In this document: piece by piece, positions 1 through 64,000 of the stretch
Numbering within the stretch: position 1 is the stretch's first letter
How the letters are laid out: every line of letters begins with the position of its first letter
Origin: Halobaculum sp. XH14
Lineage (GTDB): Archaea; Halobacteriota; Halobacteria; Halobacteriales; Haloferacaceae
DNA length: 64,000 bases
Direction: 5' to 3'
Assembly (NCBI RefSeq): GCF_032116555.1
Contig: NZ_CP134949.1
Location: 2,666,001-2,730,000, forward strand
Made by a program: the position numbers and the translations under genes
Notes under the pieces: model-generated
Database searches by the model: none
What the model was told of the DNA's origin: nothing
What the model saw: only the letters and a program-made list of their open reading frames with translations

Positions 1-18
1 TTCGGTTCGGTCGAGGAG

Positions 19-1512
19 TCACGGAGCGACCGTCAGCAGGAACAGCCCGGCGAAGAGGGCCGCCGAGCCGAGCAGCAGCGCCGCGAGCAGCCGCGGGTCG
101 ACGCCGAGCCGGCGACCCGCCCGCCGCGTCCGCTCGCGCGAGCGCTTCAGCGCCCGCCGAACGGCGAACCTGACGCGAAAGACGCCGTAGCGAAGCCGCC
201 AGATGACCGACTCGACGCCGTAGGCGACGAGGTGGCTCGCCTCCAGGACGATGTTGTCCTCCGGCTCGCGGTTCCGCCGTCGACGGCGACGCTTGCGTGC
301 GATCTCGCGGTGTGCGCTGGCCCGGCTGGACCGCCTCGACCCGCCGGCCGTCGAGGAGGCGCTCGCGGTCGTCGACCCGGATCCGAGACTCGACCCGCCA
401 CCGGAGCCGCCGTTCGTCCCGCTGCCGCCCGTCATCGCGCCGCTGTCGGCCGTGCTCGACCGCGGTCTGGTGTCCGTCTCGCCGGCGCCGCCGGCGCCGT
501 CGCCGGCGGCCGACCCGCCGTCCGCGTCGCCCGCATCGTCGCCATCAGCGTCGGCGTCCCCGTCCTCCGTGATTCGAACCCCGTCCGGGGACGCGGTCTG
601 GGTGCCGGAGTCGCCGCCGGAGCCGTTCGAGGTGGAGTCGTCCACCTCCGCCGAGGGGTCGACCATCTGGAGTTCGGCCTCCAGGTCGGCGCTGATCGTC
701 CGGAAGTCGGGGCGCTCGACGTCCTCCAGCCCCGGCGTCGCGCCGGCGTCAAACGTCTTCTTCCGGCGGAACTGGACCCGGTTGACCTCCTCGTCCCAGT
801 CGGTGACGAGGATCGCCTCGCCGTCGTTCAGCTCCTCGACCATTCCCGCGTACTCGTCGTCGAGGAAGCGCCCGACGACCTTCGTGTCGTTCTCCCAGGT
901 GAGCCGGTGCCAGACGAGCCAGTCACACTGGGTGATGAAGTCCTTGTCGACGGCCGCGGGCCGCTGGGACATCCCACAGAGACCGAGCCCGCGCTTCCGA
1001 CCGCGCTTTGCCACCTGGAGCAGGATCTCGCCCACCTCGTCGAGCCCGCCCGACTCGGGGAGGTACTCGTGACACTCCTCGACGAGCAGCATGAACGGCT
1101 TCTTCGCCTTCTTCTCCCTGACGAACAGCGTCTTGACGACGCCGTGGATCAGGTCACGGGCCTCGTCCACGTCGAGATACTCCGAGACGTCGAGGATGAC
1201 CGGGACGTTCTCTTCGAGCGCGAGCGTGGCGATGCGCTGGGCGTGGGTGGGCGACACCTGCACGTCACAGAGGTCGCCCGCGCCGACGTGGAGCATCTCG
1301 TAGCGCTCCTTCAGCCCGTAGTACTCGCCGTCGGTGTCGATGATGAGCAGCGGGAGGTCGAGTTCGAGCAGCTCCTCGGCGATGACGCTCGCCGTGTTAG
1401 ACTTGCCGCTCCCGGACTTGCCGGTCACGAACCCGCGGCCGGTGAGGAGTTCGATGACGGGCAGGGTGGTGCCATCATCGGAGATCCTGATCTCGTCCGG
1501 GATGCCTGACAT
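19..1512 (-). CDS. HerA/FtsK-like P-loop ATPase with C-terminal membrane anchor
   Basis: A 497-residue protein. The first 270 residues form a HerA-like (DUF87) ATPase: Walker A GKSGSGKS near residue 32, Walker B FMLLVEECHEYLP near 143, and a downstream SQRPAAVDKDF segment typical of the HerA/VirB4 fold. Residues about 290-400 are a Gly/Ser/Thr/Asp-rich linker. A very basic stretch (KRRRRRRNRE) follows, then a single hydrophobic helix near the C-terminus. HerA-family ATPases translocate DNA or act with nucleases. The tail suggests this one is tethered to the membrane, with the basic patch on the cytoplasmic side. It is transcribed alone, with a TATA-like CATATGG element about 35 bases before ATG. 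The family call is firm; the partner and substrate are unknown. Confidence 0.85.
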   Translation of the reverse strand: MSGIPDEIRISDDGTTLPVIELLTGRGFVTGKSGSGKSNTASVIAEELLELDLPLLIIDTDGEYYGLKERYEMLHVGAGDLCDVQVSPTHAQRIATLALEENVPVILDVSEYLDVDEARDLIHGVVKTLFVREKKAKKPFMLLVEECHEYLPESGGLDEVGEILLQVAKRGRKRGLGLCGMSQRPAAVDKDFITQCDWLVWHRLTWENDTKVVGRFLDDEYAGMVEELNDGEAILVTDWDEEVNRVQFRRKKTFDAGATPGLEDVERPDFRTISADLEAELQMVDPSAEVDDSTSNGSGGDSGTQTASPDGVRITEDGDADADGDDAGDADGGSAAGDGAGGAGETDTRPRSSTADSGAMTGGSGTNGGSGGGSSLGSGSTTASASSTAGGSRRSSRASAHREIARKRRRRRRNREPEDNIVLEASHLVAYGVESVIWRLRYGVFRVRFAVRRALKRSRERTRRAGRRLGVDPRLLAALLLGSAALFAGLFLLTVAP

Positions 1513-1652
1513 CGTTCACACCCACGTGCGCGAGGGGCCGCCATATGCCTTCTGTCGTGAGCCGGGCGCTACCGTCCCGTGACCCGGGCGCCGTGGCGTC
1601 GGACGCCCGCGGCTGATGTCCGGCCGCTGTCACCGGCGCGGGAGCCGTCGGT

Positions 1653-1662
1653 ACCTTTTTCG
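1653..1662 (+). promoter_or_regulatory. TATA-like promoter of the membrane protein gene at 1686
   Basis: The element acctttttcg lies about 26-33 bases before the ATG at 1686, the spacing expected for a leaderless haloarchaeal transcript. Confidence 0.5.
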
Positions 1663-1685
1663 CCCCCAGACGGCTGTGCTCGCAC

Positions 1686-2138
1686 ATGTCTTCCAGCAGC
1701 TGGTTCGAGGGCCAGCTCAAGCAGATCGTCCTGCTGGTCGCGGTTTCGACGGTCGTGCTGACCGCCGACTTCGTCGGCCTGCTGTCGCTGTTGACCGGAC
1801 GGGCGACGGAAATCGGCACCGGCATCGGCGGGCGCTTCCCGGCCTACGTGCTCGTGATGGCGGTCGCGTTCGTCGTCACCATCGTCGGGCTGGCACGGTT
1901 CGACACGGACGGGCGGACGGTGCTCTCGGCGGCGACGGGCGTGGGCCTCCTGACGCTAGTCACGGGCGCGCTGGCCGGCGAGGGCGTCGTGTACGCCATC
2001 GCCTACCCGAGCGAAATCCTGAGTTCACAGCTCCTCTTCTACTTCGTCGCGGCCGGGCTCATCGGGACGGGACTCAGCTTCTGGACGGTCAACTACTGGC
2101 GCGACTTCACGCGGGAGGCGCGGACCGCCGGCGCGTGA
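1686..2138 (+). CDS. Four-helix membrane protein, unknown function
   Basis: 150 residues with four clear hydrophobic segments (about 12-35, 50-72, 78-105 and 115-140). The N-terminal MSSSSWFEGQLKQ is short and polar, with no cleavable signal. The ATG at 1686 is chosen because a TATA-like box sits at leaderless distance. I see no catalytic motif. The gene diverges from the HerA-like ATPase and is followed by the MFS gene on the opposite strand, so it is probably monocistronic. It is a hypothetical integral membrane protein of haloarchaeal type. Confidence 0.75.
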   Translation: MSSSSWFEGQLKQIVLLVAVSTVVLTADFVGLLSLLTGRATEIGTGIGGRFPAYVLVMAVAFVVTIVGLARFDTDGRTVLSAATGVGLLTLVTGALAGEGVVYAIAYPSEILSSQLLFYFVAAGLIGTGLSFWTVNYWRDFTREARTAGA

Positions 2139-2259
2139 CCGAACTGTCCGACGGCGTGAGCGACGGCGACCGGTCCGAGCGCGACCCGTCCGATGCCGTC
2201 GGCCACGGGGACCCATCCGAGTGCGACCCATCCTCTCTCGCCCCTGGGACCATCGCGCC

Positions 2260-3486
2260 TCACCGGGCCGGCGTCTCGGCGACGTCGGGGTTGAGTTCGC
2301 CCGTGTGCCGGTACGTGCCGGCCAGCAGGACGACGCCGCCCAGCAGCGGGATCAGCGCACAGGCCGCGTAGACGGGGACGAACCCGAGCGCCTCCACCGC
2401 CGGGAGCGAGACGATGGGACCCAGTCCGCCCCCCACGTCGCCGAGGACGTTGTTCGTCCCCGTCGCGCGGCCCATCCGATCGGTCGGGGTCAGATCAGCC
2501 AGCAGCGCCATCAGCGGGCCGCCGACGCCGCCCTGGCCCGCGCCGATGGCGAGACAGGCCACGAGCAGGTCGGCGCGGGTGTCCGCGACCGCGAGCAGCA
2601 GGAACCCGCCGCAGGCAAGCAGGAGGAACGTCAGCAGGACCGGGATCCTGGCCTCCAGCCGGTCGCTCACCGTGCCGCCGACGAGCATGAACGCCGACCC
2701 GGCGAGCACCGTGGCGGCCATCAGGAACCCCGAGGTGCCCTGGGCCGAGTAGTCGAGGACGGTGATACCACGCTCTCCCAGCAGCAGCACCAGCGTCGCA
2801 AAGAGGACGCCGGCGTACGAGAAGTAGAGCCCGAAGTTGACGAGCCCCGCCGTCAGCGCCGGCGTGCTCCGGTCGACGTCCCAGGGCCGCACCGTCGAAC
2901 TCGACTCGCTCGCGTGGGTCTCCGGGACCGTGAGGAACGCCAGCCCGCCCGACACCAGCGCGAACGCCGCCGCGAGCGCGAACGCGGTCGAGACGCTGTA
3001 CATGTCGCTCACGACGCCGCCGAGCACCAGCCCCGCCGGGAAGCCGAACGTGATGCCCGCCCGGACGAACCCCATGCTCGTCCCCCGGGAGGACGCCTCG
3101 CTCACGTCGGCCGTGATGGTGTAGGCCGTCGCGAACACGAGCGCGCTGCCGAGTCCCCACGCGACCCGCGCGAGGAGGAACCAGACCTCCGGGAGTGAGG
3201 AGGCCAGCGCGACGTTGTAGCCCAGCGTCGCCACGCCCTCGACCACGAGGCCGACGATGAACGGCCGGCGGGTGCCGACCCGGTCGACGAGCGCCCCCGC
3301 GGGCGCGTTCGCGACCATCCTGACGAACCGGTTCGCGCTCAGGATGAGGCCGACCAGGAACGGGGAGATGCCGAGCACCGCCCCGAGGTTCGGCAGGATG
3401 GGGAACACGACGCCGCCGCCGAAGCCGACGAAGAACGTGCAGGCGATGACCGCGAGGATCACCGCACGGGGGCGAACGTCGCCCAC
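2260..3486 (-). CDS. MFS transporter (12 TM)
   Basis: A 408-residue major facilitator. Hydrophobic helices run the whole length, and the loop between helices 2 and 3 carries the MFS signature as GALVDRVGTRRP. The central loop (about 195-210, SESSSTVRPWDVDRS) is the usual cytoplasmic linker between the two six-helix halves. It starts with GTG at 3486. The substrate cannot be read from sequence; the pattern is close to drug/H+ antiporters of the archaeal multidrug type. No neighbour points to a substrate. Confidence 0.88.
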   Translation of the reverse strand: MGDVRPRAVILAVIACTFFVGFGGGVVFPILPNLGAVLGISPFLVGLILSANRFVRMVANAPAGALVDRVGTRRPFIVGLVVEGVATLGYNVALASSLPEVWFLLARVAWGLGSALVFATAYTITADVSEASSRGTSMGFVRAGITFGFPAGLVLGGVVSDMYSVSTAFALAAAFALVSGGLAFLTVPETHASESSSTVRPWDVDRSTPALTAGLVNFGLYFSYAGVLFATLVLLLGERGITVLDYSAQGTSGFLMAATVLAGSAFMLVGGTVSDRLEARIPVLLTFLLLACGGFLLLAVADTRADLLVACLAIGAGQGGVGGPLMALLADLTPTDRMGRATGTNNVLGDVGGGLGPIVSLPAVEALGFVPVYAACALIPLLGGVVLLAGTYRHTGELNPDVAETPAR

Positions 3487-3660
3487 TCAGGACCACCCGT
3501 CGAACCCGCGGCTGCGCGGGGCGAGCGAACCGACACGCCGACGGGAGGAGCCCGGAATCACACTGGCCGAGTAGTCAGTTCCGCCGTATCAGTCGTTCGG
3601 TCCCAGCAGTCCGGGCCGGAACGTCGAACGCCGGGGACGCCGCGACCCGCGGTCCGGAAC

Positions 3661-5391
3661 TTACTCCGGGCCGTCGGTCGGCGTCCCGCTCGGCGCGTCT
3701 GTGGGCGTGGCCTCGGGCGTGTCGGTCGCACCCGTCGTCGGAGAGTCAGTCGGCTCCTCCGTCGGCGTCCCCGCCGTAGCGACGCAGTCGGCGGCGTTCA
3801 CGACGTTGAAGCTCACGTCGCCCCCGTCGGCGGAGATTCGGACGTTCTCGATGGCCTTTCCCTCGTTCTCGCCCGTCCCGGCGAACGTCACCGGGGCGGC
3901 GTACGCCGGGTCGCCGCCGCGCTCGCCGACCCGCCGTTCGGACCCGTCGGCGAACGCCAGATCGGCGAACTGGAACGTCCGGGGGAGCGAGCCGAACTCC
4001 GCGGCGCCGACCGTGACCTCGGTGCAGTCGTCGCTGAACCGCGTCGCGTGCTCGCCCGGGCCACAGGGGGAGTTCGGGTTCCGGACGACGACCTCGTTGG
4101 GTGTGTCGAAGCTGAGCCGGTCGAGGACCCGACCCGGGGAGACGACGCGCAGTTCGTTCCCGAACCCGCCGTCGTACCCCTTGGTGGTCCCGTCGGCGAA
4201 GTAGGCGTTGACGTCGACGTTCACGTCGGTCGGATGTGACAGCGTCGCGGCCTCACAGCCGAACTCGACGTCCACGCACCCCCGGCGGTCGTGGGTCGCG
4301 CTCGCCCGCGCGTCGCCGTCGAGCACGACGACCTCCCGAATCCAGCCGTGGTACGCTCCGAACGTCTCGGCGTCCTCGTCCGTCTGCCCGCTGCCGGCGA
4401 AGCCGAACACCCGCTCTCCGGCGTAGTCACCGCTGAACGTGGGGACGGATCCGTCACTCATCTCCAGGCGGACCTCGTCGTACGACTCGGCCTCGACGGT
4501 CGCGTAGTAGCAGGACGGATCGATCCACGCGTCCAGTTGCCGGGCGGTCTCCTCCTCGTCTTGCTCGCTGTCCGTCTCGTCGGCGTCGGTTCCGTCCTCC
4601 CCGGTCCCGCCGTCGTCGCCGACGCGCTCGCCGGCGAGCAGCCGGTCGGTGACGTCCCGGCCGTTCAGGAGGAGGGTGAACGGGGGCGCACCGTCCGCCT
4701 TGTGCTCGAACTCGATGATCGGACCGTACAGGTAGAAGGCGTCACCGTCGCCGTCGCCCGTCGCGCCGAGCACGCCCCACGCGCCGTCGCGGAAGCGGTC
4801 GACGTCGTCCTCGACCTCGGCCGAGTTCCCGCCGCGGTCGAACGCCTTGGTGATCCGACCGTCGGCCACGACCTCGTACTCCAGCGTCCCCCCGCCGCCC
4901 GTCCTGACCTCGAACAGGTCCCGGCCGAGTTCCGCGTCCGGAGTGTCGAACGAGGTCACCCGGTCGGTCACGTCACGACCGTCGAGCAGGACCTCGAAGG
5001 CCGGCGCGGCCCCGTCGTTGTACTCGAAGTCGACGACGCTCCCGGAGAGCCGGTAGGCGTCGCCCTCCCCGTTGCCGCTCTCGCCGGCGACGGCGACCAG
5101 GCCCGAGCGGCGCTCGTCCAGGTCGTCGTTCCGGAGTTCGGCGGCGGCATCGCCCCCGAACGCCTTGGAGACCGTTCCCTCGACCGTGAACTCGTAGAAC
5201 AGCGCTCCCTCCGCCGCGGTGACGATCTCCAGGAGGGCGTCCTCACCGACCTGGAGCCACTCGCCACGGGGGCGTCGCGCCGCCGTCGTCGCCGCCCGCT
5301 CCCGGAGGGGCTCGTCGCCGATGCCGACCGAGGCGCCGCCGATCGCCGCGGCGCCGAGGAACTCCCGCCGCGACATGTCGAACGGGTACAT
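3661..5391 (-). CDS. Tat-exported surface protein with two tandem repeats
   Basis: About 576 residues from the ATG at 5391. The twin-arginine signal MSRREFLGAAAIGG follows five residues after the start. There is no lipobox cysteine, so the protein is probably released or bound non-covalently. Two repeats of about 100 residues lie side by side in the N-terminal half, each ending in a GRDVTDR motif and each containing a KAFG/KAFD segment. An acidic linker, a Cys-containing middle region and a Thr/Pro-rich C-terminal tail (TPTEEPTDSPTT type) follow; such tails are often glycosylated in haloarchaea. A TATA-like tataggt box about 30 bases upstream supports the start at 5391. No enzymatic motif is visible. 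Confidence 0.75.
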   Translation of the reverse strand: MYPFDMSRREFLGAAAIGGASVGIGDEPLRERAATTAARRPRGEWLQVGEDALLEIVTAAEGALFYEFTVEGTVSKAFGGDAAAELRNDDLDERRSGLVAVAGESGNGEGDAYRLSGSVVDFEYNDGAAPAFEVLLDGRDVTDRVTSFDTPDAELGRDLFEVRTGGGGTLEYEVVADGRITKAFDRGGNSAEVEDDVDRFRDGAWGVLGATGDGDGDAFYLYGPIIEFEHKADGAPPFTLLLNGRDVTDRLLAGERVGDDGGTGEDGTDADETDSEQDEEETARQLDAWIDPSCYYATVEAESYDEVRLEMSDGSVPTFSGDYAGERVFGFAGSGQTDEDAETFGAYHGWIREVVVLDGDARASATHDRRGCVDVEFGCEAATLSHPTDVNVDVNAYFADGTTKGYDGGFGNELRVVSPGRVLDRLSFDTPNEVVVRNPNSPCGPGEHATRFSDDCTEVTVGAAEFGSLPRTFQFADLAFADGSERRVGERGGDPAYAAPVTFAGTGENEGKAIENVRISADGGDVSFNVVNAADCVATAGTPTEEPTDSPTTGATDTPEATPTDAPSGTPTDGPE

Positions 5392-5879
5392 CGACACGTA
5401 CAACGACGTGACAGGGCGTATAGGTCCGACATCGTTCACGTCCGGCCGAAGGAACGTGGTCGCGGTAAGCCGAGCTTTCGACGCCGGCCGCGCCCGCCGG
5501 TCGTCCGCGGAACCCCGCTCCGAGCCGCGGTGGCCGGGGGTAGCAACCCGATAGTCACGCCGTTCCGACCGTCCCGTCGCGGTGACCTGTCACACGACCG
5601 GGGTACTCGTGCCGTTCGACGAGGCCCGCAGGGGTCCGGGCGGACGGGCGTAGTGGTCCGGGCCGGCCGACCGCAGCAGCCTGGGCCGCCTGCCGCAGGG
5701 GTCTGGCCCGGTCGGCGTAGCGGCTGGGTGGGTAGACGCTCGCAGTGGTGGGAGACTGAATCCCCGTCCCGGATCGGTCGCCCGGCCGACAGGAGACGGA
5801 GACGGAGCCGAGTTGCGTCAGACGATCGGCAGACGGCGGGCGAAAGAGTCCTAAACCTGTTCGCCCGAGGCCGACCCGG
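5392..5879. other. Intergenic region, divergent promoters
   Basis: About 490 bases without a convincing gene. The left edge holds the minus-strand TATA-like element of the Tat protein (near 5418). The right edge holds cctaaacc (5850-5857), 23-30 bases before the ATG at 5880. The middle is GC-rich with several short GC hairpins but no recognisable RNA gene. Confidence 0.5.
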
Positions 5880-6377
5880 ATGAACGAGAGAGGCCACGTC
5901 GTGAACGCGGTGCTGCTCGGTGTCGGCACCGGCTTGTTGCTCGAACCGACCGTCTCGGTCGCAGCCCTCCAGAGCGTCGTGCTCGTCGGGGTGCCAGTCG
6001 TCCTCGGCGCGCTGTTCCCCGACATCGACACGTCCTTCGGCACCCACCGGAAGACGTTCCACAACGTCTGGGTGCTGGGGATCTTCGTCGCGTTCCCGTA
6101 CTTCACGGGGAACCTCCAGTACGTCTGGCTGGGCATCACGACCCACTACGCGCTCGACCTGCTTGGCAACGTGAAGGGGATGGGCATCTTCCACCCGTTC
6201 CCGGGCTACTACGACATCCCGGTCGGCGTCCCCGTGACGAGCAAGTGGGCCGACGTGGTCACGCTGGCCGTGACCGCGTTCGAACTCGTGATCGTCGCGG
6301 CGATCATCAGGGCCGGTCGCGCCGGCGTGCTGGAGAGCCCGCTGTTCACGACGTTGCTCGACGCGGTTCCGGTGTAG
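5880..6377 (+). CDS. Metal-dependent hydrolase-like membrane protein (YdjM/DUF457 type)
   Basis: 165 residues with four or five hydrophobic segments. Conserved polar clusters match the YdjM/DUF457 family: LFPDIDT followed by THRKTFHNVW, and later ITTHYALDLLG, the Asp/His residues thought to bind a metal at the membrane. The family's reaction is poorly defined (related to LexA-regulated membrane proteins and phospholipase-like folds). A TATA-like element lies just upstream, giving a leaderless start. Length and motif order fit the family. Confidence 0.75.
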   Translation: MNERGHVVNAVLLGVGTGLLLEPTVSVAALQSVVLVGVPVVLGALFPDIDTSFGTHRKTFHNVWVLGIFVAFPYFTGNLQYVWLGITTHYALDLLGNVKGMGIFHPFPGYYDIPVGVPVTSKWADVVTLAVTAFELVIVAAIIRAGRAGVLESPLFTTLLDAVPV

Positions 6378-6534
6378 GACGACGAATCCGGATCCGCGAC
6401 GGTCCGCTACCCCGGGGACGGGAGATCGCCGCCCGACGGGGCCCGCTCGTCACCTCACGGTTCGACGGCCGGGCGGACACCCGTGAGGACGTCCCCCGGA
6501 AACGAATTTGACTGCCGGGTCCCAAGGGCCGAGC

Positions 6535-7689
6535 ATGGAGTTTCGGCTCTCGGAGCGACGGCGGGAACTGCGCGACGACGTCCGCGCGTTCACCCGGGAG
6601 GAGATCCGGCCGGCGGCGATCGAACTCGACGGAAACGGCGAGTACCCGGCCGACATCCTCGACGCGCTGGGCGAGCGCCGCCTGACCGGGCTCACCGTCC
6701 CGGAGTCGTACGGCGGGCGCGGGGAGGGGCTCGTCGAACTGGCCGTCGTGACCGAGGAGCTCGCGGCCGGCCTGATGTCGGTCGCCAGCGCGATGGCGCT
6801 CCACCTCGGCGTCGCCGCGGTCATCGAGCGCTTCGGGACCGAACCACAGCGGGAGGCGTTCCTGCCGGAGATGGCGACGTTCGACCGGGTCGGCGCGCTC
6901 GGTCTCAGCGAGGCGAACGCGGGGAGCGACAAGCTGGCGATGGAGACCACCGCAGAGCGCGACGGGGACGAGTGGGTGCTGGACGGCCACAAGGAGTGGG
7001 TGACGAACTTCCTCGACGCCGACGTCGTGCTCACCTACGCGAAGACCGGCCCCGACGCGGACGCCCCGCACAACGTCAGCGCGTTCCTGGTCCCGACCGA
7101 CGAGTTCGAGGTGGAGGAGGTGTGGCGGACGCTCGGCGCCCGGAGCGCGAAGTCCCCCCGCGTCTCCCTCGATGACGTGCGCGTTCCGGCGGACCGACTC
7201 GTCGGGGAGGAGGGGGAGGCGTACGTCCAGCGCGGGGCGGTCGCGACCGGCGTGAACGTCCCGGCACGCGGGGTCGGCATCGCACGCGCGGCCCTCGAGG
7301 ACACGGTCGCGTACACGAGCGGACGCGAGCAGTTCGACCGACCCGTCGGCGAGTTCCAGGGCGTCCGCTGGCGGGTCGCCGAGATGGCCGAACGGGTCGA
7401 CGCGGCGCGGTTGTTGACGCTCCGTGCCGCCGCGCGGGCGGACCGCGGGGCGGGCGTGGACCGGGAGCTGAGCATGGCGAAGGTCAGGGCGACCGAGGCG
7501 GCCGTCGAGAACGCGAACGACGCGCTCCAGCTTCACGGCGGCAAGGGGTACACCGACGAGCACCACGTGGAGCGCTACCTCCGGGACGCGCGCCTGCTCA
7601 CCATCGCCGGCGGCCCGAACGAACTCCACAGGAACACGGTCGCCGACGCGACGTTCGACGAGCGTTCCGACGCGTCCGGGGATGAGTGA
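6535..7689 (+). CDS. Acyl-CoA dehydrogenase family protein, catalytic Glu apparently absent
   Basis: 384 residues from ATG 6535; an upstream in-frame TTG is rejected because a TATA-like aatttg element sits 26 bases before the ATG. The acyl-CoA dehydrogenase fold is clear: GLTVPESYGG, the FAD-binding LGLSEANAGSD, the CoA-site GHKEWVTNF and the C-terminal LQLHGGKGYTDEHHVERYLRD. Family members oxidise acyl-CoA to enoyl-CoA and pass electrons to ETF. The usual catalytic base lies in a YEGT-type motif after RDARLLTI; here the sequence reads AGGPNELHR, so that glutamate is replaced. Either another residue acts as base, or the enzyme has a changed reaction. It stands alone, without an ETF or ligase neighbour. 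Confidence 0.85.
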   Translation: MEFRLSERRRELRDDVRAFTREEIRPAAIELDGNGEYPADILDALGERRLTGLTVPESYGGRGEGLVELAVVTEELAAGLMSVASAMALHLGVAAVIERFGTEPQREAFLPEMATFDRVGALGLSEANAGSDKLAMETTAERDGDEWVLDGHKEWVTNFLDADVVLTYAKTGPDADAPHNVSAFLVPTDEFEVEEVWRTLGARSAKSPRVSLDDVRVPADRLVGEEGEAYVQRGAVATGVNVPARGVGIARAALEDTVAYTSGREQFDRPVGEFQGVRWRVAEMAERVDAARLLTLRAAARADRGAGVDRELSMAKVRATEAAVENANDALQLHGGKGYTDEHHVERYLRDARLLTIAGGPNELHRNTVADATFDERSDASGDE

Positions 7690-7749
7690 GACCGTCGGAC
7701 GACGATCCACGCCGGGCCAGCCGCGGGGCAGCGACCGGGGCCCCACCGG

Positions 7750-7759
7750 TATCTTTAGC
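7750..7759 (+). promoter_or_regulatory. TATA-like promoter and purine-rich site before 7784
   Basis: tatctttagc lies 25-34 bases before ATG 7784, and gaggagga ends three bases before that ATG. This favours 7784 over the ATG at 7682, which overlaps the previous stop codon. Confidence 0.5.
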
Positions 7760-7783
7760 CGCTCTCGGGACCGAGGAGGAACG

Positions 7784-8326
7784 ATGCCCTCCCACGAGAC
7801 GGACGGCGGGAACGAACCGGAGCGCACGGACGACGGCGTGAACGACGCCGAGCGCGTGCGCGGCGGGGCCGGGGACGAGCACCGGGGTGGCGGCGTCGAG
7901 TCCGGGTCCCGCGAGCGCGGCCCCGACGAGGCGTTCTGTCGGGAGTGTGGAACCGTCATCGACGCCGACGCACGATACTGTCCGGACTGTGGCGCGTCCC
8001 AGACCGGGGGGCCCCGCGCATCGCCGGGGTCGACGATCGACAGGCTGGTCGAGGACCTGCTGGAGGGTGGCAACCCGTTCGTCGCGGCTGTCTTCTCCGC
8101 GCTGGTCCCCGGGCTTGGTCAGCTGTACAACCGGGAGCTCGAGAAGGGGCTCGTCGTGTTCGTCGCGAGCGTCCTCGCGGTGTTCTCGACCGCGATCCTG
8201 ATCGGGTTCCTCCTCTACCCCGCCGTCTGGCTCTTCGCCATCTACGACGCGTACACGGTCGCGGATCGGCAGTCCGAGGAGCGCGACGAGGCGGAACGCG
8301 GCGAGCCCTCCCACGGGACCCGGTGA
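7784..8326 (+). CDS. Zinc-ribbon membrane protein
   Basis: 180 residues. An acidic, Gly/Glu-rich N-terminus precedes a zinc ribbon (CRECG...CPDCG, about residues 48-70). Two hydrophobic helices follow (about 103-150) in a TM2-type arrangement (AVFSALVPGLGQLYNRELEKG, here given as two parts: AVFSALVPGLGQ and LYNRELEKG), which is typical of the TM2 domain family. A charged C-terminal tail ends the protein. Such ribbon-TM2 proteins are common in haloarchaea and have no assigned function. The start is chosen from the promoter at 7750-7759. Confidence 0.75.
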   Translation: MPSHETDGGNEPERTDDGVNDAERVRGGAGDEHRGGGVESGSRERGPDEAFCRECGTVIDADARYCPDCGASQTGGPRASPGSTIDRLVEDLLEGGNPFVAAVFSALVPGLGQLYNRELEKGLVVFVASVLAVFSTAILIGFLLYPAVWLFAIYDAYTVADRQSEERDEAERGEPSHGTR

Positions 8327-8332
8327 CCGTCG

Positions 8333-8944
8333 ATGGCCGAGGTCTGCCTCTACGTCGCGGCCAGCCTCGACGGCTTCCTCGCCGACGCGGACGGCGGGGT
8401 CGGCTGGCTCGAGGCGTTCGAGGACGAGTACCCGGACGGTGAGCCGGGCGAGAACGGGTACGAGGCGTTCTTCGGGACGGTCGACTGTCTCGTGATGGGC
8501 GCGAACACGTACGAGCAGATCGTCACCGAGTTCGCGGGAGACGCCGAGGACCGGGCTCCCGACGCCGACGGCGGTGGCGACGACGGCAATGGCGACGACG
8601 CGGCCGTTGCCGGCTGGCCCTACGGCGACGTCCCGACGTACGTGACGACCCACCGCGACCTGCCCCGGGCGAGCGACGCCGTCGAGTTCTTCGCGGGCGA
8701 CGTCGCCGACCTGGCCGCCGATCTCGACGCCGAGTACGACACGGTGTGGCTCGTTGGCGGGGCGGCGCTCGCACGGGAGTTCGTCCGGAAGAACCTCGTC
8801 GACGAGATCAGGCTGTCGATCGTGCCGGTCCTGCTTGGCGAGGGGATCCGGCTGTTCGCCGAGGACGGGCCGGAACGCTCGCTCCATCTCGTCGACGAGA
8901 CCGCCTTCGAGAGCGGCATCGTCGAGTTGCGGTACGCGCTGTGA
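8333..8944 (+). CDS. Dihydrofolate reductase-like protein (RibD C-terminal family)
   Basis: 203 residues of the RibD-C/DHFR superfamily (YwjB/YyaP type). The N-terminal VCLYVAASLDGFLADADG is the classical start of this family. The NADPH-binding VWLVGGAALAREF and the C-terminal IRLSIVPVLLGEGIRLF complete the fold. An insert rich in Asp/Gly (about 65-90) interrupts the middle. The protein probably reduces a pterin or related keto substrate with NAD(P)H, but members are rarely characterised. It begins six bases after the preceding stop and may be cotranscribed with the zinc-ribbon gene. Confidence 0.85.
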   Translation: MAEVCLYVAASLDGFLADADGGVGWLEAFEDEYPDGEPGENGYEAFFGTVDCLVMGANTYEQIVTEFAGDAEDRAPDADGGGDDGNGDDAAVAGWPYGDVPTYVTTHRDLPRASDAVEFFAGDVADLAADLDAEYDTVWLVGGAALAREFVRKNLVDEIRLSIVPVLLGEGIRLFAEDGPERSLHLVDETAFESGIVELRYAL

Positions 8945-9000
8945 GCGGATCGGTCGTCGGGCGGATCTTCCGGGTGACCGGGCCGGGGCGTCGCCGGGAG

Positions 9001-9078
9001 TCGGACGAACCGCACGTCGCCGGGGGTCGGGCGAACCGCACGCCGCCGGGGGTCAGACGAACCGCACGCCGTCGTCGG
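9001..9078. repeat. 26-bp tandem repeat, three copies, overlapping a gene's 3' end
   Basis: Three consecutive 26-base units begin at 9001, 9027 and 9053. Each has the core gcgaaccgcacg or acgaaccgcacg followed by ccgccggggg-like sequence. The third copy is the 3' end of the aspartate dehydrogenase-like gene and includes its stop codon; the other two lie just beyond it and have lost that stop (tca became tcg). Confidence 0.85.
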
Positions 9079-9838
9079 CGTGGAGGATCCGTCGGATCGA
9101 CCCCCAGATCGACACGAGCGTGTAGTCGCCGGTCACGCCCTCGATGGCGCTGTCGCGGGTGATCTCCAGGTCGAAGCCGTCGCCGCTCGCCGAGACGACG
9201 TGGAGCGCTGAGTCGGCCTCGGGGTCCGCGACGAGCCGCGAGCGGGTGTCGTCGAGTCCGAGCGACGCCAGCGCAACCGCCGCGTGGGAGTTGAAGTTCC
9301 GGGGGAAGGTCCGGCAGAGCCCGCGGACGGGGCCCTCGTACAGTACCGTGGGCTCGGTGACGTCGGCCTCGTCCCACTCGTCGGTGTAGGCGAAATCGAG
9401 GTGCGAGGGGGCCTTCCTCGCCTCGATTTCGACCGACCGGAGCTCCGAGCGCGCGTCGACGAGGCCGTCGATGCCCAGCAGGGCGGCGTGTGGCAGGTAG
9501 ACGGCGCTCGCGTGGTCGGCGGCCAGCCGGTCGAGGCGCACCTCCACCTCGGGGTCGGCCAGCGCGGACCCGGACAGGAGCACGAGGTCGGCCGCGGGGA
9601 GCACCGCCTCGGCGAGGTCCGGGACGGCCTCCGGGGCCGCGCCCTCGATCACGAGGTCAGCCGAACGGTGGGGGAGTTCGGTCACGTCCGTGACCTGCAC
9701 GTCCGACGGGAGGTCGTTCCGGGGCGAGCGAACGTGGACGTACGCGAGTTCGAACGCGGGGTCCCGGTCGACGTAGCCGGCCAGCGCCCGACAGATGCGT
9801 CCGTAGCCGAGCAGCCCGATCCGATGCGGTGGGCTCAT
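9053..9838 (-). CDS. Aspartate dehydrogenase-like NAD(P)-binding protein (DUF108)
   Basis: 261 residues. The N-terminus has a Rossmann motif (IGLLGYGRICRAL). The C-terminal half carries the DUF108 signature around FPRNFNSHAAVALASLGLD. Members are L-aspartate dehydrogenases (NadX) that make iminoaspartate for NAD synthesis, or related amino-acid dehydrogenases. No nadA or nadC is adjacent, so the NAD role is not supported by context; the neighbours are amino-acid and one-carbon enzymes. The family's usual active-site His may correspond to the His in NSHAA. ATG 9838 is the only sensible start. Confidence 0.75.
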   Translation of the reverse strand: MSPPHRIGLLGYGRICRALAGYVDRDPAFELAYVHVRSPRNDLPSDVQVTDVTELPHRSADLVIEGAAPEAVPDLAEAVLPAADLVLLSGSALADPEVEVRLDRLAADHASAVYLPHAALLGIDGLVDARSELRSVEIEARKAPSHLDFAYTDEWDEADVTEPTVLYEGPVRGLCRTFPRNFNSHAAVALASLGLDDTRSRLVADPEADSALHVVSASGDGFDLEITRDSAIEGVTGDYTLVSIWGSIRRILHADDGVRFV

Positions 9839-9926
9839 GGGTGTCCGTCTAGCGGCCGCGACGCTTAGCCGTAGTGCCGGTCGCGCGTTCGGAGCGCCGA
9901 TCAGAACGGCCGATCAGAGCGGCCGA

Positions 9927-11078
9927 TTAGAACAGCCGGTCGCTCGCCACGCTCGCGCCCTCGACGAGCGATTCGAGCTTCGCCCACGCGATCTCGGGGT
10001 CGACCATCGCCAGCCCCGCCTGCGTGTCGAAGCCGCAGTCGGGCGCGGCGACGACGCGGGTCGGATCGCCGACGGCGTCGGCCACCCGTTCGAGCCGGTC
10101 GGCGACCGTCTCCGGGTGTTCGATGACGTTCGTCTTCACGTCGACGACGCCCGGCATGAGGTACCAGCCGTCGGGCAGGGGGTGCTCGGCGAACGCGCGG
10201 TACTCGTGCTGGTGGCGCGGGTTCGCCTGCTCGATGCTGATGCCGGTGACGTCGAGGTCGTACAGCTCCGGGAGCACCTTCTCGAGTTCGACGTCCCGGT
10301 GGTGTGGCCCCTCGTAGCTCCCCCAGCAGGTGTGGAGGCGGAGCTGCTCGTCCGGGACGTCGGCGACGGCCTCGTTCAGCGCCTCGACGTGGAGCCGGAT
10401 GATCCCCTTCAGCGTCTCGAGGGACTTGTCCTGCGGGCCGCGGTGGCCCGACGCGAGCAGCTCGGGCGCGTCGAGCTGGAGGGTCGCGCCCGTCTCGGCG
10501 ATCAGTTCGTACTCCTCGCGGAGCGCGTCCGCGAGCGCGAAGACGAACTCGCGGTGCGAGCCGTAGTGGTCGTCGAACAGCGAGGCGGCGGCGACGCCCG
10601 GGGCGGCGGCCGTGATGAACGTCTCCTCGGGCTCGACGTCCGTCGCCGCGAGCAGGTCGAAGAACGCGTCGAGCTCCTCCCGTGCCGCGTCGGCCCCGAC
10701 GTACTCGACCGGCTCGACGACCGCGGGCTGGCTCCGCAGGTCGATGGCGTCGGTGACGAACTCCGTCTCGGCGTACTCCGGGTAGTCCTGGAGGTCGTCC
10801 CACAGCGGCGCCTCGCGGGTGCCGCCGATCCCCGACACCCGGTTGGCCACGTACCAGTTGAACGAGACGCGGGGCTGCTCGCCGTTGTTGATGACGTCGA
10901 GTCCGACCGCGTCCTGTCGCTCGATGACGGTCTCGGTTGCCTCGCGCACCGCGCGCGACCACTCGTCGGCGTCGACGTCCTCCCCGGCGTCCCGACGCTT
11001 CAACAGCTCGCGCAGTTCCGGCGGGCGCGGCAGGCTCCCGACGTGTGTCGTCCGTATCCGGTCGGTTGGTTCGGCCAT
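9927..11078 (-). CDS. MetE-like (cobalamin-independent) methyltransferase, YxjG type
   Basis: 383 residues, about the length of the C-terminal catalytic half of MetE. The start (TTHVGSLPRPPELREL) is typical of the short YxjG/YxjH group. Zinc ligands can be seen: His and Cys in LRLHTCWG, Glu in GISIEQAN, and a late Cys in AAPDCGFD. These proteins transfer a methyl group to a thiol, homocysteine in true MetE; the donor of the short forms is not settled. An AT-rich segment (11,100-11,160) upstream supplies a TATA-like catatt element. The gene lies between the aspartate dehydrogenase-like and cyclodeaminase-like genes on the same strand. Confidence 0.85.
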   Translation of the reverse strand: MAEPTDRIRTTHVGSLPRPPELRELLKRRDAGEDVDADEWSRAVREATETVIERQDAVGLDVINNGEQPRVSFNWYVANRVSGIGGTREAPLWDDLQDYPEYAETEFVTDAIDLRSQPAVVEPVEYVGADAAREELDAFFDLLAATDVEPEETFITAAAPGVAAASLFDDHYGSHREFVFALADALREEYELIAETGATLQLDAPELLASGHRGPQDKSLETLKGIIRLHVEALNEAVADVPDEQLRLHTCWGSYEGPHHRDVELEKVLPELYDLDVTGISIEQANPRHQHEYRAFAEHPLPDGWYLMPGVVDVKTNVIEHPETVADRLERVADAVGDPTRVVAAPDCGFDTQAGLAMVDPEIAWAKLESLVEGASVASDRLF

Positions 11079-11165
11079 GACTCGTGTTCCGGCCGGGATG
11101 ACGACGCGCTCGAATATGACTTTTGGGAGTATCCGACGCCGATACTATTCTTGGAAGTAATTAAA

Positions 11166-12137
11166 TCACGTCGACTGCTCGGTGCCGATGCCCGCCTCGC
11201 GGGCCGCCCCGTACAGCTCGGTCGCGGCGGCGACGTCCAGGACGGCGCTGCCGACGCTCTCGACCACGATGATCTCGTCGGCGGACTCACGGCCCGCGCT
11301 CCCGTCGAACAGCCTCGCCATGGGTAGCAGGTCTCCGACGGTCAGGTCGGTCGCGGCGACGTCGCCGACCTCGACCACCTCCTCGGGCACGTCCGCGAAC
11401 ACCCGCGCGGCGCGGTCGAAGACGGCCGATTCGAGCTCCTGCATCCCCGACTCGTAGGCCCCGACGGCGACGACGAGCGTTCCGGGCGCGAGCGCCTCGG
11501 CCGGGAACACCGGTTCGGTGCTCGTCGTCGCCGTGACCACCACGGTCGCGTCCGCCACCGCCTCGGCGGGCGAGTCGGCCGCACGCGCCGGAATCCCCTC
11601 CTCGCGGAGGTCGGCGGCACAGTCGTGTTTCGAGTCGCTGGGCGAGTACACCGCGACGGACTCGACCTCGGTCAGCGTCGCGATGGCGCGGGTCTGCCAG
11701 CGGGCCTGTGCCCCCGCGCCGAGCACGGCGAGCCTGATCGGTTCGGGTGCGAGCTCCCGGACGGCGAGCCCGCCGATGCAGCCGGTGCGGGCGTTCGTGA
11801 CGCGAGCGCCGTCCATGAACGAGACGGGCCGGCCGGTCCGGGCGTCCGAGAGGACGATCTGTGCGTGCAGCGTCGGCAGCCCCCGGGCGGCGTTCCCGTC
11901 GTGGAGGCTGACGAGCTTGGTGGCGAAGTAGTCGCCGCCGTGGACGTACGCCGGCATCGCCAGCCCCGTTCCGAGCGGCTCCTCGGAGTCGAGCCCGGTT
12001 CCGACCGGGTAGTGGGGGCGCTCCGGTCGTTCGACGCTGCCTGCGGCCTGCTTCACGAGCGCGTCCTCGACGACCGGCGCGAGCGAGTCGAGTTCGAGCA
12101 CCCGCTCGAGGTCGCCGTCGGAGAGGAACAGTACCAT
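11166..12137 (-). CDS. Ornithine cyclodeaminase/mu-crystallin family protein
   Basis: 323 residues from ATG 12137. Family landmarks are ATKLVSLHDGN (substrate/NAD site), LMDGARVTNARTG in the form SFMDGARVTNARTG, the Rossmann LAVLGAGAQARWQTRAI and the C-terminal DEIIVVESVGSA. Members deaminate ornithine to proline, or act as alanine or ketimine (di)hydrogenases with NAD(P). The substrate cannot be decided here. An open frame continues upstream to 14261, but that part is antisense to other genes. A taaccc element about 25 bases before 12137 supports this start. The gene diverges from the FAD oxidoreductase, suggesting a common amine or amino-acid pathway. Confidence 0.85.
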   Translation of the reverse strand: MVLFLSDGDLERVLELDSLAPVVEDALVKQAAGSVERPERPHYPVGTGLDSEEPLGTGLAMPAYVHGGDYFATKLVSLHDGNAARGLPTLHAQIVLSDARTGRPVSFMDGARVTNARTGCIGGLAVRELAPEPIRLAVLGAGAQARWQTRAIATLTEVESVAVYSPSDSKHDCAADLREEGIPARAADSPAEAVADATVVVTATTSTEPVFPAEALAPGTLVVAVGAYESGMQELESAVFDRAARVFADVPEEVVEVGDVAATDLTVGDLLPMARLFDGSAGRESADEIIVVESVGSAVLDVAAATELYGAAREAGIGTEQST

Positions 12138-12262
12138 GCCGGTCGGGACGGAACCCGTCGGGTTAGGTCTTCCTGCCCCGTCCGCGAGGGCCCGGCGACG
12201 ACTCGATCGCCGGTCGCCCTGGACGTGACGACGGTCACGGTCGGCGAGCCCGCGTGGGAGTA

Positions 12263-12272
12263 CACTTATTCG
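12263..12272 (+). promoter_or_regulatory. TATA-like promoter of the FAD oxidoreductase
   Basis: cacttattcg lies 25-34 bases before the ATG at 12297 in the region shared with the divergent cyclodeaminase-like gene. Confidence 0.5.
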
Positions 12273-12296
12273 GGTCCGACGCGGACCGGCGTACGT

Positions 12297-13460
12297 ATGG
12301 AGACCGTCGTCGTCGGGGGAGGAATCGTCGGGCTCTCGTCGGCGTACTACCTCGCTCGTGCGGGGGCCGACGTGACCCTCTGTGAGGCAGGCGCGCTCGG
12401 GACCAGAAGCACCGCCCGCTCCGCCGGCGGCATCAGGTCGCAGTTCTCGACGCCGGTCAACGTCGAACTCTCGCTCGCTAGCCGCGAGGTGTGGGACACG
12501 TTCGAGGCGGCGTTCGGCGTCGACATGGCCTACCGGAAGCACGGCTACCTGTTCCTCGCGCGGGAGGAGGCGACCGCCGACCGGTTCCGCGAGAACGTCG
12601 CGATGCAGAACGATCTGGGCGTCGACAGCGAACTGCTCTCGCCCGCCGAGGCGACCGACCACTGTCCCGAACTCGACCCGGGGCGCTTCGTCGCGGCCAC
12701 CTACAACGCCGCCGACGGCTACGCCGACCCGAACCTCGCGGTCCAGGGGTACGCCACCGCGGCCCGGGAGGCCGGCGCGGACATCCGCACGAAGACGCCC
12801 GTGACGGACGTGCTCTCCGAGGAACGCGGCGGGGAGCCGACCGTGACGGGCGTGGAGACGGCGGCCGAGCGGATCGAGGCGGACGCCGTCGTCAACGCGG
12901 CCGGCGCGTGGTCGGCAGAGCTCGCGTCGATGGCGGGCGTCGACCTGCCGATCCGCCCGCGCCGCCGCCAGGTCGCGGTGGTCGACCCGACCGAGGACCT
13001 CCCCGAGGACGTCCCCCTCACCATCGACCTCGACACGGGGTCGTACTTCCGGCCCGAGCGGGAGGGGACCGCGCTCGTCGGCGGCCACTTCGGCGGCCCG
13101 GACCCGGACGTCGACCCGGACGGCTACTCGACGTCGATGGACATCGAGTGGGCCGCGACGGCCGTCGAGCACGCCGCGGACTACGTGGGCTACTTCGACG
13201 GCGACTCGCGCATCGAGCGCGGCTGGGCCGGGCTGTACGCGGTGACGCCCGACCACCACGCGATCCTCGAGGAGACCGTGCCGGGACTGATCACCGCCGC
13301 GGGCTTTTCGGGCCACGGCTTCCAGCACGCGCCGGCGACGGGGCAACTGGTCGCGGAGCTCTGCGTCGACGGCGAGGCCTCGCTCGTGGACGTCGACGCG
13401 CTGTCGAGCGACCGGTTCGGCGACGAGGGCGAGGAACTCGTCGAGCGGAACGTCGCCTGA
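12297..13460 (+). CDS. FAD-dependent amine/amino-acid oxidoreductase (DAO family)
   Basis: 387 residues. The N-terminus has the dinucleotide fold VVVGGGIVGLSSAYYLARAG with an acidic residue ending the second strand (LCEAG). TARSAGGIRSQFS is the DAO-family FAD motif. The middle has VNAAGAWSAELA, and the C-terminus has YAVTPDHHAILEE and GFSGHGFQHAPATG, which close the FAD and substrate site. The family includes sarcosine, glycine and D-amino-acid oxidases and dimethylglycine dehydrogenases. Whether it uses oxygen or a quinone or ETF acceptor cannot be told. The divergent cyclodeaminase-like gene and the MetE-like gene suggest N-methyl amino-acid or imino-acid catabolism; this is inference. Confidence 0.88.
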   Translation: METVVVGGGIVGLSSAYYLARAGADVTLCEAGALGTRSTARSAGGIRSQFSTPVNVELSLASREVWDTFEAAFGVDMAYRKHGYLFLAREEATADRFRENVAMQNDLGVDSELLSPAEATDHCPELDPGRFVAATYNAADGYADPNLAVQGYATAAREAGADIRTKTPVTDVLSEERGGEPTVTGVETAAERIEADAVVNAAGAWSAELASMAGVDLPIRPRRRQVAVVDPTEDLPEDVPLTIDLDTGSYFRPEREGTALVGGHFGGPDPDVDPDGYSTSMDIEWAATAVEHAADYVGYFDGDSRIERGWAGLYAVTPDHHAILEETVPGLITAAGFSGHGFQHAPATGQLVAELCVDGEASLVDVDALSSDRFGDEGEELVERNVA

Positions 13461-13553
13461 GCGGTCGCGTCGGCAGAGCCGGCCGTGACGGTCGAGCGGT
13501 CGGACGGTCACGCCGACGGTACCGTTTTCATGCGAGCGCGCCGTTTCCCCCGT

Positions 13554-14045
13554 ATGTCGGTCGAGGTTCGTCCCGCCCGACGGGACGACGTGGACGGGCT
13601 GTGCCGGGTCGCCGAGCGCGCCTGGCACGTCGCGCACGCCCCGATCATCGGGGGCGACGCGGTCGAGTCGTTCCTGAACGAGCACTACGACGCCGAGTCG
13701 TTCCGCGCGCTCGTCGCGGCCGACGCGGTGGTTCTGCGGGCCGCGCTGGGAAGCGACGGCGTCGTCGGCTTCGTCTCGGCGCGGCCCCGCGAGGGCGGGG
13801 CGACGTTCGACCTCGGGCGCATCTACGTCCACCCGGATCGGTGGGGCGAGGGGATCGGCGGGCGACTGCTCGACCGGGCCGAAACGGCGGTCCGTGAGCG
13901 CGGCGGCGACCGGATCGAACTCGGCGTCATGGCCGAGAACGACCGCGCCGTCGCGTTCTACGAGTCGGCCGGCTACGACCGCGTCGGCGAGTTCTACGAC
14001 GACCGGATCGACGCCGACGGGTACACGTACGCGAACGAACTGTGA
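13554..14045 (+). CDS. GNAT N-acetyltransferase
   Basis: 163 residues from ATG 13554. It has the GNAT acetyl-CoA site: IYVHPDRWGEGIGGRLLDRAE (V-x-P-x-x-x-G-x-G-x-G/A pattern), followed by MAENDRAVAFYESAGY. The start MSVEVRPARRDDVDGL is typical of RimI-like members. It acetylates an amine or N-terminus of unknown identity. A ccgttttcat element 22-32 bases upstream of this ATG argues against the longer in-frame start at 13485. It follows the FAD oxidoreductase in the same direction. Confidence 0.88.
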   Translation: MSVEVRPARRDDVDGLCRVAERAWHVAHAPIIGGDAVESFLNEHYDAESFRALVAADAVVLRAALGSDGVVGFVSARPREGGATFDLGRIYVHPDRWGEGIGGRLLDRAETAVRERGGDRIELGVMAENDRAVAFYESAGYDRVGEFYDDRIDADGYTYANEL

Positions 14046-14136
14046 GAGCCGCTCCGGGTCGCAGTTCGACCGGGACCGAAGAGTGTCGCCGATACGACCA
14101 ACTGTCCCCACCCCGAGAGCCGACCGTGGACTCACC

Positions 14137-15006
14137 ATGAGCCTCACAATCGACCACGTCACGGTCGCCGGCCGCGACCTGGACGCGCTCGCCGAGGCGT
14201 TCACCGAGGCCGGCCTCGCCGCCGAGTACGGCGGCACCCACTCGAACGGCGTCACGCACATGGCGAGCGTCGGGTTCCGGGACGGCAGCTACGTCGAACT
14301 CGTCTCGACGGTCGAGTCCGACGCCGACTCGTCGTGGTGGGACGACCCGATCCACGAAAACGGCGGGCCGTGCGGCTGGGCCGTCCGCGCGGACGACATC
14401 GACGCCGAGACCGAGCGGCTCCGCGAGCGGGGCGTCGCCGTCGACGGCCCGCACGGCTACGAGCGCGAGCGGCCCGACGGATCCCGCGTCGCGTGGGACC
14501 TCGCGTTTCTCGACGACCGCGCGGACCCCGGCGCGACGCTCCCCTTTCTCATCTCCGACCGGACGCCCCGCGAGCGCCGCGTCGAGCCGACCGGCGAACT
14601 CGCGGGCTCGCCGGTCCGCGGCGTCGACACGGTGGTTCTCGGGGTACCCGATCTCGCTGCGGCGCGCGACCGCCTCACGGCCGCCTTCGACCTCGCCGAT
14701 CCCGAGCGCGGGCGACTTCCGTCGATGGACGTCGAACTGGCCCGCTTCGCGGACGCGCCGGTCGCGCTGACAGAACCGACGGGTGACGGCCCGCTCGCCG
14801 ACCGGCTCGACCGGTTCGGGCCGCGACCGGTCGCCTACCTGCTCGGCGTCGACGGCGGTGGCGACGGCGACGCCGGCGAGGGTAATCCCTTCGCGGACGT
14901 GGAGTTCGAGATCGACGGCCGGGAGTCATTCAAGAGCGGAACGGTGGGCTGGCTTCCGCTGACCGAACCTGTCGGTCGGCCGTACGTCGGGTTGATCGAC
15001 GGCTAA
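14137..15006 (+). CDS. Glyoxalase-like (VOC family) protein
   Basis: 289 residues. The N-terminal DHVTVAGRDLDALAEAF and the HMASVGFRDGSYVELV segment match the glyoxalase-like domain (PF13468 type), a vicinal-oxygen-chelate fold with a candidate metal His and Glu. The second half (from GVDTVVLGVPDLAAAR) repeats the fold, so the protein is a two-module VOC member. The substrate is unknown. It is downstream of the GNAT gene with about 90 bases between them, and convergent with livF. Confidence 0.8.
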   Translation: MSLTIDHVTVAGRDLDALAEAFTEAGLAAEYGGTHSNGVTHMASVGFRDGSYVELVSTVESDADSSWWDDPIHENGGPCGWAVRADDIDAETERLRERGVAVDGPHGYERERPDGSRVAWDLAFLDDRADPGATLPFLISDRTPRERRVEPTGELAGSPVRGVDTVVLGVPDLAAARDRLTAAFDLADPERGRLPSMDVELARFADAPVALTEPTGDGPLADRLDRFGPRPVAYLLGVDGGGDGDAGEGNPFADVEFEIDGRESFKSGTVGWLPLTEPVGRPYVGLIDG

Positions 15007-15043
15007 AGAGGACCCGCGAACCGTCCGCCGGGACGGCCCGGGG

Positions 15044-15748
15044 TCAGCCGCCGAGGAACTGCTGGCGGACCTCCTCGTCGGTCAGCAGCACCTCGCCGTC
15101 GTCCTCGTAGCGGTTCTCGCCGCTGGCGAGGACGTAGCCCCGGTCACAGCGTCGGAGCGCCTCCTTGGCGTTCTGCTCGACCATCAGCACCGACGTGCCG
15201 CCGTCGTTGACGGCGTCGATGCGGTCGAACATCTCGTCCACGAGGTCCGGCGCGAGCCCTGCCGACGGCTCGTCGAGCAGCAGCAGGTCCGGGTCGAGCA
15301 TGAGCGCACAGCCCATCGCGAGCATCTGCTGTTGCCCGCCCGAGAGCGAGCCGGCGCGCTCGTCGAGGCGCTCCTCGAGGACGGGGAAGCGCTCGAACAC
15401 CGCCCGCTTGCGGTCCTCGGACACCTCGTCCTCGACGTACGCGCCGAGCCGGAGGTTCTCCTCGACGGTGAGCGAGGGGAACACGTTCTCCGTCTGGGGG
15501 ACGTAGCTCAGGCCGCGCCGGATGACCTGCTCGGGGGCGAGCCCCGTGATGTCCTCGCCGTCGAACGAGATGCTGCCGTCGAAGCGGTCGGCGAGCCCGA
15601 ACACCGCCTTCATCGCGGTGGACTTGCCCGCGCCGTTCGGCCCGACGACGGCGACGTACTCGCCGGCCTCGACGGTGAGGTCGACGTCGTACAGCACCTG
15701 GAGGTCGCCGTAGCCGGCGTCGAGGTCGACGACGTCCAGCAGCGTCAC
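15044..15748 (-). CDS. livF: Branched-chain amino acid ABC transporter ATPase LivF
   Basis: 234 residues. Walker A GPNGAGKST (near 36), Q-loop SYVPQTENVFP, signature LSGGQQQML and Walker B LLLLDEPSAGLAP are all intact. The short length and the GYGDLQVLYDVDL start are characteristic of LivF. It powers import through LivHM with LivG as its partner. It is the last gene of the livKHMGF operon. The start is GTG at 15748, which overlaps the TGA of a 27-codon mini-frame lying between livG and livF. Confidence 0.95.
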   Translation of the reverse strand: MTLLDVVDLDAGYGDLQVLYDVDLTVEAGEYVAVVGPNGAGKSTAMKAVFGLADRFDGSISFDGEDITGLAPEQVIRRGLSYVPQTENVFPSLTVEENLRLGAYVEDEVSEDRKRAVFERFPVLEERLDERAGSLSGGQQQMLAMGCALMLDPDLLLLDEPSAGLAPDLVDEMFDRIDAVNDGGTSVLMVEQNAKEALRRCDRGYVLASGENRYEDDGEVLLTDEEVRQQFLGG

Positions 15749-15828
15749 CCTGCCACCTCCGCGGCTGGCGACTCGAACCCCGTCCTGGGTCGTGGGTCGG
15801 TTCCGGTCGTGGGTCGTGTATCCTGCAT
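15745..15828 (-). other. 27-codon mini-frame between livG and livF
   Basis: An ATG at 15828 opens a 27-codon frame two bases after the livG stop, and its TGA overlaps the GTG start of livF (GTGA). It also contains a short direct repeat (tcgtgggtcg). It may couple translation of livF to livG across the only gap in the operon. It has no family and may simply be a spacer. Confidence 0.35.
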
Positions 15829-15830
15829 GG

Positions 15831-16586
15831 TCACTCTCCGAGGTAGGCGTCGATGACGCGGTCGTCGGCCAGCACGTCCGCTGGGCTCCCGTCCACGAGC
15901 ACGGAGCCCTGCTGGAGGACGACGAGGCGGTCGACGAGTTCGGTCAGCGTCTCCAGTTCGTGCTCGATGACGACGACCGTCATCCCGTCCTCGTTGAGCT
16001 CCCGGATGAACGACGCGATCTCGTTCGTGAGCGTCGGGTTGACGCCCGCGAACGGTTCGTCGAGCAGGAGGAGATCGGGATCGAGCATCAGCACGCGCGC
16101 GAGTTCGAGCAGCTTCCGCTGGCCGCCAGAGAGGTTGCTGGCGTACTCGTCGGCCAGGTGGTCGAGCTCGAACGTCTCGATGAGCTCGTCGGCGCGTGCG
16201 GCGACCTCGCGTTCGGTCTCCCGCATCTCGCCCGTCCGGGCCAGCGCCGCGACCGCGCGTTCGCCGGGCTGGTCGGGCGCGGCGAGCCGGACGTTCTCCC
16301 GGACGGTCATGGTGTCGAGCTGTCGGGTGTGCTGGAACGTCCGCACGAGCCCCTGTCGGGCGACGACCTCCGGCTGCTTCCCGGTGACGTCGTCGCCGTC
16401 GAACACGACGGAGCCGGCGTCCGGGGCGACGACGCCGCTGACGCAGTTGAACAGCGTCGACTTCCCAGCGCCGTTCGGCCCCATCACGCCGACGAGTTCC
16501 CCGTCGTCGACCGACAGCGAGAGGTCGTGGATGGCGATCAGGCCGCCGAACTTCTTGCGGAGCTCGTCGACCTCGAGGAGGCTCAC
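15831..16586 (-). CDS. livG: Branched-chain amino acid ABC transporter ATPase LivG
   Basis: 251 residues with GTG start at 16586. Walker A GPNGAGKST, Q-loop LVRTFQHTRQL, signature NLSGGQRKLLE and Walker B LLLLDEPFAGVNP are present; QHTRQL and the FAGVNP variant are LivG hallmarks. The GTG overlaps the livM stop by four bases (GTGA), so translation is coupled. A much longer frame continues upstream, but this is antisense or overlapping with livM and not the gene. Confidence 0.95.
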   Translation of the reverse strand: MSLLEVDELRKKFGGLIAIHDLSLSVDDGELVGVMGPNGAGKSTLFNCVSGVVAPDAGSVVFDGDDVTGKQPEVVARQGLVRTFQHTRQLDTMTVRENVRLAAPDQPGERAVAALARTGEMRETEREVAARADELIETFELDHLADEYASNLSGGQRKLLELARVLMLDPDLLLLDEPFAGVNPTLTNEIASFIRELNEDGMTVVVIEHELETLTELVDRLVVLQQGSVLVDGSPADVLADDRVIDAYLGE

Positions 16587-17650
16587 GTGTCCACCCCCAG
16601 CTCGTCCGGGTCGCCCCAGATGCCCGCCGGCCGGTACCTGATGACGAGCACGAGGATCATGCCGACGACGATGAGCCGGACCGACGCGAACGTGCCCGCG
16701 GTGACCGGGATCGCCTCGTTGGCGAACCGGGAGACGAGCCGCAGGCCCATTATGATCGCGAGCCCGCCCAGCACCGCGCGGTGGTTCCCAGCGCCGCCGA
16801 GCAGCATCCCGATCCACACCGTCACGGTCACCTGAATGGTGAAAAAGCCCGGCGCGACCGCGCCGTTGTACAGCGCGAACAGCCCGCCGGCGAGGCCGGC
16901 GAGCGCGGCGCCGTAGACGAACGCGGCCATCTTGTACCGGAGCGTGGACTTCCCGACCGAGCGCGTGACGAGCTCGTCGGCCCGGATGGCCCGCAGCACC
17001 CGCCCGTACGGGGCCTCCGTGAGTCGCGTGAGCGCCGCGTACGTGAGCAGCATGAGGCCGGCAAACAGCACGAGCGTCGCCAGCAGCGCGGTGTCGAAGT
17101 CGCCCGCGAGCTCGTCGAGCGGCCGCGGGATGCTGAGGATGCCGGTGTTCCCGCCGAACGTGCCGTCGAAGTTGACGGTGACGTTGTGGAAGATCTCGGC
17201 GGCCGCGAGCGTCGCGATGGCGAGGAAGTCGTCCCGTAGCCGGAGCGACGTCGCGCCGATGACGCCGCCGACGACGGCCGCCGCGAGCACGCCCGCGACC
17301 AGCGCGAGCGGCCACGGGTAGCCGAGGCTCACGCCCGAGAACGAGTCGACGGCCGACAGCATCGCGACCGTGTACGCGCCGACGGCGAAGAACACGACGT
17401 GCCCGAAGTTCACGAGCCCGGTGTGGCCGTACTGCAGGTCGAGCCCGAGCACGAGGATGCCGTAGAGGCCGAACAGGACGCCGACCTCGACGAACACGCT
17501 GAGCGGCCCGGGGATGGGCGTCGTGACCGGCAGCCACGCGACCAGGAGCGCCACGACGACGGCGAGCAGGCCGCCCGCCGCCGCCGTCGCGCCGTCCCCC
17601 TCGGGGAGCCGCCGACCGACGGTGTCTGGGAGCCGATCGCTGACGCTCAC
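16583..17650 (-). CDS. livM: Branched-chain amino acid ABC permease LivM
   Basis: 355 residues with about ten hydrophobic helices. The EAA-like loop region appears as GRVLRAIRADELVTRSVGKS, typical of LivM, and GLDLQYGHTGLVNFGHVVFFAVGAY is the conserved N-terminal motif (given here as its known family form; read GLVNFGHVVFFAVGAY). It forms the membrane channel with LivH. Both ends overlap their neighbours by four bases, showing tight coupling. Confidence 0.95.
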   Translation of the reverse strand: MSVSDRLPDTVGRRLPEGDGATAAAGGLLAVVVALLVAWLPVTTPIPGPLSVFVEVGVLFGLYGILVLGLDLQYGHTGLVNFGHVVFFAVGAYTVAMLSAVDSFSGVSLGYPWPLALVAGVLAAAVVGGVIGATSLRLRDDFLAIATLAAAEIFHNVTVNFDGTFGGNTGILSIPRPLDELAGDFDTALLATLVLFAGLMLLTYAALTRLTEAPYGRVLRAIRADELVTRSVGKSTLRYKMAAFVYGAALAGLAGGLFALYNGAVAPGFFTIQVTVTVWIGMLLGGAGNHRAVLGGLAIIMGLRLVSRFANEAIPVTAGTFASVRLIVVGMILVLVIRYRPAGIWGDPDELGVDT

Positions 17651-18561
17651 GCCTCACGCACCTCCTGGCCGGCGATGCCGCTCGGTTTCACGAGCAGGAC
17701 CAGCACGAGCACGAGGAACGCCATCGCCGACGAGACGCCGGTCATCGACGCCGGCAGGAACGCCGTCGACAGCGCCAGCACCAGCCCGATGACGTACGCG
17801 CCCGCGATGGCGCCGTACGGGCTGCCGGCGCCGCCGAGGATGGCGGCGGCCAGGATCTGCAGGATCTGACTGAACCCCGTGCTGACGCTGACGTTCGTCT
17901 GCACGCCGAGCAGGACGCCCGCCAGCCCGGCGAGCATGCCCGCGAGCACCCACACCGCGTTCCGGATGAGCTGGGTGTCGATGCCGCGGACGCGCGCGAG
18001 GTCGACGTCGTCGCTCATCGCGCGCATGGCGATGCCGACGTCGGTGCGCGTCAACAGCGCGTGCAACGCGAGGAACACCACGAGCGCGGACCCGATGACG
18101 ACGAGGTGCTCGGACGTGACGAAGAAGTCACCCAGCAGGTCGACGGGGCCGATCGGAACCTCGGGGATCCCCCGGAACTGGTAGGTCACGGTGTCGACGT
18201 CGAACCGGCGCGCGCTCCGGCCCGCGCCGAGCCGGATGACGTTCCGGAGCACGAGGCCGAGGCCGATCGACGTCAGCAGCATCGGCACCGGTCCCGTGTG
18301 GTTGATTGGCGTGAAGAACGCCTTGGCGAGCAGGAGGCTGACGACGCCGGCGCCCGCCATCGCCACGAGGACCGCGGCCGGCAGCGGGAGCGGGAGCGCC
18401 GTCGCGGCCACGAACCCGACGAACGCGCCGATCGTGAGGTACTCGCCGTACGCGAAGTTGATCATGTTCACGATGCCGTAGATCATCGTGAACCCGATCG
18501 CGGCGATGGCGATGTAGGACCCCTGGACGAGCCCGAAGATGACGTTCTGAACCAGGCCCAT
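17647..18561 (-). CDS. livH: Branched-chain amino acid ABC permease LivH
   Basis: 304 residues with about eight hydrophobic helices. The N-terminal MIYGIVNMINFAYGEYLTIGA is the LivH family motif (in part MINFAYGE). The loop GIAMRAMSDDVDLARVRGID matches the region that contacts the ATPases. It pairs with LivM in the membrane. It lies three bases after livK and overlaps livM by four. Confidence 0.95.
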   Translation of the reverse strand: MGLVQNVIFGLVQGSYIAIAAIGFTMIYGIVNMINFAYGEYLTIGAFVGFVAATALPLPLPAAVLVAMAGAGVVSLLLAKAFFTPINHTGPVPMLLTSIGLGLVLRNVIRLGAGRSARRFDVDTVTYQFRGIPEVPIGPVDLLGDFFVTSEHLVVIGSALVVFLALHALLTRTDVGIAMRAMSDDVDLARVRGIDTQLIRNAVWVLAGMLAGLAGVLLGVQTNVSVSTGFSQILQILAAAILGGAGSPYGAIAGAYVIGLVLALSTAFLPASMTGVSSAMAFLVLVLVLLVKPSGIAGQEVREA

Positions 18562-18564
18562 TCT

Positions 18565-19854
18565 CTAGTATTCGCCTTCGGGGACGAACTCCTGGAGCTC
18601 CTGGGCCGTGATGGTGTCGATCTGTGTGAACTCCTGGTCCTGGACCTGGTTGATGACGACCGAGCCGAGCACGTTCCCGAACTGCGTGAAGCTCACGTCG
18701 GTCGCGGCACCCTGGTAGTTGATCTCGTCGCCGTTCGCGAGCGCCTCCTTCCCCTCGGTGAAGTCGGCGACCTCCGTCCCGGGGCCGCGGCTGACCGGGC
18801 CGAGGTTCTGCTCGACGGCCTCCGCGGTGGCCTCGCCCGCCCGCTCGATGGCGAGCGCGGTGACGATGGTGGCGTCCCACGCCGGGGCCGTCCACGCGTT
18901 GATCTCGGCGTCGCCCTCGCCGGCCTGGTAGGCGCTCTCGAACGCCGAGTAGTTCGGCCCGGACTCGCCCGGGCTGGCGGCCCACGCGCCGTTGAGTGGT
19001 TCGCCGACGGCGTCGATGAGGTCCTGCTGTGCGAGCGGGTCCGAGAGGATCGGCTGGCGGCCGTAGCCGCCGTCCGCCCAGTCGCTCATCAGCGTGGTCG
19101 CGTCCTCCAGCGGGAGGCTCACCGCGAACGCCGAGAAGTCGCTCTCGAACAGGCGGTCGAGCGCGGACTGGTAGCTCGAGGAGCCCTGGCTCACCTCGAC
19201 CTGTTCGGCGACGGTGCCGTCGTTCGCCTCGTAGGCGTTCCGGAAGCCGTTCACCCACGAGCGGGCACCCTCGGTGTTCCCGTTGATGATGCCGACCGTG
19301 TCGTGGTCCTCGTCGAGCGCGCGCAGCGCCGCGCCCGCGGTGTGGACGGTGTCGCTGATGACGGTGCGCCAGATCCACTCGTCGTCCGAGACGTCCTCCG
19401 GCGTCCCGTGGTCACCGCCGCGGGTGTCGAGGAAGTTCGACCCGGGCCAGGGCGTGATGACGGGCGTGGCCTGATCCTGGATGAAGTCGTACAGGGGGTT
19501 GAGTTCGCTGGAGAACAGCCCCAGCAGCGCGACCGCGTCGTCGTTCTCGAGGAGTTGCGTGACGACGGTGCGGGCCTCCTGGGGTTCCACCGCGGTGTCG
19601 CGGCGCTCGATGGCGAGTTCGCGGCCGTCGAGCAGTCCCGCGTCGTTGATCTGCTGGACGGCGACGTCGGTCGCCTTCGAGACGCCGGGCTGGAGGAAGT
19701 CCCACTGCCCGGTGAGCGCGGCCGGCTGGCCGATGGTGACGGCGCCGCCACCGCCGCCCAGCCCCAGACAGCCCGCCGTCGCGGCGAGCCCACCGGCCCC
19801 GACTCCCTTCAGTAACGTACGCCTATTGACAGTACCTGTGTGGTTCGCTACCAT
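18565..19854 (-). CDS. livK: Branched-chain amino acid ABC substrate-binding lipoprotein LivK
   Basis: 429 residues. The N-terminus has a Tat motif (NRRTLLKG) and a lipobox TAGC near residue 28, so the protein is a membrane-anchored extracellular lipoprotein. VTIGQPAALTGQWDFLQPG is the periplasmic-binding type I (LivK-like) start, and INDAGLLDGRELAI continues it. It captures the amino acid or related small acid. It is first in the operon; a minus-strand ccctttaccc box (19871-19880) lies 17-26 bases before the ATG. Confidence 0.93.
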   Translation of the reverse strand: MVANHTGTVNRRTLLKGVGAGGLAATAGCLGLGGGGGAVTIGQPAALTGQWDFLQPGVSKATDVAVQQINDAGLLDGRELAIERRDTAVEPQEARTVVTQLLENDDAVALLGLFSSELNPLYDFIQDQATPVITPWPGSNFLDTRGGDHGTPEDVSDDEWIWRTVISDTVHTAGAALRALDEDHDTVGIINGNTEGARSWVNGFRNAYEANDGTVAEQVEVSQGSSSYQSALDRLFESDFSAFAVSLPLEDATTLMSDWADGGYGRQPILSDPLAQQDLIDAVGEPLNGAWAASPGESGPNYSAFESAYQAGEGDAEINAWTAPAWDATIVTALAIERAGEATAEAVEQNLGPVSRGPGTEVADFTEGKEALANGDEINYQGAATDVSFTQFGNVLGSVVINQVQDQEFTQIDTITAQELQEFVPEGEY

Positions 19855-19870
19855 GACGGTGAATCCACTC

Positions 19871-19880
19871 GGGTAAAGGG
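19871..19880 (-). promoter_or_regulatory. livKHMGF operon promoter
   Basis: On the minus strand the element reads ccctttaccc, near the livK ATG (19854). It lies inside a partial dyad (gggtaaagggggaaataccc), which could be an operator. Confidence 0.45.
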
Positions 19881-20088
19881 GGAAATACCCCTACCCGTCC
19901 ATGGTCGGGTCCCGGAATGCACGACCGGGGTGGGTTTCCCCGATTTCCCGGTTAGTTATTCCTCGGGTCGGGTGGAAAAGTTCCGATCGTCCACGCTTCG
20001 CGCGACGACGCCGGCCGTTCGGCCGTTCGTCGCTTCGCTCGCGAGGCTGGCCGCCCGATCGTGAAAGCGGGCGTGTGCGGGGTTCGTG

Positions 20089-20802
20089 TCAGGGGTCGAG
20101 AAGCTTCGCCTCCGCCTTCCGGAGGTGTTCGAGCAGCGTCGATTTCGAGATGTCGAGTTGGTCCGCGAGTTCGCGGGTCGAGGTCTCGCGGGGCCACTGG
20201 TAGTAGCCGTGCTCGCGCGCGGCCTCCAGCACCTCCCGCTGGCTCCTGGTCAGGGTGTCGAGCCGGCGCGCCCGCTCCCGTTCGCCCCCGACCGTCCCGA
20301 TGCTCGCGATCTCGATCTCCGCGCCCGTCTTCTCACACACGGACTCGATCTGCGTCTCGATCTCGGAGCGCTCGCCGGCGTATCGAACGTCCCAGTACTC
20401 CCAGCCGTCCTCGATCTTGCACGGGGCGCTGTGGACGAAGCCGTGTTCGAGCAGCAGCGGACAGATCATGTCGCTCGGGTCGTGTTCGAGGAAGAACTCC
20501 CGGGAGACCGAGCCGGGCGCGATCCGCCGTCGCCGGGTGTCGAAGCTCGTCTGGAGCTCGGTGAGCGACTCCGTCAGCGGCGACGACTCGATGTCCTGGA
20601 CGAGCCGTTCCACGTCCGCTTCCGTCCCGCCGTAGGCGGTGAACAGCCCGTTCACGGTCGTCGATCCCGCCACCGGCGTGTCGTACACCGCGTGCGCGAG
20701 GATCCCCCCTGGGTGTCGCTCGGTCGCCTGGATGGCCCAGCAGCCCGGGTGCCACAGCTCCAGGGTCAGGCGCGTCCCGGCCACGGCCGTCTCACCGCTC
20801 AT
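20089..20802 (-). CDS. Bat-type HTH_10 transcriptional regulator
   Basis: 237 residues. The C-terminal 55 residues are the HTH_10 domain (LTRSQREVLEAAREHGYYQ, then STRELADQLDISKSTLLEHL). The N-terminal 170 residues are the archaeal Bat-associated domain, which may sense a ligand. Such proteins act on single promoters without phosphorylation. It sits upstream of, and in the same direction as, livK, so regulation of the liv operon is possible but not shown. Confidence 0.88.
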   Translation of the reverse strand: MSGETAVAGTRLTLELWHPGCWAIQATERHPGGILAHAVYDTPVAGSTTVNGLFTAYGGTEADVERLVQDIESSPLTESLTELQTSFDTRRRRIAPGSVSREFFLEHDPSDMICPLLLEHGFVHSAPCKIEDGWEYWDVRYAGERSEIETQIESVCEKTGAEIEIASIGTVGGERERARRLDTLTRSQREVLEAAREHGYYQWPRETSTRELADQLDISKSTLLEHLRKAEAKLLDP

Positions 20803-20974
20803 ACTCCTGCTTCGGCGGCACCCTGTATGATGTTGTCCGTTGACACGGACGCGCGAGGCCTGCAGGAAACCTCCGCCGTCGTTCCGTCAGGGCCGGCGGT
20901 TCGCGGCGAACGGGGTCGGTGGGCACCGGCGTCTCCGACGAACCGGGGTCGGGGTCGATGCGCGGTCCCGGGGC

Positions 20975-21718
20975 CTACCGGTAGACGAGCGTCAGGAGCA
21001 TCGCCGTCTCCCCGAGCAGGATCGCGCCGGAGACGACCCCGACGACGACGGGTTCGGGAACGTGCCCGGCGACGAGGAGGGCCGCGCCAACGGGCGAGGG
21101 GAGCGCCGCGAGGAAGAAGATCCCGACCGACAGCGAGGCCATCGCCGGGGAGCGGTACCGGTGGGCGGCCCGGGCGGCCTGGCCCGCGACGAACGTCGAG
21201 AGCGCGACCACGAACGAGAGGCCGACCAGCACGAGCGCGCCGGACCGCCACAGCTCCCCGACGAGGACGGTGGTCGCCGCGAGCGAGACCGCGACCGCGA
21301 CCACGAGGAGGTCGCCGCGGGTCACCCGGTCGCGGAGCCGCCCGTCGCTCGTCCGGGGGTCGCCGTACATCGCCCACAGGACGGCGAGCAGGCCCGCGAC
21401 CTGGACGATCGGCGGCGCCGCGTCGCGGACGACGGGCGGGACGGTCCCGACGACGAAGATGCGGAACGGCAGCGGCGCGACCGTGATCAACACGAGCCCG
21501 ACGACCAGCGAGCGCAGCGCCGGGTCCCGACGGTTCCGGTACCGGGAGACGGCGAGCCCCGCGGTGGCGAGCCCGATCAGGAGCGCCAGCGCGATGGTCG
21601 CAGCGAGGAGCAGGCCGAGCGTCCCCTCGACGAAGACCCGTGGCTGGCCCTGGGCGAGGACGGCGGTCGCTCCCGGGAGCGCGTCGAGCCGTTCGATGGC
21701 GTGTGCGGTGGGCGTCAT
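20975..21718 (-). CDS. Seven-helix membrane protein coupled to an HTH regulator
   Basis: 247 residues with seven hydrophobic helices and no catalytic motif. Its ATG overlaps the stop of the upstream winged-helix gene (ATGA at 21715-21718), so the two are translated together. A second HTH/membrane pair of the same design lies at 27051-27706. In haloarchaea such pairs are common (DUF7521-like); the membrane partner may regulate the DNA-binding protein. The function is unknown. Confidence 0.75.
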   Translation of the reverse strand: MTPTAHAIERLDALPGATAVLAQGQPRVFVEGTLGLLLAATIALALLIGLATAGLAVSRYRNRRDPALRSLVVGLVLITVAPLPFRIFVVGTVPPVVRDAAPPIVQVAGLLAVLWAMYGDPRTSDGRLRDRVTRGDLLVVAVAVSLAATTVLVGELWRSGALVLVGLSFVVALSTFVAGQAARAAHRYRSPAMASLSVGIFFLAALPSPVGAALLVAGHVPEPVVVGVVSGAILLGETAMLLTLVYR

Positions 21719-22170
21719 CTCGTGAGTCGTTCGTGGAGTCGGTTGAGGCGGTCGACGGCGTCGTCCTCGACCGGCCGGCGGGTCACCGTGATCTCGAAGC
21801 CGTCGCCGTCGAGGTCGATCGTGACGCGGTCGAGCCTGGCGCGGTACGTCTTGAAGTGGTGTCCGTCCGGGTCCAGCTCCTGTCGTTCCGCGACGAGGTC
21901 GAGCTCGACCAGCCGCTGGAGCCGGCGATACACCGTCGTGCGGGAGGCGTCCGTGTCCGCGATGAGCTCCTCGGCCGAGCGCGACACGTCGGCCGTCCCG
22001 ACGAGGATCGACCGGGCGTACGGGTCCTCGAGCACGGCCGCGACGGTGTCGAGGTCCGCACCCTCCTCGACCCGCTCGGGCACCGCCTCCCCGTCGGGCG
22101 CGGAGCCGTCCCCGTCGTGGGGAGACGAGCGGTCGAGATCCCCGTCGTCGGCCATCCCGCTGCCCATCAC
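21715..22170 (-). CDS. Winged-helix transcriptional regulator
   Basis: 151 residues. After a 40-residue acidic leader comes a winged helix: DPYARSILVGTADVSRSAEEL, recognition helix TDASRTTVYRRLQRLVELDLV, and a wing HHFKTYRARLDRVTIDLD. The layout and C-terminal FEITVTRRP tail match the paralogue at 27329-27706. It lies just after the ABC exporter genes, on the same strand, and may control them. The true start may be the second or third Met. Confidence 0.8.
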   Translation of the reverse strand: MMGSGMADDGDLDRSSPHDGDGSAPDGEAVPERVEEGADLDTVAAVLEDPYARSILVGTADVSRSAEELIADTDASRTTVYRRLQRLVELDLVAERQELDPDGHHFKTYRARLDRVTIDLDGDGFEITVTRRPVEDDAVDRLNRLHERLTR

Positions 22171-22218
22171 GTCACAGTCCTTTCAGTGTACGTGGTTTCG
22201 AGGGGCGACGCGGCCGGC

Positions 22219-23088
22219 TCACAGGTCCCTCCGGCGGAAGCGCAGGTAGCCCAACAGCGTCGGGACGACCGTCCAGAGCCCGAGGACGACGACGGCGACC
22301 GGCGGCGAGAGGAACGCCGGGACGGCGTCGGTCCCGAGCTGTTCCGCCAGGGGTGCGGTCGCGGCTCCGGGCGGGCGGAGCGAGAAGATCGACGCCGACG
22401 CCCCGACCCCGAGCGTGGCCTCGACGAGGACCTGATACGCCATCGTCGGCGAGAGCCGTTCGAGGAACAGGTACCACGAGGGGACGGTCGCACCAGGGAG
22501 ATCCCCCGCGGCGACGTAGTAGATCCCGGCGACGAGCGGCTGCCAGAACAGCACGAGCAGGAAGTACGCACCCGCCGCCGCCGCCAGCGCCTTGCCGCGG
22601 GTGTCGACCGCGGCCGAGACGCCGACGGCGAACCCGACGAACGCGACGCCCAGCCCGACCGTCGCGAGCGTGAACGCCGCGTAGCGAACCGCCGAGAACC
22701 CGCCGTACAGCGCGACTCCGAGGACGCCGGCGACCGCGAAGGCGACGGCGATCGAGCCGGCGACGACCGCGGTGCGGCCGAGGAGTTTCCCGGCCAGCAC
22801 CGCCGCCCGCGAGACCGGGAAGCCGAGCAGGAGCTTCAGGCTGCCGTCCCGCGACTCGCCGACGACGGCCACGTACCCGACCACGATGGCCGCAAGCGGC
22901 ACCAGCAGCACCGACGGGAGCGTCAGCGCGCCGACCGCCTGGAGGGCGGTCGCGCCGCCGGCGCCGACCACCGCGAGCAGGGAGACGCCGAGGAGCGCGA
23001 ACGCGGTGAACACGGCCGTCAGTGCCCAGACCGTCCGCGACCGGCTCGCGTCGCGGACGTCCTTCCGAGCCAGCGTGGCGACGCTCAC
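22219..23088 (-). CDS. ABC-2 type transporter permease
   Basis: 289 residues with six hydrophobic helices. The start SVATLARKDVRDASRSRTVWAL and the conserved VGESRDGSLKLLLGFPVSR segment are those of the ABC-2/NosY-like permeases. It forms an exporter with the ATPase encoded by the overlapping upstream gene. The substrate is unknown; candidates are a peptide, lipid or drug, or copper-site maturation as in NosY. Confidence 0.88.
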   Translation of the reverse strand: MSVATLARKDVRDASRSRTVWALTAVFTAFALLGVSLLAVVGAGGATALQAVGALTLPSVLLVPLAAIVVGYVAVVGESRDGSLKLLLGFPVSRAAVLAGKLLGRTAVVAGSIAVAFAVAGVLGVALYGGFSAVRYAAFTLATVGLGVAFVGFAVGVSAAVDTRGKALAAAAGAYFLLVLFWQPLVAGIYYVAAGDLPGATVPSWYLFLERLSPTMAYQVLVEATLGVGASASIFSLRPPGAATAPLAEQLGTDAVPAFLSPPVAVVVLGLWTVVPTLLGYLRFRRRDL

Positions 23089-24122
23089 GCGTCCGCCCCC
23101 GTGCGGGCGCGCTCGGCGTCGGAGCGCTCCACGCGCTCGGACCGGTCCGCGTCGTCGGACGGCTCCCCGCGCTCGGACTGCTCGGGACTTCCGGTCGCTC
23201 GTCCCGACCCGTCGGCGTCGATCCCGTCGAGCGACGCGGCGAACAGCTCCTCCAGCGAGGCGCTCTCTGTCCGGAAGTCCGCGACCGTCGCGCCGGCGTC
23301 CCGGACGGCGTCCAGCGTCCGGATCTTCGCCCCGCCGTTCGCGCAGTCGACGACGAGCTGGCCGTCGGCGACCGTCGCCGACCGGACCCCGTCGAGTCCC
23401 GCGAGGACGTCCGGGTCCGGGAGCGGGTCGGCATCGACCCGGAGCGCCGACGCGGTGCCGAGCCGGTCGCGCAGGCCCTCGACGGTGTCGACCGCGACGA
23501 GCGAGCCGGCGTGGAGGATTCCGACCCGGTCACAGACCGCCTCGACCTGATCGAGGTCGTGACTGGAGAAGAACACCGTCGCGCCCCGCGCCACCTCCTC
23601 GCGGACGATCTCCCTGAGCCGCCGGACGCCGGTCGGATCCAGCCCTGATGAGGGCTCGTCGAACAGCAGGAGGTCGGGCGACCCGACGAGCGCCATGCCG
23701 AGCGCGAGCCGCTGGCACATCCCCTTCGAGTACCCGCCGACCCGACGGTCGGCCGCGTCCGCGACCCCAACCCGCTCCAGGATCGCGTCCGGGTCGTCGC
23801 TCGCGTCCGCGAGTTCGATCGCCAGGTCGACGTGCTCGCGGCCGGTCAACCGGTCGTACAGCCCGTAGCCGTCCGAGAGGACGCCGACGCGCTCGCGGAC
23901 CGCCGTGGGTTCCCTGACGACGTCGTGTCCGAGCACGGTCACGGATCCGGCGGTCGGGCGGACGTGGTTCAACAGCACGTCGATCGTGGTCGACTTCCCC
24001 GCGCCGTTGGGCCCGAGGAAGCCGAACACCTCGTTCTCGCGGACGGTCAGCGTCAGGTCGTCGACGGCGGCGACGTCGCCGTACTCCTTGCGCACCGACT
24101 CGATGGAGATCGCGTGGTCCAT
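23085..24122 (-). CDS. ABC transporter ATPase (ABC-2/NosF-like)
   Basis: 345 residues from ATG 24122. Walker A GPNGAGKST, Q-loop GVLSDGYGLYD, signature YSKGMCQRLALG and Walker B LLLFDEPSSGLDP are present. A C-terminal domain of about 90 residues and a low-complexity acidic tail (from about 300) follow. Its stop overlaps the permease start by four bases. The open frame extends upstream to 24335 but homology begins at MDHAISIESV. Confidence 0.92.
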   Translation of the reverse strand: MDHAISIESVRKEYGDVAAVDDLTLTVRENEVFGFLGPNGAGKSTTIDVLLNHVRPTAGSVTVLGHDVVREPTAVRERVGVLSDGYGLYDRLTGREHVDLAIELADASDDPDAILERVGVADAADRRVGGYSKGMCQRLALGMALVGSPDLLLFDEPSSGLDPTGVRRLREIVREEVARGATVFFSSHDLDQVEAVCDRVGILHAGSLVAVDTVEGLRDRLGTASALRVDADPLPDPDVLAGLDGVRSATVADGQLVVDCANGGAKIRTLDAVRDAGATVADFRTESASLEELFAASLDGIDADGSGRATGSPEQSERGEPSDDADRSERVERSDAERARTGADA

Positions 24123-24507
24123 GTGCGGACTGACGGCCGGGCAGTGAATCAAAGGGGAACGCCGTTCACAGCCGCGTGCACTGGAGGAAACGTATTTATA
24201 CGACGATCCGATTCGGACGGGCTCCGCCACTCCTGGTACCCGCCCTCCTCCACTGACGAGACGCGTTTCTCCGGGTTCAGACCCGACCGTGCTCCGGACC
24301 GGGCCCGTCGACCTCGGACCAGGCTGGGAGGTCAACCACTGGTCGGGCAGCGACGTCGTTCGTCACCGACGGCCCGACGGGGCTACCGGAGAACCTGAGC
24401 GGGATGGGTGCCAAGGCGGCAGTGGTCCTGTCACGGACCGTGAGCGTGGCTCCGAGGACCGAGGCGACCACACTTATGCCGGCGCCGTCGAAAGCCACGG
24501 TCCTGAA
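24123..24507. other. Divergent intergenic region
   Basis: About 385 bases. A minus-strand tataaatacg (24191-24200) is a good TATA box for the ABC ATPase, leaving a leader of about 40 bases. cacacttatg at 24469-24478 lies 30-39 bases before the kinase ATG. I see no gene between them. Confidence 0.5.
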
Positions 24508-26922
24508 ATGACGACAGCGGACTCCGAGCCGACGGTTCGGGTCCTCCACGTCGATGACGACCCGGATCTGGCCGGGCTGGTCGCAACGTGGTTGGAGCGC
24601 GAGGACGAAGCCATCAGCGTCACCACGGAGACGACACCCGCGAGGGCGCTAGAGACGCTGGACGACCGGCCGGTCGACTGCGTCGTCAGCGACTACGATA
24701 TGCCGGGGATGGACGGGCTGGCGCTGCTCGACGCGGTCAGGCGGGAGCACGGGGATCTGCCGTTCATCCTCTTCACGGGGAAGGGAAGCGAGGAAGTGGC
24801 GATCGAGGCCATCTCGCGGGACGTCACCGACTACCTCCAGAAGGAGGGCGGGACCGACCAGTACGCGGTGCTGGCGAACCGGATCCGCAACGTCGTCGCC
24901 GGAGACCGGTCACGCCGAGCGCTCGAACGGGCCGATCGACGGTTCGAGGCCGTCTTCAACGACCCGAACATCCTGGTCGGCCTGCTCGACACGGACGGCA
25001 CCGTCCTCGACGTCAACGGGACGGCGATGGAGTACGTCGACGACGACCTCGACGCCGTCGTCGGCGAGCGGTTCTGGGAGACGCCCTGGTGGACGGACGA
25101 CGACGAGGTCCGGGCCACCGTCCGGTCGTGGGTCGAGCGAGCCGCCGACGGCGAGTACGTCGAGTTCGAGACGGAGCTCGCGAGCCCCGACGAGCGCCGG
25201 TACGCCGTCAAGGGCGTGTTCAGACCGGTCACGAACGCGGCGGGCGAGGTGGTTTCGATCGTCGTCTCTGACCGCGACGTCACCGAGCGCGTGGAGCGCG
25301 AGCGGAAGCTCGAACGGCTCCGGGACCGCACGCAGACGCTCGCGTACACCGGATCGAAACGGGAGGCCGCCAGGGTCGCAATCGACGCCGCCGACGACAC
25401 CATCGACGCGCCGCTGAGCGGCGTCCACCTCCTGAACGAGGACCGGGACGCGCTCGAACCGGTGGAGGTCGTCGACGGGGTCGACGAGGCGTTCGACTCG
25501 CCCCCGCGCTACGAGCGGGGGGCGGCAGCCGACTCCCGCGCGGGGCTCGTCTGGCAGGCGTTCGAGAGCGGCGACACGCTCCGCATCGACGACACGGAGG
25601 CGTACGACGGGCTGTCGGAGTCGACGCCGACGCGGAGCGTCCTCGTCCACAAGCTGGGCGACCACGGGACGTTCATCGTCTCCTCGGGCGAGCCACGCGC
25701 GTTCGACGAGACCGACGAGATGCTCGTCGAGGTGCTCTCGACGACGCTCACGGTCGCGATGGATCGGCTCGATCGGGAAGACCGCCTCCGCGAGCGCGAG
25801 CGACGGGTCGAGCGCCTCCACGACGCCACCAGGGACCTGATGGAGGCGCGGACCAGACGCGACATCGCCGACCGGGCCGTCGCGGCCGCCGAGGAGATTC
25901 TCGGCTTTTCGCTGGTGATGGTCCGGTTCTACGACGAGGACGAGAACGGTCTGGTGCCGGTCGCGACGTCCGAGTCCGTCGCGGACGTCCTCGGGGATCG
26001 CCCGGTGTTCACGCCCGAGGGCGGGAGCCGCAACTGGGCCGCGTACGACGCCGGCGAGCCGACGGTCATCGACGACGTCGGCGCGTCCGAACGGACCCTC
26101 GACTCCGGGACCGACCTCGGAAGCCTGCTGATCCTCTCGCTCGGCGAGCACGGAACCCTCTCTGCGGGCGATACGGAGACGGGAGCGTTCGACGAGTCCG
26201 ACGTCTACCTCGCGCGCATCCTGGCGACCGCGACCGAGTCGGCGCTCGACCGGGCAGAGCGCGAGGAGGCGCTGTTGGGCCAGCGCGACGAACTCGAACG
26301 CCGGAACGAACGGCTCGACGAGTTCAACAGCATCCTCTCACACGACCTCCGGAACCCGCTGAACGTCGCAACCGGGCGGCTCGAACTGCTGTCCGAAGAG
26401 TGCGACAGCGAACACGTCCCCGACATCGAGCGCGCACACGAGCGGATGCGGGCGCTCATCGACGACCTGCTGACGCTCGCCCGGGAGGGCGACGCCGGCA
26501 CCGACCTGGAGGCGGTTCCGCTGCCCGGCCTCGTGAGAGACTGCTGGGAGGCAGTCCGGACCGAGCGTACCGAACTCGTCGTCGAGACCGACCGGTCGAT
26601 CCGGGCTGACCGTGGCAGGCTCAGGCAACTGCTGGAGAACCTGCTGCGGAACGCAGTCGAGCACGGCGGGTCGGACGTGACGGTCACCGTGGGCGCGCTC
26701 GAGGACGGGGACGGCTTCTACCTCGAGGACGACGGGCCGGGCATCGACCCCGGGCAGCGGGATCACGTGTTCGAGAGCGGCTACTCGACCGCACGCGACG
26801 GGACGGGCTACGGGCTGTCGATCGTGAGCCGGACCGCCGAGGCCCACGGCTGGGCCGTCACCGTGACGGAGGGAACGAGGGGCGGCGCGCGGTTCGAGGT
26901 GCGCGGCGTGGAGTTCGCCTAG
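24508..26922 (+). CDS. Hybrid sensor: receiver-PAS-GAF-GAF-histidine kinase
   Basis: 804 residues from ATG 24508. Domains: complete receiver (about 10-125: acidic DDDPD, phospho-Asp in SDYDMPGMDG, Thr in LFTGKG, Lys in YLQKEGG); PAS (about 145-265, FNDPNILVGLLDTDG); two GAF domains (about 275-590); dimerisation box LSHDLRNPLNVATGRL (about 610); and a catalytic domain with N-box LLRNAVEHGG and G-boxes DDGPGID and GTGYGLSIV. It autophosphorylates on His and responds to cytoplasmic signals; the N-terminal receiver can be controlled by another kinase. No partner regulator is adjacent. It is the last gene of the GC-rich region. Confidence 0.9.
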   Translation: MTTADSEPTVRVLHVDDDPDLAGLVATWLEREDEAISVTTETTPARALETLDDRPVDCVVSDYDMPGMDGLALLDAVRREHGDLPFILFTGKGSEEVAIEAISRDVTDYLQKEGGTDQYAVLANRIRNVVAGDRSRRALERADRRFEAVFNDPNILVGLLDTDGTVLDVNGTAMEYVDDDLDAVVGERFWETPWWTDDDEVRATVRSWVERAADGEYVEFETELASPDERRYAVKGVFRPVTNAAGEVVSIVVSDRDVTERVERERKLERLRDRTQTLAYTGSKREAARVAIDAADDTIDAPLSGVHLLNEDRDALEPVEVVDGVDEAFDSPPRYERGAAADSRAGLVWQAFESGDTLRIDDTEAYDGLSESTPTRSVLVHKLGDHGTFIVSSGEPRAFDETDEMLVEVLSTTLTVAMDRLDREDRLRERERRVERLHDATRDLMEARTRRDIADRAVAAAEEILGFSLVMVRFYDEDENGLVPVATSESVADVLGDRPVFTPEGGSRNWAAYDAGEPTVIDDVGASERTLDSGTDLGSLLILSLGEHGTLSAGDTETGAFDESDVYLARILATATESALDRAEREEALLGQRDELERRNERLDEFNSILSHDLRNPLNVATGRLELLSEECDSEHVPDIERAHERMRALIDDLLTLAREGDAGTDLEAVPLPGLVRDCWEAVRTERTELVVETDRSIRADRGRLRQLLENLLRNAVEHGGSDVTVTVGALEDGDGFYLEDDGPGIDPGQRDHVFESGYSTARDGTGYGLSIVSRTAEAHGWAVTVTEGTRGGARFEVRGVEFA

Positions 26923-27050
26923 CAGGTCGACGGCGTGGCGGCTCGTCCCCGTCGCGGTCCACTTCGAGGATTCCTGCGATCCGGGCTGGCAGACACAGCC
27001 GAGTGTGCAAGGTTCGAGCCCATGAGTTGAACCTGACTCGTCCGGCGGCG

Positions 27051-27332
27051 TCAGTTGTCCTCAAGATAGAGTGAATACAGGACGATTGCCAAGCCAATCG
27101 CAACGAGGACGCTATTGATCAGGATTCCCGCCTCAAACGACACAGAGAGGATTTGATGGGCAATCCCAGCGAGGAGCACACCAAAGGTGATAACACCGAA
27201 TCCGATTCCGAGAACCCGGAGCGACGAAGCCCCCGTTCGTCGATATGCCCTGAAAGCGATATACGTGATTCCACTCCCCAGCAGCAATATCACCGTCTTC
27301 ACGACGACGATGGCTGTTTCCACCCAGATCAT
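27051..27332 (-). CDS. Small three-helix membrane protein coupled to an HTH gene
   Basis: 93 residues from ATG 27332 with three hydrophobic helices (about 5-28, 40-65, 70-90). The ATG overlaps the stop of the upstream winged-helix gene (ATGA), which decides this start over one 24 bases upstream. It is the membrane half of an HTH/membrane pair like that at 20975-22170, of DUF7521-like type. Its base composition is lower in GC than the region before it. Confidence 0.75.
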   Translation of the reverse strand: MIWVETAIVVVKTVILLLGSGITYIAFRAYRRTGASSLRVLGIGFGVITFGVLLAGIAHQILSVSFEAGILINSVLVAIGLAIVLYSLYLEDN

Positions 27333-27706
27333 AGTTCGTCTCCCATCTTCGACCAAATCTCAGCAAGCCGTTCGTCGACATTCCGTGGCGGCCGCTCGAC
27401 CGTCACCGAGAAGTCATCATCCTCATCCATGGTGAGTATCACGTCGTCGAAGTCACGTCTGTACGTCGTGGTTCGACCGCCCCCGGGGTTTATGCTGTCC
27501 TGCTCACGGACGAGTGATGCGTCGCTGAGGAGTTCGAGCTTCCGGTACAACGTTGATCGAGGGATGTCACACGCATCGATGAGTTCGGTTGCGGTCATAG
27601 GTTCTGCTGTTTCACCGAGGATGGCCCGACAGTCAGCGTCGTCCAGCGCATTGAGGACAGTTTGCAGCGATGGCGAGTCCTCAGATGACGCTGGATCGCG
27701 CACCAT
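27329..27706 (-). CDS. Winged-helix transcriptional regulator (paralogue of 21715-22170)
   Basis: 125 residues. The winged helix spans CRAILGETAEPMTATELIDA, recognition helix CDIPRSTLYRKLELLSDASLV and a wing with TTTYRRDFDDVILTMD. The tail FSVTVERPP matches the FEITVTRRP of the paralogue. It is translated together with the membrane protein downstream. It may respond to a membrane signal through that partner. Confidence 0.8.
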   Translation of the reverse strand: MVRDPASSEDSPSLQTVLNALDDADCRAILGETAEPMTATELIDACDIPRSTLYRKLELLSDASLVREQDSINPGGGRTTTYRRDFDDVILTMDEDDDFSVTVERPPRNVDERLAEIWSKMGDEL

Positions 27707-27799
27707 TGGTGGGAGTTGGCGGGTATTCGAGATATGCTATTTGATTACGACCTGTTGCACCACGGGTGAGGGCAAGGTAGGAACGATCGTATTCCAGGG

Positions 27800-28090
27800 T
27801 CACGAATCGGATCCCTCCCGTATTCGTCGAATTCCATCCCCTGTAATTTCATAGATTCCTCGGCCGACTGGGTGAATCTGTCCGTGCTCATGGAGTCGTG
27901 CACACGTTTGGTCTACTGTAATTGGGTGACGATCTGCTGTCCTGGCGATTTCCATGACGTATTGTGGCGACTCAGCGAGGAGTATTTCGAGGACTTCCCG
28001 GTCAGTTTCACGTCCGAGACCACTCATCACATCCCTCGTTGGGACAGCAGTCGAAGACCCGTTCCGCAGTGATGTTGCGGGGTCATTCAT
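27800..28090 (-). CDS. Winged-helix repressor-like protein (PhiH1-like)
   Basis: 96 residues. EVLEILLAESPQYVMEIA, then TADRHPITVDQTCARLHEHG and a wing ending GRGIYEITGDGIRRI, form a winged helix like the PhiH1 repressor and its haloarchaeal relatives. Its ATG overlaps the stop of the upstream TFIIB gene by one base (TAATG), so the two are coexpressed. It may modulate genes that the TFB activates. Confidence 0.75.
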   Translation of the reverse strand: MNDPATSLRNGSSTAVPTRDVMSGLGRETDREVLEILLAESPQYVMEIARTADRHPITVDQTCARLHEHGQIHPVGRGIYEITGDGIRRIREGSDS

Positions 28091-29064
28091 TACAAATCGC
28101 CATCCTCCGCAGCGTAGACCTCAAGCAGCTCCTGATAGCGGTTCCGAATGGTTACTGTACTGATGTGGGCTGCATTACTCACCGTCTCCTGTGTCAGTTG
28201 CTCGTTCGTGAGATGGGTTGCCGCATATAGTGCGGCCGCTGCGAGACCAGCAGGGCTCTTCCCGCTATGGACACTCTGTTCCTTCGCAGTAGTGAGGAGG
28301 TCGTGAGCTTGACGCGTTGCCTCGTCACTCACGTTCAGCGTTGAGGCGAACTGAGGTACGTATTCTAGCGGATCAGCAGGTTCGATCTGTAAGCCCAGCT
28401 CCCGGGAGAGATACCGATATGCGCGCTGGATGCGAATTTTCTCTACGCGGCTGACTTCAGCGAATTCGGAAACCGGCCGTGGAGTCGTGTGTTGTCTGGC
28501 CGCAGCGTACAGCGCAGCTGTCGCCATCCCCTCGATGGACCGACCTGGAAGAAGAGCTTGTTCGACTGCCCGACGATAAATCGCCCCTGCAGTTTCACAG
28601 ACTGGTTCCGGCACATCGAGGGCTGATGCCATCCGAGTAATCTCACCGAGTGCGTGCTTGAGATTCCGCTCCTGGGAGTCTTTCGTCCGGAACCGTTCAT
28701 CCCAGATACGAAGTCGGTGCAGACGGGCTCGCTTTCGGCCGGACACCGAGTGTCCATATGCATCCTTGTTTTGCCAGCCGATCGTCGTACTCAGCCCCTT
28801 GTCGTGCATGAGTTGTGTCATGGGGGCTCCGACGCGGCTTTTTTCCGCTTTTTCGTCGCCATGGAACGCACGCCACTCCGGTCCTCGGTCTATGGATGCG
28901 TCCTCGAGAACCAATCCACACTCCTCACAGGTCGTCTCACCGTGTTCGCCGTCGTAAATGACGTCTCCATCACATTCCGGGCACGATGAACGTGGCTGGG
29001 ACTCGGTGACTGAGTTCTGCTCACCTGTGCTGCCGTCTTCGGTATTGAGTTGTATTTTGGTCAT
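28090..29064 (-). CDS. tfb: Transcription initiation factor TFIIB
   Basis: 324 residues. An N-terminal zinc ribbon (CPECDG...CEECG), the B-finger region PEWRAFHGDEKAEKSRVGAP and two cyclin-like repeats (about 125-210 and 220-310) are complete. TFB bridges TBP-bound promoters and RNA polymerase. Haloarchaea carry many TFB paralogues giving promoter choice; this is one of two in the window and lies in the accessory region. It is coupled to a small winged-helix protein downstream. Confidence 0.95.
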   Translation of the reverse strand: MTKIQLNTEDGSTGEQNSVTESQPRSSCPECDGDVIYDGEHGETTCEECGLVLEDASIDRGPEWRAFHGDEKAEKSRVGAPMTQLMHDKGLSTTIGWQNKDAYGHSVSGRKRARLHRLRIWDERFRTKDSQERNLKHALGEITRMASALDVPEPVCETAGAIYRRAVEQALLPGRSIEGMATAALYAAARQHTTPRPVSEFAEVSRVEKIRIQRAYRYLSRELGLQIEPADPLEYVPQFASTLNVSDEATRQAHDLLTTAKEQSVHSGKSPAGLAAAALYAATHLTNEQLTQETVSNAAHISTVTIRNRYQELLEVYAAEDGDL

Positions 29065-29266
29065 GAGTGTGGGTCACGGGTGCATTCTTCGTTCACCCCG
29101 ACTGGGTGTCTCTAGCAAGGCTCAGAGGCGACACCCGAAGAGTTCGCCGCGGAATCCCATACTTTGAGAATTCGCCAACCTGGTTTACCACGGCTAAACG
29201 AAGATGAGTAGCCCGAAACGCGCCAATGACTTCAGAGAGCAACTGTTGGCAGAGTGGGTACCGTGA
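29065..29266. other. Intergenic region between TFB and halocyanin genes
   Basis: About 200 bases. It holds a 20-codon frame (29204-29266, plus) preceded by a taaacg box; it ends exactly where the halocyanin gene ends on the other strand and may be a truncated gene remnant. The remaining sequence is the upstream region of tfb. Confidence 0.3.
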
Positions 29267-29803
29267 TTATCCAGAAAAGTCGCTATAGGAAACTGCTCCC
29301 TGGTCGACGATCGTCTGGCTCTCGGGGACGTCTCCGTCCGGCGGCATGCTCCCGTCAGCCGGGCCGCCGGGTTCACCGGCGACGATGCGGCCGACCATTT
29401 CGAGACCCTTGTGTGGGGTACAATAGTAGTCGTAGGTTCCTGGCGACTCAAATGTCTGTTCGAAGGTCGCGCCCTGTTCAGTGAGGATCCCACTGTCGAA
29501 AGGCTCTGCCCCATCGGGAATGCGCGTGACTGAGGCCTGTCCATTCTCACTGTATGCAGTCGCAGAGTGGCTGCCGCTATCGATCTCGAACGTAACGGTT
29601 TCGCCAGGTTCGACGAAGAGCCCGATCGGATCGAAGTAGTAGTCGCTTCCCTCCGTGACCATCAGAACCGTGTTCGTGCTCCCGTTCGAGGGGGTATCCG
29701 TCAGGTCACTTACGTCAGGATTTGAGCCGCTACAGCCGGCGAGCCCCATGAGACCAGTGGTTGCTGCAACTCCACCTGCTTTCAGGACCTGTCGACGTTC
29801 CAT
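29267..29803 (-). CDS. Halocyanin-like blue copper lipoprotein
   Basis: 178 residues. A Tat signal (MERRQVLKAGGVAATTG) with lipobox LAGC near residue 24 anchors it outside the membrane. The plastocyanin fold is complete, with copper ligands His in DSGSHSATAY and Cys, His and Met in YYCTPHKGLEMVG. It is a small electron carrier of the respiratory chain. A tctattattgg element 20-30 bases before the ATG gives a leaderless start. A short Pro/Asp-rich tail follows the copper domain. Confidence 0.92.
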   Translation of the reverse strand: MERRQVLKAGGVAATTGLMGLAGCSGSNPDVSDLTDTPSNGSTNTVLMVTEGSDYYFDPIGLFVEPGETVTFEIDSGSHSATAYSENGQASVTRIPDGAEPFDSGILTEQGATFEQTFESPGTYDYYCTPHKGLEMVGRIVAGEPGGPADGSMPPDGDVPESQTIVDQGAVSYSDFSG

Positions 29804-29839
29804 ACCTGACCATCAGAACGCCAATAATAGACCACTTTG

Positions 29840-29866
29840 GCGGAATCCCAAGCGCTGGGATTCCGC
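29840..29866. repeat. Perfect 11-bp inverted repeat
   Basis: gcggaatccca and its exact complement tgggattccgc flank a five-base loop (agcgc). It lies upstream of the halocyanin promoter. The GAATCCCA hairpin style recalls the right-end hairpins of haloarchaeal IS200/IS605 (TnpB) elements, but no transposase is near. It could also be an operator or terminator. Confidence 0.6.
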
Positions 29867-30001
29867 TGTCCATTTACTGTGACAGCACTTGGAATTGTGT
29901 CCATGGTACTTGAGTAACCATAGTGGAGCGCCCGCAATCAACCTCTCGCGGGAAACCGTACGAACCGCCTGTACTGTAGCGTTCTCGTTACATGCCGCGG
30001 A

Positions 30002-31303
30002 TCATGGCCAGAGCCCACGTGCTTCGTGGGCCTCGGCGATACGTGAGAGCGCAACGATGTACGCAGCATCTCGCCAGGTCACATCTCGGCGCTCGAACTC
30101 GGATCGAACCGCATCCCAGGCAGCTTGCATCTCCGCTTCGAGTTCCTCGTTCACTCGTTTGAGCGACCACGCTCGACGATTGATGTCCTGAAGCCACTCG
30201 AAGTAGCTCACCGTGACCCCACCGGCGTTGGCCAGAATATCGGGAATTACTGCGACTTCCCGCTCGGCGAGGATTGAATCTGCCGTGGACGTCGTCGGAC
30301 CGTTCGCACCTTCGATGACGTAATCCGCGGCGATTGCTTCCGCGTTCTCTTTGGTGATCACGTTCCCCAGCGCAGCGGGAATGAGGACGTCGACGTCGAG
30401 TGTGAGCAACTCATCGTTCGAAATGACGGTGTCAGCATACGTTGTGACGGCCTCTGGTTCTTCATCGTGCGACGGAACGGAGGCTGTATCGATCCCGTCT
30501 GGCTCGTACATCGCCCCGTTCACGTCGCTGATCGCGACGACGGTCGCACCCCGGTCATCGAGCAGGCGGGCTGCATTCGCACCGACGCTCCCGTACCCCT
30601 GAACTGCGACCCTCGTCTCCTCGAGGTGGCGATCGTAGTACTCGCAGACCAGCTGCGTGATAATCGCGACACTTCGTCCAGGGGCCTCTTCACGGCCTTT
30701 ACTTCCACCGACGACCGGCGGCTTCCCGGTGACGACGCCCGGCGTCGTTTCGCCCTCCTGCATCGAATACGCGTCCATCAACCACGCCATCGTCTGCGGG
30801 TTCGTCCCCATGTCGGGGGCGGGAATGTCCTGGTTGGGACCGATGACGTCACGAAGCTCCTGTGCGAACCGTCGGGTGAGCCGCTCCGTTTCCACTGTGC
30901 TCAACTCCTTCGGATTGACAGCAACACCGCCTTTGGCCCCACCGAATGGGAGATTCATCACGGCACACTTCCAGGTCATCCACATACCGAGCCCAACACA
31001 CTCGTCTCTGGTCACGTCGGGGTGGTATCGCAGACCACCTTTATATGGGCCTCTGACGCTGTCGTGCTGGGCTCGATAGCCGGTGAACACCTCGACCGTC
31101 CCGTCATCTCGCTCGATTGGGATCGTCACCTCGTGGACGTTTTTCGGATGGTTGAGCCGTTCGACGATGTTCTGGTCGATATCGAGATGGGTGGCAGCGT
31201 GGTACAGCTGACGGCGGGCCGTTTCGAGTGCCGATTCCGATTCAGTCGATTCTGTCGACGCATCGCCCGACTCGTCGGGGGCGCGATCGGGATTCGTTGA
31301 CAT
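30002..31303 (-). CDS. gdh: Glutamate dehydrogenase (Glu/Leu/Phe/Val family)
   Basis: 433 residues from ATG 31303. The substrate site [15 protein letters not shown] with the catalytic Lys and the [14 protein letters not shown] segment are intact. The NAD(P) fold is in [21 protein letters not shown]. It interconverts glutamate and 2-oxoglutarate with ammonia. It starts two bases after a small zinc-binding gene on the same strand, forming a two-gene unit. Haloarchaea often hold several gdh copies; coenzyme preference is not certain here. Confidence 0.93.
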
Positions 31304-31305
31304 GG

Positions 31306-31449
31306 TCACTCAAGCGGCGTCCGGCGATTTCGCATCGGACCGCTACAGTTGGGACACTGGCCAGGGTTATCCTCGGCGATGATGATATTGCCACATCCAA
31401 AGCACTCGTACGGTGTTCCGTCGTCGGGTTCAGGGTCGACATCTCTCAT
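31306..31449 (-). CDS. Rubrerythrin-like zinc-ribbon microprotein
   Basis: 47 residues. It reads [20 protein letters not shown], then a spacer, then CPNCSG and a short tail. Two CxxC pairs form a rubredoxin/zinc-ribbon knuckle; haloarchaeal relatives are called rubrerythrin-like domain proteins. Its stop is two bases before the gdh ATG, so both are probably cotranscribed. A minus-strand cttatatac element near 31500 is a good promoter for this pair. Confidence 0.8.
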
Positions 31450-31499
31450 TGTGAGTCCACGAGTGCCAGCACGCAGATCAGGGCACTCTGAATACAGGT

Positions 31500-31512
31500 A
31501 ATAAGTATATAA
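31500..31512 (-). promoter_or_regulatory. Promoter of the zinc-ribbon/gdh unit
   Basis: The minus strand reads ccttatatacttat around here, a strong archaeal TATA element about 50-60 bases before the ATG at 31449. Confidence 0.5.
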
Positions 31513-31562
31513 GGGAATATCCGGTCGTTTTTCACCAAACCGCCTTCTATATTGGTGGTTTG

Positions 31563-34445
31563 TTATTCAACCCTTCCAGCAGCGGCCGCGATGGGGACGC
31601 TGTTTTCCTCAAAAAGTGTCGCAAACAATTTGCGCTGGACCGTCCGAGCGTGCGTATAGAACGCAGGTGGCGAGATATCGAGCGTCTCCGCAACCTCCTC
31701 ACCGGTACGCTCGCGTGGCGACTCGAAATACCCACTGTAGTATGCCGTCTGGATCACTTCCAGTTGTCGCTCGGTCAGCTTTTCGAGGAACGTCGAGTGG
31801 AGGTCGTGTTCTACGGTCTGATCGAGCGTCTGTTTGGCGCGAAGTTCTACAGTAGAGAACGTCTCACGGACGAGGTGGGTGATCGTCCGGACATCAATAC
31901 TGTCCGGAATATCGATGACGAGTGTCGTCGTGGTCGGATCAGCGGTCGCCTCACGGAAGACGGCCCCGTGATCGGCCAATTCCAGGGCGAGAAACGGCTG
32001 AGTGAGGCGGAGACGCAAGACACCGCCGTCCCCATCAGTACTGATCTGTTGGACGTCATCGATGGCGTTCAGCTGCGAGGCGACTTCTGTGACGTTATCC
32101 AGAGATTCACCTTCGACGGTGACGAACACGTAACTTCCCTCTGTGGATTGCCGGACTCCGCCCTGATATGAGAGTGTGCACGCTGCGTCCTGTGCCAGCC
32201 GTGAGAGGACGAACGCCGGATCATCGATGGCGAACTCGATACGCGTCATCGATGTCGTGAGTAGCGCATTCTTCCGCTCGATCGCACTGAGTGCGGATGC
32301 GATGGTCTCGCCAAGTTCGGCAAGGACGGCCTTCGTCGTGTCATCGAACGCGTCTTGCGTCGGAGCGTAGACCGTCAAGATGCCGTGCGTGAGGTCGTTG
32401 TACATGAGGGGGATGCTCAATAGGGAAAGATAGTCGCGAGCGAGTGCGTCCTTCCGCCACGGTTCGTCGCGGAGTCCTGCGGCGACGTTCCTCACGATCG
32501 TCACGTCGCCAGTCGCCGCTGCTTGTCCGGCTGGCTCTGTCCCTGATCCCTCGGTGGCGAACGACTGGCTATCCAGGTATCCCTGTTCGCTTCCTGCCCA
32601 GGCCCGTGGGTCGACACTATCGGTCGTCGGATCAACCGTGCCGATCCAGGCGAACCTGAACCGGTCATCGGCAGTCAGCAGCTCGCAGACTGTATGGTTG
32701 ACCTCCTCCCGCGTCTCGGCTTGGACGAGTGCTTGATCGATCTCTCGAATCGTCTCGTTGATGCGATTCAGGGAGGTGAGCTGTTCGTTCTGCTGCTGGA
32801 GTGTACGGTCCTGTTCGCGGAGTCGGGATTCCCGCGTAACGCGGTCGAGCGCTGCTTCGGCGGTTGCCGCGAGCAGATCGGCCAGTTCCCGCGTCACATC
32901 GTCGAAGACGCCAACCTGATCCGAGCCAGCGACGAACACGCCGTGGTTGCCAAGCGGGATGTAGGTCGCACTGCGAAGGTCAGTCGCCCGGTTATCGAGC
33001 CGGTCTGCTTCGTGGACATCATCGAAGAATAGCGCTTTGTCCTCGACGAAGCTATAACTCGGAAGGGTCGTGCCGTCGGCGTGAACGGTTGGAAGCGGTC
33101 CATTGAGTTCTTTCATCGTCGCCGTCTGTGCAGTAGGGCGAAGGTCGTTGGCATCGGCATCGAAGAGATAGACCGCACTTGCATCCAAATTGAGGACGCC
33201 GGATGTATCGTCGACGACGTGCTGGGCGATTTCCTGGTGAGTCTCGGCATAGAGGAAATCCCGAGCGGTTCCCTGGAGGGTTGCAAGCGCCTCCTCACGT
33301 TGCTTTCGTTTCGTAATATCCCGACAGCTGAAGAGGAGCGTTCCGTCCTGAATCGAGACCTCTCGAACGTTAACGAGGAGCGTGTGTTCGCGACCCGCTT
33401 TGTCCGTTGCCGTGGTTTCGATGTTCTTGAGGACGCCGCCAGCCGCGAGTTCGTCACGGTCGAACAGATCTTCACCGAGGAGGTCGTCGATTGTCCCCTG
33501 CTCGTGAATCTCGTCAGCTGTGTAGCCGAAGATGAAGTGGACGTTTGGACAGACGTAGGTGTACTCGCCGGATTCGTCCGTGATGAGGACGGTGTCTGTC
33601 ATATTGTTGAGCGTGACGCGATGGAGTTCCTCTGACTGACGGAGATCGCGTTCGAGGTCAACGCGCTGAGTAATGTCGACACCATCGACGACGATCGAGA
33701 CCAGATCCCCGCGTTCGTTCTCGACCGGTCGCACGGACAGATCGATGACGCGCGGGTCCTCGACGTGTGATGGCTGCTGGACGACCGCGTTGCCGAACGT
33801 TCCGCCGAGTGCGTTCTCCACGATGTGTCGAATGTCTGCGTTCGTCGCACCAGCCTCTGCCCACCACGGAAGTGTCCAGAATGGCTCGCCGACGATCGTT
33901 TCGACGTCTTCATCGACCATCTCCCGTGCTGTTTCGTTCACCCGAGCGAGTGAGCCATCGGGGTCAAGCACCCACGTCGCGGTCCGCGAATCACTGAAGA
34001 TCGCGTCGAACTGTCTGGCCCGCTCCCGTTGGGTGTCCGACCGCTGTGCGGATCTGACGGCACGTTCGGTTCGTTCGATGAGTTCATCGGTCATCCCTTC
34101 TGGCGGGTCCGTGAGCGCGATGTAATCGGTGACACCTGCTTCGATAGCTTCGCTGGCGATGGTTTCATTCCCGGCAGCAGTACCGAGTAGTACTGGTAGC
34201 GCAGTCGTTTCCTCGCGGATCTCTCTGAGGAGTTCGAGTCCGGTCGTCTCTTCAAGCGAGTAGTCGCTGATGAGACAGTCTGAGGTCCCCTTCCGGACGA
34301 TGTCAATTGCCTCCGCCTTGGTTCCAACCGAATGTACGGTGGCGCCAGTCCGTGTCTCGAGCGTCGCTGCGAAGTGCGTGATCCAGTCGTTCGTTCCGAC
34401 GAGCAGCACCGTCGACGAATTGAGAACGGGGGGAGATGAACCCAT
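31563..34445 (-). CDS. Bat-type sensor-regulator: pseudo-receiver, PAS, PAS, GAF, GAF, HTH_10
   Basis: 960 residues from ATG 34445. The N-terminal 125 residues are a receiver fold that keeps the Asp in ISDYSLEETTG but has GTND where the acidic pair should be and lacks the usual Lys. PAS domains (about 148-270 and 275-395) are followed by two GAF domains (about 400-550 and 570-735). The C-terminus has the Bat-associated domain and HTH_10 (LTERQLEVIQTAYYSGYFE, then RTGEEVAETLDISPPAFYTH). There is no kinase domain, so it probably couples redox, light or ligand sensing directly to DNA. It is close to tfb, halocyanin and gdh, whose expression it may affect. Confidence 0.88.
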   Translation of the reverse strand: MGSSPPVLNSSTVLLVGTNDWITHFAATLETRTGATVHSVGTKAEAIDIVRKGTSDCLISDYSLEETTGLELLREIREETTALPVLLGTAAGNETIASEAIEAGVTDYIALTDPPEGMTDELIERTERAVRSAQRSDTQRERARQFDAIFSDSRTATWVLDPDGSLARVNETAREMVDEDVETIVGEPFWTLPWWAEAGATNADIRHIVENALGGTFGNAVVQQPSHVEDPRVIDLSVRPVENERGDLVSIVVDGVDITQRVDLERDLRQSEELHRVTLNNMTDTVLITDESGEYTYVCPNVHFIFGYTADEIHEQGTIDDLLGEDLFDRDELAAGGVLKNIETTATDKAGREHTLLVNVREVSIQDGTLLFSCRDITKRKQREEALATLQGTARDFLYAETHQEIAQHVVDDTSGVLNLDASAVYLFDADANDLRPTAQTATMKELNGPLPTVHADGTTLPSYSFVEDKALFFDDVHEADRLDNRATDLRSATYIPLGNHGVFVAGSDQVGVFDDVTRELADLLAATAEAALDRVTRESRLREQDRTLQQQNEQLTSLNRINETIREIDQALVQAETREEVNHTVCELLTADDRFRFAWIGTVDPTTDSVDPRAWAGSEQGYLDSQSFATEGSGTEPAGQAAATGDVTIVRNVAAGLRDEPWRKDALARDYLSLLSIPLMYNDLTHGILTVYAPTQDAFDDTTKAVLAELGETIASALSAIERKNALLTTSMTRIEFAIDDPAFVLSRLAQDAACTLSYQGGVRQSTEGSYVFVTVEGESLDNVTEVASQLNAIDDVQQISTDGDGGVLRLRLTQPFLALELADHGAVFREATADPTTTTLVIDIPDSIDVRTITHLVRETFSTVELRAKQTLDQTVEHDLHSTFLEKLTERQLEVIQTAYYSGYFESPRERTGEEVAETLDISPPAFYTHARTVQRKLFATLFEENSVPIAAAAGRVE

Positions 34446-34989
34446 TATCTGAACACAGTGGTACAGCGAACGCTTCTCTCGGTATCGATTCGAGCTTGCC
34501 TCCAGCTCAGCTGCTGGCCCAGGCTGGAATGCACGTTCATGGCTAGTCAACTATCAAACCATCCAGTGACAAAGGTGTTTGCTATCTAACCCCTAGAGAC
34601 GTGGGAGGGATCCGTGAGGTGGAACCGTGACTATCGAGACTCGTCACGGTTGACCGACTCTTCCCGAGTTCTACATCCCGCCTTCCGATCATACGTTCGT
34701 CGACGACTCCATCGATAGTCGGATGAACGCGACAAATCAGTACGGGAATCCCACTTCACCAGCGATCGCTACACTGGAGGAATTCGATTCGAATACCCAC
34801 GAATCAGGTGTATTCAGACCTGAGCAGGGGATCGTCAGAGTGGTGTAGGGGTGCTCATCGGGATTGTCATCGTGGAGATGATTGATGAGGGCCACGAACT
34901 TCTCTACAAGTACCCATCTGAATCTGCGGACCGCGCGGCATAATATGGAGTAGAAAGACTCCACTCTCTCAAGTTGTCGCCAGTCGTGG
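34446..34989. other. Intergenic region beside the integrase
   Basis: About 545 bases. A 75-codon minus frame (34737-34964) has plausible codons but no recognisable family. A small dyad tcaggt...acctga sits at 34805-34824. A recombination site of the adjacent tyrosine recombinase may lie here, but I could not identify a repeat of it. Confidence 0.35.
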
Positions 34990-36117
34990 CTATAGTTCGA
35001 GTCGGTAGATGTTCTCTCGGTATAGCTCCTCGATATCTTCGAAGTATGCGTGAAGATAGGCGTTCATCCCGCGGGCGTTTTCATACGCGCCGGTTCGATC
35101 ACCACGCATGTATTTCACCAACTGCCGATTCACGTCCTGTTCGACCCGCCAGTAGGTCGTAAATCGGTGCCGTCCGAAATGACTCGTCAACGAACGATGC
35201 TCGTCCGTCTCAGCGTACTCGGGATGGAAGGCATCCTTCCAGATCTCGTTGACACCCTGGCTGGTCATCTGTGTGTGGCTCTTCAACGAGAGGAATACCC
35301 ACGGTTCCCCATTGTCCGGGCGAACGAGGAGATAGCGATTCAGCACCGCTCGCAGTTCCGCATCGAGCGGGAGTAATCGAGGGCGACTGGACTTGTTCCC
35401 ATCCCGCTCATCTCTCGTCGGAACGTACAGAACGTTCGTATACTCCTGCAGACGGTCGTGTGTTCCCACCTCGGGAAGATACCGTGTGGCTTCAGCGTCG
35501 TCCAGATGGACGTCGCACAGTCGCATGTTCGTAATCTCACCTGCGCGAAGTCCGAGTTTCAGTTGAAGTGCGATCAGCGTCCGTGCCCGAAGATTCGGGA
35601 CTGCCTCCATCATCTCCCGTAACTCCGGAATGGGAATTCTGCGATGCTCCTTTTCCTTTGTGACCGGGAGTGGAACCCGTGCTCTGGCGAGGTAAATCGG
35701 GTTATACCCATCCGGATGGGGGAAGGTTGCGTCCTGTTGCCAGTACCGATACGCGTGGTTCAGTTTGCGGAGTTTCTCCGTGGCCGTCCGATTGACGTTT
35801 CCCTTTCCTCCCTCCGACTCGGCTGCAGTCTGCCACTCGATAAACGCCTCGACGTGTTCGACATTCGGACAGGCAGGATGACGCCCCTGTCTGGCCATGT
35901 AGTCTCTCCACTCTGTGAAGACCAGCTCGTAATGGCGCTCAGTTGCGGGAGCAAGCTCGCGCTGGGCGAGTACTTCCGCTTCGAAGAGTTCGAACGGGTC
36001 AATTTCAGTTTCCTCGAACACAGCAGCAGCCTCTGCAAGTGGGTCGACGGGCTGCTCGAAGGCTGCTGCCAGTTCCCGACGCTGATCCCGAATGTCATCA
36101 TCGGAGTTGTCACTCAT
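34990..36117 (-). CDS. Tyrosine recombinase/integrase
   Basis: 375 residues from ATG 36117. Residues about 50-170 form the SAM-like core-binding domain (ATERHYELVFTEWRDYMAR). The C-terminal catalytic half has the first Arg in LKLGLRAGEITNMRL, HxxR in SHFGRHRFTTYWR, and a candidate Tyr in the final MNAYLHAYFEDIEELY segment. It probably integrates and excises the surrounding element. It overlaps the upstream core-binding-only gene by eight bases, suggesting that the two are made together and may act as a complex. Confidence 0.88.
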   Translation of the reverse strand: MSDNSDDDIRDQRRELAAAFEQPVDPLAEAAAVFEETEIDPFELFEAEVLAQRELAPATERHYELVFTEWRDYMARQGRHPACPNVEHVEAFIEWQTAAESEGGKGNVNRTATEKLRKLNHAYRYWQQDATFPHPDGYNPIYLARARVPLPVTKEKEHRRIPIPELREMMEAVPNLRARTLIALQLKLGLRAGEITNMRLCDVHLDDAEATRYLPEVGTHDRLQEYTNVLYVPTRDERDGNKSSRPRLLPLDAELRAVLNRYLLVRPDNGEPWVFLSLKSHTQMTSQGVNEIWKDAFHPEYAETDEHRSLTSHFGRHRFTTYWRVEQDVNRQLVKYMRGDRTGAYENARGMNAYLHAYFEDIEELYRENIYRLEL

Positions 36118-36601
36118 CCTTGGTCCCCCTCGCTTTGGCTTTTCGCCACTTCCGGAGTTTCTCCTCCCAGATCTGGCCCGTCGCATCACCCGTCACGACG
36201 GCGATGAGGACGGGATCGTAGACGTGTGGGTGATCTACGTGCCAAGTGAGCCATTCGTAGAACCGTTTGATTCGGACCCAGTAGTTGTACGCCGTCGACA
36301 TGGACTTGTCTGAAACGAGCGTTTCAGACCACGCCTCGACATCTGCGGGCGTTGCAAGCACATGGTGTCGCCCTCGGGTGGCCATGTGTGTCAGCCAGTT
36401 GTCACCCACCCGGTCAACCTCACGAAGAAAGGTAGCTGATGAGCCCTGCTCGTACTCGTATTCCTCACAGAATTCAGCCCAGACGTCGCGGTCTTCGTAC
36501 GTCTCGGCGTATCGTTCGAGTCTGTGGTGCGCGGGTACGTCTTCGAGTCGCTTGTAGACGCCCATCCGATCTGTCACGTCTTGAGATTTCGTTCGGTTCA
36601 T
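36110..36601 (-). CDS. Integrase-like protein with core-binding domain only
   Basis: 163 residues from ATG 36601. The region GDNWLTHMATRGRHHVLATP, then MSTAYNYWVRIKRFYEWL, is the SAM-like DNA-binding half of tyrosine recombinases. There is no catalytic domain, and the frame ends cleanly in a basic tail (EEKLRKWRKAKARGTKDE). It could be an accessory (excisionase-like) subunit, a regulator of the full integrase, or a relic. The eight-base overlap with the integrase suggests a kept function. Confidence 0.7.
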   Translation of the reverse strand: MNRTKSQDVTDRMGVYKRLEDVPAHHRLERYAETYEDRDVWAEFCEEYEYEQGSSATFLREVDRVGDNWLTHMATRGRHHVLATPADVEAWSETLVSDKSMSTAYNYWVRIKRFYEWLTWHVDHPHVYDPVLIAVVTGDATGQIWEEKLRKWRKAKARGTKDE

Positions 36602-37019
36602 GCACGTACGGCTCCCAGTTGGTCGCCGTCGCCCGTCGACGGCGACCGCAAAAACTGCTCGTGCTGGGGTCACACCAACTCGATCCGCAGTGGGGGGCAA
36701 GCTCCCATGATTCGGGCGCTCCGGGTTGTCCACCTGTGGACTGGCTAGCCACTGATGGGAGAGATGTCAATTGCTGAGGAGAATTCGAAATAGTATCCAG
36801 GTACTATGCAGATAGAGACCAGCTCCTTCCGTGAACGGTAATTCATGCCGGGTATTATGGTAATCACTAGTAATCTCTTGTGTACTATACAAAAATAATA
36901 TATCCCCCAACCTGCGTTGCTGGACGTGAGATGGTTCATCGTGCCGTGGTCGGTAACGGGGAGGTTACGAGCAGCCACCACTCCGTCCGGCGCGAGTTCC
37001 ATCCGTCCACCGTCAGATA
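36602..37019. other. AT-rich divergent control region between integrase and transfer operon
   Basis: About 420 bases with a marked AT-rich part (36,800-36,905). It contains a dyad tagta...tacta at 36799-36815 and a TATA-like aataatatatcc near 36893-36904, oriented towards the transfer operon. This may be a promoter/operator or origin region. I see no gene. Confidence 0.45.
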
Positions 37020-37430
37020 ATGATACCTAGTGTAGCGTCGAGGAACTCTGTATTCGATGTAATCCGTATCGCCCGGCCGTCCATCGCTCGACTCTCAAGT
37101 GGGCTCTTCGTCCTCTGTCTCGCCGCAGTCGATCCTGTGGCAGCCCAGGAGAGTGCCGTCTGTGCAGCGGATCGACTTCCCGAGATGATCACCGGGTTCT
37201 TTCAGTTGACGACCGGGCTCGGCCTCGTCGGGCTCGTCGTCGTCTGGCAGGGCGATTCACTCGTCGAGATGTTCACCCTCCATCGGGAGCAGCGCGAGGG
37301 GATCAAACGGCACAAACGAACGGCGCTCAAGTCCGCAGTCGTGCTGGTGATCCTGGGGCCGCTCTACACTGTCGCCGGCTCGATGATGAACCTCCCACTG
37401 GCGAGCTGTATCGATCTCGTCCCCTGGTGA
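37020..37430 (+). CDS. Small secreted/membrane protein, first gene of the transfer operon
   Basis: 136 residues. A signal-like hydrophobic stretch ends in VAAQES, followed by two transmembrane helices (about 55-75 and 108-130) separated by a charged loop. The two-helix plan with a cleaved leader is that of VirB2/TrbC-type pilin-like subunits, but sequence identity to them is not evident. Its place before a VirB6-like and VirB4-like gene supports a structural role in a secretion or conjugation apparatus. Confidence 0.6.
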   Translation: MIPSVASRNSVFDVIRIARPSIARLSSGLFVLCLAAVDPVAAQESAVCAADRLPEMITGFFQLTTGLGLVGLVVVWQGDSLVEMFTLHREQREGIKRHKRTALKSAVVLVILGPLYTVAGSMMNLPLASCIDLVPW

Positions 37431-37446
37431 CGTTCATTCGAAGGCT

Positions 37447-39180
37447 GTGTGCCGACCCTACGCTCAGATCGCGCTCATCCTTGTCGTCACCATGAGCATG
37501 GTCTCGCTCGGGGTCAGCGCACAGGATGGGAGTCGATCGGGAATGCAGCCGAACGCTCCGCTCGATGAATCCGAAGTCGCTTCGCTCTGGTCCATGGATT
37601 CTGATCGCTGTGCGCAGCCGGCTGAGACGATCGCCGAAGCCACGACATCCAGCGATATCCAGCAACTCGCTGCCTGTACGGACATCACGTTCAAACGCCC
37701 ACCAGATACGGCGGCGAGATGGACAGCACATGACTTTTCGGATCTGAAACCCGGAAATTCGTCTACCTCCGTATATCCCCCGGGTGCAACGCTCACCGAC
37801 GCAGGGACGATTGCAGATGCACACGCGTCGATGTTCTCGGTACAGCCCTCGACGAGACTCCATCGTGGCGTGAACGATGAGCCACTGTACATCGCTCCCG
37901 CGGGTACGGTCAGAGCACTCATCGACTATCGGGTGCGTGTGCCGGCACTCGAATCGACGCCGAACGGGACGCGCTCGTGGACACTCACCAGCACCGGGGT
38001 GAGTGAGGTTCGATTACTCCGGGATGGGGAGCTCATCGCGGATTCGGCTGGCTCACAGACGCCACTCTTCCGGTACGAAACGACCGGGGCCGGTCCGGCC
38101 AACCTCACCGTCGAGGCGGACATTCGAGTGACACTCAGGGGGACAGCGTCGGTAGCTGGAGAGAATCAGACACGGATAACGACCACAGTCGAGATGGTCA
38201 CCGTCTCAGACACGATTCCGGTCATCGTCTACGAACCGACGATCAGCCAGTACACCGCCCGCTATCCGACTGGTGAGACGGGGATCGCGCTGTCTCAGTA
38301 CCAGCCGTGGCACGGCTACCACCTGGACACGCACGATGGCGAGCGCGTTCGAGGCGTCTGGCGGTATTACACCGCCCGCGATCTCGGCTGGGACGAGCTC
38401 GTCCACTCCAGGCGTACTGGTGAGACACGAGTTGCATCGGCTGCACGACCGGTCTACGTTCACGCGTATCCCTCCGAAATTGGCCCGCGAACGGAGCCTG
38501 TTCGTGACGGACCGACGCGGCTCCAGGTCTGGGGTCGGCAGACCGACTCACCCGCAGCAGGCTTCCCTGACTCCATCTCGGTCGGAGTCGTCGAGCGACC
38601 CTACACGGAATCGGCCGGGATCGCACTCCGGACGGGGACGAACGGGATCGAACGCGTTCGCGTCCTCGGGATCGTCCGCGGCGTGGATACCACAGTGGAT
38701 CTTCCACCAGCGGCGGACCGACGAAACGTTCGAGAAAGTGCGCTCACCGTCGATGTTATCTCGCAGACCGAGTCGAACGCGACGCTCCGAATCGAACTCG
38801 TGGATGCGAGAACAGGAGCGCCGATTAGACTCACAGATGAAACCGATACAGGACCCGTCGCAGTCCCGATCAACGGCGAGACTCGTGAAGGGTACGTCAC
38901 GGTCAACGGCGAGCGGGTCACAATGGACGAAGCTGGCGTCGGACGTCTCGTCGTGACTAATCCGGGGAGTTACTCCGTTCGCTACCACCCTGGCTCCTGG
39001 CTCTCACACGATCCCGCCTATACCGGAGCGACGGCGAGCGTTTCCTGGCATCCCCTCTTGACGATCACGGGGTGGGTCAACCTGCTCGTCGACGTGGTCT
39101 GGTGGTCGATCCCCTTCCTCGTCGTTCTCTTCGCTGGCATCCGTCTCGGTAGCTTCCTGAAATTCAATGAATACAGATGA
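37447..39180 (+). CDS. Large secreted protein with C-terminal membrane anchor (transfer operon)
   Basis: 577 residues from GTG 37447. A signal peptide (MCRPYAQIALILVVTMSMVS) leads to a beta-rich extracellular region with Ig-like traits (TLRIELVDARTGAPI, GRLVVTNPGSYSVRYHPG). One transmembrane helix is at the C-terminus (WWSIPFLVVLFAGIRLG) with a short basic tail inside. It probably sits on the cell surface and could mediate mating-pair contact. No enzyme motif is visible. Its stop overlaps the next gene by four bases. Confidence 0.65.
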   Translation: MCRPYAQIALILVVTMSMVSLGVSAQDGSRSGMQPNAPLDESEVASLWSMDSDRCAQPAETIAEATTSSDIQQLAACTDITFKRPPDTAARWTAHDFSDLKPGNSSTSVYPPGATLTDAGTIADAHASMFSVQPSTRLHRGVNDEPLYIAPAGTVRALIDYRVRVPALESTPNGTRSWTLTSTGVSEVRLLRDGELIADSAGSQTPLFRYETTGAGPANLTVEADIRVTLRGTASVAGENQTRITTTVEMVTVSDTIPVIVYEPTISQYTARYPTGETGIALSQYQPWHGYHLDTHDGERVRGVWRYYTARDLGWDELVHSRRTGETRVASAARPVYVHAYPSEIGPRTEPVRDGPTRLQVWGRQTDSPAAGFPDSISVGVVERPYTESAGIALRTGTNGIERVRVLGIVRGVDTTVDLPPAADRRNVRESALTVDVISQTESNATLRIELVDARTGAPIRLTDETDTGPVAVPINGETREGYVTVNGERVTMDEAGVGRLVVTNPGSYSVRYHPGSWLSHDPAYTGATASVSWHPLLTITGWVNLLVDVVWWSIPFLVVLFAGIRLGSFLKFNEYR

Positions 39181-39992
39181 ACGAACACGATTCACCAATC
39201 AACCGTCGAACCGCCCTCGGAACGATCACTGCAGCGACGCTGCTCCCCTTCACTGGCTGCACTGCCGCTGGTGACCCTCCGGACAATGAGTCAAATGCGA
39301 TCGAAGCAATCTCGACCGAAGATCTGCATCTCGTGGTCGAGTTGCGCGAGGATTCAGTCGTCGACGAACTGAGTATCGTCGACCCCGCTGGAAAGTCGTT
39401 CGCTACAGCATCGGTCGCACAGGGTGTGAGGACCGTTTCCTTCGATTTGGGCGCGACCTATCTTCCCGGTGAGTTCGGAGTGTACGCCACCCGATCAGGG
39501 ACCCAGGTAGGTGAATCCACACTCGAAATCCGTCCCGATATCCGTATCACCGACCTGAAACTCGCACGGAATCATCCAACGGAGATGTACGACGGGGCGA
39601 GTGAATACTCAATTGCATCGGAGGCAATTGTCACTGTAGAGAACTTTGGAACTGGGCCTGATGCCATCACAAACCTCCGGTTTGTGGGAGATGTACCGTA
39701 TCCTGATTCAGAACTCTTTGAAGAAAGTGGGATTTACGATACTCAGAGCGAACATGGCGGGAACCGTGAGCAGGTCCAAATTTCCTCTGAACAGGAACTC
39801 GTCCTATTCAGCTCCTCCCATCCGTTCTCGCCTGCGGCTGATGACGAGTATTGTCGACGCAGTCTCGACGATGGCAGCTTCACCGTTGAAGTAGATTCAC
39901 ATCTCACAAATACTCCGGTCAAAACAAGGTTCGAGATTAGCTTTAGAGGAAGAAGCGGAGATGACTGCGATATCACCATCTCTGAGGTTTAA
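39177..39992 (+). CDS. Tat lipoprotein of the transfer operon
   Basis: 271 residues. The Tat motif (NRRTALGTITAATLLPF) is followed by lipobox TGC near residue 28, so it is a surface lipoprotein. The remainder is beta-rich with no known domain. The GC content falls in its second half relative to neighbours. It is translationally coupled to the upstream secreted protein (ATGA). It may be a VirB7-like or adhesion component; this is inference from position. Confidence 0.65.
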   Translation: MNEHDSPINRRTALGTITAATLLPFTGCTAAGDPPDNESNAIEAISTEDLHLVVELREDSVVDELSIVDPAGKSFATASVAQGVRTVSFDLGATYLPGEFGVYATRSGTQVGESTLEIRPDIRITDLKLARNHPTEMYDGASEYSIASEAIVTVENFGTGPDAITNLRFVGDVPYPDSELFEESGIYDTQSEHGGNREQVQISSEQELVLFSSSHPFSPAADDEYCRRSLDDGSFTVEVDSHLTNTPVKTRFEISFRGRSGDDCDITISEV

Positions 39993-39994
39993 TC

Positions 39995-41152
39995 GTGCAA
40001 GGAATTTCTCTCGTTGATATTGGTCTCGAGTGGTTTGAAGATGTGATCGATTGGGTCATTGAGTGGTTTAATCGGGGCATTACTGACGGATACGCTGTCT
40101 TATCCGAATCCCTCCTGGGAACACCAACTCCAGAGTCCAGTAGCGGCTTCGTCTTTGGTTCACCAACGAACGAACCCTGGATTGCATTGCACGATTCACT
40201 CGTCGGTGGAGATATCCAACTCATTGCACTCCTCCTGTTGGTCGTCTGTGTCCAGGGGCGTCACACGATTCGAATCTTTAACATAGGAAGTAGATATGAG
40301 GCACAGCGAGCGAAGCGAACGGCTTGGACAGGCGCGATCCTGATCGTTGCCTGGTACTGGGTCGGGGCGCTGAGCCTCTATCTGGTGGACGGCTTCACAA
40401 TCGCACTGATTCCAGATGTGAGCGCTGTGACGGATGCAATGGTTGAATTCCTACGGGTTTCCATTTCTAACCCCGCCCTGGCGCTCGTACTCGCTATAAT
40501 CGGTGGGATCGCCATGTGGACCCTTCAGGCGCTCCTGTTCATACGTGAGCTATTACTCTACGTCTATCTCTATGGGATGCCGCTCGCCGTCGCACTCACG
40601 TATGGAAACATCCCCGTCGTTTCACGAATCGCCTCCGCCCTCAGCCTGAAGTTCGTTCCGCTCGCGCTGATGCCGCTTCCCGTCGCGATCCTGTTCAAGG
40701 CGTACGAACTCCTGTTCAGTGAGGGGATTCAGTCGACGCTCGCACCAACGACTGCATTCCTCAGTACGATACTCGCGGTCTCGCTCCCGGTTCTGGCCGT
40801 GCTCGTCGTCTGGAAGGTGTTCAAATACGCCTCCCCGCTGACCACTGCAGTCATCGGGACGACCTCGGGTGCCGCAGTCACAGCGGGGACGATCATCACT
40901 GCAGGTGCGGTTGGTGGCCCGACTGCGGCCACCACTGCGGCACGGTGGGGCTCCAAAGCTGCTGCCGGTCACGTCACGGCACAGCGAGTCGCATCCGGGG
41001 GCAGTGGGACAGGACACACTGGAGCACGCCAGGGGACGTCCAGTTCACCGACCCAGCAGGACGCGCTCGCGCCTGAGTCGACTCGACGGTCGGGAGCACC
41101 GTCGTATCGACGCACGGAGAACGACCCCGGTCACTCGGGTGACCGGCGATGA
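39995..41152 (+). CDS. VirB6/TrbL-like polytopic membrane protein
   Basis: 385 residues from GTG 39995, two bases after the previous stop. About seven hydrophobic helices lie between residues 70 and 310, then a 75-residue Ser/Thr/Arg-rich cytoplasmic tail (GHVTAQRVASGGSGTGHTGA). This multi-helix body with a low-complexity tail is the architecture of TrbL/VirB6 channel proteins in conjugation systems. Its position before a VirB4-type ATPase supports this. Direct sequence homology is not evident by eye. Confidence 0.65.
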   Translation: MQGISLVDIGLEWFEDVIDWVIEWFNRGITDGYAVLSESLLGTPTPESSSGFVFGSPTNEPWIALHDSLVGGDIQLIALLLLVVCVQGRHTIRIFNIGSRYEAQRAKRTAWTGAILIVAWYWVGALSLYLVDGFTIALIPDVSAVTDAMVEFLRVSISNPALALVLAIIGGIAMWTLQALLFIRELLLYVYLYGMPLAVALTYGNIPVVSRIASALSLKFVPLALMPLPVAILFKAYELLFSEGIQSTLAPTTAFLSTILAVSLPVLAVLVVWKVFKYASPLTTAVIGTTSGAAVTAGTIITAGAVGGPTAATTAARWGSKAAAGHVTAQRVASGGSGTGHTGARQGTSSSPTQQDALAPESTRRSGAPSYRRTENDPGHSGDRR

Positions 41153-42264
41153 CCGACGACCAAGCGGCAGCCCGTCGGATCATGGATGCGATCGGCGACG
41201 AAGGTCGCATCCCGATCATCAACGTCCGCGAAGGTGACGTATACGTCCTCATCGGCTTTCCGACGGTCGGCCTTCTCGGTGGTGGACTCACCGGCGTGGA
41301 CGCCCTCGTGCTCCCGCTCGTCCTGCTCGGCGTCCTCGTAGGCGTTGCCACGATCGTCGCCGCTCCCGCACACCTCCCTGCAGCGACGTGGCTGCGCGAC
41401 GTCTCCCGGTACTATCTCACCCGCCCCCGTGTAACGTTTGCCACACCGGAAGGACCGTCCACCGGAAGCGCCGACGCAGTCAGGCGAACTGATGGTGGGC
41501 TCGTCCAGTACGGTCCGTTCACCCCGGATGAACGCACGCAGGACCTCACCCACATCGAGCGCGCCTGGCCAGGTGCGAGCGCGCTCGAACGGGATGACGG
41601 CACCATGGTCGGGATGCTGCAGGTCGACCCCGCGAACATGGACTTTGCCATGTCGGGCGACTGGGCTGGACGACAGGCCAAGGCAGCCGAATTTGCCAAC
41701 AATGACCTCGAGTTCCCCCTCACGCTGTATACGTCGACGCGACCGTTTCCGGTCAACCGCCTCGTCGACCAGATCGATGATCGGCTCGCCGACGAGGACG
41801 TGAAGGCGAATCCGACGTATCACGACCTGCTCACGGAGTATCGGGAGCGACGACCCGAAGAACTCACAGATATCCAGCAGATTCACTACTATCTCGGCGT
41901 CGAAGTGACGCCGTTTGAGGTGTACAATCGGGACCGAGACGAGCGCTCGCCCGCAGAACGGCTCAGTCGCATCCCGCTGTTCGGGCTCCTCTTTACGCCA
42001 TTCGTCACGCGGCGTGACCGCCTCAGCGAGGCAGCACTCCGTGCGGCGATGTTCGAGCACCTCGACAGGCGCTGTCGGACGGTCGAGACTGAACTCGTCG
42101 GGTCGATGAGTGGGTGGGCAGCCCGCCGTCTCGATACACCCGAGCTGTTCGTCCTCGCAATGGACTTCTGGAACGGCGAAACCCACGAGTACGGCGATGC
42201 TGCGAGTGTGCTTTCGAACACCCCCGCCGCCAGCGGGACACGACAGAGGGACGATGGGAGGTGA
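41149..42264 (+). CDS. Transfer-operon membrane protein (PrgI-like position)
   Basis: 371 residues, ATGA overlap with the previous gene. Two close hydrophobic helices (about 40-85) are near the N-terminus, followed by a large soluble part with no known domain (MLQVDPANMDFAMSGDWAGR). A helical-hairpin protein encoded just before VirB4 is the usual position of PrgI/VirB3-like partners, but this protein is much longer. It probably anchors the ATPase to the membrane. Confidence 0.6.
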   Translation: MTDDQAAARRIMDAIGDEGRIPIINVREGDVYVLIGFPTVGLLGGGLTGVDALVLPLVLLGVLVGVATIVAAPAHLPAATWLRDVSRYYLTRPRVTFATPEGPSTGSADAVRRTDGGLVQYGPFTPDERTQDLTHIERAWPGASALERDDGTMVGMLQVDPANMDFAMSGDWAGRQAKAAEFANNDLEFPLTLYTSTRPFPVNRLVDQIDDRLADEDVKANPTYHDLLTEYRERRPEELTDIQQIHYYLGVEVTPFEVYNRDRDERSPAERLSRIPLFGLLFTPFVTRRDRLSEAALRAAMFEHLDRRCRTVETELVGSMSGWAARRLDTPELFVLAMDFWNGETHEYGDAASVLSNTPAASGTRQRDDGR

Positions 42265-44332
42265 ACTCCCCTGGTCGGGAGTCGCACTCCAGGCCTCCGT
42301 CAGCGGGTCGCCGACAGACCTGGCAGTCCTCCTCGGTGTGCTGCTGCTCGGCATCCTTGGAGCGACACTTTGGCACAGGCGCGCGAGGACGGACGAGTTC
42401 GACCCGACGAGCGTGTTCGACGACGCCACCCTCGAGGCCGCACCTGCTGACCATGCGGTCCTCACCGACGTGTCGGAGCGACACAAACGAGCACTCGCAC
42501 CAGCCGCGATCGAGTGGGACACCAGAACGGCGCGCGTCGGCGAGCAGTGGACGACGACGCTCTACGTCGCTGACTGGCCTGATTATCCTGCGGATGGGTA
42601 TCTCAACGAGCTGTTCACCGTCACGGATGTCCCGTTCGATTGTAGCATCCGACTCACGCCGACGAATCAGGAGCGGGCGCTCGATGATCTCCAGTCGGTC
42701 GCTGACGACCTACAGGTCGATGCCGATCTCGATCGGAGCGTTCGCGGCCGCTATCTGCAAGAACGGGCTGCAGAAGCGGCCGCCACCTACACCGCCGTCG
42801 AGAACGGCCAGCGCGTCTTTGCACAGGCCATGTTCATCACCGTCCGGGCGGACGACCGGGCGACCCTCCGCGAGAACGTCCAGACGCTTCGGCGACGTCT
42901 TCGCGAAACGCCCGCCAATCTCACGCCCAAGACGGCCATCTGCAAGCAGGATCTCGCGATTCAGGGGGCTGCCCCGCTGAGTGGAAACCCCTTTGGCCGC
43001 GAGGCGGTGGCGCTCGGAGGTGCAGTCGGGGCGTTGCTCGCCACACCCCATTCGCCGACGATCCTCGAACCGGGCGGTATCGAAGTCGGCGTGCATCGCC
43101 ACACGAACAGCCCGCTCGTCATCGACGACTTCGCCCGCGAGAACGGCTACGCCAAGTTCACGGTGGGCGACCCAGGCTCGGGCAAGTCATTCGGCGCGAA
43201 ACAACAGTTCCTCCGGTCCGTCGCACAGTCACCTGACCGCCTCGGCATCATCCTCGAGCCGCTCAACAACTGGGCCGGCGTCGCAGACGCACTGGGCGCT
43301 CGCCGCATCACTGTCGGCGGGACGACAGGGCTGAATCCGCTCGAACTCAAGCAAACGCCAGCACACGTCCAGCGGGCGATGGGCGAGGACGCCAGTCCGT
43401 TCAACGAGAAACTGGCGAGCGTCCTCAGCTTTCTCACGAACTATTTCGCCCTCCGAGGCGTCGAACTCGGTGACCGACGGACCACGCTCGAACTCGCCAT
43501 CACCGAGTCGTATCGCGAGCAGGGCATTACCGACGATATCACCACGCACTCGAGCGAGAGTCCGACACTGCGGGACGTCCTCGATATCCTCACGGAGCTG
43601 GTGGACGACCCAGAGTCCTACGTCGTCCGAACATCCGCGGAGGCGTCCAAACTCCGGGCAGATGCGACCTGGCTCATCGACCAACTCCGCCCGTTTGCAG
43701 ACGGTGGGAGTTTCGAGAACCTCGGTCGGCCGACGCAGTTTGACATTCGCGATGAGGGACTCATCTATCTCGATCTCGGCCAGCAGGAGGGCAGCGCCGG
43801 TGGAAACACGAGTCTCCTGATGCAGTTGCTCATCTCACTGGTCTATGAACGTGCGAAGGAGACGGACAAGGAGGTCGTCTTCGCGATCGACGAGGCGAGA
43901 TACCTGTTCAAAGAGGCTGCAAATCTGGAGTTCTTCGAGACGATCTTTCGTCATCACCGGCACCACGATCTGTCGATTCAACTCATCACACAGACGGTCG
44001 ATGAGTTCTTCCAGCGACCGGAAGCAGAGATGATCCTCGATCAGTGTGCCATCAAGCAGTTCCACCGCCTCGATGGGATGGATGAAGCGTGGGCCAACGA
44101 GTTCGGCCTCAATTACGCCCAGATGCGCTTCGTTCAGGATGCCATCCCTGGGAACGACCGTGCGGGCTATTCGGAGGCGCTCATCGGTGTCGATGGCGAG
44201 TGGCGCGGGATGGAAATTCGAGCGTTGTCTCGGGAGGCAGCGGTCATCGACTTCGATCCGACCAATGAAGATTCACCGGACGTCCCGGGCCAGCCACCTG
44301 ATCCAGCGATGCGTGAACGGGAATCGGACTGA
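42254..44332 (+). CDS. virB4: VirB4-type conjugation ATPase
   Basis: 692 residues from ATG 42254. An N-terminal helix (about 20-40) is followed by the VirB4 N domain, then the ATPase: Walker A GDPGSGKSF (about 305), Walker B VVFAIDEARYLF (about 540), and SIQLITQTVDEFFQRPEAEMI and IKQFHRLDGMDEAW typical of VirB4/TraC. It energises assembly and substrate transport of a type IV secretion-like machine. It overlaps the preceding gene by 11 bases. No VirD4 coupling protein or relaxase was seen in the window. Confidence 0.88.
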   Translation: MGGELPWSGVALQASVSGSPTDLAVLLGVLLLGILGATLWHRRARTDEFDPTSVFDDATLEAAPADHAVLTDVSERHKRALAPAAIEWDTRTARVGEQWTTTLYVADWPDYPADGYLNELFTVTDVPFDCSIRLTPTNQERALDDLQSVADDLQVDADLDRSVRGRYLQERAAEAAATYTAVENGQRVFAQAMFITVRADDRATLRENVQTLRRRLRETPANLTPKTAICKQDLAIQGAAPLSGNPFGREAVALGGAVGALLATPHSPTILEPGGIEVGVHRHTNSPLVIDDFARENGYAKFTVGDPGSGKSFGAKQQFLRSVAQSPDRLGIILEPLNNWAGVADALGARRITVGGTTGLNPLELKQTPAHVQRAMGEDASPFNEKLASVLSFLTNYFALRGVELGDRRTTLELAITESYREQGITDDITTHSSESPTLRDVLDILTELVDDPESYVVRTSAEASKLRADATWLIDQLRPFADGGSFENLGRPTQFDIRDEGLIYLDLGQQEGSAGGNTSLLMQLLISLVYERAKETDKEVVFAIDEARYLFKEAANLEFFETIFRHHRHHDLSIQLITQTVDEFFQRPEAEMILDQCAIKQFHRLDGMDEAWANEFGLNYAQMRFVQDAIPGNDRAGYSEALIGVDGEWRGMEIRALSREAAVIDFDPTNEDSPDVPGQPPDPAMRERESD

Positions 44333-44350
44333 GATTGAAACGGCCCTGTT

Positions 44351-44376
44351 GAAACCCTCGATTGGTGATCGGTTTC
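44351..44376 (+). terminator. Hairpin after the transfer operon
   Basis: gaaac...gtttc with an inner cgat/atcg stem forms a hairpin about 20 bases after the virB4-like stop. It may be a terminator; the preceding ggccctgttgaaacc also resembles haloarchaeal insertion-sequence ends. Confidence 0.35.
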
Positions 44377-44493
44377 AGGAGCCGAGCTGCATACCTGGCA
44401 CGCATCGGGCACCAGGGGACTCTGTGACGGCCAGTTGACTCGCTACACACAGCATAAAAGATTATCGTGCGTCTGTGATTCTATCTCGTCACT

Positions 44494-45537
44494 ATGCTTA
44501 GAGTCGGTGCTGAGGAAGACGTATCCACCTTGGAAACGGTTTCACTGAAGGAAGAAGGATTTCGTGAAGACGACCTTCGAGAATGGATAATCACTAGTCC
44601 TGAGAGTATCCTTGGTGAGGATTTCCGGCTCATCGGTCGAGAGGTTTCTGTGAAACAGATCGGCGATGGGATCGATCTCCTCGCCATTGATCGTGACGCC
44701 AACGTGGTCGCTATCGAACTCAAACGAGGCGCATTGAAACCAAAGGTCGATTTTCAAGGACTCAAGTACGCCGCATACACCTCACACTGGGATTACTCTA
44801 AACTCCGTGACCAGTTCAAGAAGTTCAAATCTACGACGTGGGGGCAGACCCTCTACGAGGATGAAACTACGTTTACCGAGGTACTCGACGAGTTCTGCAA
44901 CGAAGACTATACGCTCAATCAGGATCAGCGAATCGTCTTCGTGGGTGAGTCCGTCCGCGAGCGGCTGGACATCGTGCTCCGGTGGCTCAGCGACCGGTCA
45001 ATCGACATCTCGGTCATCGAATTCCAACTCCTCAAGGACGATGACCGGCTGTATCTCGATGCGGAACAGACTATACCGACGCTGGAACACACCGTGACAG
45101 ATGTCAGTCCAGACACCTCCGACGAGCCATGGAAGGAGGACGGACAGAGTTGGCACCTCAACGAGCGTTCCAACGAACAATCAGCCGATCTACTAGAAGA
45201 CGTTACAACTGCACTCCAGGAACTGGAGTTCCTCAACGGTCCGGAGTGGGGGCAAAAGCACTACGTTGCATTCAACAGAGGCCGAAAGCGCCGTATCGCG
45301 ATCCGGACGAAGCGAACACTGTTCCACATTGACCTGTACGATGTCGATACCGCGTCGCTAGACGCTATGGAGATCGCAGACGCCCTCAGAATCGATACTG
45401 GGTCAGTAGCAGTCAAGGAGGATATGCGAGGAAGTGGTCGAAGCGGCGTGAGAATTACTTGTAAGCCGGATCAGGAGATCGATTTTGACGCGCTTGAATC
45501 ACAGGCTCGGGAGATACTCGGCGAGACTAGCGGGTGA
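44494..45537 (+). CDS. NucS/DUF91-like PD-(D/E)XK nuclease-like protein
   Basis: 347 residues. Residues 30-90 contain a PD-(D/E)XK core: GIDLLAIDRDANVVAIELKRG has the acidic residue, then E-x-K. This part resembles the nuclease domain of NucS/DUF91 proteins. The second half (GQKHYVAFNRGRKRRIAIRT) is an unassigned domain of about 120 residues. It probably cuts or binds DNA; whether for defence or repair is open. A cataaaagat element at 44453-44462 gives it its own promoter. GC is lower than in the transfer operon. Confidence 0.7.
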   Translation: MLRVGAEEDVSTLETVSLKEEGFREDDLREWIITSPESILGEDFRLIGREVSVKQIGDGIDLLAIDRDANVVAIELKRGALKPKVDFQGLKYAAYTSHWDYSKLRDQFKKFKSTTWGQTLYEDETTFTEVLDEFCNEDYTLNQDQRIVFVGESVRERLDIVLRWLSDRSIDISVIEFQLLKDDDRLYLDAEQTIPTLEHTVTDVSPDTSDEPWKEDGQSWHLNERSNEQSADLLEDVTTALQELEFLNGPEWGQKHYVAFNRGRKRRIAIRTKRTLFHIDLYDVDTASLDAMEIADALRIDTGSVAVKEDMRGSGRSGVRITCKPDQEIDFDALESQAREILGETSG

Positions 45538-45571
45538 TACAGAGTACTCGCTTATTGGTCAGTACAGCAGA

Positions 45572-45784
45572 TTATTCTTCGAGAGTGTCTGTTGCCGTCT
45601 CGAAGAGTCGGTCTGTCCACGCTGGGAAGACGAGAGCAGCGAGGGTTCCAACGACGACACCAACAACAATTCCCTGTGTGATATCCTGGAGAACTGTCGT
45701 TCCGAGTGCCGCTCCAAACGCCACTCCAACCAGCATTGCGAAGACGACCCGTTCTCCCCCAGTGTCGTCGGACTCCTCAGACAT
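45572..45784 (-). CDS. Small two-helix membrane protein
   Basis: 70 residues. Two Gly-rich hydrophobic helices (about 13-33 and 38-55) lie between an acidic N-terminus and an acidic C-terminus. The glycine-zipper-like pattern (GVAFGAALGTTV and GIVVGVVVGTLA) suggests tight helix packing. The function is unknown. It is convergent with the nuclease-like gene. Confidence 0.55.
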   Translation of the reverse strand: MSEESDDTGGERVVFAMLVGVAFGAALGTTVLQDITQGIVVGVVVGTLAALVFPAWTDRLFETATDTLEE

Positions 45785-45999
45785 CCGTATCAGATAGATC
45801 TCCGGGAGGCAAAAATAACTGGGGGCAGCGTCGCGTGAGCTGAAATGGCTGGTCGGTTCGCAGGTTCATCTTAGCGGCTGTTTCAGCGTTCACTCGAGAA
45901 AACACATCGTCGGCGTACTGTTGAATACCCCTCTGTATTCAGCAGGAAGATCCTGTCAGAGTTCGATAGTTTCAATGGAGTCATTGTAACGCAACGCCC
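45785..45999. other. Intergenic region with a possible gene relic
   Basis: On the minus strand one frame reads QQYADDVFSRVNAETAAK without a start, which looks like coding sequence and may be a remnant. The hairpin at 45918-45945 overlaps its beginning. Confidence 0.3.
45918..45945. repeat. 11-bp inverted repeat
   Basis: ctgttgaatac and gtattcagcag (one G-U pair) flank a six-base loop. It may be a terminator, an operator or an insertion-sequence relic. Confidence 0.45.
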
Positions 46000-46311
46000 C
46001 TAGTCTGTGGATTCATCCGAGTCAGTCTCATCGGAAAGCCGGCTGGAGAGTCGGTCGAATCGATCCGATGCAGATTCTGTTCGCTCCGTGGTCTCATCGG
46101 CTTCGTAGGTGAACTCGACGGGTTCACCGTCCTCCAGATTGACGGTGAAGACCGCATCCTGATGCTGGCCATCGTTGGGGAGGTGCGAGCGCGGAACGAC
46201 TTCCTCACCGACCACTTCACCATCCGATTCGTAGAGTAAGACCGCAACCTCCTCGCCGTCTTCAGTCTCTTCGAACCGGTCGAGCACGGCAGTTTGCGTG
46301 GTCTCACTCAT
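46000..46311 (-). CDS. DUF3006 family protein
   Basis: 103 residues. AVLDRFEETEDGEEVAVLLY and the later LPNDGQHQDAVFTVNL segment match DUF3006, a small beta-barrel-like domain. These proteins often sit beside ComEC-like metallo-beta-lactamases, as here: its ATG overlaps the upstream stop (ATGA at 46308-46311). An acidic C-terminal tail of about 30 residues follows. The role is unknown; it may bind the hydrolase. Confidence 0.75.
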   Translation of the reverse strand: MSETTQTAVLDRFEETEDGEEVAVLLYESDGEVVGEEVVPRSHLPNDGQHQDAVFTVNLEDGEPVEFTYEADETTERTESASDRFDRLSSRLSDETDSDESTD

Positions 46312-47756
46312 GAGTACTCCTCTTCGATAACGACCTGCTCGTTCGAATCGGTAACGGTCACTGTGTCGCCTCCGTTGTTCCAGATCGCGCTGTCTGCCCC
46401 CCAGTACAGATCAGTGCTCGAATCCGTCCCACTCCCTGTGTGGAGGGTGACTCGCTCGCCAGGTGCCATCGTGAACCCATCCGGAACGGTGTAGCTGTGG
46501 CCCGCCTCGTCTGATATCTGCCATCCGGAGAGGTCGAGCATCTCTTCTCCCGTATTCTCGAAGATGACGTACTCGTCGTTCAAGTTCTCGTTGTCATTCC
46601 CATCCGCATCCGCGTGCACCTCGGCCACCCCGAGTGCAGGTGTTCTGTCATCTGTGGATGTGGTCGTCGTCTCTGAGTCCGACGTCTCGGTGGAATCGAA
46701 GCCGCCGTCAGCGAGTGTGGCACCGAGCGTCAGTCGATGGTCGAGTCGCCCGGTACTCCCCGGTTCGATGGGAGAGCCGTCTCGAAGCTCAGTCGCCGTC
46801 GTCGGTGCCGACTGCTGCGTCCAGACCTCGACTGCTGTGCCGTTCGTACGGACGGCAACTGAGCCGTGGGTTGCCGTCCAGTAGGTCGTGATCTCACGGT
46901 CTGTGAGTCGCTCAAGCGTCTCCGTGTGAGGGTGGCCATACTGCGAATCGTACCCGCTCGGGATGATTGCGATCCGTGGCGAGGTCGCCTCGAGGAAGGC
47001 TGGTCCGGAACTCGAGCGACTCCCGTGGTGGCCGACCTGAAGCACGGTCACGTTGAGTCGGTCGCCGTACCTCTCGACGAGGTGGGCTTCATGTTCGGCT
47101 TCCGCGTCACCGGGGAACAGAAAGCCCGTCTCACCGTACTGCACGGAGATGACGATGCTGTTCTCGTTTCTTTCCTCATCGGCGAGATACGGCTCCGGTG
47201 GGCCGAGGACCGTGGCGTTCACACCGTCGAGCGGTAGTGTATCACCGGCTCTCGTCTCGTACAGGGGAACGTCGTGTTCTTCGATCGCATCGAGGTACTC
47301 AGAATACGTCTGTGAACTCGACGCGATACCGGGGTCATACACTGCGCCGACTCCGTCTTTATCAGTCTCATAGTGATTGATGACCGCCGCATGCCCCCCG
47401 ATGTGATCAGCATCAGCGTGCGACGTGACTAGGTGGTCGATGCGCTCGATGCCGAGCCGATCTAGATACGCCAAGACGTACTCGCCGTCGTCGGACCAGT
47501 CACCTGAATCGATCAACATGGTCTCGCCGGGCGGCGTGATGAGAAGCGTGCTCGCGCCCTGGCCGACGTTGATGTAGTGGACTTCGAGCGTCCCGTTGAC
47601 GCCACCCTGTGTCGGTGGCGCTTCTGAGACGGTGGAGGGTGTCGGCGAGTCGGTGTGAACATCGCTGGGAGGGCTCCCCGCGAGACCCCCAAGACAGCCA
47701 CTCAGCGACACGATCACGACGATCGCGACGATGAGTCCTCCTCGTCGGTCAAGCAT
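46308..47756 (-). CDS. ComEC-like metallo-beta-lactamase lipoprotein with lamin-tail domain
   Basis: 482 residues. A signal and lipobox (SLSGC, about residue 20) place it outside the cell. The metallo-beta-lactamase domain (about 65-290) has VTSHADADHIGGH, the HxHxDH metal site, and VLQVGHHGSRSS and GYDSQYGHPH for later ligands, all like the soluble ComEC C-terminal domain. A lamin-tail domain (about 375-482: VIFENTGEEMLDLSGWQISD) ends it. ComEC-type hydrolases cut DNA during uptake, so this may process extracellular DNA; the lamin-tail part could bind surface or DNA. It is coupled to the DUF3006 gene. Confidence 0.85.
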   Translation of the reverse strand: MLDRRGGLIVAIVVIVSLSGCLGGLAGSPPSDVHTDSPTPSTVSEAPPTQGGVNGTLEVHYINVGQGASTLLITPPGETMLIDSGDWSDDGEYVLAYLDRLGIERIDHLVTSHADADHIGGHAAVINHYETDKDGVGAVYDPGIASSSQTYSEYLDAIEEHDVPLYETRAGDTLPLDGVNATVLGPPEPYLADEERNENSIVISVQYGETGFLFPGDAEAEHEAHLVERYGDRLNVTVLQVGHHGSRSSSGPAFLEATSPRIAIIPSGYDSQYGHPHTETLERLTDREITTYWTATHGSVAVRTNGTAVEVWTQQSAPTTATELRDGSPIEPGSTGRLDHRLTLGATLADGGFDSTETSDSETTTTSTDDRTPALGVAEVHADADGNDNENLNDEYVIFENTGEEMLDLSGWQISDEAGHSYTVPDGFTMAPGERVTLHTGSGTDSSTDLYWGADSAIWNNGGDTVTVTDSNEQVVIEEEYS

Positions 47757-47851
47757 ACTACTCAGTTCGCTGGACGAGGGAAAACGTTTGAGTTCGGACT
47801 CCCCGCATCACCACATCGATCAGCACACGTTCAAATGATCCCAACCGCAAT

Positions 47852-48802
47852 CTAGCTCCGACCGTCGACTGCCTCGATGATTGTCGTTGCTGTTCGACTG
47901 ATTCGACCGAGTCTGTCGAGAATCGATCCGGGTTCTTCGCCGTGCCAGGCTGCCAGATAGTACTCAGATCCGCTCGTGTCGAGCCCGAAGTACCGACCGA
48001 CGATGGCGGCGACCGCTTCGGCCTCCAGTTCACGTTTCGCCCGTTCTGCTTCGTCGTCGACGCCACCGTGAAGGATTGCATGGGCGTACTCGTGGACGAG
48101 CGTTACGGCGAGGTCGGCCCGATTTTCACGGTCGCGGACTTCGACAGTCGCTGTTCCTTTTCCATCGTCTGGATACGTACAGACTCCCATCGCCTCGCCG
48201 TGTGTCCACACACCAGGCTCGACGATCTCGACGTCGATCGAGAGGGGAGGGGCAGCATCGAGGAGTGCTGGAACCAGCTCGTCTGCATCTCCCGTCGCCG
48301 CAGTCTCCAGTTCCGGGAGCGGCTCCCCCTCGGTCTGTGAGACGTCGAACACGGGAACGGGTCGAAAGCCCACGAGTCCCTCGTCCCACTCCTCTGGGGC
48401 GGTCTCATCGTACTCGCAGTCGCTCGATTTGTGGAATGAGGGGGAGTTCTCACACTTGGGGCACCGAGTCGTGATGATGGGTGCCCAGATCCAGATCGCG
48501 GATTCGCCTTCCTGCACCTGCCGGTCAAACTCTTCCTGCCACGTTCGATATCCGGTGACTCGGGTTGCCTCCGGACACTGCAGCGCGATGAGGAGGGTAT
48601 TGCGGTGGGAGTAGTCGTGAAAGCATCTCTGGACGGCCAGCCAGCGCTCGAACGCTTCGCTCGCTCTCGCGTCGGTAACGTCTGCTACGAGGTCATGGGC
48701 CCACTGTTCGATCGTGCTGTGCATCTCCTCGTCGCGATCGTCTGAGTTGGCAAAGGAAGCGACTCGCGTCGGTTCGGACTCCTCAGTGGTTGTCTCAGGC
48801 AT
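47852..48802 (-). CDS. ArdC-like antirestriction protein with zinc metallopeptidase site
   Basis: 316 residues from ATG 48802. The N-terminal half (FHDYSHRNTLLIALQCPEAT, then VTGYRTWQEEF) is the ArdC-type ssDNA-binding domain. Between about 130 and 160 there is an inserted zinc-ribbon-like CPKCENSPSF segment. The C-terminal half has the metallopeptidase motif VTLVHEYAHAILHG with a downstream Glu-rich helix (KRELEAEAVAAIVG). ArdC proteins protect incoming conjugative DNA from restriction. The location in a transfer element fits this role. Confidence 0.82.
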   Translation of the reverse strand: MPETTTEESEPTRVASFANSDDRDEEMHSTIEQWAHDLVADVTDARASEAFERWLAVQRCFHDYSHRNTLLIALQCPEATRVTGYRTWQEEFDRQVQEGESAIWIWAPIITTRCPKCENSPSFHKSSDCEYDETAPEEWDEGLVGFRPVPVFDVSQTEGEPLPELETAATGDADELVPALLDAAPPLSIDVEIVEPGVWTHGEAMGVCTYPDDGKGTATVEVRDRENRADLAVTLVHEYAHAILHGGVDDEAERAKRELEAEAVAAIVGRYFGLDTSGSEYYLAAWHGEEPGSILDRLGRISRTATTIIEAVDGRS

Positions 48803-49053
48803 CTTGTTCTCGCTCCGCACCCATCGGGAGCCGACAAAACCGACCTCATGGCGGCCAGGAGGTGAGTGGCGCGACGACGGAATTGGAGCTACTTGGTCCG
48901 ACACTGGCCGCTGGCTCGATTGGGACCGTTCTACGGTAATCTCCCTTATAATGAGACAGAGGATCTGCTAACCTGACGAGGTCCTGTTAGAGTAAGTATC
49001 CGGGAGGAAACGTGACGAGAAGTGTCGATAGGAGGTATATCTCAATAGACTCA

Positions 49054-49440
49054 ATGACAATCATGGATGTCACTGAATTGACGCTGATGGAACTTCGTAA
49101 AATGTGCATAAGCTTCTACAATGATGAAAAGGAACATATCCGTTCCATCATTTTGTACGGAAGCGCCGCAAGAGCCCATCTCGGCCACGGTGACTCACCT
49201 GGAGATTTTGATTTGAATATGTTCTTTTCCGATAAGTCAGCAATCAGCTCCACCCATGGAATGCCGAAGATCATCGGAGAACTTGATGGATTGGAGGTTG
49301 AGGTGATGAGAAACAAGGTGGCCGATGAGATCTCCATCGATCAATACGTGGATGCTCAACAATCCAAACGATGGAAGGGAATTCAGACCAATCCGGTTGT
49401 CCAGATTTATCCGACGATCAAACGAAAATCGTGGGGATAA
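49054..49440 (+). CDS. Orphan nucleotidyltransferase-fold protein (MNT-like)
   Basis: About 128 residues. ILYGSAARAHLGHGDSPGDF, then DLNMFF, gives the G-S...D-x-D pattern of polymerase-beta-like minimal nucleotidyltransferases. MNT proteins usually pair with a HEPN toxin, which they inactivate by AMP transfer; no HEPN gene is adjacent. The gene is AT-rich and isolated. The start could be 49054 or 49063; a purine-rich ggaggt lies at 49031. Confidence 0.7.
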   Translation: MTIMDVTELTLMELRKMCISFYNDEKEHIRSIILYGSAARAHLGHGDSPGDFDLNMFFSDKSAISSTHGMPKIIGELDGLEVEVMRNKVADEISIDQYVDAQQSKRWKGIQTNPVVQIYPTIKRKSWG

Positions 49441-49505
49441 GAGCATCAACAGTATTCTATGCAACGATTCCGGGGGAGCTGAGATTCTCGTGTACTGACT
49501 GTGAG

Positions 49506-50441
49506 TCAGATTGACTCCGCCATTCCATTGAGTTCGCGAACCCGATTTCGAATCGTCACGGGGGTCACACCGGACGCTTCACCGAGGTCGGCCTGTGTAA
49601 CGCGTTCGGCCAGGTCGATCCCAGCGACGTACACACAGCCCGCAGCCACCCCGTTGGGATTTCGACCGTTCGCGATACCCGCATCGACCGCATCGCGGGC
49701 GAGTCGCTGTGCCAGGTGCTCTACCGCACTGGACGCACCGACCGCAGACGCGAGTCGCGCGACGAGTTCGGGCGGCTGGCGTGGCGCCGCATCAAGGCCG
49801 AGTTCCTCGTTCAACACGCGGTAGCCCAGCCGCACCTTTGACTCCCTACACCGCGCGACCTCCGCAATCTCTGCAAGCGTCCGAGTGATGCCGTCACAGC
49901 GACACGCCGCGTACAGACACCCCGCCGCGATGGTCTCGACCGACCGGCCGCGAATCAGGTCCGCACCCATCGCCTCGCGGTAGATCGCTGCCGCTCGCTC
50001 GGCGACCGATTTCGGCAGGTCGAGCGCGCCCGTCATCCGGGTGAGCTCGCCACAGGCGTGGGCGAGATTCTGGTCGGCCGTCGAGTCGAATCGTGCGCGA
50101 TTGTGCTCGCGACGCAGCCGGCCGACCTGGGCGCGTTTGCGACGCGAGAGGCCCTTGTTCGGGTCATCGCTTCCGAACCCAATCTCGGTCGAGAGGCCAC
50201 GGTCGTGTCTCGCCTCGGTCAACGGCGCGCCCGTCCGTTCCGGGGAGGTGTCCTCATCCGCGAACGAGCGCCATTCGGGCCCGTAATCGATCCGCTGGTC
50301 GGTGATGACGAGCCCACAGTCGGCACAGCTTCGCTCGCCGGCGTCCGCAATGATTCGACCATCGCATTCGGGACAGGTCGCCCGCAGGTGTTTGTCGGTC
50401 GATTCGTCGAACGTCCGCTCGTAGGGATCTCCCAGTGACAT
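49506..50441 (-). CDS. tfb: Transcription initiation factor TFIIB (second copy)
   Basis: 311 residues. The zinc ribbon CPECDG...CADCG, the B-finger region GPEWRSFADEDTSPERTGAP and two cyclin-like repeats are complete. Its GC is much higher than that of its neighbours, so it may have come from another replicon. It could redirect transcription to promoters in the accessory region. It appears monocistronic. Confidence 0.95.
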   Translation of the reverse strand: MSLGDPYERTFDESTDKHLRATCPECDGRIIADAGERSCADCGLVITDQRIDYGPEWRSFADEDTSPERTGAPLTEARHDRGLSTEIGFGSDDPNKGLSRRKRAQVGRLRREHNRARFDSTADQNLAHACGELTRMTGALDLPKSVAERAAAIYREAMGADLIRGRSVETIAAGCLYAACRCDGITRTLAEIAEVARCRESKVRLGYRVLNEELGLDAAPRQPPELVARLASAVGASSAVEHLAQRLARDAVDAGIANGRNPNGVAAGCVYVAGIDLAERVTQADLGEASGVTPVTIRNRVRELNGMAESI

Positions 50442-50508
50442 CGTCGATCATGCGAGGCACTTCAGGCAGCCCCGCACCCGTCAGGGGCTATCAAACTCCA
50501 CGCGGTCG

Positions 50509-51009
50509 CTATCGGTCGGGGAGGGCTCGACGATTCGCGAGAACGCAGTTCCAGCAGGGAAAGTCGTCCGTCAATCCGTCGCACTCGCAAGGGAATTCCT
50601 CGTCGTCCCATTCGGCAGAATTGGAAGTCGACTCATCGTCAGGAGATGGGGTTGGCTGCTGAGGTTCATGAGCCAATTGGGGGTCCTCCTCGGCCGGTGC
50701 TCGTTGCGAAGTCCCTGAGCCGTCTGCTGCGAGCTGGGTGTGAATCGCCGCATCCAGAACTGGATCCCTGATCGCGACCGCGAGCCGGTGTTTGCACGCT
50801 CCGTTGTACTTCTGGTCAGCCGGACAGGTGCAGTGGGTAGGAAGGCCGTCGCTCACGGTGACCCGGTACTCGTGGTTCTCCGGGTCGGGATGGCTGCCGT
50901 TCCTGACGAGCAGGCCGTTGTCTATGAGCTGGAACTCGAACGCCTCGTACTGGGCGCGTTTCAGAGCGCGTGTCGATACATCTAGTCGTGAGAGTGGGTG
51001 TGCTGGCAT
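50509..51009 (-). CDS. SWIM zinc-finger protein
   Basis: 166 residues. The SWIM motif is clear: HCTCPADQKYNGACKHRLA (CxC...CxH, about residues 58-77). A second Cys cluster near the C-terminus (PCECDGLTDDFPCWNC) could bind another zinc. The middle is acidic and disordered. SWIM domains bind DNA or proteins; haloarchaeal SWIM proteins are common and often found near mobile elements. Here it stands alone. Confidence 0.85.
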   Translation of the reverse strand: MPAHPLSRLDVSTRALKRAQYEAFEFQLIDNGLLVRNGSHPDPENHEYRVTVSDGLPTHCTCPADQKYNGACKHRLAVAIRDPVLDAAIHTQLAADGSGTSQRAPAEEDPQLAHEPQQPTPSPDDESTSNSAEWDDEEFPCECDGLTDDFPCWNCVLANRRALPDR

Positions 51010-51122
51010 CTCGGGATAGCGAGGGCAACTTCGTTGCCCCGCACCCTTCGGGGGTGGATAGAATTCCTCACAGCACAGCCAGCCAAGAGTTCCAGATGTT
51101 CCGAATCAGAGAGAAGACCTAC

Positions 51123-51488
51123 TCAGGACAGATACTCACTGAGTGAGATGTTGCGAGACCGTGCACAGACGAGCTCGGCCAACGATGAAAATCCATTGAG
51201 GACCTCGAGTGCCGCCCAGTCGTAGTGGTCACTCGATTGTGTGATCACGGATACCGATTCATCCCGAATCACGAAAAGTACGACAATCGTCTGAACGTTC
51301 TTGCTCCGCCCTTGCCCACGGCGAGTCCCGTTGAGGTAGAACGTCTGCTCACGGTCCCAGAACAGGGTGCCATCGAGTGAGTGGAGTCGTTCACGGAGTT
51401 CACCCTCTCCGAAATATCGATCGACTTTCGATCGCGCCTCGATGGATATCGCGATGGTTGGTCTCTCGTACTGATCTTCGGGGGGCAT
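51123..51488 (-). CDS. Hypothetical protein
   Basis: 121 residues from ATG 51488. It has alternating basic and hydrophobic segments (LRERLHSLDGTLFWDREQTF and TIVVLFVIRDESVSVITQ) that look like an alpha-beta fold. No family is recognised. A longer frame upstream is possible but lacks a promoter. It is divergent from the small membrane gene at 51675. Confidence 0.5.
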   Translation of the reverse strand: MPPEDQYERPTIAISIEARSKVDRYFGEGELRERLHSLDGTLFWDREQTFYLNGTRRGQGRSKNVQTIVVLFVIRDESVSVITQSSDHYDWAALEVLNGFSSLAELVCARSRNISLSEYLS

Positions 51489-51642
51489 CCGTAGGCGAGG
51501 ATGAATGTTGGCCGGACGTCGGACAAAATGTTTTCGAGCTATTGGATCATCCCCATCGCGAGAGATTGGATGTAGAATGTTCGGCCCTGATGAAACCGTA
51601 ATCAAGTGAGAGGTTCTGCCTCGTGGTGGTCAGATAGCCGAA

Positions 51643-51652
51643 CGCTTTATCG
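51643..51652 (+). promoter_or_regulatory. TATA-like promoter of the membrane gene at 51675
   Basis: cgctttatcg lies 23-32 bases before the ATG at 51675. Confidence 0.5.
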
Positions 51653-51674
51653 GGTCAACCTTCTGTTAGTACGT

Positions 51675-51965
51675 ATGGCGGCGCTTCAACGGATGTTGTT
51701 TCGTGAGCCAGATGGACGACGGAAGGGCCTCTTCTTCGCACTCTTCTCGTTTGTTTGTATGCTTGGGTGGGTGTATTTCGGTATTGTCCTCGACGGCCCT
51801 CACAACATGCTCTTTTTAGGCATCGCGTTTGCGTTCTCTGGGTTAGCCGAATTTCTTCCTCCGAACCGACATCGTTCAGCAGGAGTACTACGGATACTTG
51901 GACTCGGTATCCTCGTTGTCTTTCTTGTTCTCCTCATATTGGTTCCAGAAGTAATATGGGGCTGA
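51675..51965 (+). CDS. Three-helix membrane protein
   Basis: 96 residues. Three hydrophobic segments (about 20-40, 45-62, 72-92) follow a basic N-terminus (LFREPDGRRKG). There is no catalytic motif. The start is fixed by the promoter at 51643-51652 at leaderless distance. It is followed by a broken regulator gene on the same strand. Confidence 0.6.
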   Translation: MAALQRMLFREPDGRRKGLFFALFSFVCMLGWVYFGIVLDGPHNMLFLGIAFAFSGLAEFLPPNRHRSAGVLRILGLGILVVFLVLLILVPEVIWG

Positions 51966-51996
51966 GCGCGAATTATTGGGTTCGACACATACGTAG

Positions 51997-52350
51997 ATCC
52001 ACCTAACGGCTGTTTCTCTCTCGATTGCATCTGAAGAAGAGGGTTTTAACAGAGCCTGCCAAGAGGGAATAATCCTCCGTGGAAAGCTGTACGATCTCAC
52101 TGGCTTCCAACGTGATCTGCTCACGGTCACCGCAGGTATCGAGGAACCTCACGGTCTCACGATCAAAGACGACTCCGAATCAGAAATCCACCACGGACGT
52201 CTGTACCCCAATCTCGATACGCTGGTTGAGAAGGGGCTGCTTGAAAAAGAAGAGAAAGACCGCCGGACAAACGTCTATACAGTTACAAAAGGCGGTCAGC
52301 GAGAACTCGAAGCCCGATGTAAGTGGGAACGTCAGTACGTGGAACTATAA
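51997..52350 (+). pseudogene. PadR-family regulator, 5'-truncated with internal deletion
   Basis: The frame reads YDLTGFQRDLLTVTAGIEEP, then IHHGRLYPNLDTLVEKGLLE and TNVYTVTKGGQRELEAR, clearly a PadR-type winged helix. There is no ATG, GTG or TTG in frame upstream of the fold, back to the stop at 51994. Between LTIK and EIHHGR about five residues are missing compared with usual haloarchaeal PadR proteins. It is therefore a decayed gene unless a non-standard start is used. The end overlaps a convergent zinc-ribbon gene. Confidence 0.75.
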
Positions 52351-52491
52351 CTCGTACCGAGCGATCTCACTACAACCGCACTCGGGACAGGACTCCCGTG
52401 CCGCATCTAAACTGGTCCCGCAAGATCGACACTCGAATAGTTCAGTTGTGTCAGTCAAGCTCTGAGAGAGCCGCTTTAGCACTCGAAACAT
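52345..52491 (-). CDS. Zinc-ribbon microprotein
   Basis: 48 residues from ATG 52491. MFRVLKRLSQSL leads to a zinc ribbon FECRSCGTSL...CPECGCSE. It begins seven bases after the stop of another zinc-ribbon gene and is likely cotranscribed with it. Small CxxC proteins of this kind are abundant in haloarchaea and have no assigned role. Confidence 0.65.
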   Translation of the reverse strand: MFRVLKRLSQSLTDTTELFECRSCGTSLDAARESCPECGCSEIARYEL

Positions 52492-52498
52492 AGGAGGG

Positions 52499-52636
52499 TT
52501 ACCGTGGGTCGACGACATCCCGACACTCGGGACACTCAGCCCAGACGCCGCCTTCATACGCTATCAATGTATGACGAGCCAGTATCTCACAACCGCAGTG
52601 CGGGCAGTTACCGAGGTGCGGGTCTTGGGTACTCAT
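52499..52636 (-). CDS. Zinc-ribbon microprotein (DUF7837-like)
   Basis: 45 residues from ATG 52636. It reads LGNCPHCGCEILARHTLIAY, then GGVWAECPECRDVV, with two CxxC pairs. The YE...GVWAECPEC pattern is that of a haloarchaeal small-zinc-protein family. It is the first gene of a two-gene unit with the protein at 52345-52491. Confidence 0.7.
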   Translation of the reverse strand: MSTQDPHLGNCPHCGCEILARHTLIAYEGGVWAECPECRDVVDPR

Positions 52637-52851
52637 ATGAGTGGGAAGCGTGTGACGGAGGGACGCACTGCCCTCTGCTTCTCTCTAAGGGATGGGCCCA
52701 CATATATCTCAGTGAACCAAAGTGAAAGTGGGAGCAGCAGGTAGTCTACCTGACGAAACGGCTTCGGAATGAAGTCCCTTGATATTCGCCTCGACAGCCT
52801 GTGTCCACGATAGCTCCCCATGTCCTTGGCTCACGTTACCGTGTTCTAGTT

Positions 52852-53145
52852 TCACAACGCTATACAGTCACAATCCGGCAGATCGCGAGCCTCGCGGATC
52901 TGTCGCCAGGAACTGCGTATGATCTCGTCGAAGCGCTCTCTTCGATTCCCGATCTCGGTGCCGACGAGTCGATCCCGACGACGTACATACCGGCTGATTT
53001 CGACGAGGACGAAGGCGATCGTCCCGAAGAACACGCAGACGAGTAGACCGAATGACGAAGTATTCTCCACCCCCGTGATGGCGATCGGCGCGCTCTCCAC
53101 TGCTTCCACGCCAGCGATGACGAATTGAGGCCTGTCCAACGACAT
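52852..53145 (-). CDS. Small membrane protein, uncertain
   Basis: 97 residues. One hydrophobic helix (SSFGLLVCVFFGTIAFVLVE) is followed by a basic region (RYVRRRDRLVG). It could be a fragment of a larger membrane protein. The plus strand has an 81-codon frame over the same bases with an HTH-like stretch; I favour the minus frame because of the regular helix and charge pattern. Confidence 0.4.
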   Translation of the reverse strand: MSLDRPQFVIAGVEAVESAPIAITGVENTSSFGLLVCVFFGTIAFVLVEISRYVRRRDRLVGTEIGNRRERFDEIIRSSWRQIREARDLPDCDCIAL

Positions 53146-53342
53146 CCAGAGGGGAATCAGATACCCACGCTCGATGTACGGCCTTCACCGTCGCCGCTCT
53201 CGCCCAACAGGCCCCCACCGCGACCCACGTCGGAGCCGAAATCAGGATCGGCGTTGCCGGGACTGTGACGGCTCCGGAAACACGGCGAAGTGACGCGTTT
53301 GTCGAATCCAGTCGAAGTCACTCTACCCGGATATCTAGTAAG

Positions 53343-53352
53343 CCTTTTAACT
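53343..53352 (+). promoter_or_regulatory. TATA-like promoter of the broken regulator
   Basis: ccttttaact lies 27-36 bases before the ATG at 53379. Confidence 0.45.
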
Positions 53353-53378
53353 ATTACCGGATTATTGGTAACCACCAA

Positions 53379-54016
53379 ATGTACGAGGTGTTCGACGACA
53401 CGGCGGCGCAGATCATCCTCGCAATCGAGAGTGGTGACTCCATCCGTCGTGTCGCACAACACCTCCACACGCCGTACGAAACGGTGAGACAGGCCGTCAA
53501 TCGGCTCGAAGACGCGGGTTACGTTTCCTATGAAAACGGCCTCACTGTCGTCGACGAGCGCGTACGCGATGCAGCCCGCGAGCTCGTCGCTGCCAGCGCC
53601 GGCGTCAGTCCACCATCCATTGGGAAGCCTACGTCATCCCACAGTTCGGTGACTGGCCGTTCGCGTTCACGCGGATCGACGCCGTCTACGTGTGGACTCA
53701 GGGCGGCTACCAGGTCGGTCGCGAGCCCGACGACTATCCGCTGTTCCTCGCTGTTCGTGAGCAGGACGTCGACGCCTGGGAGACATTTTTCGAGTCGTTC
53801 GACCTCCCCACCGCATTCGAGCGACAGCCCCGAGACGAGTTGGACGGACCGCTGCAGGTCGTCCTCGAGCCACGCCCTTCACCCGACATCGAATACGTCG
53901 AGGGGTACCCGGTGATCCCGAGAGCAGAGACGATCGAGTACATGCGCGAGAACTACGCCCAGTTCCAGTCGGCGCTGGCGATGCTCGACCGGATGTACGA
54001 CGGTCTCGAGCTTTAG
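53379..54016 (+). pseudogene. Frameshifted winged-helix regulator
   Basis: From ATG 53379 the frame gives a winged helix (VFDDTAAQIILAIESGDSIR, then TPYETVRQAVNRLEDAGYV). After about residue 78 the reading continues in another frame as HWEAYVIPQFGDWPFAFTRI through PLFLAVREQDVDAWETFFES and VEGYPVIPRAETIEYM to the stop at 54016. The shift equals loss of one base (or gain of two) around 53,600-53,620. The two halves together make a 210-residue haloarchaeal regulator type. It could be a true pseudogene, a sequencing error or, less likely, a recoding site; no slippery motif is visible. Confidence 0.75.
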
Positions 54017-54026
54017 TCAGGGCAGA

Positions 54027-54338
54027 TTAGAAGTCTAAAGGGAGTTCCTCACTATCATTCGAGCGAAAGAGGAGATCGAATGCAGGATGCTTGTAGAGTA
54101 TCTCGCGGCAGTCACGGCACCGTGTGAATAGGGATCGGTCAGCATCCCAAAAATCAGAACGCATCACGACAGCAGAATCACGTGACCCGTAATGTCCGCC
54201 AGATGTTGAAAAATAGTTAAATTCACGTCCACCACACTCTGGACAGGGATCATTCATATTTCCCCAGTCTTCCCGCTTGACGCCGGAAATTGTCTGTTCG
54301 TTTCCGTATTGATCGATAACTCGTATCGAGAGTCTCAT
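54027..54338 (-). CDS. Zinc-ribbon hypothetical protein
   Basis: 103 residues. Two CxxC pairs (DPCPECGG at about 31-38 and RCRDCRE at about 73-79) bracket a 35-residue beta-rich region, so they may form one zinc site. The N-terminus is a short beta hairpin (RLSIRVIDQYGNEQTI). No family is recognised. It is convergent with the frameshifted regulator. Confidence 0.55.
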   Translation of the reverse strand: MRLSIRVIDQYGNEQTISGVKREDWGNMNDPCPECGGREFNYFSTSGGHYGSRDSAVVMRSDFWDADRSLFTRCRDCREILYKHPAFDLLFRSNDSEELPLDF

Positions 54339-54601
54339 TAATAATCGCCTCCGCTCATAGCGGGCGGAATAAAATGACCGTGTCAGTCAACCGTAACTAA
54401 CAGACGGACGTCTAAAGCAGAGTGCCGCTCCCGTAACGATCACCGTCTCGAGAAGGAATTCATCGGCTGATCGGCAGGGTCTTCGAGTATCTTAATTATT
54501 TCTTCTGATAAAGAACTATCGTATACCGAGAACGACAATCGATCTAACACAATCTGCCGACTGAGGAATACTGGTGCAGCGGGGGACCTATTCATATTCA
54601 T
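54339..54601. other. Intergenic region
   Basis: About 260 AT-rich bases between two minus-strand genes. I see no gene, repeat or RNA here beyond a short inverted repeat cgctcatagcggg near 54352. Confidence 0.4.
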
Positions 54602-54958
54602 TCACCGATTTGGAGATATAATTCGAGCAATCACAATCAGGATTACATACTCCTCAATACGAGGAGTGACTATTACGACTTTCGCGCGGTCGTCGTAATC
54701 AATAATACCGTATTTGGCGAGTTTTGGCAGGTGGTTCTGAATCAACCCATTATATACTGATTCATAATCTTCGGTAGTGACCTCGCGTGGTGAAATTCCT
54801 TTTTCGACGCCTCCAATAACCCTAGCCAGGTGTCGGACTTCGATGTCCTGTTCGTACCCGAATAGGAATAAGTAATTTAATAGAAGGACCCGCCGTTTAT
54901 TTCCTAATATTCCAAGAACATTCGCAACGCTACTTGGGTAATGAACAGTAGACGTCAT
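54602..54958 (-). CDS. Winged-helix protein (DUF7344-like)
   Basis: 118 residues. VLGILGNKRRVLLLNYLFLF, EVRHLARVIGG and VYNGLIQNHLPKLAKYGII, then a wing with YDDRAKVVIVT, form the haloarchaeal DUF7344 winged helix. These are putative regulators, abundant near mobile elements. It is AT-rich compared with core genes. It lies divergently from the small regulator at 55216. Confidence 0.75.
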   Translation of the reverse strand: MTSTVHYPSSVANVLGILGNKRRVLLLNYLFLFGYEQDIEVRHLARVIGGVEKGISPREVTTEDYESVYNGLIQNHLPKLAKYGIIDYDDRAKVVIVTPRIEEYVILIVIARIISPNR

Positions 54959-55140
54959 ACCAGATTTCCTCGAATTCCATTCGGCGATACATACCGATTC
55001 TGACCATCGGATTTTTGCAGGTTGTCGGTTTGAGTGTACATGCTGTCTGTCTCAGGCAGCGCGGGTGCGGTGTCTCCAGCACCGCCCTCGTTTCTGAGGG
55101 ACCGCGCTTCATATCATCAACACACTCCCAGACCCTTAAT

Positions 55141-55167
55141 TCTAACGTAGTAATTTACTCTGTTAGA
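55141..55167. promoter_or_regulatory. 27-bp dyad, candidate operator
   Basis: Outer arms tctaac and gttaga and inner arms agtaa and ttact are exact complements about one central base (55154). It lies about 50 bases before the ATG of a small winged-helix protein and could be the site where that protein or its neighbour binds. Confidence 0.6.
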
Positions 55168-55215
55168 CAAGTGGGGAAGGATACGACTATACGAACTGAT
55201 GCGTATTTGCCACAC

Positions 55216-55458
55216 ATGACTAATGAGGAATATGCTCCGAGTGAAAACGAGGAAGAAATCCTGAAAGTTTTGAAGGAAGGGCAGGGTTCATCTCAACCCT
55301 GGGGACGAGTAAACCCATTATTTCTACGAGAACAGACCAATATAAACAAACAACAGGTGAATTATGCACTTAGGCAACTCATCGCTGCTGGGTGGGTAAC
55401 TAAGGTCACTGAGGGGCTTTATGAATTCGTTGACGATCCCCGAAATGGTAACGCCTAA
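55216..55458 (+). CDS. Small winged-helix regulator beside the DNA-modification island
   Basis: 80 residues from ATG 55216. EEEILKVLKEGQGSSQPWGR, NKQQVNYALRQLIAAGWV and a wing TEGLYEFVDDP form a compact MarR-like winged helix. It is downstream of the dyad at 55141-55167, suggesting autoregulation. It converges with the ATPase gene of the Dpd-like island and could control that island. Confidence 0.7.
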   Translation: MTNEEYAPSENEEEILKVLKEGQGSSQPWGRVNPLFLREQTNINKQQVNYALRQLIAAGWVTKVTEGLYEFVDDPRNGNA

Positions 55459-55469
55459 ATTATTGATTA

Positions 55470-56627
55470 TCAGATCTTTCCTTCGGCCCAAGCAACTGTG
55501 ATTTTATTTTCCTGTGATTTTGCAGCATCATCGAGGATACGACTACACATAGATAGGACCTGTCGGATATTGCCCTGTGATGTTTGGAGAATCAAATCTA
55601 AGGCCTCCTCAGAGAATGGGTCTATCCCCTCATTTTCAGTAGAAGACACCCTCTCTTGATCTAAATAATCACGCACCAACTCATAGAGGTTCTCACTTGT
55701 GAGGGGTTTCAGGGCAACTTCTTCCCCAATTCGCTCACTGAACGCGTGGTACTCACTCATTACGTCTTGCCAGACCTCGGGAGCACAACCAAACAGCATG
55801 CATAGTCCCGAACTGTTCTGGTCCATCAAGTGCCGAATGCTGTTGAGTGTTGCCTGTTCGTCCTTAGGTGAGAGTCGTGCGATGCTCTCGAACTCGTCGA
55901 CGAAGACGAAAATACCGGTGTAGCCGAGTTCGAGGAGCATATTTTTGAGTGCGGTGAAGGCCCGAACACCCATCGTGTCGTCGTCGAGTGCGCTGTGGAT
56001 TTCCATCTCCTTCCGCTGCTCGTATCGAATCCCCTCTGCGGTGAGCCACTGCCACGCGTAGAGATTCGTGTCCTCGTACACCATGTGGATAATGGCACGC
56101 GCAAAGTCGGCGAACTTCGTCACATCGCTGAGGCGGCGAATCGACTCGGGGACAATTTCCGAGAGCAGCACATCGCCTTCGTCTATCAGCGATTCCATCC
56201 CACTGGCACCAATCGGGTTCGTGTCGGTGACATCTCTCGCCACAGATGCAAGGAACTCGTACGCGAGTTCTTGGAGTCGGTTGAAGCCCAGATCGTAGAC
56301 GAACTCGTGGTAGATGTCGAGGAATCCTTCACCAGGTTGGGCGACATAGCCCACGACGACGTCGTCGCGACCGCGGAGTAGCGAGCGCGTGTATTTGAGC
56401 GTATGAGACTTCCCATTTCCATACTTTCCGGTGACCACCAGATGCTTCGACTTCCCAGTAGACAACATCGACGAAACCGTGGAGCTGATCTTGTCCGAAA
56501 CGTGCTGCTGCCCACAGTAAATCTCGGGGTCTTCAGCTGGAACTGGACTGTATGGGAAGGGGTTCGCCTCTAGGTCGTACTGTGAGTAGTCTTGCTGTTC
56601 GTCGGTGATCGTGAATGCGTCGGACAT
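55470..56627 (-). CDS. P-loop ATPase of the Dpd-like island (BrxD/DUF2791-like)
   Basis: 385 residues. The AAA+ type core has Walker A GKYGNGKS (residues 67-74), Walker B GIFVFVDEFESIA (about 240-252) and a sensor-like LCMLFGCAPEVW. The C-terminal part (ALDLILQTSQGNIRQVLSMC) resembles the lid of Orc/Cdc6-like and BREX BrxD-like ATPases. Known Dpd clusters also contain an ATPase (DpdH), but identity to it cannot be judged here. It overlaps the upstream winged-helix gene by one base (TAATG). It is the last gene of a three-gene operon with a TGT-like enzyme, which suggests DNA sensing or remodelling in modification or restriction. Confidence 0.75.
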   Translation of the reverse strand: MSDAFTITDEQQDYSQYDLEANPFPYSPVPAEDPEIYCGQQHVSDKISSTVSSMLSTGKSKHLVVTGKYGNGKSHTLKYTRSLLRGRDDVVVGYVAQPGEGFLDIYHEFVYDLGFNRLQELAYEFLASVARDVTDTNPIGASGMESLIDEGDVLLSEIVPESIRRLSDVTKFADFARAIIHMVYEDTNLYAWQWLTAEGIRYEQRKEMEIHSALDDDTMGVRAFTALKNMLLELGYTGIFVFVDEFESIARLSPKDEQATLNSIRHLMDQNSSGLCMLFGCAPEVWQDVMSEYHAFSERIGEEVALKPLTSENLYELVRDYLDQERVSSTENEGIDPFSEEALDLILQTSQGNIRQVLSMCSRILDDAAKSQENKITVAWAEGKI

Positions 56628-57523
56628 TATGTAGCCTCCTGCGAGTATTCGATGTCGCGGTCATGCACCGCGAGGTAGTAGTATTTCTTATCGAACTGTT
56701 CAACGCCGGCCATGACCTGCTGAGTGGACTGAGATGTGCTAACTAAACCGTCCTCTTCGGAGAGCGCAATACGCTTGATGCCGAGTGCTGCATCCTTCGC
56801 AGCTGTATCCATCGGCGCTCCCGACAGCTCGAGTTTACCGACGTTCTGTCGGCAAAGCGAGAGCAGCGCTGCGTCGAAATCATCGCGAGTGCAGCCGAGT
56901 CGTTCACAGGTCTCCTCACGGAGACGTGGAATCGACAGGTAGCGCTGTCGGAGGTCAACACCTGCTCTCTCTTCAAGATCGTCGTGCACGTCCAAAAGCA
57001 GGTAGTGGAAGTTAGCGGATATCGCCGCCTGGTCTACCAAGTAGTAGTCACCTGTGAACGCGTTCCGTTGGACTCGGCCCAACCGCTCAGCCCAATCCCC
57101 GAGGACCTCCACACTCGTTTGGTTATACGAATATGGGCTGAACTCTTGTGCCTCTTCCAATTGAGTCAGGAGTGTGTCTAAACCAGCGTTTTCGACGTTT
57201 TCGAGAACCTCGATGAGTGTCCCGTAGTGGGGACTACGTGTCTCTAAGATTGTACTTACTTGACTCCAGTCCTCGTCGCGAATTGCACTAAGGAAGGACA
57301 AACCGACATCAGTCGTCGTATAGACTGGTTCCTCGCCAGAGTCATTTTCGTCGAGCAAGGAGATACGCTTTGCTTCGAGGATTGTTTCACGCGCACGGCG
57401 GTGACTTACCTCCAATTCGTCCTCAAGATCTTCAGTTGACTTGCTAACTGCTTCACAGGCATGAGTCAGTTCAGCCAACCGGCTGAGAGTGACTGGTCTT
57501 ACAGTTGGTCTCTCATCGCTCAT
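56627..57523 (-). CDS. Winged-helix protein coupled to TGT-like enzyme and ATPase
   Basis: 298 residues. The N-terminus has a winged helix (RLAELTHACEAVSKSTEDLE, then VSHRRARETILEAKRISLLD). The C-terminal part may hold a second winged helix (IPRLREETCERLGCTRDDFD, ALLSLCRQNVGKLELSG). There is no catalytic motif. Both ends overlap neighbours (ATGA with the TGT-like gene, TAATG with the ATPase), so all three are made in fixed proportion. It may be the DNA-recognition subunit; a DpdG-like role is possible. Confidence 0.65.
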   Translation of the reverse strand: MSDERPTVRPVTLSRLAELTHACEAVSKSTEDLEDELEVSHRRARETILEAKRISLLDENDSGEEPVYTTTDVGLSFLSAIRDEDWSQVSTILETRSPHYGTLIEVLENVENAGLDTLLTQLEEAQEFSPYSYNQTSVEVLGDWAERLGRVQRNAFTGDYYLVDQAAISANFHYLLLDVHDDLEERAGVDLRQRYLSIPRLREETCERLGCTRDDFDAALLSLCRQNVGKLELSGAPMDTAAKDAALGIKRIALSEEDGLVSTSQSTQQVMAGVEQFDKKYYYLAVHDRDIEYSQEAT

Positions 57524-58554
57524 GTGAGCCTCCTCATCTGTTGCTTCGCGGTTTCGTATGCCCGCTTAGTGACCTCGTTCCCGCTGAAGCGCAAGTCGAG
57601 GTACTCCTCAATATCTCGACCAGACTCGGCGACATAACGGAAGCGTCGCAGTTCGGTCGCAAGTGCCCAGAGATTATGCTGGGTCAGGGCAGTTCGGTCT
57701 TCGCGAATCTCGTCGAGTTCTTTTTGTCCACACACTGGGCAGGGACAGGGGAGCCTGTCTAATTCCTCGATATTCCGTATTTCTTCCCCGCCGAAGCCCG
57801 GAATCAGGTAGTTCCGGTTGCCTGCACTACGAATGAAGGCCGAAGAGTCGAAACTGTCGACCCCCAAGTAAAGCAGCAGTGGTTGATAGACGAGACCTCC
57901 GAGACCATACACGTGCAGGTGCTTGTCTGTCGCGTTTCGTGCAGATAGTATCAGTTTTGTTATTTTTTTATAATCGGTTCGTATAGGAACCATACTTCCG
58001 AGGGCATACCCATCGAATTCGCCGTTCTTCTCCAGGTATTGTATGTTATTCCGGATCGTCTCTGGATCGTAACCATGGACACTCGCGAAGAGAAGGCCCA
58101 CCCCATCGTGATGGTCGCTCGCTTTGAGTGCGTACTCGATGCTTTGGTCGATTCGCCGTTGGTTTTCTGCTGCCCGGTTCTCCCTTGAGAGAGGAATGTC
58201 GACTGTACCGAGGATGTCCGCGTCCAATTGACTCTGGGTATCAAGCGTTTTTGCTGGGGTAGTGTCCACTTCTTCGTTGGCGAAATCGAACCCACCACTA
58301 TCCGCGAAAACGATGGTGTCCTCGGGGACGTCCATTTCTTCTCGTAATGTTACACCATTCGATATTCTCTGCCACATTGGGTCCCGGTTGCGGATCGATC
58401 TCGCGTTGATCATCGCTGCCGAGAACTCTGGGATCGTGCCGACGTACGTCGGTGTATTGTCACTCGACCGCTTCCCGATGTTTCTGACGGGAAAGAGAAC
58501 AGGGGTGTCTAATTCTCCTCGCGGGAGGTCGAGTTTCCTGCGTCGATACAACAT
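57520..58554 (-). CDS. Short DpdA-like transglycosylase (TGT fold)
   Basis: 344 residues. The tRNA-guanine transglycosylase barrel is recognisable: FADSGGFDF (Asp85, substrate site), LHVYGLGGLVYQPLL, then LGVDSFDSSAF with Asp236 as candidate nucleophile. The zinc site is complete: CPCPVC (Cys270, 272, 275) and His293. TGT enzymes exchange guanine for a 7-deazaguanine base; DpdA members do so in DNA. It lacks a PUA domain, which archaeal tRNA TGTs normally have. It starts an operon with a winged-helix protein and an ATPase, which also points away from tRNA. The substrate is inferred. Confidence 0.78.
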   Translation of the reverse strand: MLYRRRKLDLPRGELDTPVLFPVRNIGKRSSDNTPTYVGTIPEFSAAMINARSIRNRDPMWQRISNGVTLREEMDVPEDTIVFADSGGFDFANEEVDTTPAKTLDTQSQLDADILGTVDIPLSRENRAAENQRRIDQSIEYALKASDHHDGVGLLFASVHGYDPETIRNNIQYLEKNGEFDGYALGSMVPIRTDYKKITKLILSARNATDKHLHVYGLGGLVYQPLLLYLGVDSFDSSAFIRSAGNRNYLIPGFGGEEIRNIEELDRLPCPCPVCGQKELDEIREDRTALTQHNLWALATELRRFRYVAESGRDIEEYLDLRFSGNEVTKRAYETAKQQMRRLT

Positions 58555-58579
58555 GCCTCCCGCTCGGATAAGCTGTCCT

Positions 58580-58590
58580 CTTATTTAGTG
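58580..58590 (-). promoter_or_regulatory. Promoter of the TGT-like/winged-helix/ATPase operon
   Basis: The minus strand reads cactaaataag, 26-36 bases before the ATG at 58554, a strong archaeal TATA element at leaderless distance. Confidence 0.6.
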
Positions 58591-58693
58591 AATGGGGCGA
58601 TATGAACTATTCAGATGATTGGGGTTTGTCCTAGAACAGGAGATCAATTCTTAGGAGCGGGAGAACGCTATGATGCCATCTGGCAGTGGAGGA

Positions 58694-61597
58694 TCACTCA
58701 GACTCGAATTCCGTTTGTGGTGGTACTTCCTCTACTCGCTGACATACCTCTTCGATAGTTTCCGGGCGAAGAGTATCGACGGTATCGATGTATCGAGCGA
58801 AGTTCTTCATATAGTGTCCCTTGAGTCCAACAACGATCGTGCTATGTTCTTTTGCGTCCTCTGTCCGGGCGGGGATGGATTCGATATTGTCAAACTGGTC
58901 TTCGACAAGTTCGCGGTTGAACACCACACCAATCTGGTCGGAACGTACCTCCTGAACCATCTCGTCGATGTCGATACTGGTGTAGTAGTCCTTCCCAAGG
59001 GTAAAGAAGACGATATCGTAATCGGCCTCTTGAAGGAGGTTTCGTAGGTCTTCTTGGATGTAGAGCTTCGCAGATCGCTCTCTAATGTCGCTAACGTTCA
59101 TTGAACTGAACGATACCTCGTAGGGTGGGAGATACTCGTCTTCTGCGACAAGGCCAAACCCTGCACTCACGAAGTAACGGTCGACGTCGTGGCCTTGTCG
59201 CAAAAGCCATCTAACTGCACTCTTGACGTGTTTTTGCTGGCGTCCAGTGTACAGGTCGCGTGCCGCAATACCTGGCACATTATCACGAGCGAGGAGGTCT
59301 TCACGAGAGAACTGAAGAGTTTCCTCTTCACCGAAAATGGGTGCGTCGTCTGGTATCTCCTTTGATCCTGAACACTGGTCGATGACAAGGATGTCCAATC
59401 CGTTCTCGGTATCGATCTTAGGTGGATGAGGCACGAAGTTATCACTGGCTGCATAGTTCTGCCCGCAGACCTCGAGTATTTCATCTCGCAAGTCTCGGGG
59501 GTTGCTATTGATGTGAACCTCGCAACCGTTTTCACGAGCAACCGCTACAACTTCTTCGTCAAGTTCACCATCAAATGTGTGCACGAAGAGGTGTTTGTAC
59601 CTCGCTGCTTGTTCGCCGACGTTTGCTGCCATACGATCTGGGGCGAACGAGACGAGCGACGGGGTTTCTTCCCACCACTCACTCACCCCGTTCGCATCTA
59701 GTACACCAATCTCTGCGACCGGAAGGTCGTGTGTCTGGCCCCAGAACGAGGAGTGTTTGTCGCGCAGATAGTCTTCAACAGTTTCGTAGCCACTGAGGGC
59801 CGCATCACCCTGGGTCGCGACGAGGATCTTCGGAAGATCTTCCTCGAATTCATCATAGAAGCGTCGTGTGTTGTGGAACCCTCGTCTCCGATTCCGATCG
59901 TTCCCCCGGAAGATGCAAACCTCGATACCGTACTCTCTACAAATTGGACAGTCACATTTCTCCCACGGACGACTTCGAAGGGTGTCTTGATACTCCTGGA
60001 GCAGGTCGTCGTCACCGATCCAAGCGGCGTAATCCCGGACAATCGCCCAGACTCGATCATAGTCACTGACAACGTACGGCTCGTCCAAAACGGTCTTCGC
60101 GTGTGGGAACCCCTCAAATACGTCTTCCGCCGTACTCAGCAGTTCGTCGTACTCCTCGAACGAGACGGGAGCAGTCGGGGCATCTTCCCGCAGGAGTTTG
60201 ACTAGCCTACTACGGAGATTATCACTGAAGCTCGCCTGAAGCTCGCGTCCATACTCGAAATCCGTTCGGAACGCTCTTTCTATGTCCTGTAGGAGCGACT
60301 CATCATACTGATCATCGTAGCGGTGTTCCAGTAGATATTCTCTCGTCGCTGGTAGCACCTTCTCAGCCCGCTTGTACCAACTCTCGAGAGAATTACGAAT
60401 CGAATCTCCTGTATCGTATGCTCGGAGTGCCACCAGTGTTTCACGACCGCGTAAAGACTTTTCAACAGCTTCGTCGAGATCGTCCCGGCTCGATGGGTAG
60501 CGAACTCGAATAGCATCGTAGCGTTCGTCGTTATCAAGACGATAATTCTGTCCACCTGTCCACGCCGAACGGAGCATACTCGCGCTGTCGAAACTGGTCA
60601 TCCCCGACCGACCGATCGTCTCGAACGCCTCAGTCTTCGCGAAGCCGAAGACGTGGGAGTCGATACGGGTGTTGTGTTCCCGTTCGAACTGCTTGATTGT
60701 CTTCCCGACCCTTTTGACGATCCCACGGACGTCGTGAGTTGGACTGCCTGCAACGCCCCCGATTCCGAGGTAGTCGTAGCCAATATCAAGCACTTCCTCG
60801 GTGGCCTTACTGTATGAGTCAGGGTTCCATCCTTGGATGGCGACCATCAGTCGAAACGGGTAGTCACGACGCTGGTAGAGGTCATACATCTCTCGGGCGT
60901 TCCGCAGCGTCAGGTCGTAGCGGAACTCGGCGTCGTGTTCGCGATAGACCGCACGTGAATCCTGTGCGAGATGGAACAGAACGGTATCAATGTCTCCCCG
61001 AAAGTCCTCAGCGATGAACGGTTCAACTTCTGTGTCGGGATCAGTACGAATCGTCGGCTCGTACTCGTCGACATATGAGGGCCATTCCTCTGGCCATTCC
61101 TCGATCATAACATCAACGACGTCGGTGATGGGATCGGGGATGTCGCCTTTGTTGAGCTCCTCGTCGAACGCCCGTTCGTCAAGATAGAGTCGTCCCTTGT
61201 CCTTTCCCGACCCTAGAACGAGGTGGTCGATAGTGACGCCAACAGTAACGTCCAGCGTCTCGTAGAAGTCAAGCATATCCTCGTTCCCGTACGGTGGGAA
61301 CGGGAGCGACTTGTACCCCCAAGCGCCGCAGTCACTGATCGTCGGCAACCAATTCGGGATAGAAAGAACGGGGTCATCGTAGACACCATACTGGGCGAGT
61401 CGCTCGGCTTTGCGGTTTGTCTCTTCGACCTGTTCGCGGGAGATTAGAACCCCGTCTACTGGTGTGGTTTCGGGCTCGAAAATGTCCCAAATATAATCCA
61501 AATCGCGCTCTTGACGGTTCAGGGTAGAGAATTCGTCGTGTTCGAAATCGTAGTGAGAGTCGACTGCGTCGTCCCACTCAGGTACGTAAAACCGCAC
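58694..61597 (-). CDS. Large DpdA-like transglycosylase fused to a DUF6884-like domain
   Basis: 967 residues from GTG 61597. An N-terminal TGT-like barrel has ISDCGAWGY (Asp89), LGIGGVAGSP and MTSFDSASML (Asp337, candidate nucleophile). A zinc site follows as CDCPIC (548-553) with His575. An unassigned region (about 585-720) leads to a C-terminal DUF6884-like domain (about 734-900): LVIDQCSGSKE, AARDLYTGRQQKHV and YFVSAGFGLVAEDEYLPPYE. It resembles DpdA enzymes that put preQ0 into DNA. The second domain could change the inserted base, as the CSxxK region recalls archaeosine synthase; that is inference. A minus-strand atttatagg box lies about 40 bases upstream. Confidence 0.78.
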   Translation of the reverse strand: MRFYVPEWDDAVDSHYDFEHDEFSTLNRQERDLDYIWDIFEPETTPVDGVLISREQVEETNRKAERLAQYGVYDDPVLSIPNWLPTISDCGAWGYKSLPFPPYGNEDMLDFYETLDVTVGVTIDHLVLGSGKDKGRLYLDERAFDEELNKGDIPDPITDVVDVMIEEWPEEWPSYVDEYEPTIRTDPDTEVEPFIAEDFRGDIDTVLFHLAQDSRAVYREHDAEFRYDLTLRNAREMYDLYQRRDYPFRLMVAIQGWNPDSYSKATEEVLDIGYDYLGIGGVAGSPTHDVRGIVKRVGKTIKQFEREHNTRIDSHVFGFAKTEAFETIGRSGMTSFDSASMLRSAWTGGQNYRLDNDERYDAIRVRYPSSRDDLDEAVEKSLRGRETLVALRAYDTGDSIRNSLESWYKRAEKVLPATREYLLEHRYDDQYDESLLQDIERAFRTDFEYGRELQASFSDNLRSRLVKLLREDAPTAPVSFEEYDELLSTAEDVFEGFPHAKTVLDEPYVVSDYDRVWAIVRDYAAWIGDDDLLQEYQDTLRSRPWEKCDCPICREYGIEVCIFRGNDRNRRRGFHNTRRFYDEFEEDLPKILVATQGDAALSGYETVEDYLRDKHSSFWGQTHDLPVAEIGVLDANGVSEWWEETPSLVSFAPDRMAANVGEQAARYKHLFVHTFDGELDEEVVAVARENGCEVHINSNPRDLRDEILEVCGQNYAASDNFVPHPPKIDTENGLDILVIDQCSGSKEIPDDAPIFGEEETLQFSREDLLARDNVPGIAARDLYTGRQQKHVKSAVRWLLRQGHDVDRYFVSAGFGLVAEDEYLPPYEVSFSSMNVSDIRERSAKLYIQEDLRNLLQEADYDIVFFTLGKDYYTSIDIDEMVQEVRSDQIGVVFNRELVEDQFDNIESIPARTEDAKEHSTIVVGLKGHYMKNFARYIDTVDTLRPETIEEVCQRVEEVPPQTEFESE

Positions 61598-61677
61598 GTT
61601 AGATAGTCACCAGTAGTAGCGATGGGAGGGCATCCTATAAATCCGTTCGAAGTACATCACTCTGGAACTGGCACTCG

Positions 61678-62349
61678 CTAATGGAAATCAGATAGTGTAG
61701 GGCCAGTGTGAATCTGTATCGAATCCCACTGGTCAGGGCACTCTGCTTCAACTTGCTCAAAAAAACCGTCACCAATAGCGGTCAATACGTAATTGTTCGA
61801 CCGAATCTTCGCGAACTCTAAGTGGACTAACCACTTATAGTGTACTTTAGCACGCGGCACCCACGAGCTATCACTATCGACATCGGGGTAGAGATGGCCG
61901 ATTCGCTCACCGAATCTCTGTGCCGCTGGTGAGTCTTGAGTTGTCGGAACGGTCTCAACTGTAAGTTGGTGGAGAGCTGCCAACATTGGCAAACGGTGCT
62001 CATAAAAAATAACCATCCAGAGAAGGGCCTGTTCGGTACACGATAGCGAATCTTTCACTCCGACGCCTAACTTTGCTCCTGAATGACTCTGCTGCCGTGC
62101 ACGTTCATACGCTTCGGTCAGCCATCGCCCTCTTTCAGTTAGTTCGCCTTCATCCAGAAGGTCAAGCAGTTCCAAGAGTCGAGTCACATGCTGAACTTTT
62201 CTTGACCCAACGACACCTCTGTTGAAGGCTAATGTCCGCAGATCGGCATTCGGCTCACGCCGTCGCAACTCAAGCAATTCGCAAGCTAGCGGAAGGTCGT
62301 CCCAATCCGGCTGAACCGTCTCGAGGTGCCTGACTGACGACGTTTCCAC
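61678..62349 (-). CDS. Hypothetical protein of the Dpd-like island
   Basis: 223 residues with GTG start at 62349. It is mostly helical and contains a winged-helix-like segment (VTRLLELLDLLDEGELTERG, RWLTEAYERA) and a second one near the end (HYKWLVHLEFAKIRSNNYVL). No catalytic motif is visible. It is divergent from queD with 108 bases between the starts, so both may share control. A role as a specificity or regulatory protein is possible; I do not recognise its family. Confidence 0.6.
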   Translation of the reverse strand: METSSVRHLETVQPDWDDLPLACELLELRRREPNADLRTLAFNRGVVGSRKVQHVTRLLELLDLLDEGELTERGRWLTEAYERARQQSHSGAKLGVGVKDSLSCTEQALLWMVIFYEHRLPMLAALHQLTVETVPTTQDSPAAQRFGERIGHLYPDVDSDSSWVPRAKVHYKWLVHLEFAKIRSNNYVLTAIGDGFFEQVEAECPDQWDSIQIHTGPTLSDFH

Positions 62350-62457
62350 GACTATTGGTTCTAATTTACCAACTGCAATATAATTTCCTCACGTGATTAG
62401 AGACATAGTGAGTATGCTACCGATAATACTTAGTGAATACTGGGAGAGCCTCTTGGT

Positions 62458-62913
62458 GTGCATCTTGAACAAGAATCGGTCCCTGATCTTACTGAGTCTG
62501 GTAAGAGAACACTATTCGTAGGAAAGGACAACCCGATCCGAATCAGCACCGGGCATCGCCTCCTCCACCATGATGGGAAATGTAGCCGTCCACACGGCCA
62601 CAACTATGAGATCTCGGTTGAGGTCACCGGATCTCTCACTCAAGATGGCTGGGTTGTAGACAAAGGAGATATTACCTCAGTAATAGATGACTGGGACCAC
62701 CGCTTCCTCCTCGAGAAGGACGACCCGCTCATCGACGCCTTCGAACAGAGCGGCGACGGTGATTCACTCGTCGTTCTTGAACACCCACCGACCGCGGAAG
62801 TGATGGGGCTCGTCTTGGAACAAAAACTCCTCGAGACACTCCCAGAGTCACTCTCAGACATCTCAGTGACGGTGCGGGAGACATCAGAGCTCTGTGCGGG
62901 GGCGACGCACTGA
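62458..62913 (+). CDS. queD: 6-carboxytetrahydropterin synthase QueD
   Basis: 151 residues with GTG start at 62458. Zinc and catalytic residues are present: ISTGHRLLHH, KCSRPHGHNYE (Cys and His-x-His), and DDWDHRFLLEKDD with the catalytic Asp-His pair; VRETSELCAG ends the active site. It converts dihydroneopterin triphosphate to 6-carboxytetrahydropterin, the second step to preQ0. Its stop overlaps the queE start (TGATG). Being in the Dpd-like island, it probably supplies preQ0 for DNA, perhaps also for tRNA archaeosine. Confidence 0.92.
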   Translation: MHLEQESVPDLTESGKRTLFVGKDNPIRISTGHRLLHHDGKCSRPHGHNYEISVEVTGSLTQDGWVVDKGDITSVIDDWDHRFLLEKDDPLIDAFEQSGDGDSLVVLEHPPTAEVMGLVLEQKLLETLPESLSDISVTVRETSELCAGATH

Positions 62914-63686
62914 TGCCAGTCAGTTCGACAGCTGATGAGCAGCCAACGGACGATGTCGATGGCGCGGCGCTGCCGGTCAACGAGCTCTTCTACTCGCTCC
63001 AGGGCGAGGGCAAACTCACCGGGACACCGTCGGTGTTCGTCCGAACGAGTGGCTGTAACCTCCGATGTTGGTTCTGTGACTCCTACCACACCTCATGGGA
63101 ACCGACCCACGCTACCATAAGCGTCGACGACATCGTCAAGGAGGTCCAGTCACACGACGACGCCGACCACGTCGTCCTCACTGGTGGCGAACCGCTCATC
63201 CATGACGATTCGGTCACCCTCCTGAAACACCTTGATGATCTCGGGTACCACACCACCGTCGAAACCAACGGCACCATCTACCGCGACGCCCCCATCGATC
63301 TGGCGAGTATCAGTCCGAAACTCGCCACCAGCACACCCACCACCGAGAAAGACCCCAAGGGCGATGGCGAGTGGGTGGACCGCCATGAGGACCGTCGTAT
63401 CGACCTCAACACGCTGAGCGCGCTCGTCGACGACTACGGTGCACAACTCAAGTTCGTCGTCACTGGCCACGACGATCTGCCCGAGATCGAATCCCTCCTC
63501 GCCGACGTCCGCTCGAAAGCGGCGAGTCACATCCCTGACTCCGACGTGTTGTTGATGCCGGAGGGAACGACTCGGGACGAACTCGACGCTCGCCGGAACG
63601 AGGTCGCCGACCTCGCGATGGAGTACGGCTACCGATACACGCCCCGCTTGCACGTCGACTTGTGGAACGACGCTCCCGAAACGTAA
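62913..63686 (+). CDS. queE: 7-carboxy-7-deazaguanine synthase QueE
   Basis: 257 residues. The radical SAM motif is SGCNLRCWFCDSYH (CX3CX2C, about residue 49-56), preceded by NELFYSLQGEGKLTGTP, the QueE start signature. HVVLTGGEPLIH is the SAM-binding GGE motif. It converts 6-carboxytetrahydropterin to 7-carboxy-7-deazaguanine. It is translated with queD (one-base overlap) and is followed after one base by folE. QueC, the next enzyme, is not in the window. Confidence 0.94.
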   Translation: MPVSSTADEQPTDDVDGAALPVNELFYSLQGEGKLTGTPSVFVRTSGCNLRCWFCDSYHTSWEPTHATISVDDIVKEVQSHDDADHVVLTGGEPLIHDDSVTLLKHLDDLGYHTTVETNGTIYRDAPIDLASISPKLATSTPTTEKDPKGDGEWVDRHEDRRIDLNTLSALVDDYGAQLKFVVTGHDDLPEIESLLADVRSKAASHIPDSDVLLMPEGTTRDELDARRNEVADLAMEYGYRYTPRLHVDLWNDAPET

Positions 63687-63687
63687 T

Positions 63688-64000
63688 ATGACGAGTACGC
63701 ATTCCCAATTCGCAACTGATGAGGTGGAATCAGACATCGACTACGAGAAGGCCCAGCGCGGCGTTCGCCTCCTGTTAGAGGCTGTCGGCGAGGACCCGGA
63801 CAGTGACGCGCTCGCGGAGACCTGCCAGCGGCGCGTTCCGGACACATTCGCGACACTCACTGAAGGTCAACGGGAGGCCGCGAAGCCGACGATGCGGACC
63901 TTCGACGCCGAGACAACCGACCTCGTCGTGAAAACCGGCATTCCCGTATACTCGCTGTGTGAACACCACTTGCTGCCGTTCTTTGGAACAGTCCATCTCG
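63688..64000 (+). CDS. folE: GTP cyclohydrolase I FolE, bacterial type (cut by window end)
   Basis: The first 104 residues are visible. IDYEKAQRGVRLLLEAVGED is the N-terminal helix region of type IA enzymes, and VYSLCEHHLLPFFGTVHL contains the zinc and catalytic Cys-His-His motif. It opens the GTP ring to make dihydroneopterin triphosphate for QueD. Most archaea use the unrelated MptA (type IB), so a FolE1 in this operon points to horizontal origin and a dedicated function. It begins one base after the queE stop. Confidence 0.92.
   Translation, partial: MTSTHSQFATDEVESDIDYEKAQRGVRLLLEAVGEDPDSDALAETCQRRVPDTFATLTEGQREAAKPTMRTFDAETTDLVVKTGIPVYSLCEHHLLPFFGTVHL

What the first reader, a model, noticed from the sequence alone, without database searches (positions are those of the whole stretch)
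55470..58554. Three-gene coupled unit: TGT-like enzyme, winged-helix protein and BrxD-like ATPase
The genes overlap as ATGA and TAATG and share a strong promoter. The winged-helix plus ATPase pair resembles regulator-ATPase pairs of BREX-like defence systems. Coupling to a base-exchanging enzyme is an unusual combination that may sense unmodified foreign DNA or direct the modification.
Basis: partly seen in the sequence, partly recalled or inferred. Interest (0 to 1): 0.7.

Follow-up and report, generated by a model that had tools for sequence, protein, structure and literature searches.

The report
Dual-transglycosylase DNA modification module, haloarchaea
Three overlapping haloarchaeal genes appear to form the targeting half of a machine that swaps guanine in DNA for a modified base, probably marking the cell's own DNA as part of an antiviral system.

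Summary
The trio is real and conserved. TGT2 (57520-58554), a tandem winged-helix protein (56627-57523) and a BrxD-like ATPase (55470-56627) overlap by 4 and 1 nt. Of 391 class genomes, 57 carry the full-length winged-helix gene, all 57 the ATPase, 55 also the neighbouring DpdA. So this is a haloarchaeal Dpd-type (7-deazaguanine in DNA) locus with two transglycosylases and no recognisable DpdB. Trio and DpdA stay together while neighbouring restriction cassettes change, so I assign the trio to modification, not sensing. TGT2 keeps its catalytic and zinc residues in 49 of 49 sequences; the ATPase models as an ORC/Cdc6-TnsC-type AAA+. Most likely the winged-helix protein and ATPase load or aim base exchange on DNA, replacing DpdB; that step is inferred. 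BREX, DpdG and DpdH membership is not supported. The loci resemble BRIGADE (2025 preprint, halophilic archaea), whose main text names no transglycosylase or BrxD. A 96%-identical locus lies on the Haloarcula vallismortis contig whose DpdA was proposed to modify virus HVTV-1.

The parts
57520..58554 (-). TGT2: second transglycosylase, 344 aa, TgtA-like catalytic domain only
   Evidence: Pfam TGT 92 bits; TIGR00432 TgtA 132 bits, below its cut-off of 350 and ending at model position 347 of 441; D85, D236, C270, C272, C275, H293 invariant in 49 of 49; closest solved chain arcTGT 1iq8, E 5.5e-30
56627..57523 (-). Winged-helix protein, 298 aa, tandem winged-helix domains
   Evidence: AlphaFold2 mean pLDDT 84.5; MarR-type domain at residues 12-88, Z 12; weak whole-length resemblance to RPC62, SelB and FokI; no Pfam, NCBIfam or PADLOC family
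55470..56627 (-). BrxD-like AAA+ ATPase, 385 aa, ORC/Cdc6-TnsC type fold
   Evidence: Pfam BrxC_BrxD 60.5 bits; K73, D244, E245, R299 invariant in 49 of 49; model pLDDT 89.3; archaeal ORC2 1w5t Z 19.1, rmsd 3.7 over 261 residues; TnsC Z about 15
58581..58588 (-). TATA-like element of the trio's promoter (27-34 nt before the TGT2 ATG)
   Evidence: A+T peak conserved at this position over related loci; function inferred
58694..61597 (-). DpdA fused to a DpdC-like DUF6884 domain, 967 aa
   Evidence: NCBIfam DpdA 281 bits, cut-off 200; PADLOC DpdA 252 bits and DpdC at 736-842; Pfam DUF6884 30.7 bits, cut-off 30; D337, C548, C550, C553, H575 invariant in 49 of 49, D89 in all 47 rows without a gap there
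61678..62349 (-). 223-aa protein of unknown family, neighbour
   Evidence: no family; its family occurs in 14 of 62 related stretches
62458..62913 (+). QueD-like, preQ0 precursor synthesis
   Evidence: Pfam PTPS 71 bits; QueD 70.6 bits, below its cut-off of 89.25
62913..63686 (+). QueE-like radical SAM enzyme
   Evidence: best NCBIfam match QueE, 95.7 bits, below its cut-off
63688..63999 (+). start of FolE; QueC follows outside the window (L013:2293-2988)
   Evidence: same families annotated FolE and QueC in Halorientalis litorea

Best explanation
The trio is the second half of the DNA-modification core of a haloarchaeal Dpd-type (BRIGADE-like) system. FolE/QueD/QueE/QueC make preQ0 (from family knowledge). 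DpdA and TGT2 are both catalytically intact transglycosylases expected to swap guanine in DNA for a 7-deazaguanine base; the DpdC-like domain would convert preQ0 to the amide form. The ORC/Cdc6-TnsC-type ATPase and its winged-helix partner bind or load on DNA and aim or license the base exchange, filling the role that DpdB has in Salmonella-type islands. The mark protects host DNA from the linked, interchangeable helicase-nuclease cassettes. Shown here: conserved coupling, constancy with DpdA, intact residues, predicted folds, missing DpdB, variable cassettes. Inferred: DNA as substrate of TGT2, targeting by WH and ATPase, the protective role.
For: Co-occurrence over 391 genomes: WH 57, ATPase with WH 57 of 57, DpdA with both 55 of 57, hypergeometric p 1.6e-63 for WH with DpdA, uncorrected for relatedness. 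Of the two exceptions one has the trio at a contig edge (G380) and one a truncated TGT2 (G060); the single DpdA without WH (G189) is at a contig edge. Pairwise identities inside the trio track each other (r 0.91-0.92, 49 loci) and DpdA less tightly (0.82-0.83). The restriction-type neighbours change (PLD-type 18, DpdH-like 12, PD-(D/E)XK 5, YprA-like helicase 30 of 62 stretches) while the trio stays. Catalytic and zinc residues invariant in TGT2. DpdB over its cut-off in 0 of 30 trio genomes, no match at all in 28. ATPase fold ORC/TnsC. preQ0 genes or a queuosine-precursor transporter adjacent. Bacterial relatives with long DpdA also carry a second TGT nearby: Nostoc and Paenibacillus plasmids. 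Published support for the locus family: HVTV-1 encodes no DpdA yet about 30% of its G is dPreQ1, and the authors point to the host DpdA on AOLQ01000002 (PMC6884629, passages); that contig carries this locus.
Against: No modification was measured here in any carrier of the locus. TGT2 is closer in sequence to tRNA-type arcTGT than to DpdA, so its DNA substrate is inferred. No physical contact between the four proteins was tested. In L102 a trio of one lineage sits beside a DpdA of another (TGT2 96.5% but DpdA 59% identical to L098), so a tight DpdA-trio complex is not required. Weak DpdB-like matches lie beside the locus in 2 of 30 genomes. Fold similarity to ORC or TnsC shows no function.
Confidence: 0.62

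Rival explanations
1. Sensor/restriction role: the WH-ATPase pair reads unmodified foreign DNA and activates the neighbouring helicase-nuclease; TGT2 is a reader of the base rather than a writer.
For: BrxD-like ATPases belong to defence systems; NCBI calls the protein 'BREX system ATP-binding domain-containing'; Shango SngB also matches (34.9 bits); helicase and nuclease cassettes lie alongside.
Against: The trio stays while these cassettes change, and some of them bring their own ATPases, a DpdH-like protein or a ~1136-aa AAA protein; TGT2 is catalytically intact in 49 of 49; in G157 the trio is followed on the same strand by DpdA and the preQ0 genes (L107).
Confidence: 0.17
2. TGT2 and DpdA are the two subunits of one heterodimeric transglycosylase, as in eukaryotic QTRT1/QTRT2 (recalled), and WH-ATPase do something else, such as loading.
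For: Active TGTs are known to be dimers (stated in PMC6884629, passage); DpdA and TGT2 co-occur almost always; long-DpdA bacteria also have a second TGT.
Against: Both partners keep the full catalytic set, unlike a structural subunit; DpdA can be swapped under a constant trio; TGT2 is coupled to WH and ATPase, not to DpdA.
Confidence: 0.11
3. TGT2 modifies an RNA (tRNA or another RNA), the WH protein regulates the operon and the ATPase is an accessory.
For: TGT2 is nearest to arcTGT among solved structures; the first WH domain is MarR-like.
Against: TGT2 matches the TgtA model only to position 347 of 441 and no RNA-binding domain was hit; 4 of the 5 trio genomes checked also hold the two housekeeping matches that fit TgtA and ArcS (G000, G092, G029, G401; G157, a draft, showed neither); co-occurrence with DpdA.
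Confidence: 0.06
4. The WH-ATPase pair is simply a BREX or Dpd (DpdG-DpdH) regulator-ATPase pair beside an unrelated transglycosylase.
For: Pfam BrxC_BrxD match; DpdG is 291 aa and precedes DpdH in Enterobacter.
Against: BrxD 46.1 bits against 350; no DpdG/DpdH similarity by profile; TGT2 is coupled to the pair in 55 of 55 loci.
Confidence: 0.04

Closest known systems
Dpd (7-deazapurine in DNA) systems, Salmonella type
   Same: DpdA above cut-off, DpdC-like DUF6884 domain, preQ0 genes nearby, DpdJ-like helicase in the neighbouring cassette
   Different: DpdC fused to DpdA, a second transglycosylase, no DpdB over cut-off, WH-ATPase pair unlike DpdG/DpdH by sequence
BRIGADE (Bell et al. 2025 preprint, PMC12458937)
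   Same: halophilic archaea only, predicted 7-deazaguanine cluster, YprA-like helicases, PLD or PD-(D/E)XK nucleases at many of the related loci
   Different: its main text has no mention of TGT, transglycosylase or BrxD (word counts 0); at the window's own locus only one YprA-like helicase and no PLD or PD-(D/E)XK match was found
BRC (BREX-related capture) systems, PMC12839542
   Same: BREX-type proteins together with a TGT; a PglZ-like protein in the window's own cassette
   Different: BRC has HerA/FtsK, DUF6079, DUF4007 and GNAT, and its authors report no DpdC; none of these families was hit among the genes tested here
BREX type 2 BrxD / Shango SngB ATPases
   Same: same Pfam family (BrxC_BrxD)
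   Different: far below the BrxD cut-off; no BREX core gene set
Tn7/CAST TnsC and ORC/Cdc6 AAA+ proteins
   Same: predicted fold; DNA-loading matchmaker ATPases that work with target-selector proteins (recalled)
   Different: no transposase or origin; the partner is a base-exchange enzyme
Second haloarchaeal dual-TGT locus (L019-L026)
   Same: DpdC-like DUF6884 protein, two TGTs, an ATPase, YprA-like helicases, preQ0 genes in some
   Different: ATPase is of the GHKL type and the second TGT carries DUF5591; no DpdA, WH or BrxD-like gene found there

Membership tests
Dpd system | DpdA transglycosylase | tested here: met
   NF041059 281.2 bits, cut-off 200
Dpd system | DpdC | tested here: met
   C-terminal fusion: PADLOC DpdC E 1.9e-6, Pfam DUF6884 30.7 bits against 30; marginal scores
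Dpd system | DpdB | tested here: not met
   NF041060 over cut-off in 0 of 30 trio genomes incl. the window's own; weak matches in 2. DpdB is reported dispensable in certain clusters (PMC12839542, passage), so this argues for a variant, not for exclusion
Dpd system | preQ0 synthesis genes linked | tested here: met
   QueD, QueE, FolE, QueC families at 62458 onward
Dpd system | restriction genes DpdD-DpdK | tested here: inconclusive
   window's own cassette: helicase matching DpdJ (E 1.5e-34) but DruE better; no DpdK, G or H match among the five genes tested
Dpd system | 7-deazaguanine present in DNA | not testable with these tools
   needs mass spectrometry
BREX (BrxD) | BrxD above the equivalog cut-off | tested here: not met
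   NF033438 46.1 bits against 350
BREX (BrxD) | PglZ, BrxC, PglX/BrxX, BrxL beside it | tested here: inconclusive
   only a weak PglZ match (E 3.6e-7) in the five-gene cassette outside the window
DpdG / DpdH | sequence profile match of WH and ATPase | tested here: not met
   PADLOC none at E <= 0.1; hhalign about 5% or less against Enterobacter DpdG/DpdH; 53% over 41 Walker-A residues against an unnamed Caulobacter 1093-aa protein. Folds were not compared
BRIGADE | halophilic archaea only | tested here: met
   36 of 36 genome loci and 8 of 8 plasmids with trio genes are haloarchaeal
BRIGADE | 7-deazaguanine gene cluster | tested here: met
BRIGADE | two YprA-like helicases | tested here: inconclusive
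   one (1282 aa plus a separate 226-aa Zn-domain gene) in the 19 kb of L013; relatives show up to two, within truncated stretches
BRIGADE | PLD or PD-(D/E)XK nuclease | tested here: inconclusive
   none matched in the window's own cassette; PLD-type family in 18 and PD-(D/E)XK in 5 of 62 stretches
tRNA TgtA | TIGR00432 above cut-off | tested here: not met
   132.2 bits against 350

The most novel reading that the evidence does not exclude
An ATP-licensed, two-enzyme DNA base-exchange machine: an ORC/TnsC-like ATPase and a tandem winged-helix reader select DNA sites and deliver a dedicated transglycosylase (TGT2), working beside DpdA-DpdC, in place of DpdB. Target choice in 7-deazaguanine DNA modification would then work like target choice in Tn7 transposition or origin loading, and two different transglycosylases might write two different marks or strands.
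Probability: 0.33. Interest if true: 0.76.

Novelty: new variant of a known kind. Interest (0 to 1): 0.6.

Why it matters
How a transglycosylase picks guanines in DNA is, as far as I know, open in Dpd systems; here a predicted DNA-binding protein and a loader-type ATPase are coupled to one, in 57 of 391 genomes of the class, under names such as 'hypothetical protein'. It also gives a concrete candidate, testable by gene removal, for the unexplained 30% dPreQ1 in the DNA of virus HVTV-1, which encodes no DpdA. The constant core with exchangeable restriction cassettes suggests that one DNA mark serves many effectors.

Tried and rejected
Rejected: (1) the trio as a BREX regulator-ATPase pair. (2) WH = DpdG and ATPase = DpdH (separate DpdH-like genes). 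(3) A phage origin: no TGT2 match at E <= 1e-6 among 50,697 phage records and none confirmed in viral contigs (55 stretches matched a pattern, none confirmed). (4) A tRNA enzyme. (5) A common regulatory element before DpdA and TGT2: upstream stretches printed side by side showed no obviously shared motif; no statistic was run. (6) The exact place of TGT2 in the TGT tree: TGT2 is one clade (100/100) on the TgtA side, away from DpdA, but the joins of Nostoc TGT, Paenibacillus TGT and E. coli Tgt rest on long branches and are not used (17 of 56 TGT2 sequences put in).

Led nowhere: no solved relative of the ATPase by sequence and only E 0.22 for WH. Whole-length Foldseek matches of WH have TM-scores of 0.2-0.3 and are only a lead. 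Papers on Salmonella Dpd, DpdA/DpdB biochemistry and a 2024 review were not held, so statements on DpdB rest on passages of PMC12839542 and PMC11888242. Supplements of the BRIGADE preprint could not be read (no look-ups allowed), so I cannot say whether its gene lists include this trio. Searches on whether the trio is in print; none of their listings named it, and of the papers found I read passages of five (PMC12839542, PMC6884629, PMC11888242, PMC12458937, PMC8651126).

Limits of counts: neighbour counts come mostly from 14-20 kb stretches, some cut by contig ends, and are lower bounds; the 62 stretches include plasmids that repeat a genome already in the set and L013, which lies beyond the trio. 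ORFs there were called by a home-made acidity rule, which mis-split some genes (for example WH missing at L065, L069, L079). The co-occurrence p-value ignores relatedness. Of the 59 WH matches I dropped G063 (E 6e-4, stop inside) and G078 (57-residue fragment). Alignments used 29-31 of about 57 loci and 30 of the 35-36 extracted named loci, window included. One search kept 49 loci with all four genes full length.
Full report
Observation. The first is a transglycosylase (Pfam TGT, 92 bits), the third a BrxC_BrxD-type ATPase (60.5 bits), the second matches no family. Across 55 loci in which both TGT2 and WH were extracted, 51 have the same 4-nt TGT2/WH overlap and four have gaps of 1-2 nt; for WH/ATPase 53 of 55 overlap by 1-11 nt. 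A TATA-like peak of A+T lies 31-36 nt before the TGT2 start in these loci.

What surrounds it. Directly upstream, on the same strand, 58694-61597 encodes a DpdA (NCBIfam 281 bits, cut-off 200) with a DpdC-like DUF6884 domain at its C-terminus. Divergent from it are QueD- and QueE-like genes, then FolE and QueC beyond the window. Further on lie a 631-aa protein with a weak PglZ match, two proteins without a family, a 1282-aa helicase matching DruE and DpdJ, and a Zn-domain protein. So the finding sits inside a Dpd-type locus.

Conservation. Of 391 genomes of the class, 57 hold a full-length WH (two further genomes gave a fragment or a doubtful match), 58 hold the ATPase (one a fragment), and 56 hold a strong DpdA; WH and ATPase coincide in 57 of 57, all three in 55 of 57. 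The misses are two contig-edge cases (G380 lacking DpdA, G189 lacking WH) and one locus with a truncated TGT2 and no DpdA (G060). The family was found only in haloarchaea: 36 confirmed loci of 57 pattern matches in the collection of one genome per species, 8 plasmid records of 72,556, none in 50,697 phage records, none confirmed in IMG/VR. Pairwise identities inside the trio correlate at r 0.91-0.92, with DpdA at 0.82-0.83 (49 loci). In L102 (a genome whose contig length fits Halorubrum ezzemoulense DSM 17463) the trio and DpdA come from different lineages, so the trio is one inheritance unit and DpdA an exchangeable partner.

Constant core, changing cassettes. In 62 stretches the trio stays with DpdA/DpdC and often with preQ0 genes or a queuosine-precursor transporter, while neighbours vary: YprA-like helicase 30, PLD-type protein 18, DpdH-like 12, PD-(D/E)XK 5 (lower bounds). 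The window's own cassette recurs beside the trio of G157 (g1254 86%, g342 74%, PglZ-like 60% identity in the best pieces) although TGT2 is only 53% identical there. This is my main reason for assigning the trio to the modification side.

Proteins. TGT2 keeps D85, D236, C270, C272, C275 and H293 in 49 of 49 sequences, and DpdA keeps D337, C548, C550, C553 and H575 in 49 of 49 with D89 in all 47 ungapped rows; their roles as general acid/base, nucleophile and zinc ligands are recalled from TGT structures. TGT2's nearest solved relative is arcTGT 1iq8, DpdA's is DNA-guanine transglycosylase 7ui4. TGT2 ends where the TgtA model has about 94 further positions. The WH model (pLDDT 84.5) has a MarR-like N-terminal domain and, by my reading of its secondary structure, further winged-helix-like units. 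The ATPase model (pLDDT 89.3) superposes on archaeal ORC2 (Z 19.1, rmsd 3.7, 261 residues) and on TnsC (Z about 15). DpdB is over its cut-off in 0 of 30 trio genomes.

Bacterial parallels. Long-DpdA loci on Nostoc and Paenibacillus plasmids also carry a second, short TGT near DpdA that matches the TGT2 profile (hhalign 98.5% and 97%), but WH and ATPase have no match there. A third long-DpdA plasmid (Allocoleopsis) showed no second TGT in the 16.6 kb seen. These few cases only suggest that a second transglycosylase is older than the haloarchaeal WH-ATPase pair.

Literature. BRIGADE (PMC12458937, passages) is a Dpd-like group found only in halophilic archaea, with a 7-deazaguanine cluster, YprA-like helicases and PLD or PD-(D/E)XK nucleases; its main text does not name a transglycosylase or BrxD. 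BRC systems (PMC12839542, passages) combine a TGT with BREX parts but differ in the rest. Hutinet et al. 2019 (PMC6884629, passages) found about 30% of G as dPreQ1 in HVTV-1, which encodes no DpdA, and proposed the host DpdA EMA11768 on AOLQ01000002. That contig (L114; same length as G092:C2) carries the trio with WH 96% and TGT2 98% identity and the DpdA-DpdC fusion at 95%. Whether EMA11768 is the fusion or TGT2 I could not check; no other TGT-family match was found on that contig. The virus paper PMC8651126 (passages) adds that a haloarchaeal virus, HRTV-29, carries its own DpdA.

Mechanism and status. Shown: coupling, conservation, intact residues, predicted folds, no DpdB, changing cassettes. 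From family knowledge: TGT-type enzymes exchange guanine; DpdA acts on DNA; DpdC makes the amide; ORC/TnsC-type ATPases load or license DNA-bound machinery. Inferred: TGT2 acts on DNA; WH and ATPase aim it. I give 0.62 to the modification-core reading and 0.33 to the bolder ATP-licensed two-enzyme version. It is a new variant of a known kind (Dpd/BRIGADE-like), not a BREX system.

Noticed in passing
L019:7735-13172, L020-L026: A second haloarchaeal locus type: DUF6884 protein, ~415-aa TGT, GHKL-type ATPase (HATPase_c_3) and a ~670-aa TGT-DUF5591 protein, in some near preQ0 genes and YprA-like helicases; a parallel two-TGT-plus-ATPase design without DpdA.
   Followed up: partly
upstream of TGT2 in L086, L087, L094, L096, L017, L088, L105, L018, L091, L106: An inverted repeat of the form TTGGT-n-ACCAA or CTTTG-n-CAAAG overlaps or precedes the TATA-like box, as if a regulator bound there; the window's own promoter lacks it.
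   Followed up: no
L149:11576-12049: An EVE-domain gene, a fold linked to reading modified bases, lies between DpdA and the trio on Haloarcula sinaiiensis pHsi139.
   Followed up: no
L148:10153-10812, L150:20566-21216 and 9 further stretches: A gene of the family annotated csa3 (CARF protein) heads the DpdH-like cassette, suggesting nucleotide-signal control of the effector genes.
   Followed up: no
L102 (G304:C69): Chimeric locus: Halorubrum-type trio beside a DpdA 94% identical to the window's, with two sets of QueD/QueE genes.
   Followed up: partly
L151 and G283:C3: Natronococcus plasmid with one intact and one decayed copy of the core (split ATPase and DpdA).
   Followed up: no
G185:C4:122047-123102 and G293:C1:843077-844132: DpdB/DndB-like genes below the cut-off lie next to the trio locus in two genomes.
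   Followed up: no
L063:16534-19944 and relatives: A ~1136-aa cassette protein has an N-terminal AAA match and a piece about 30% identical to the C-terminal half of the trio ATPase.
   Followed up: no

What the first reader, a model, noticed from the sequence alone, without database searches (positions are those of the whole stretch)
58694..61597. TGT-like enzyme fused to a DUF6884-like domain
The protein has a TGT barrel with both aspartates and a zinc site, then about 150 residues of unassigned sequence, then a DUF6884-like module with QCSGSK and DLYTG motifs. The CSxxK stretch is reminiscent of the lysine-bearing motif of archaeosine synthase ArcS. A single polypeptide might insert preQ0 into DNA and then modify it.
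Basis: partly seen in the sequence, partly recalled or inferred. Interest (0 to 1): 0.8.

Follow-up and report, generated by a model that had tools for sequence, protein, structure and literature searches.

The report
Fused preQ0 DNA-modification enzyme, haloarchaea
A salt-loving archaeon carries one protein that joins DpdA, the enzyme that swaps guanine in DNA for the modified base preQ0, to a relative of DpdC, the enzyme that finishes that modification, inside an anti-virus gene island with a second DpdA-like enzyme that nearly always comes with it.

Summary
The ORF is real (58694-61597, minus strand, 967 aa). Residues 1-588 are a DpdA-type DNA transglycosylase with both catalytic Asp (D89, D337) and the zinc site. 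Residues 723-967 are a DpdC/DUF6884 domain with the C-x3-K motif of bacterial DpdC. The roughly 135 residues between are an alpha/beta extension of haloarchaeal DpdA, not a linker. Of 391 Halobacteria genomes, 56 have this DpdA: 31 fused, 25 not (nearly all as adjacent DpdA and DpdC genes). Cyanobacteria and Paenibacillus fuse the domains in opposite order. The fusion sits with a second, catalytically intact TGT, a tandem winged-helix protein and a BrxD-like ATPase; DpdA and TGT2 co-occur in 55 genomes. PreQ0 genes lie alongside; a PglZ/helicase module follows. DpdB, DpdA's usual partner, is absent, and in 18 loci DpdB and the second TGT never occur together. Best reading: a haloarchaeal Dpd-type restriction-modification system in which one polypeptide inserts preQ0 into DNA and hydrates it to ADG. 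Haloarchaeal Dpd-like systems (BRIGADE) and a host DpdA in Haloarcula vallismortis, very probably this fusion, are already reported. The fusion and the TGT2/DpdB exchange are not described in texts I could read. No activity was tested.

The parts
58694..61597 (-). DpdA-DpdC fusion protein, 967 aa (GTG start)
59834..61597 (-). DpdA (DNA-guanine transglycosylase) region, residues 1-588, with haloarchaeal insertions at about residues 136-220 and 398-528 relative to bacterial DpdA
   Evidence: NF041059 281 bits; PADLOC DpdA 2.2e-75; PDB 7ui4 E 5e-51 by profile, Foldseek 1.8e-9
60587..60589 (-). D337, predicted TGT nucleophile (SFDSAS)
   Evidence: invariant in 28 of 28 DpdA rows; aligned with SIDST of 7ui4
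61331..61333 (-). D89, second catalytic aspartate (SDCGAW)
   Evidence: invariant; aligned with GDCGAF of 7ui4
59873..59956 (-). Zinc site C548/C550/C553/H575
   Evidence: invariant; DpdA/TGT zinc motif aligned with 7ui4
59432..59833 (-). alpha/beta extension of haloarchaeal DpdA, residues 589-722 (present in split DpdA too)
58697..59431 (-). DpdC/DUF6884 domain, residues 723-967
   Evidence: PF21818 30.7 bits; PADLOC DpdC 1.9e-6; hhalign against bacterial DpdC 96%; separate adjacent gene in about 24 genomes
59360..59374 (-). C742-x3-K746 motif of DpdC, candidate catalytic residues
   Evidence: invariant in haloarchaeal rows; also in Agrobacterium, Enterobacter (CTNGK) and Caulobacter (CAQQK) DpdC once their short annotated starts are extended
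57520..58554 (-). TGT2: second TGT, 344 aa, catalytic domain only, D85/D236 and C270/C272/C275/H293 intact
   Evidence: PF01702 5.6e-26; nearest PDB sequence ArcTGT 1iq8; co-occurrence; residues
56627..57523 (-). ORF3, 298 aa, predicted tandem winged-helix DNA-binding protein; overlaps TGT2 by 4 bases
   Evidence: AlphaFold model, mean pLDDT 76.5; winged-helix matches, all weak; co-occurrence
55470..56627 (-). BrxC/BrxD-like AAA ATPase, 385 aa, overlaps ORF3 by 1 base
   Evidence: PF10923 1.8e-16; BrxD 4e-12
62458..62913 (+). QueD (preQ0 biosynthesis)
   Evidence: PF01242 1.1e-19; TIGR03367 1.1e-19, below its cut-off
62913..63686 (+). QueE (preQ0 biosynthesis)
   Evidence: QueE models to 3e-27, below their cut-offs
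63688..64000 (+). Start of FolE; FolE and QueC continue beyond the window (genome C1:2729688-2730988), followed by a PglZ/ATPase/YprA-type helicase module
61678..62349 (-). 223-aa conserved protein of unknown function (winged-helix nature only guessed) between fusion and queD; membership uncertain
   Evidence: kept next to the fusion in the nearest relatives; no family match

Best explanation
This is the modification enzyme of a haloarchaeal Dpd-type (7-deazaguanine) restriction-modification island. The N-terminal DpdA part uses a TGT mechanism: D337 attacks the deoxyribose C1' of a target dG, guanine leaves, and preQ0 made by the neighbouring QueD/QueE/FolE/QueC is inserted to give dPreQ0. 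The tethered DpdC/DUF6884 domain then hydrates the 7-cyano group in place to give dADG, probably through C742 (thioimidate intermediate) and K746. The second TGT, the winged-helix protein ORF3 and the BrxD-like ATPase form the rest of the modification complex and stand in for DpdB, selecting or presenting DNA. The PglZ/ATPase/YprA-type helicase module downstream restricts unmodified DNA. Shown here: domain identities, residues, fusion/split/opposite-order arrangements, strict co-occurrence, absence of DpdB. Inferred: DNA as substrate, dADG as product, Cys/Lys catalysis, complex formation, restriction.
For: DpdA equivalog 281 bits against cut-off 200, nearest PDB sequence and fold 7ui4 'DNA preQ0 insertase DpdA'. 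Both Asp and the Zn site invariant. C-domain: DUF6884 and DpdC models; split-gene homologue scores DpdC 3.7e-13; hhalign to bacterial DpdC 96-98%; shared C-x3-K, LYxG, SAGxGL, PxYxxT blocks. Same two domains fused in reverse order in Nostoc, Picosynechococcus and Paenibacillus and adjacent in about 24 haloarchaeal genomes. preQ0 genes or the preQ0 transporter in most loci. TGT2 co-occurs with DpdA in 55 genomes out of 56 each. No DndB/DpdB family match in the genome. Halovirus HVTV-1 DNA, grown on H. vallismortis, contains dADG that the authors could not assign to an enzyme (PMC6884629); the host DpdA contig they name carries a 95%-identical fusion (L071).
Against: No experiment. DUF6884-type homologues also occur in haloarchaea without DpdA, next to another protein, so the domain's chemistry is not fixed by family. 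DpdC models match only about 105 of their ~312 positions in the fusion. HVTV-1 dADG is scarce and may come from spontaneous oxidation, as its authors note. The model of the TGT part is weak (pTM 0.41), and the C-domain could not be folded and searched alone. One genome (L052, Halorussus salinisoli) has the fusion but no close TGT2.
Confidence: 0.66

Rival explanations
1. DpdA works as stated, but the C-terminal DUF6884 domain is not a nitrile hydratase. It binds or senses modified bases or acts as a specificity domain, and the final base is dPreQ0.
For: DUF6884-type proteins also occur alone beside unrelated genes; homology to canonical DpdC is distant (15-17% identity); some bacterial islands carry only dPreQ0 (cited in PMC11888242).
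Against: The C-x3-K and SAGxGL motifs are invariant in fused and split haloarchaeal forms, as expected of an active site; repeated pairing with DpdA in three arrangements.
Confidence: 0.2
2. The C-terminal domain is an ArcS-like amidine-forming module, and the product in DNA is deoxyarchaeosine (dG+) or a lysine adduct.
For: Same C-x3-K spacing as ArcS PCSATKPY, co-linear motif blocks in the profile alignment; ArcS also acts on the preQ0 nitrile (PMC11298593).
Against: Profile match not significant (0.4-20%); the KPYxxSxxH extension is missing; no lysine-cleaving partner gene identified in the cluster.
Confidence: 0.07
3. TGT2 is the real DNA base-exchange enzyme and the fusion is an accessory or modifies a different target such as tRNA.
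For: TGT2 keeps both Asp and the Zn site and is closest to ArcTGT.
Against: The fusion is the member that matches DpdA and DNA preQ0 insertase 7ui4; its catalytic residues are invariant; TGT2 has only the catalytic domain (344 aa against 582 in 1iq8), and the genome has its own TgtA and ArcS for tRNA.
Confidence: 0.07

Closest known systems
Bacterial Dpd system (DpdA, DpdB, DpdC plus restriction genes; Salmonella Montevideo)
   Same: DpdA and DpdC domains, preQ0 genes or transporter next door, helicase-bearing restriction genes
   Different: DpdA and DpdC fused; DpdB absent; second TGT, tandem winged-helix protein and BrxD-like ATPase instead; PglZ-type restriction module
BRIGADE (Bell et al. 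2025 preprint, PMC12458937)
   Same: Dpd-like, only in halophilic archaea, deazaguanine gene cluster; loci such as L038 with two YprA-type helicases and a PLD nuclease fit it
   Different: The own locus has one YprA-type helicase (its zinc-binding MZB part in a separate ORF) and PglZ in place of a PLD or PD-(D/E)XK nuclease; the main text names neither DpdA, DpdC nor TGT, so fusion and TGT2 are not described there (supplement not readable)
Haloarcula vallismortis host DpdA (EMA11768, Hutinet 2019, PMC6884629)
   Same: L071, on the contig they name, is a 95%-identical fusion; very probably the same gene
   Different: Their text calls it a DpdA homologue and leaves the source of dADG to 'another unidentified protein'; the DpdC domain on the same polypeptide is not mentioned
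N-terminal DpdC-DpdA proteins of cyanobacteria and Paenibacillus (RefSeq 'DpdA', 689-714 aa)
   Same: Same two domains in one chain; some loci also have a second TGT
   Different: Opposite domain order; some loci use DpdB instead of TGT2
BREX-related capture (BRC) systems (PMC12839542)
   Same: TGT together with BREX-type components
   Different: BRC is defined by HerA/FtsK with optional GNAT and no DpdC; none of these was seen here, and here DpdC is present

Membership tests
DpdA | Match to the curated DpdA model above cut-off | tested here: met
   NF041059 281.2 bits against 200
DpdA | Catalytic Asp pair and C-x-C-x2-C...H zinc site | tested here: met
   D89, D337, C548/C550/C553/H575 invariant
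DpdA | Fold of DNA preQ0 insertase 7ui4 | tested here: met
   Foldseek E 1.8e-9, VIA Z 12.4 but rmsd 14.3, so the model aligns in pieces
DpdA | Inserts preQ0 into DNA | not testable with these tools
   needs LC-MS or an in vitro assay
DpdC | C-x3-K, LYxG, SAGxGL, PxYxxT motif series | tested here: met
DpdC | Profile similarity over the whole of DpdC (~312 positions) | tested here: inconclusive
   positions 7-113 only in the fusion; hhalign covers about 132 columns
DpdC | dPreQ0 nitrile hydratase activity | not testable with these tools
   needs an enzyme assay
Canonical Dpd system | DpdB (DGQHR/DndB-type) partner | tested here: not met
   PF14072 finds nothing in the genome; none in the haloarchaeal loci tested
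Canonical Dpd system | preQ0 supply genes | tested here: met
   QueD, QueE, FolE, QueC adjacent
ArcS | PCx3KPYx2Sx2H core and profile match | tested here: not met
   only C-x3-K shared; profile 0.4-20%
ArcS/DUF6884 common fold | Structural similarity of residues 723-967 to ArcS core | tested here: inconclusive
   TGT hits filled the search of the whole model; folding jobs exhausted
BRIGADE | Haloarchaeal, deazaguanine gene cluster | tested here: met
BRIGADE | Usually two YprA-like helicases with a PLD or PD-(D/E)XK nuclease | tested here: not met
   own locus C1:2731427-2742624 has PglZ, 342-aa ORF, ATPase, one helicase and an MZB protein; the preprint says 'usually', so this is not exclusive
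BRC | HerA/FtsK translocase in the operon | tested here: not met
   no HerA/FtsK match among the island proteins scanned; other island ORFs not scanned

The most novel reading that the evidence does not exclude
There are two exchangeable ways to run a DpdA. One uses DpdB. The other, seen here and in some cyanobacteria and Paenibacillus, uses a second TGT (catalytically intact in haloarchaea) that replaces DpdB, probably by pairing with the DpdA-DpdC fusion to position DNA or to treat both strands. In haloarchaea this dual-TGT modification module is mixed with several unrelated restriction modules.
Probability: 0.4. Interest if true: 0.68.

Novelty: new variant of a known kind. Interest (0 to 1): 0.57.

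Why it matters
Deazaguanine DNA modification in cellular archaea has been suspected from gene content but no archaeal enzyme has been shown, as far as I could read. This gives a single gene carrying insertion and maturation domains, names likely catalytic residues (D337, C742, K746), and offers a host candidate for the unassigned dADG, and perhaps the base insertion, in halovirus HVTV-1. The exclusion between DpdB and a second TGT suggests what DpdB does and can be tested.

Tried and rejected
ArcS as the nearest relative of the C-domain: profile comparisons with 15-18 ArcS cores gave 0.4-20% probability. ORF3 or the ATPase as a hidden DpdB, DpdG or DpdH: hhalign found nothing. Viral origin: no relative in IMG/VR by these patterns and only one distant DpdA in phage records. 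BRC membership: no HerA/FtsK or GNAT match among the proteins scanned. Fold search of the whole fusion model: TGT matches filled the list, so the C-domain fold was not tested. Papers not held: Thiaville 2016, Yuan 2018, Gedara 2023; what I say of DpdB and DpdC biochemistry rests on papers citing them and on general knowledge.

Full report
Observation. The ORF at 58694-61597 (minus strand, 967 aa, GTG) is as described. The window is from a haloarchaeal chromosome (G000:C1:2666001-2730000). The island is at 47-57% GC where the first 26 kb of the window run at 69-74%, which fits horizontal acquisition.

N-terminal half. NCBIfam's DpdA equivalog matches at 281 bits against a cut-off of 200, PADLOC DpdA at 2.2e-75, and the only related PDB sequence is 7ui4, the DNA preQ0 insertase DpdA (phmmer 1.3e-40; profile 5e-51; Foldseek 1.8e-9). 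D89, D337, C548, C550, C553 and H575 are invariant in the 28 DpdA rows of A3. Compared with bacterial DpdA there are two insertions and an alpha/beta extension (residues 589-722) that is also present in the stand-alone DpdA of split loci. The predicted model of the TGT part is poor (pTM 0.41), so identity rests on sequence.

C-terminal domain. PF21818 DUF6884 matches just above its cut-off and PADLOC's DpdC model at 1.9e-6. The separate-gene form in Natronococcus scores DpdC 3.7e-13. Profile comparison with three bacterial DpdC gives 96-98% probability, while controls give at most about 2%. The conserved series is C-x3-K, LYxG, SAGxGL, PxYxxT. Two bacterial DpdC genes seemed to lack C-x3-K, but in-frame sequence upstream of their annotated starts restores it: CTNGK in Enterobacter, CAQQK in Caulobacter. 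ArcS has the same spacing (PCSATKPY) and a co-linear but non-significant profile alignment. Both enzymes act on the preQ0 nitrile, so a shared strategy or very remote homology is possible but not shown.

Fusion. In 391 Halobacteria genomes, 56 carry this DpdA: 31 with the fused form and 25 without it, most of those with the two genes adjacent (hand count). On a DpdA tree the fused and split labels can each be explained by one change, but the deep branches are weakly supported; near-identical fusions occur in different families, so the island moves. Nostoc, Picosynechococcus and Paenibacillus fuse the same domains in the opposite order. Independent fusions in both orders plus adjacency are a strong argument for a shared pathway.

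Neighbours. TGT2, ORF3 and the BrxD-like ATPase follow on the same strand, overlapping by 4 and 1 bases. Across 391 genomes DpdA and TGT2 co-occur in 55, with one exception each way; G167 lies at a contig end. ORF3 is found in 55 of the 56 plus three more genomes. The genomes are related, so the Fisher value (6e-65) overstates independence, but TGT2 hits span 37 genera. L052 is an exception with no close TGT2. TGT2 keeps its catalytic and zinc residues and lacks the tRNA-binding part of ArcTGT. ORF3 is predicted as winged-helix repeats (all fold matches weak). The genome has its own TgtA and ArcS elsewhere.

DpdB. No DndB/DpdB family protein was found in the genome. In 18 loci examined, TGT2 is found in 10 (7 haloarchaeal, 3 bacterial) and DpdB in 7, never both; one has neither. 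Restricted to bacteria this is 3 against 7, a small sample from plasmid records. This suggests that TGT2 with its partners replaces DpdB.

preQ0 and restriction. QueD and QueE (window) and FolE and QueC (beyond) form a divergent operon; this QueC is the only strong QueC match in the genome, so it may also feed tRNA archaeosine. Beyond it lie a PglZ-like protein, a 342-aa ORF, a 1254-aa ATPase, a YprA/DpdJ/DruE-like helicase and an MZB protein. Other loci carry two large helicases with a PLD nuclease, a PD-(D/E)XK set, or a Csa3-linked set, so the modification module is combined with different restriction modules.

Known or not. BRIGADE (PMC12458937) already names Dpd-like systems exclusive to halophilic archaea; loci such as L038 fit it. 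Hutinet et al. (PMC6884629) noted a bacterial-type DpdA in H. vallismortis on contig AOLQ01000002 and found 152 dADG per million nucleotides in HVTV-1 DNA, suggesting 'another unidentified protein'. Locus L071 on that contig is the fusion at 95% identity. The fused DpdC domain is a candidate for that activity, though the authors also allow spontaneous oxidation. Neither text describes the fusion or the second TGT.

Limits. No activity data, supplements and three primary Dpd papers unread, C-domain fold not searched alone.

Noticed in passing
L080:6169-6891, L082:5955-6725, L083:6633-7355, L084:6501-7391, L086:5897-6676, L087:6259-6981: Stand-alone ~240-aa DpdC/DUF6884 homologues in haloarchaea without this DpdA, each within about 1.3 kb of a ~240-aa protein with a 'GYMDWPDRGVYFFF' motif (no Pfam match for the one scanned); a conserved two-gene pair of unknown function.
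   Followed up: partly
L110:7308-9305, L111:5751-7757, L112:6142-8190: A different haloarchaeal system: TGT fused to an ArcS-like core (665-682 aa, PCSQxKPY motif). In L111, L112 and L113 a ~150-aa DUF6884-like protein, another TGT (413-419 aa) and a GHKL-ATPase-like gene stand together.
   Followed up: partly
L076:17067 and L079:6098: Annotated start codons of DpdC in Enterobacter and Caulobacter plasmid records appear too far downstream and cut off the conserved C-x3-K motif.
   Followed up: yes
L090:7875-11402 and L062:10001-13477: Fusion variants of 1175 and 1158 aa: one has about 200 extra C-terminal residues, the other an insertion near residue 200 that may be an intein.
   Followed up: no
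L045:10001-18500: Halorubrum ezzemoulense locus carries a fusion of one lineage next to an inverted TGT2-ORF3-ATPase set and preQ0 genes of another, suggesting recombination between islands.
   Followed up: no
window 26000-64000: GC content falls from about 71% to 47-64% from about 26 kb onward, marking a long low-GC, probably acquired region that continues beyond the window.
   Followed up: no
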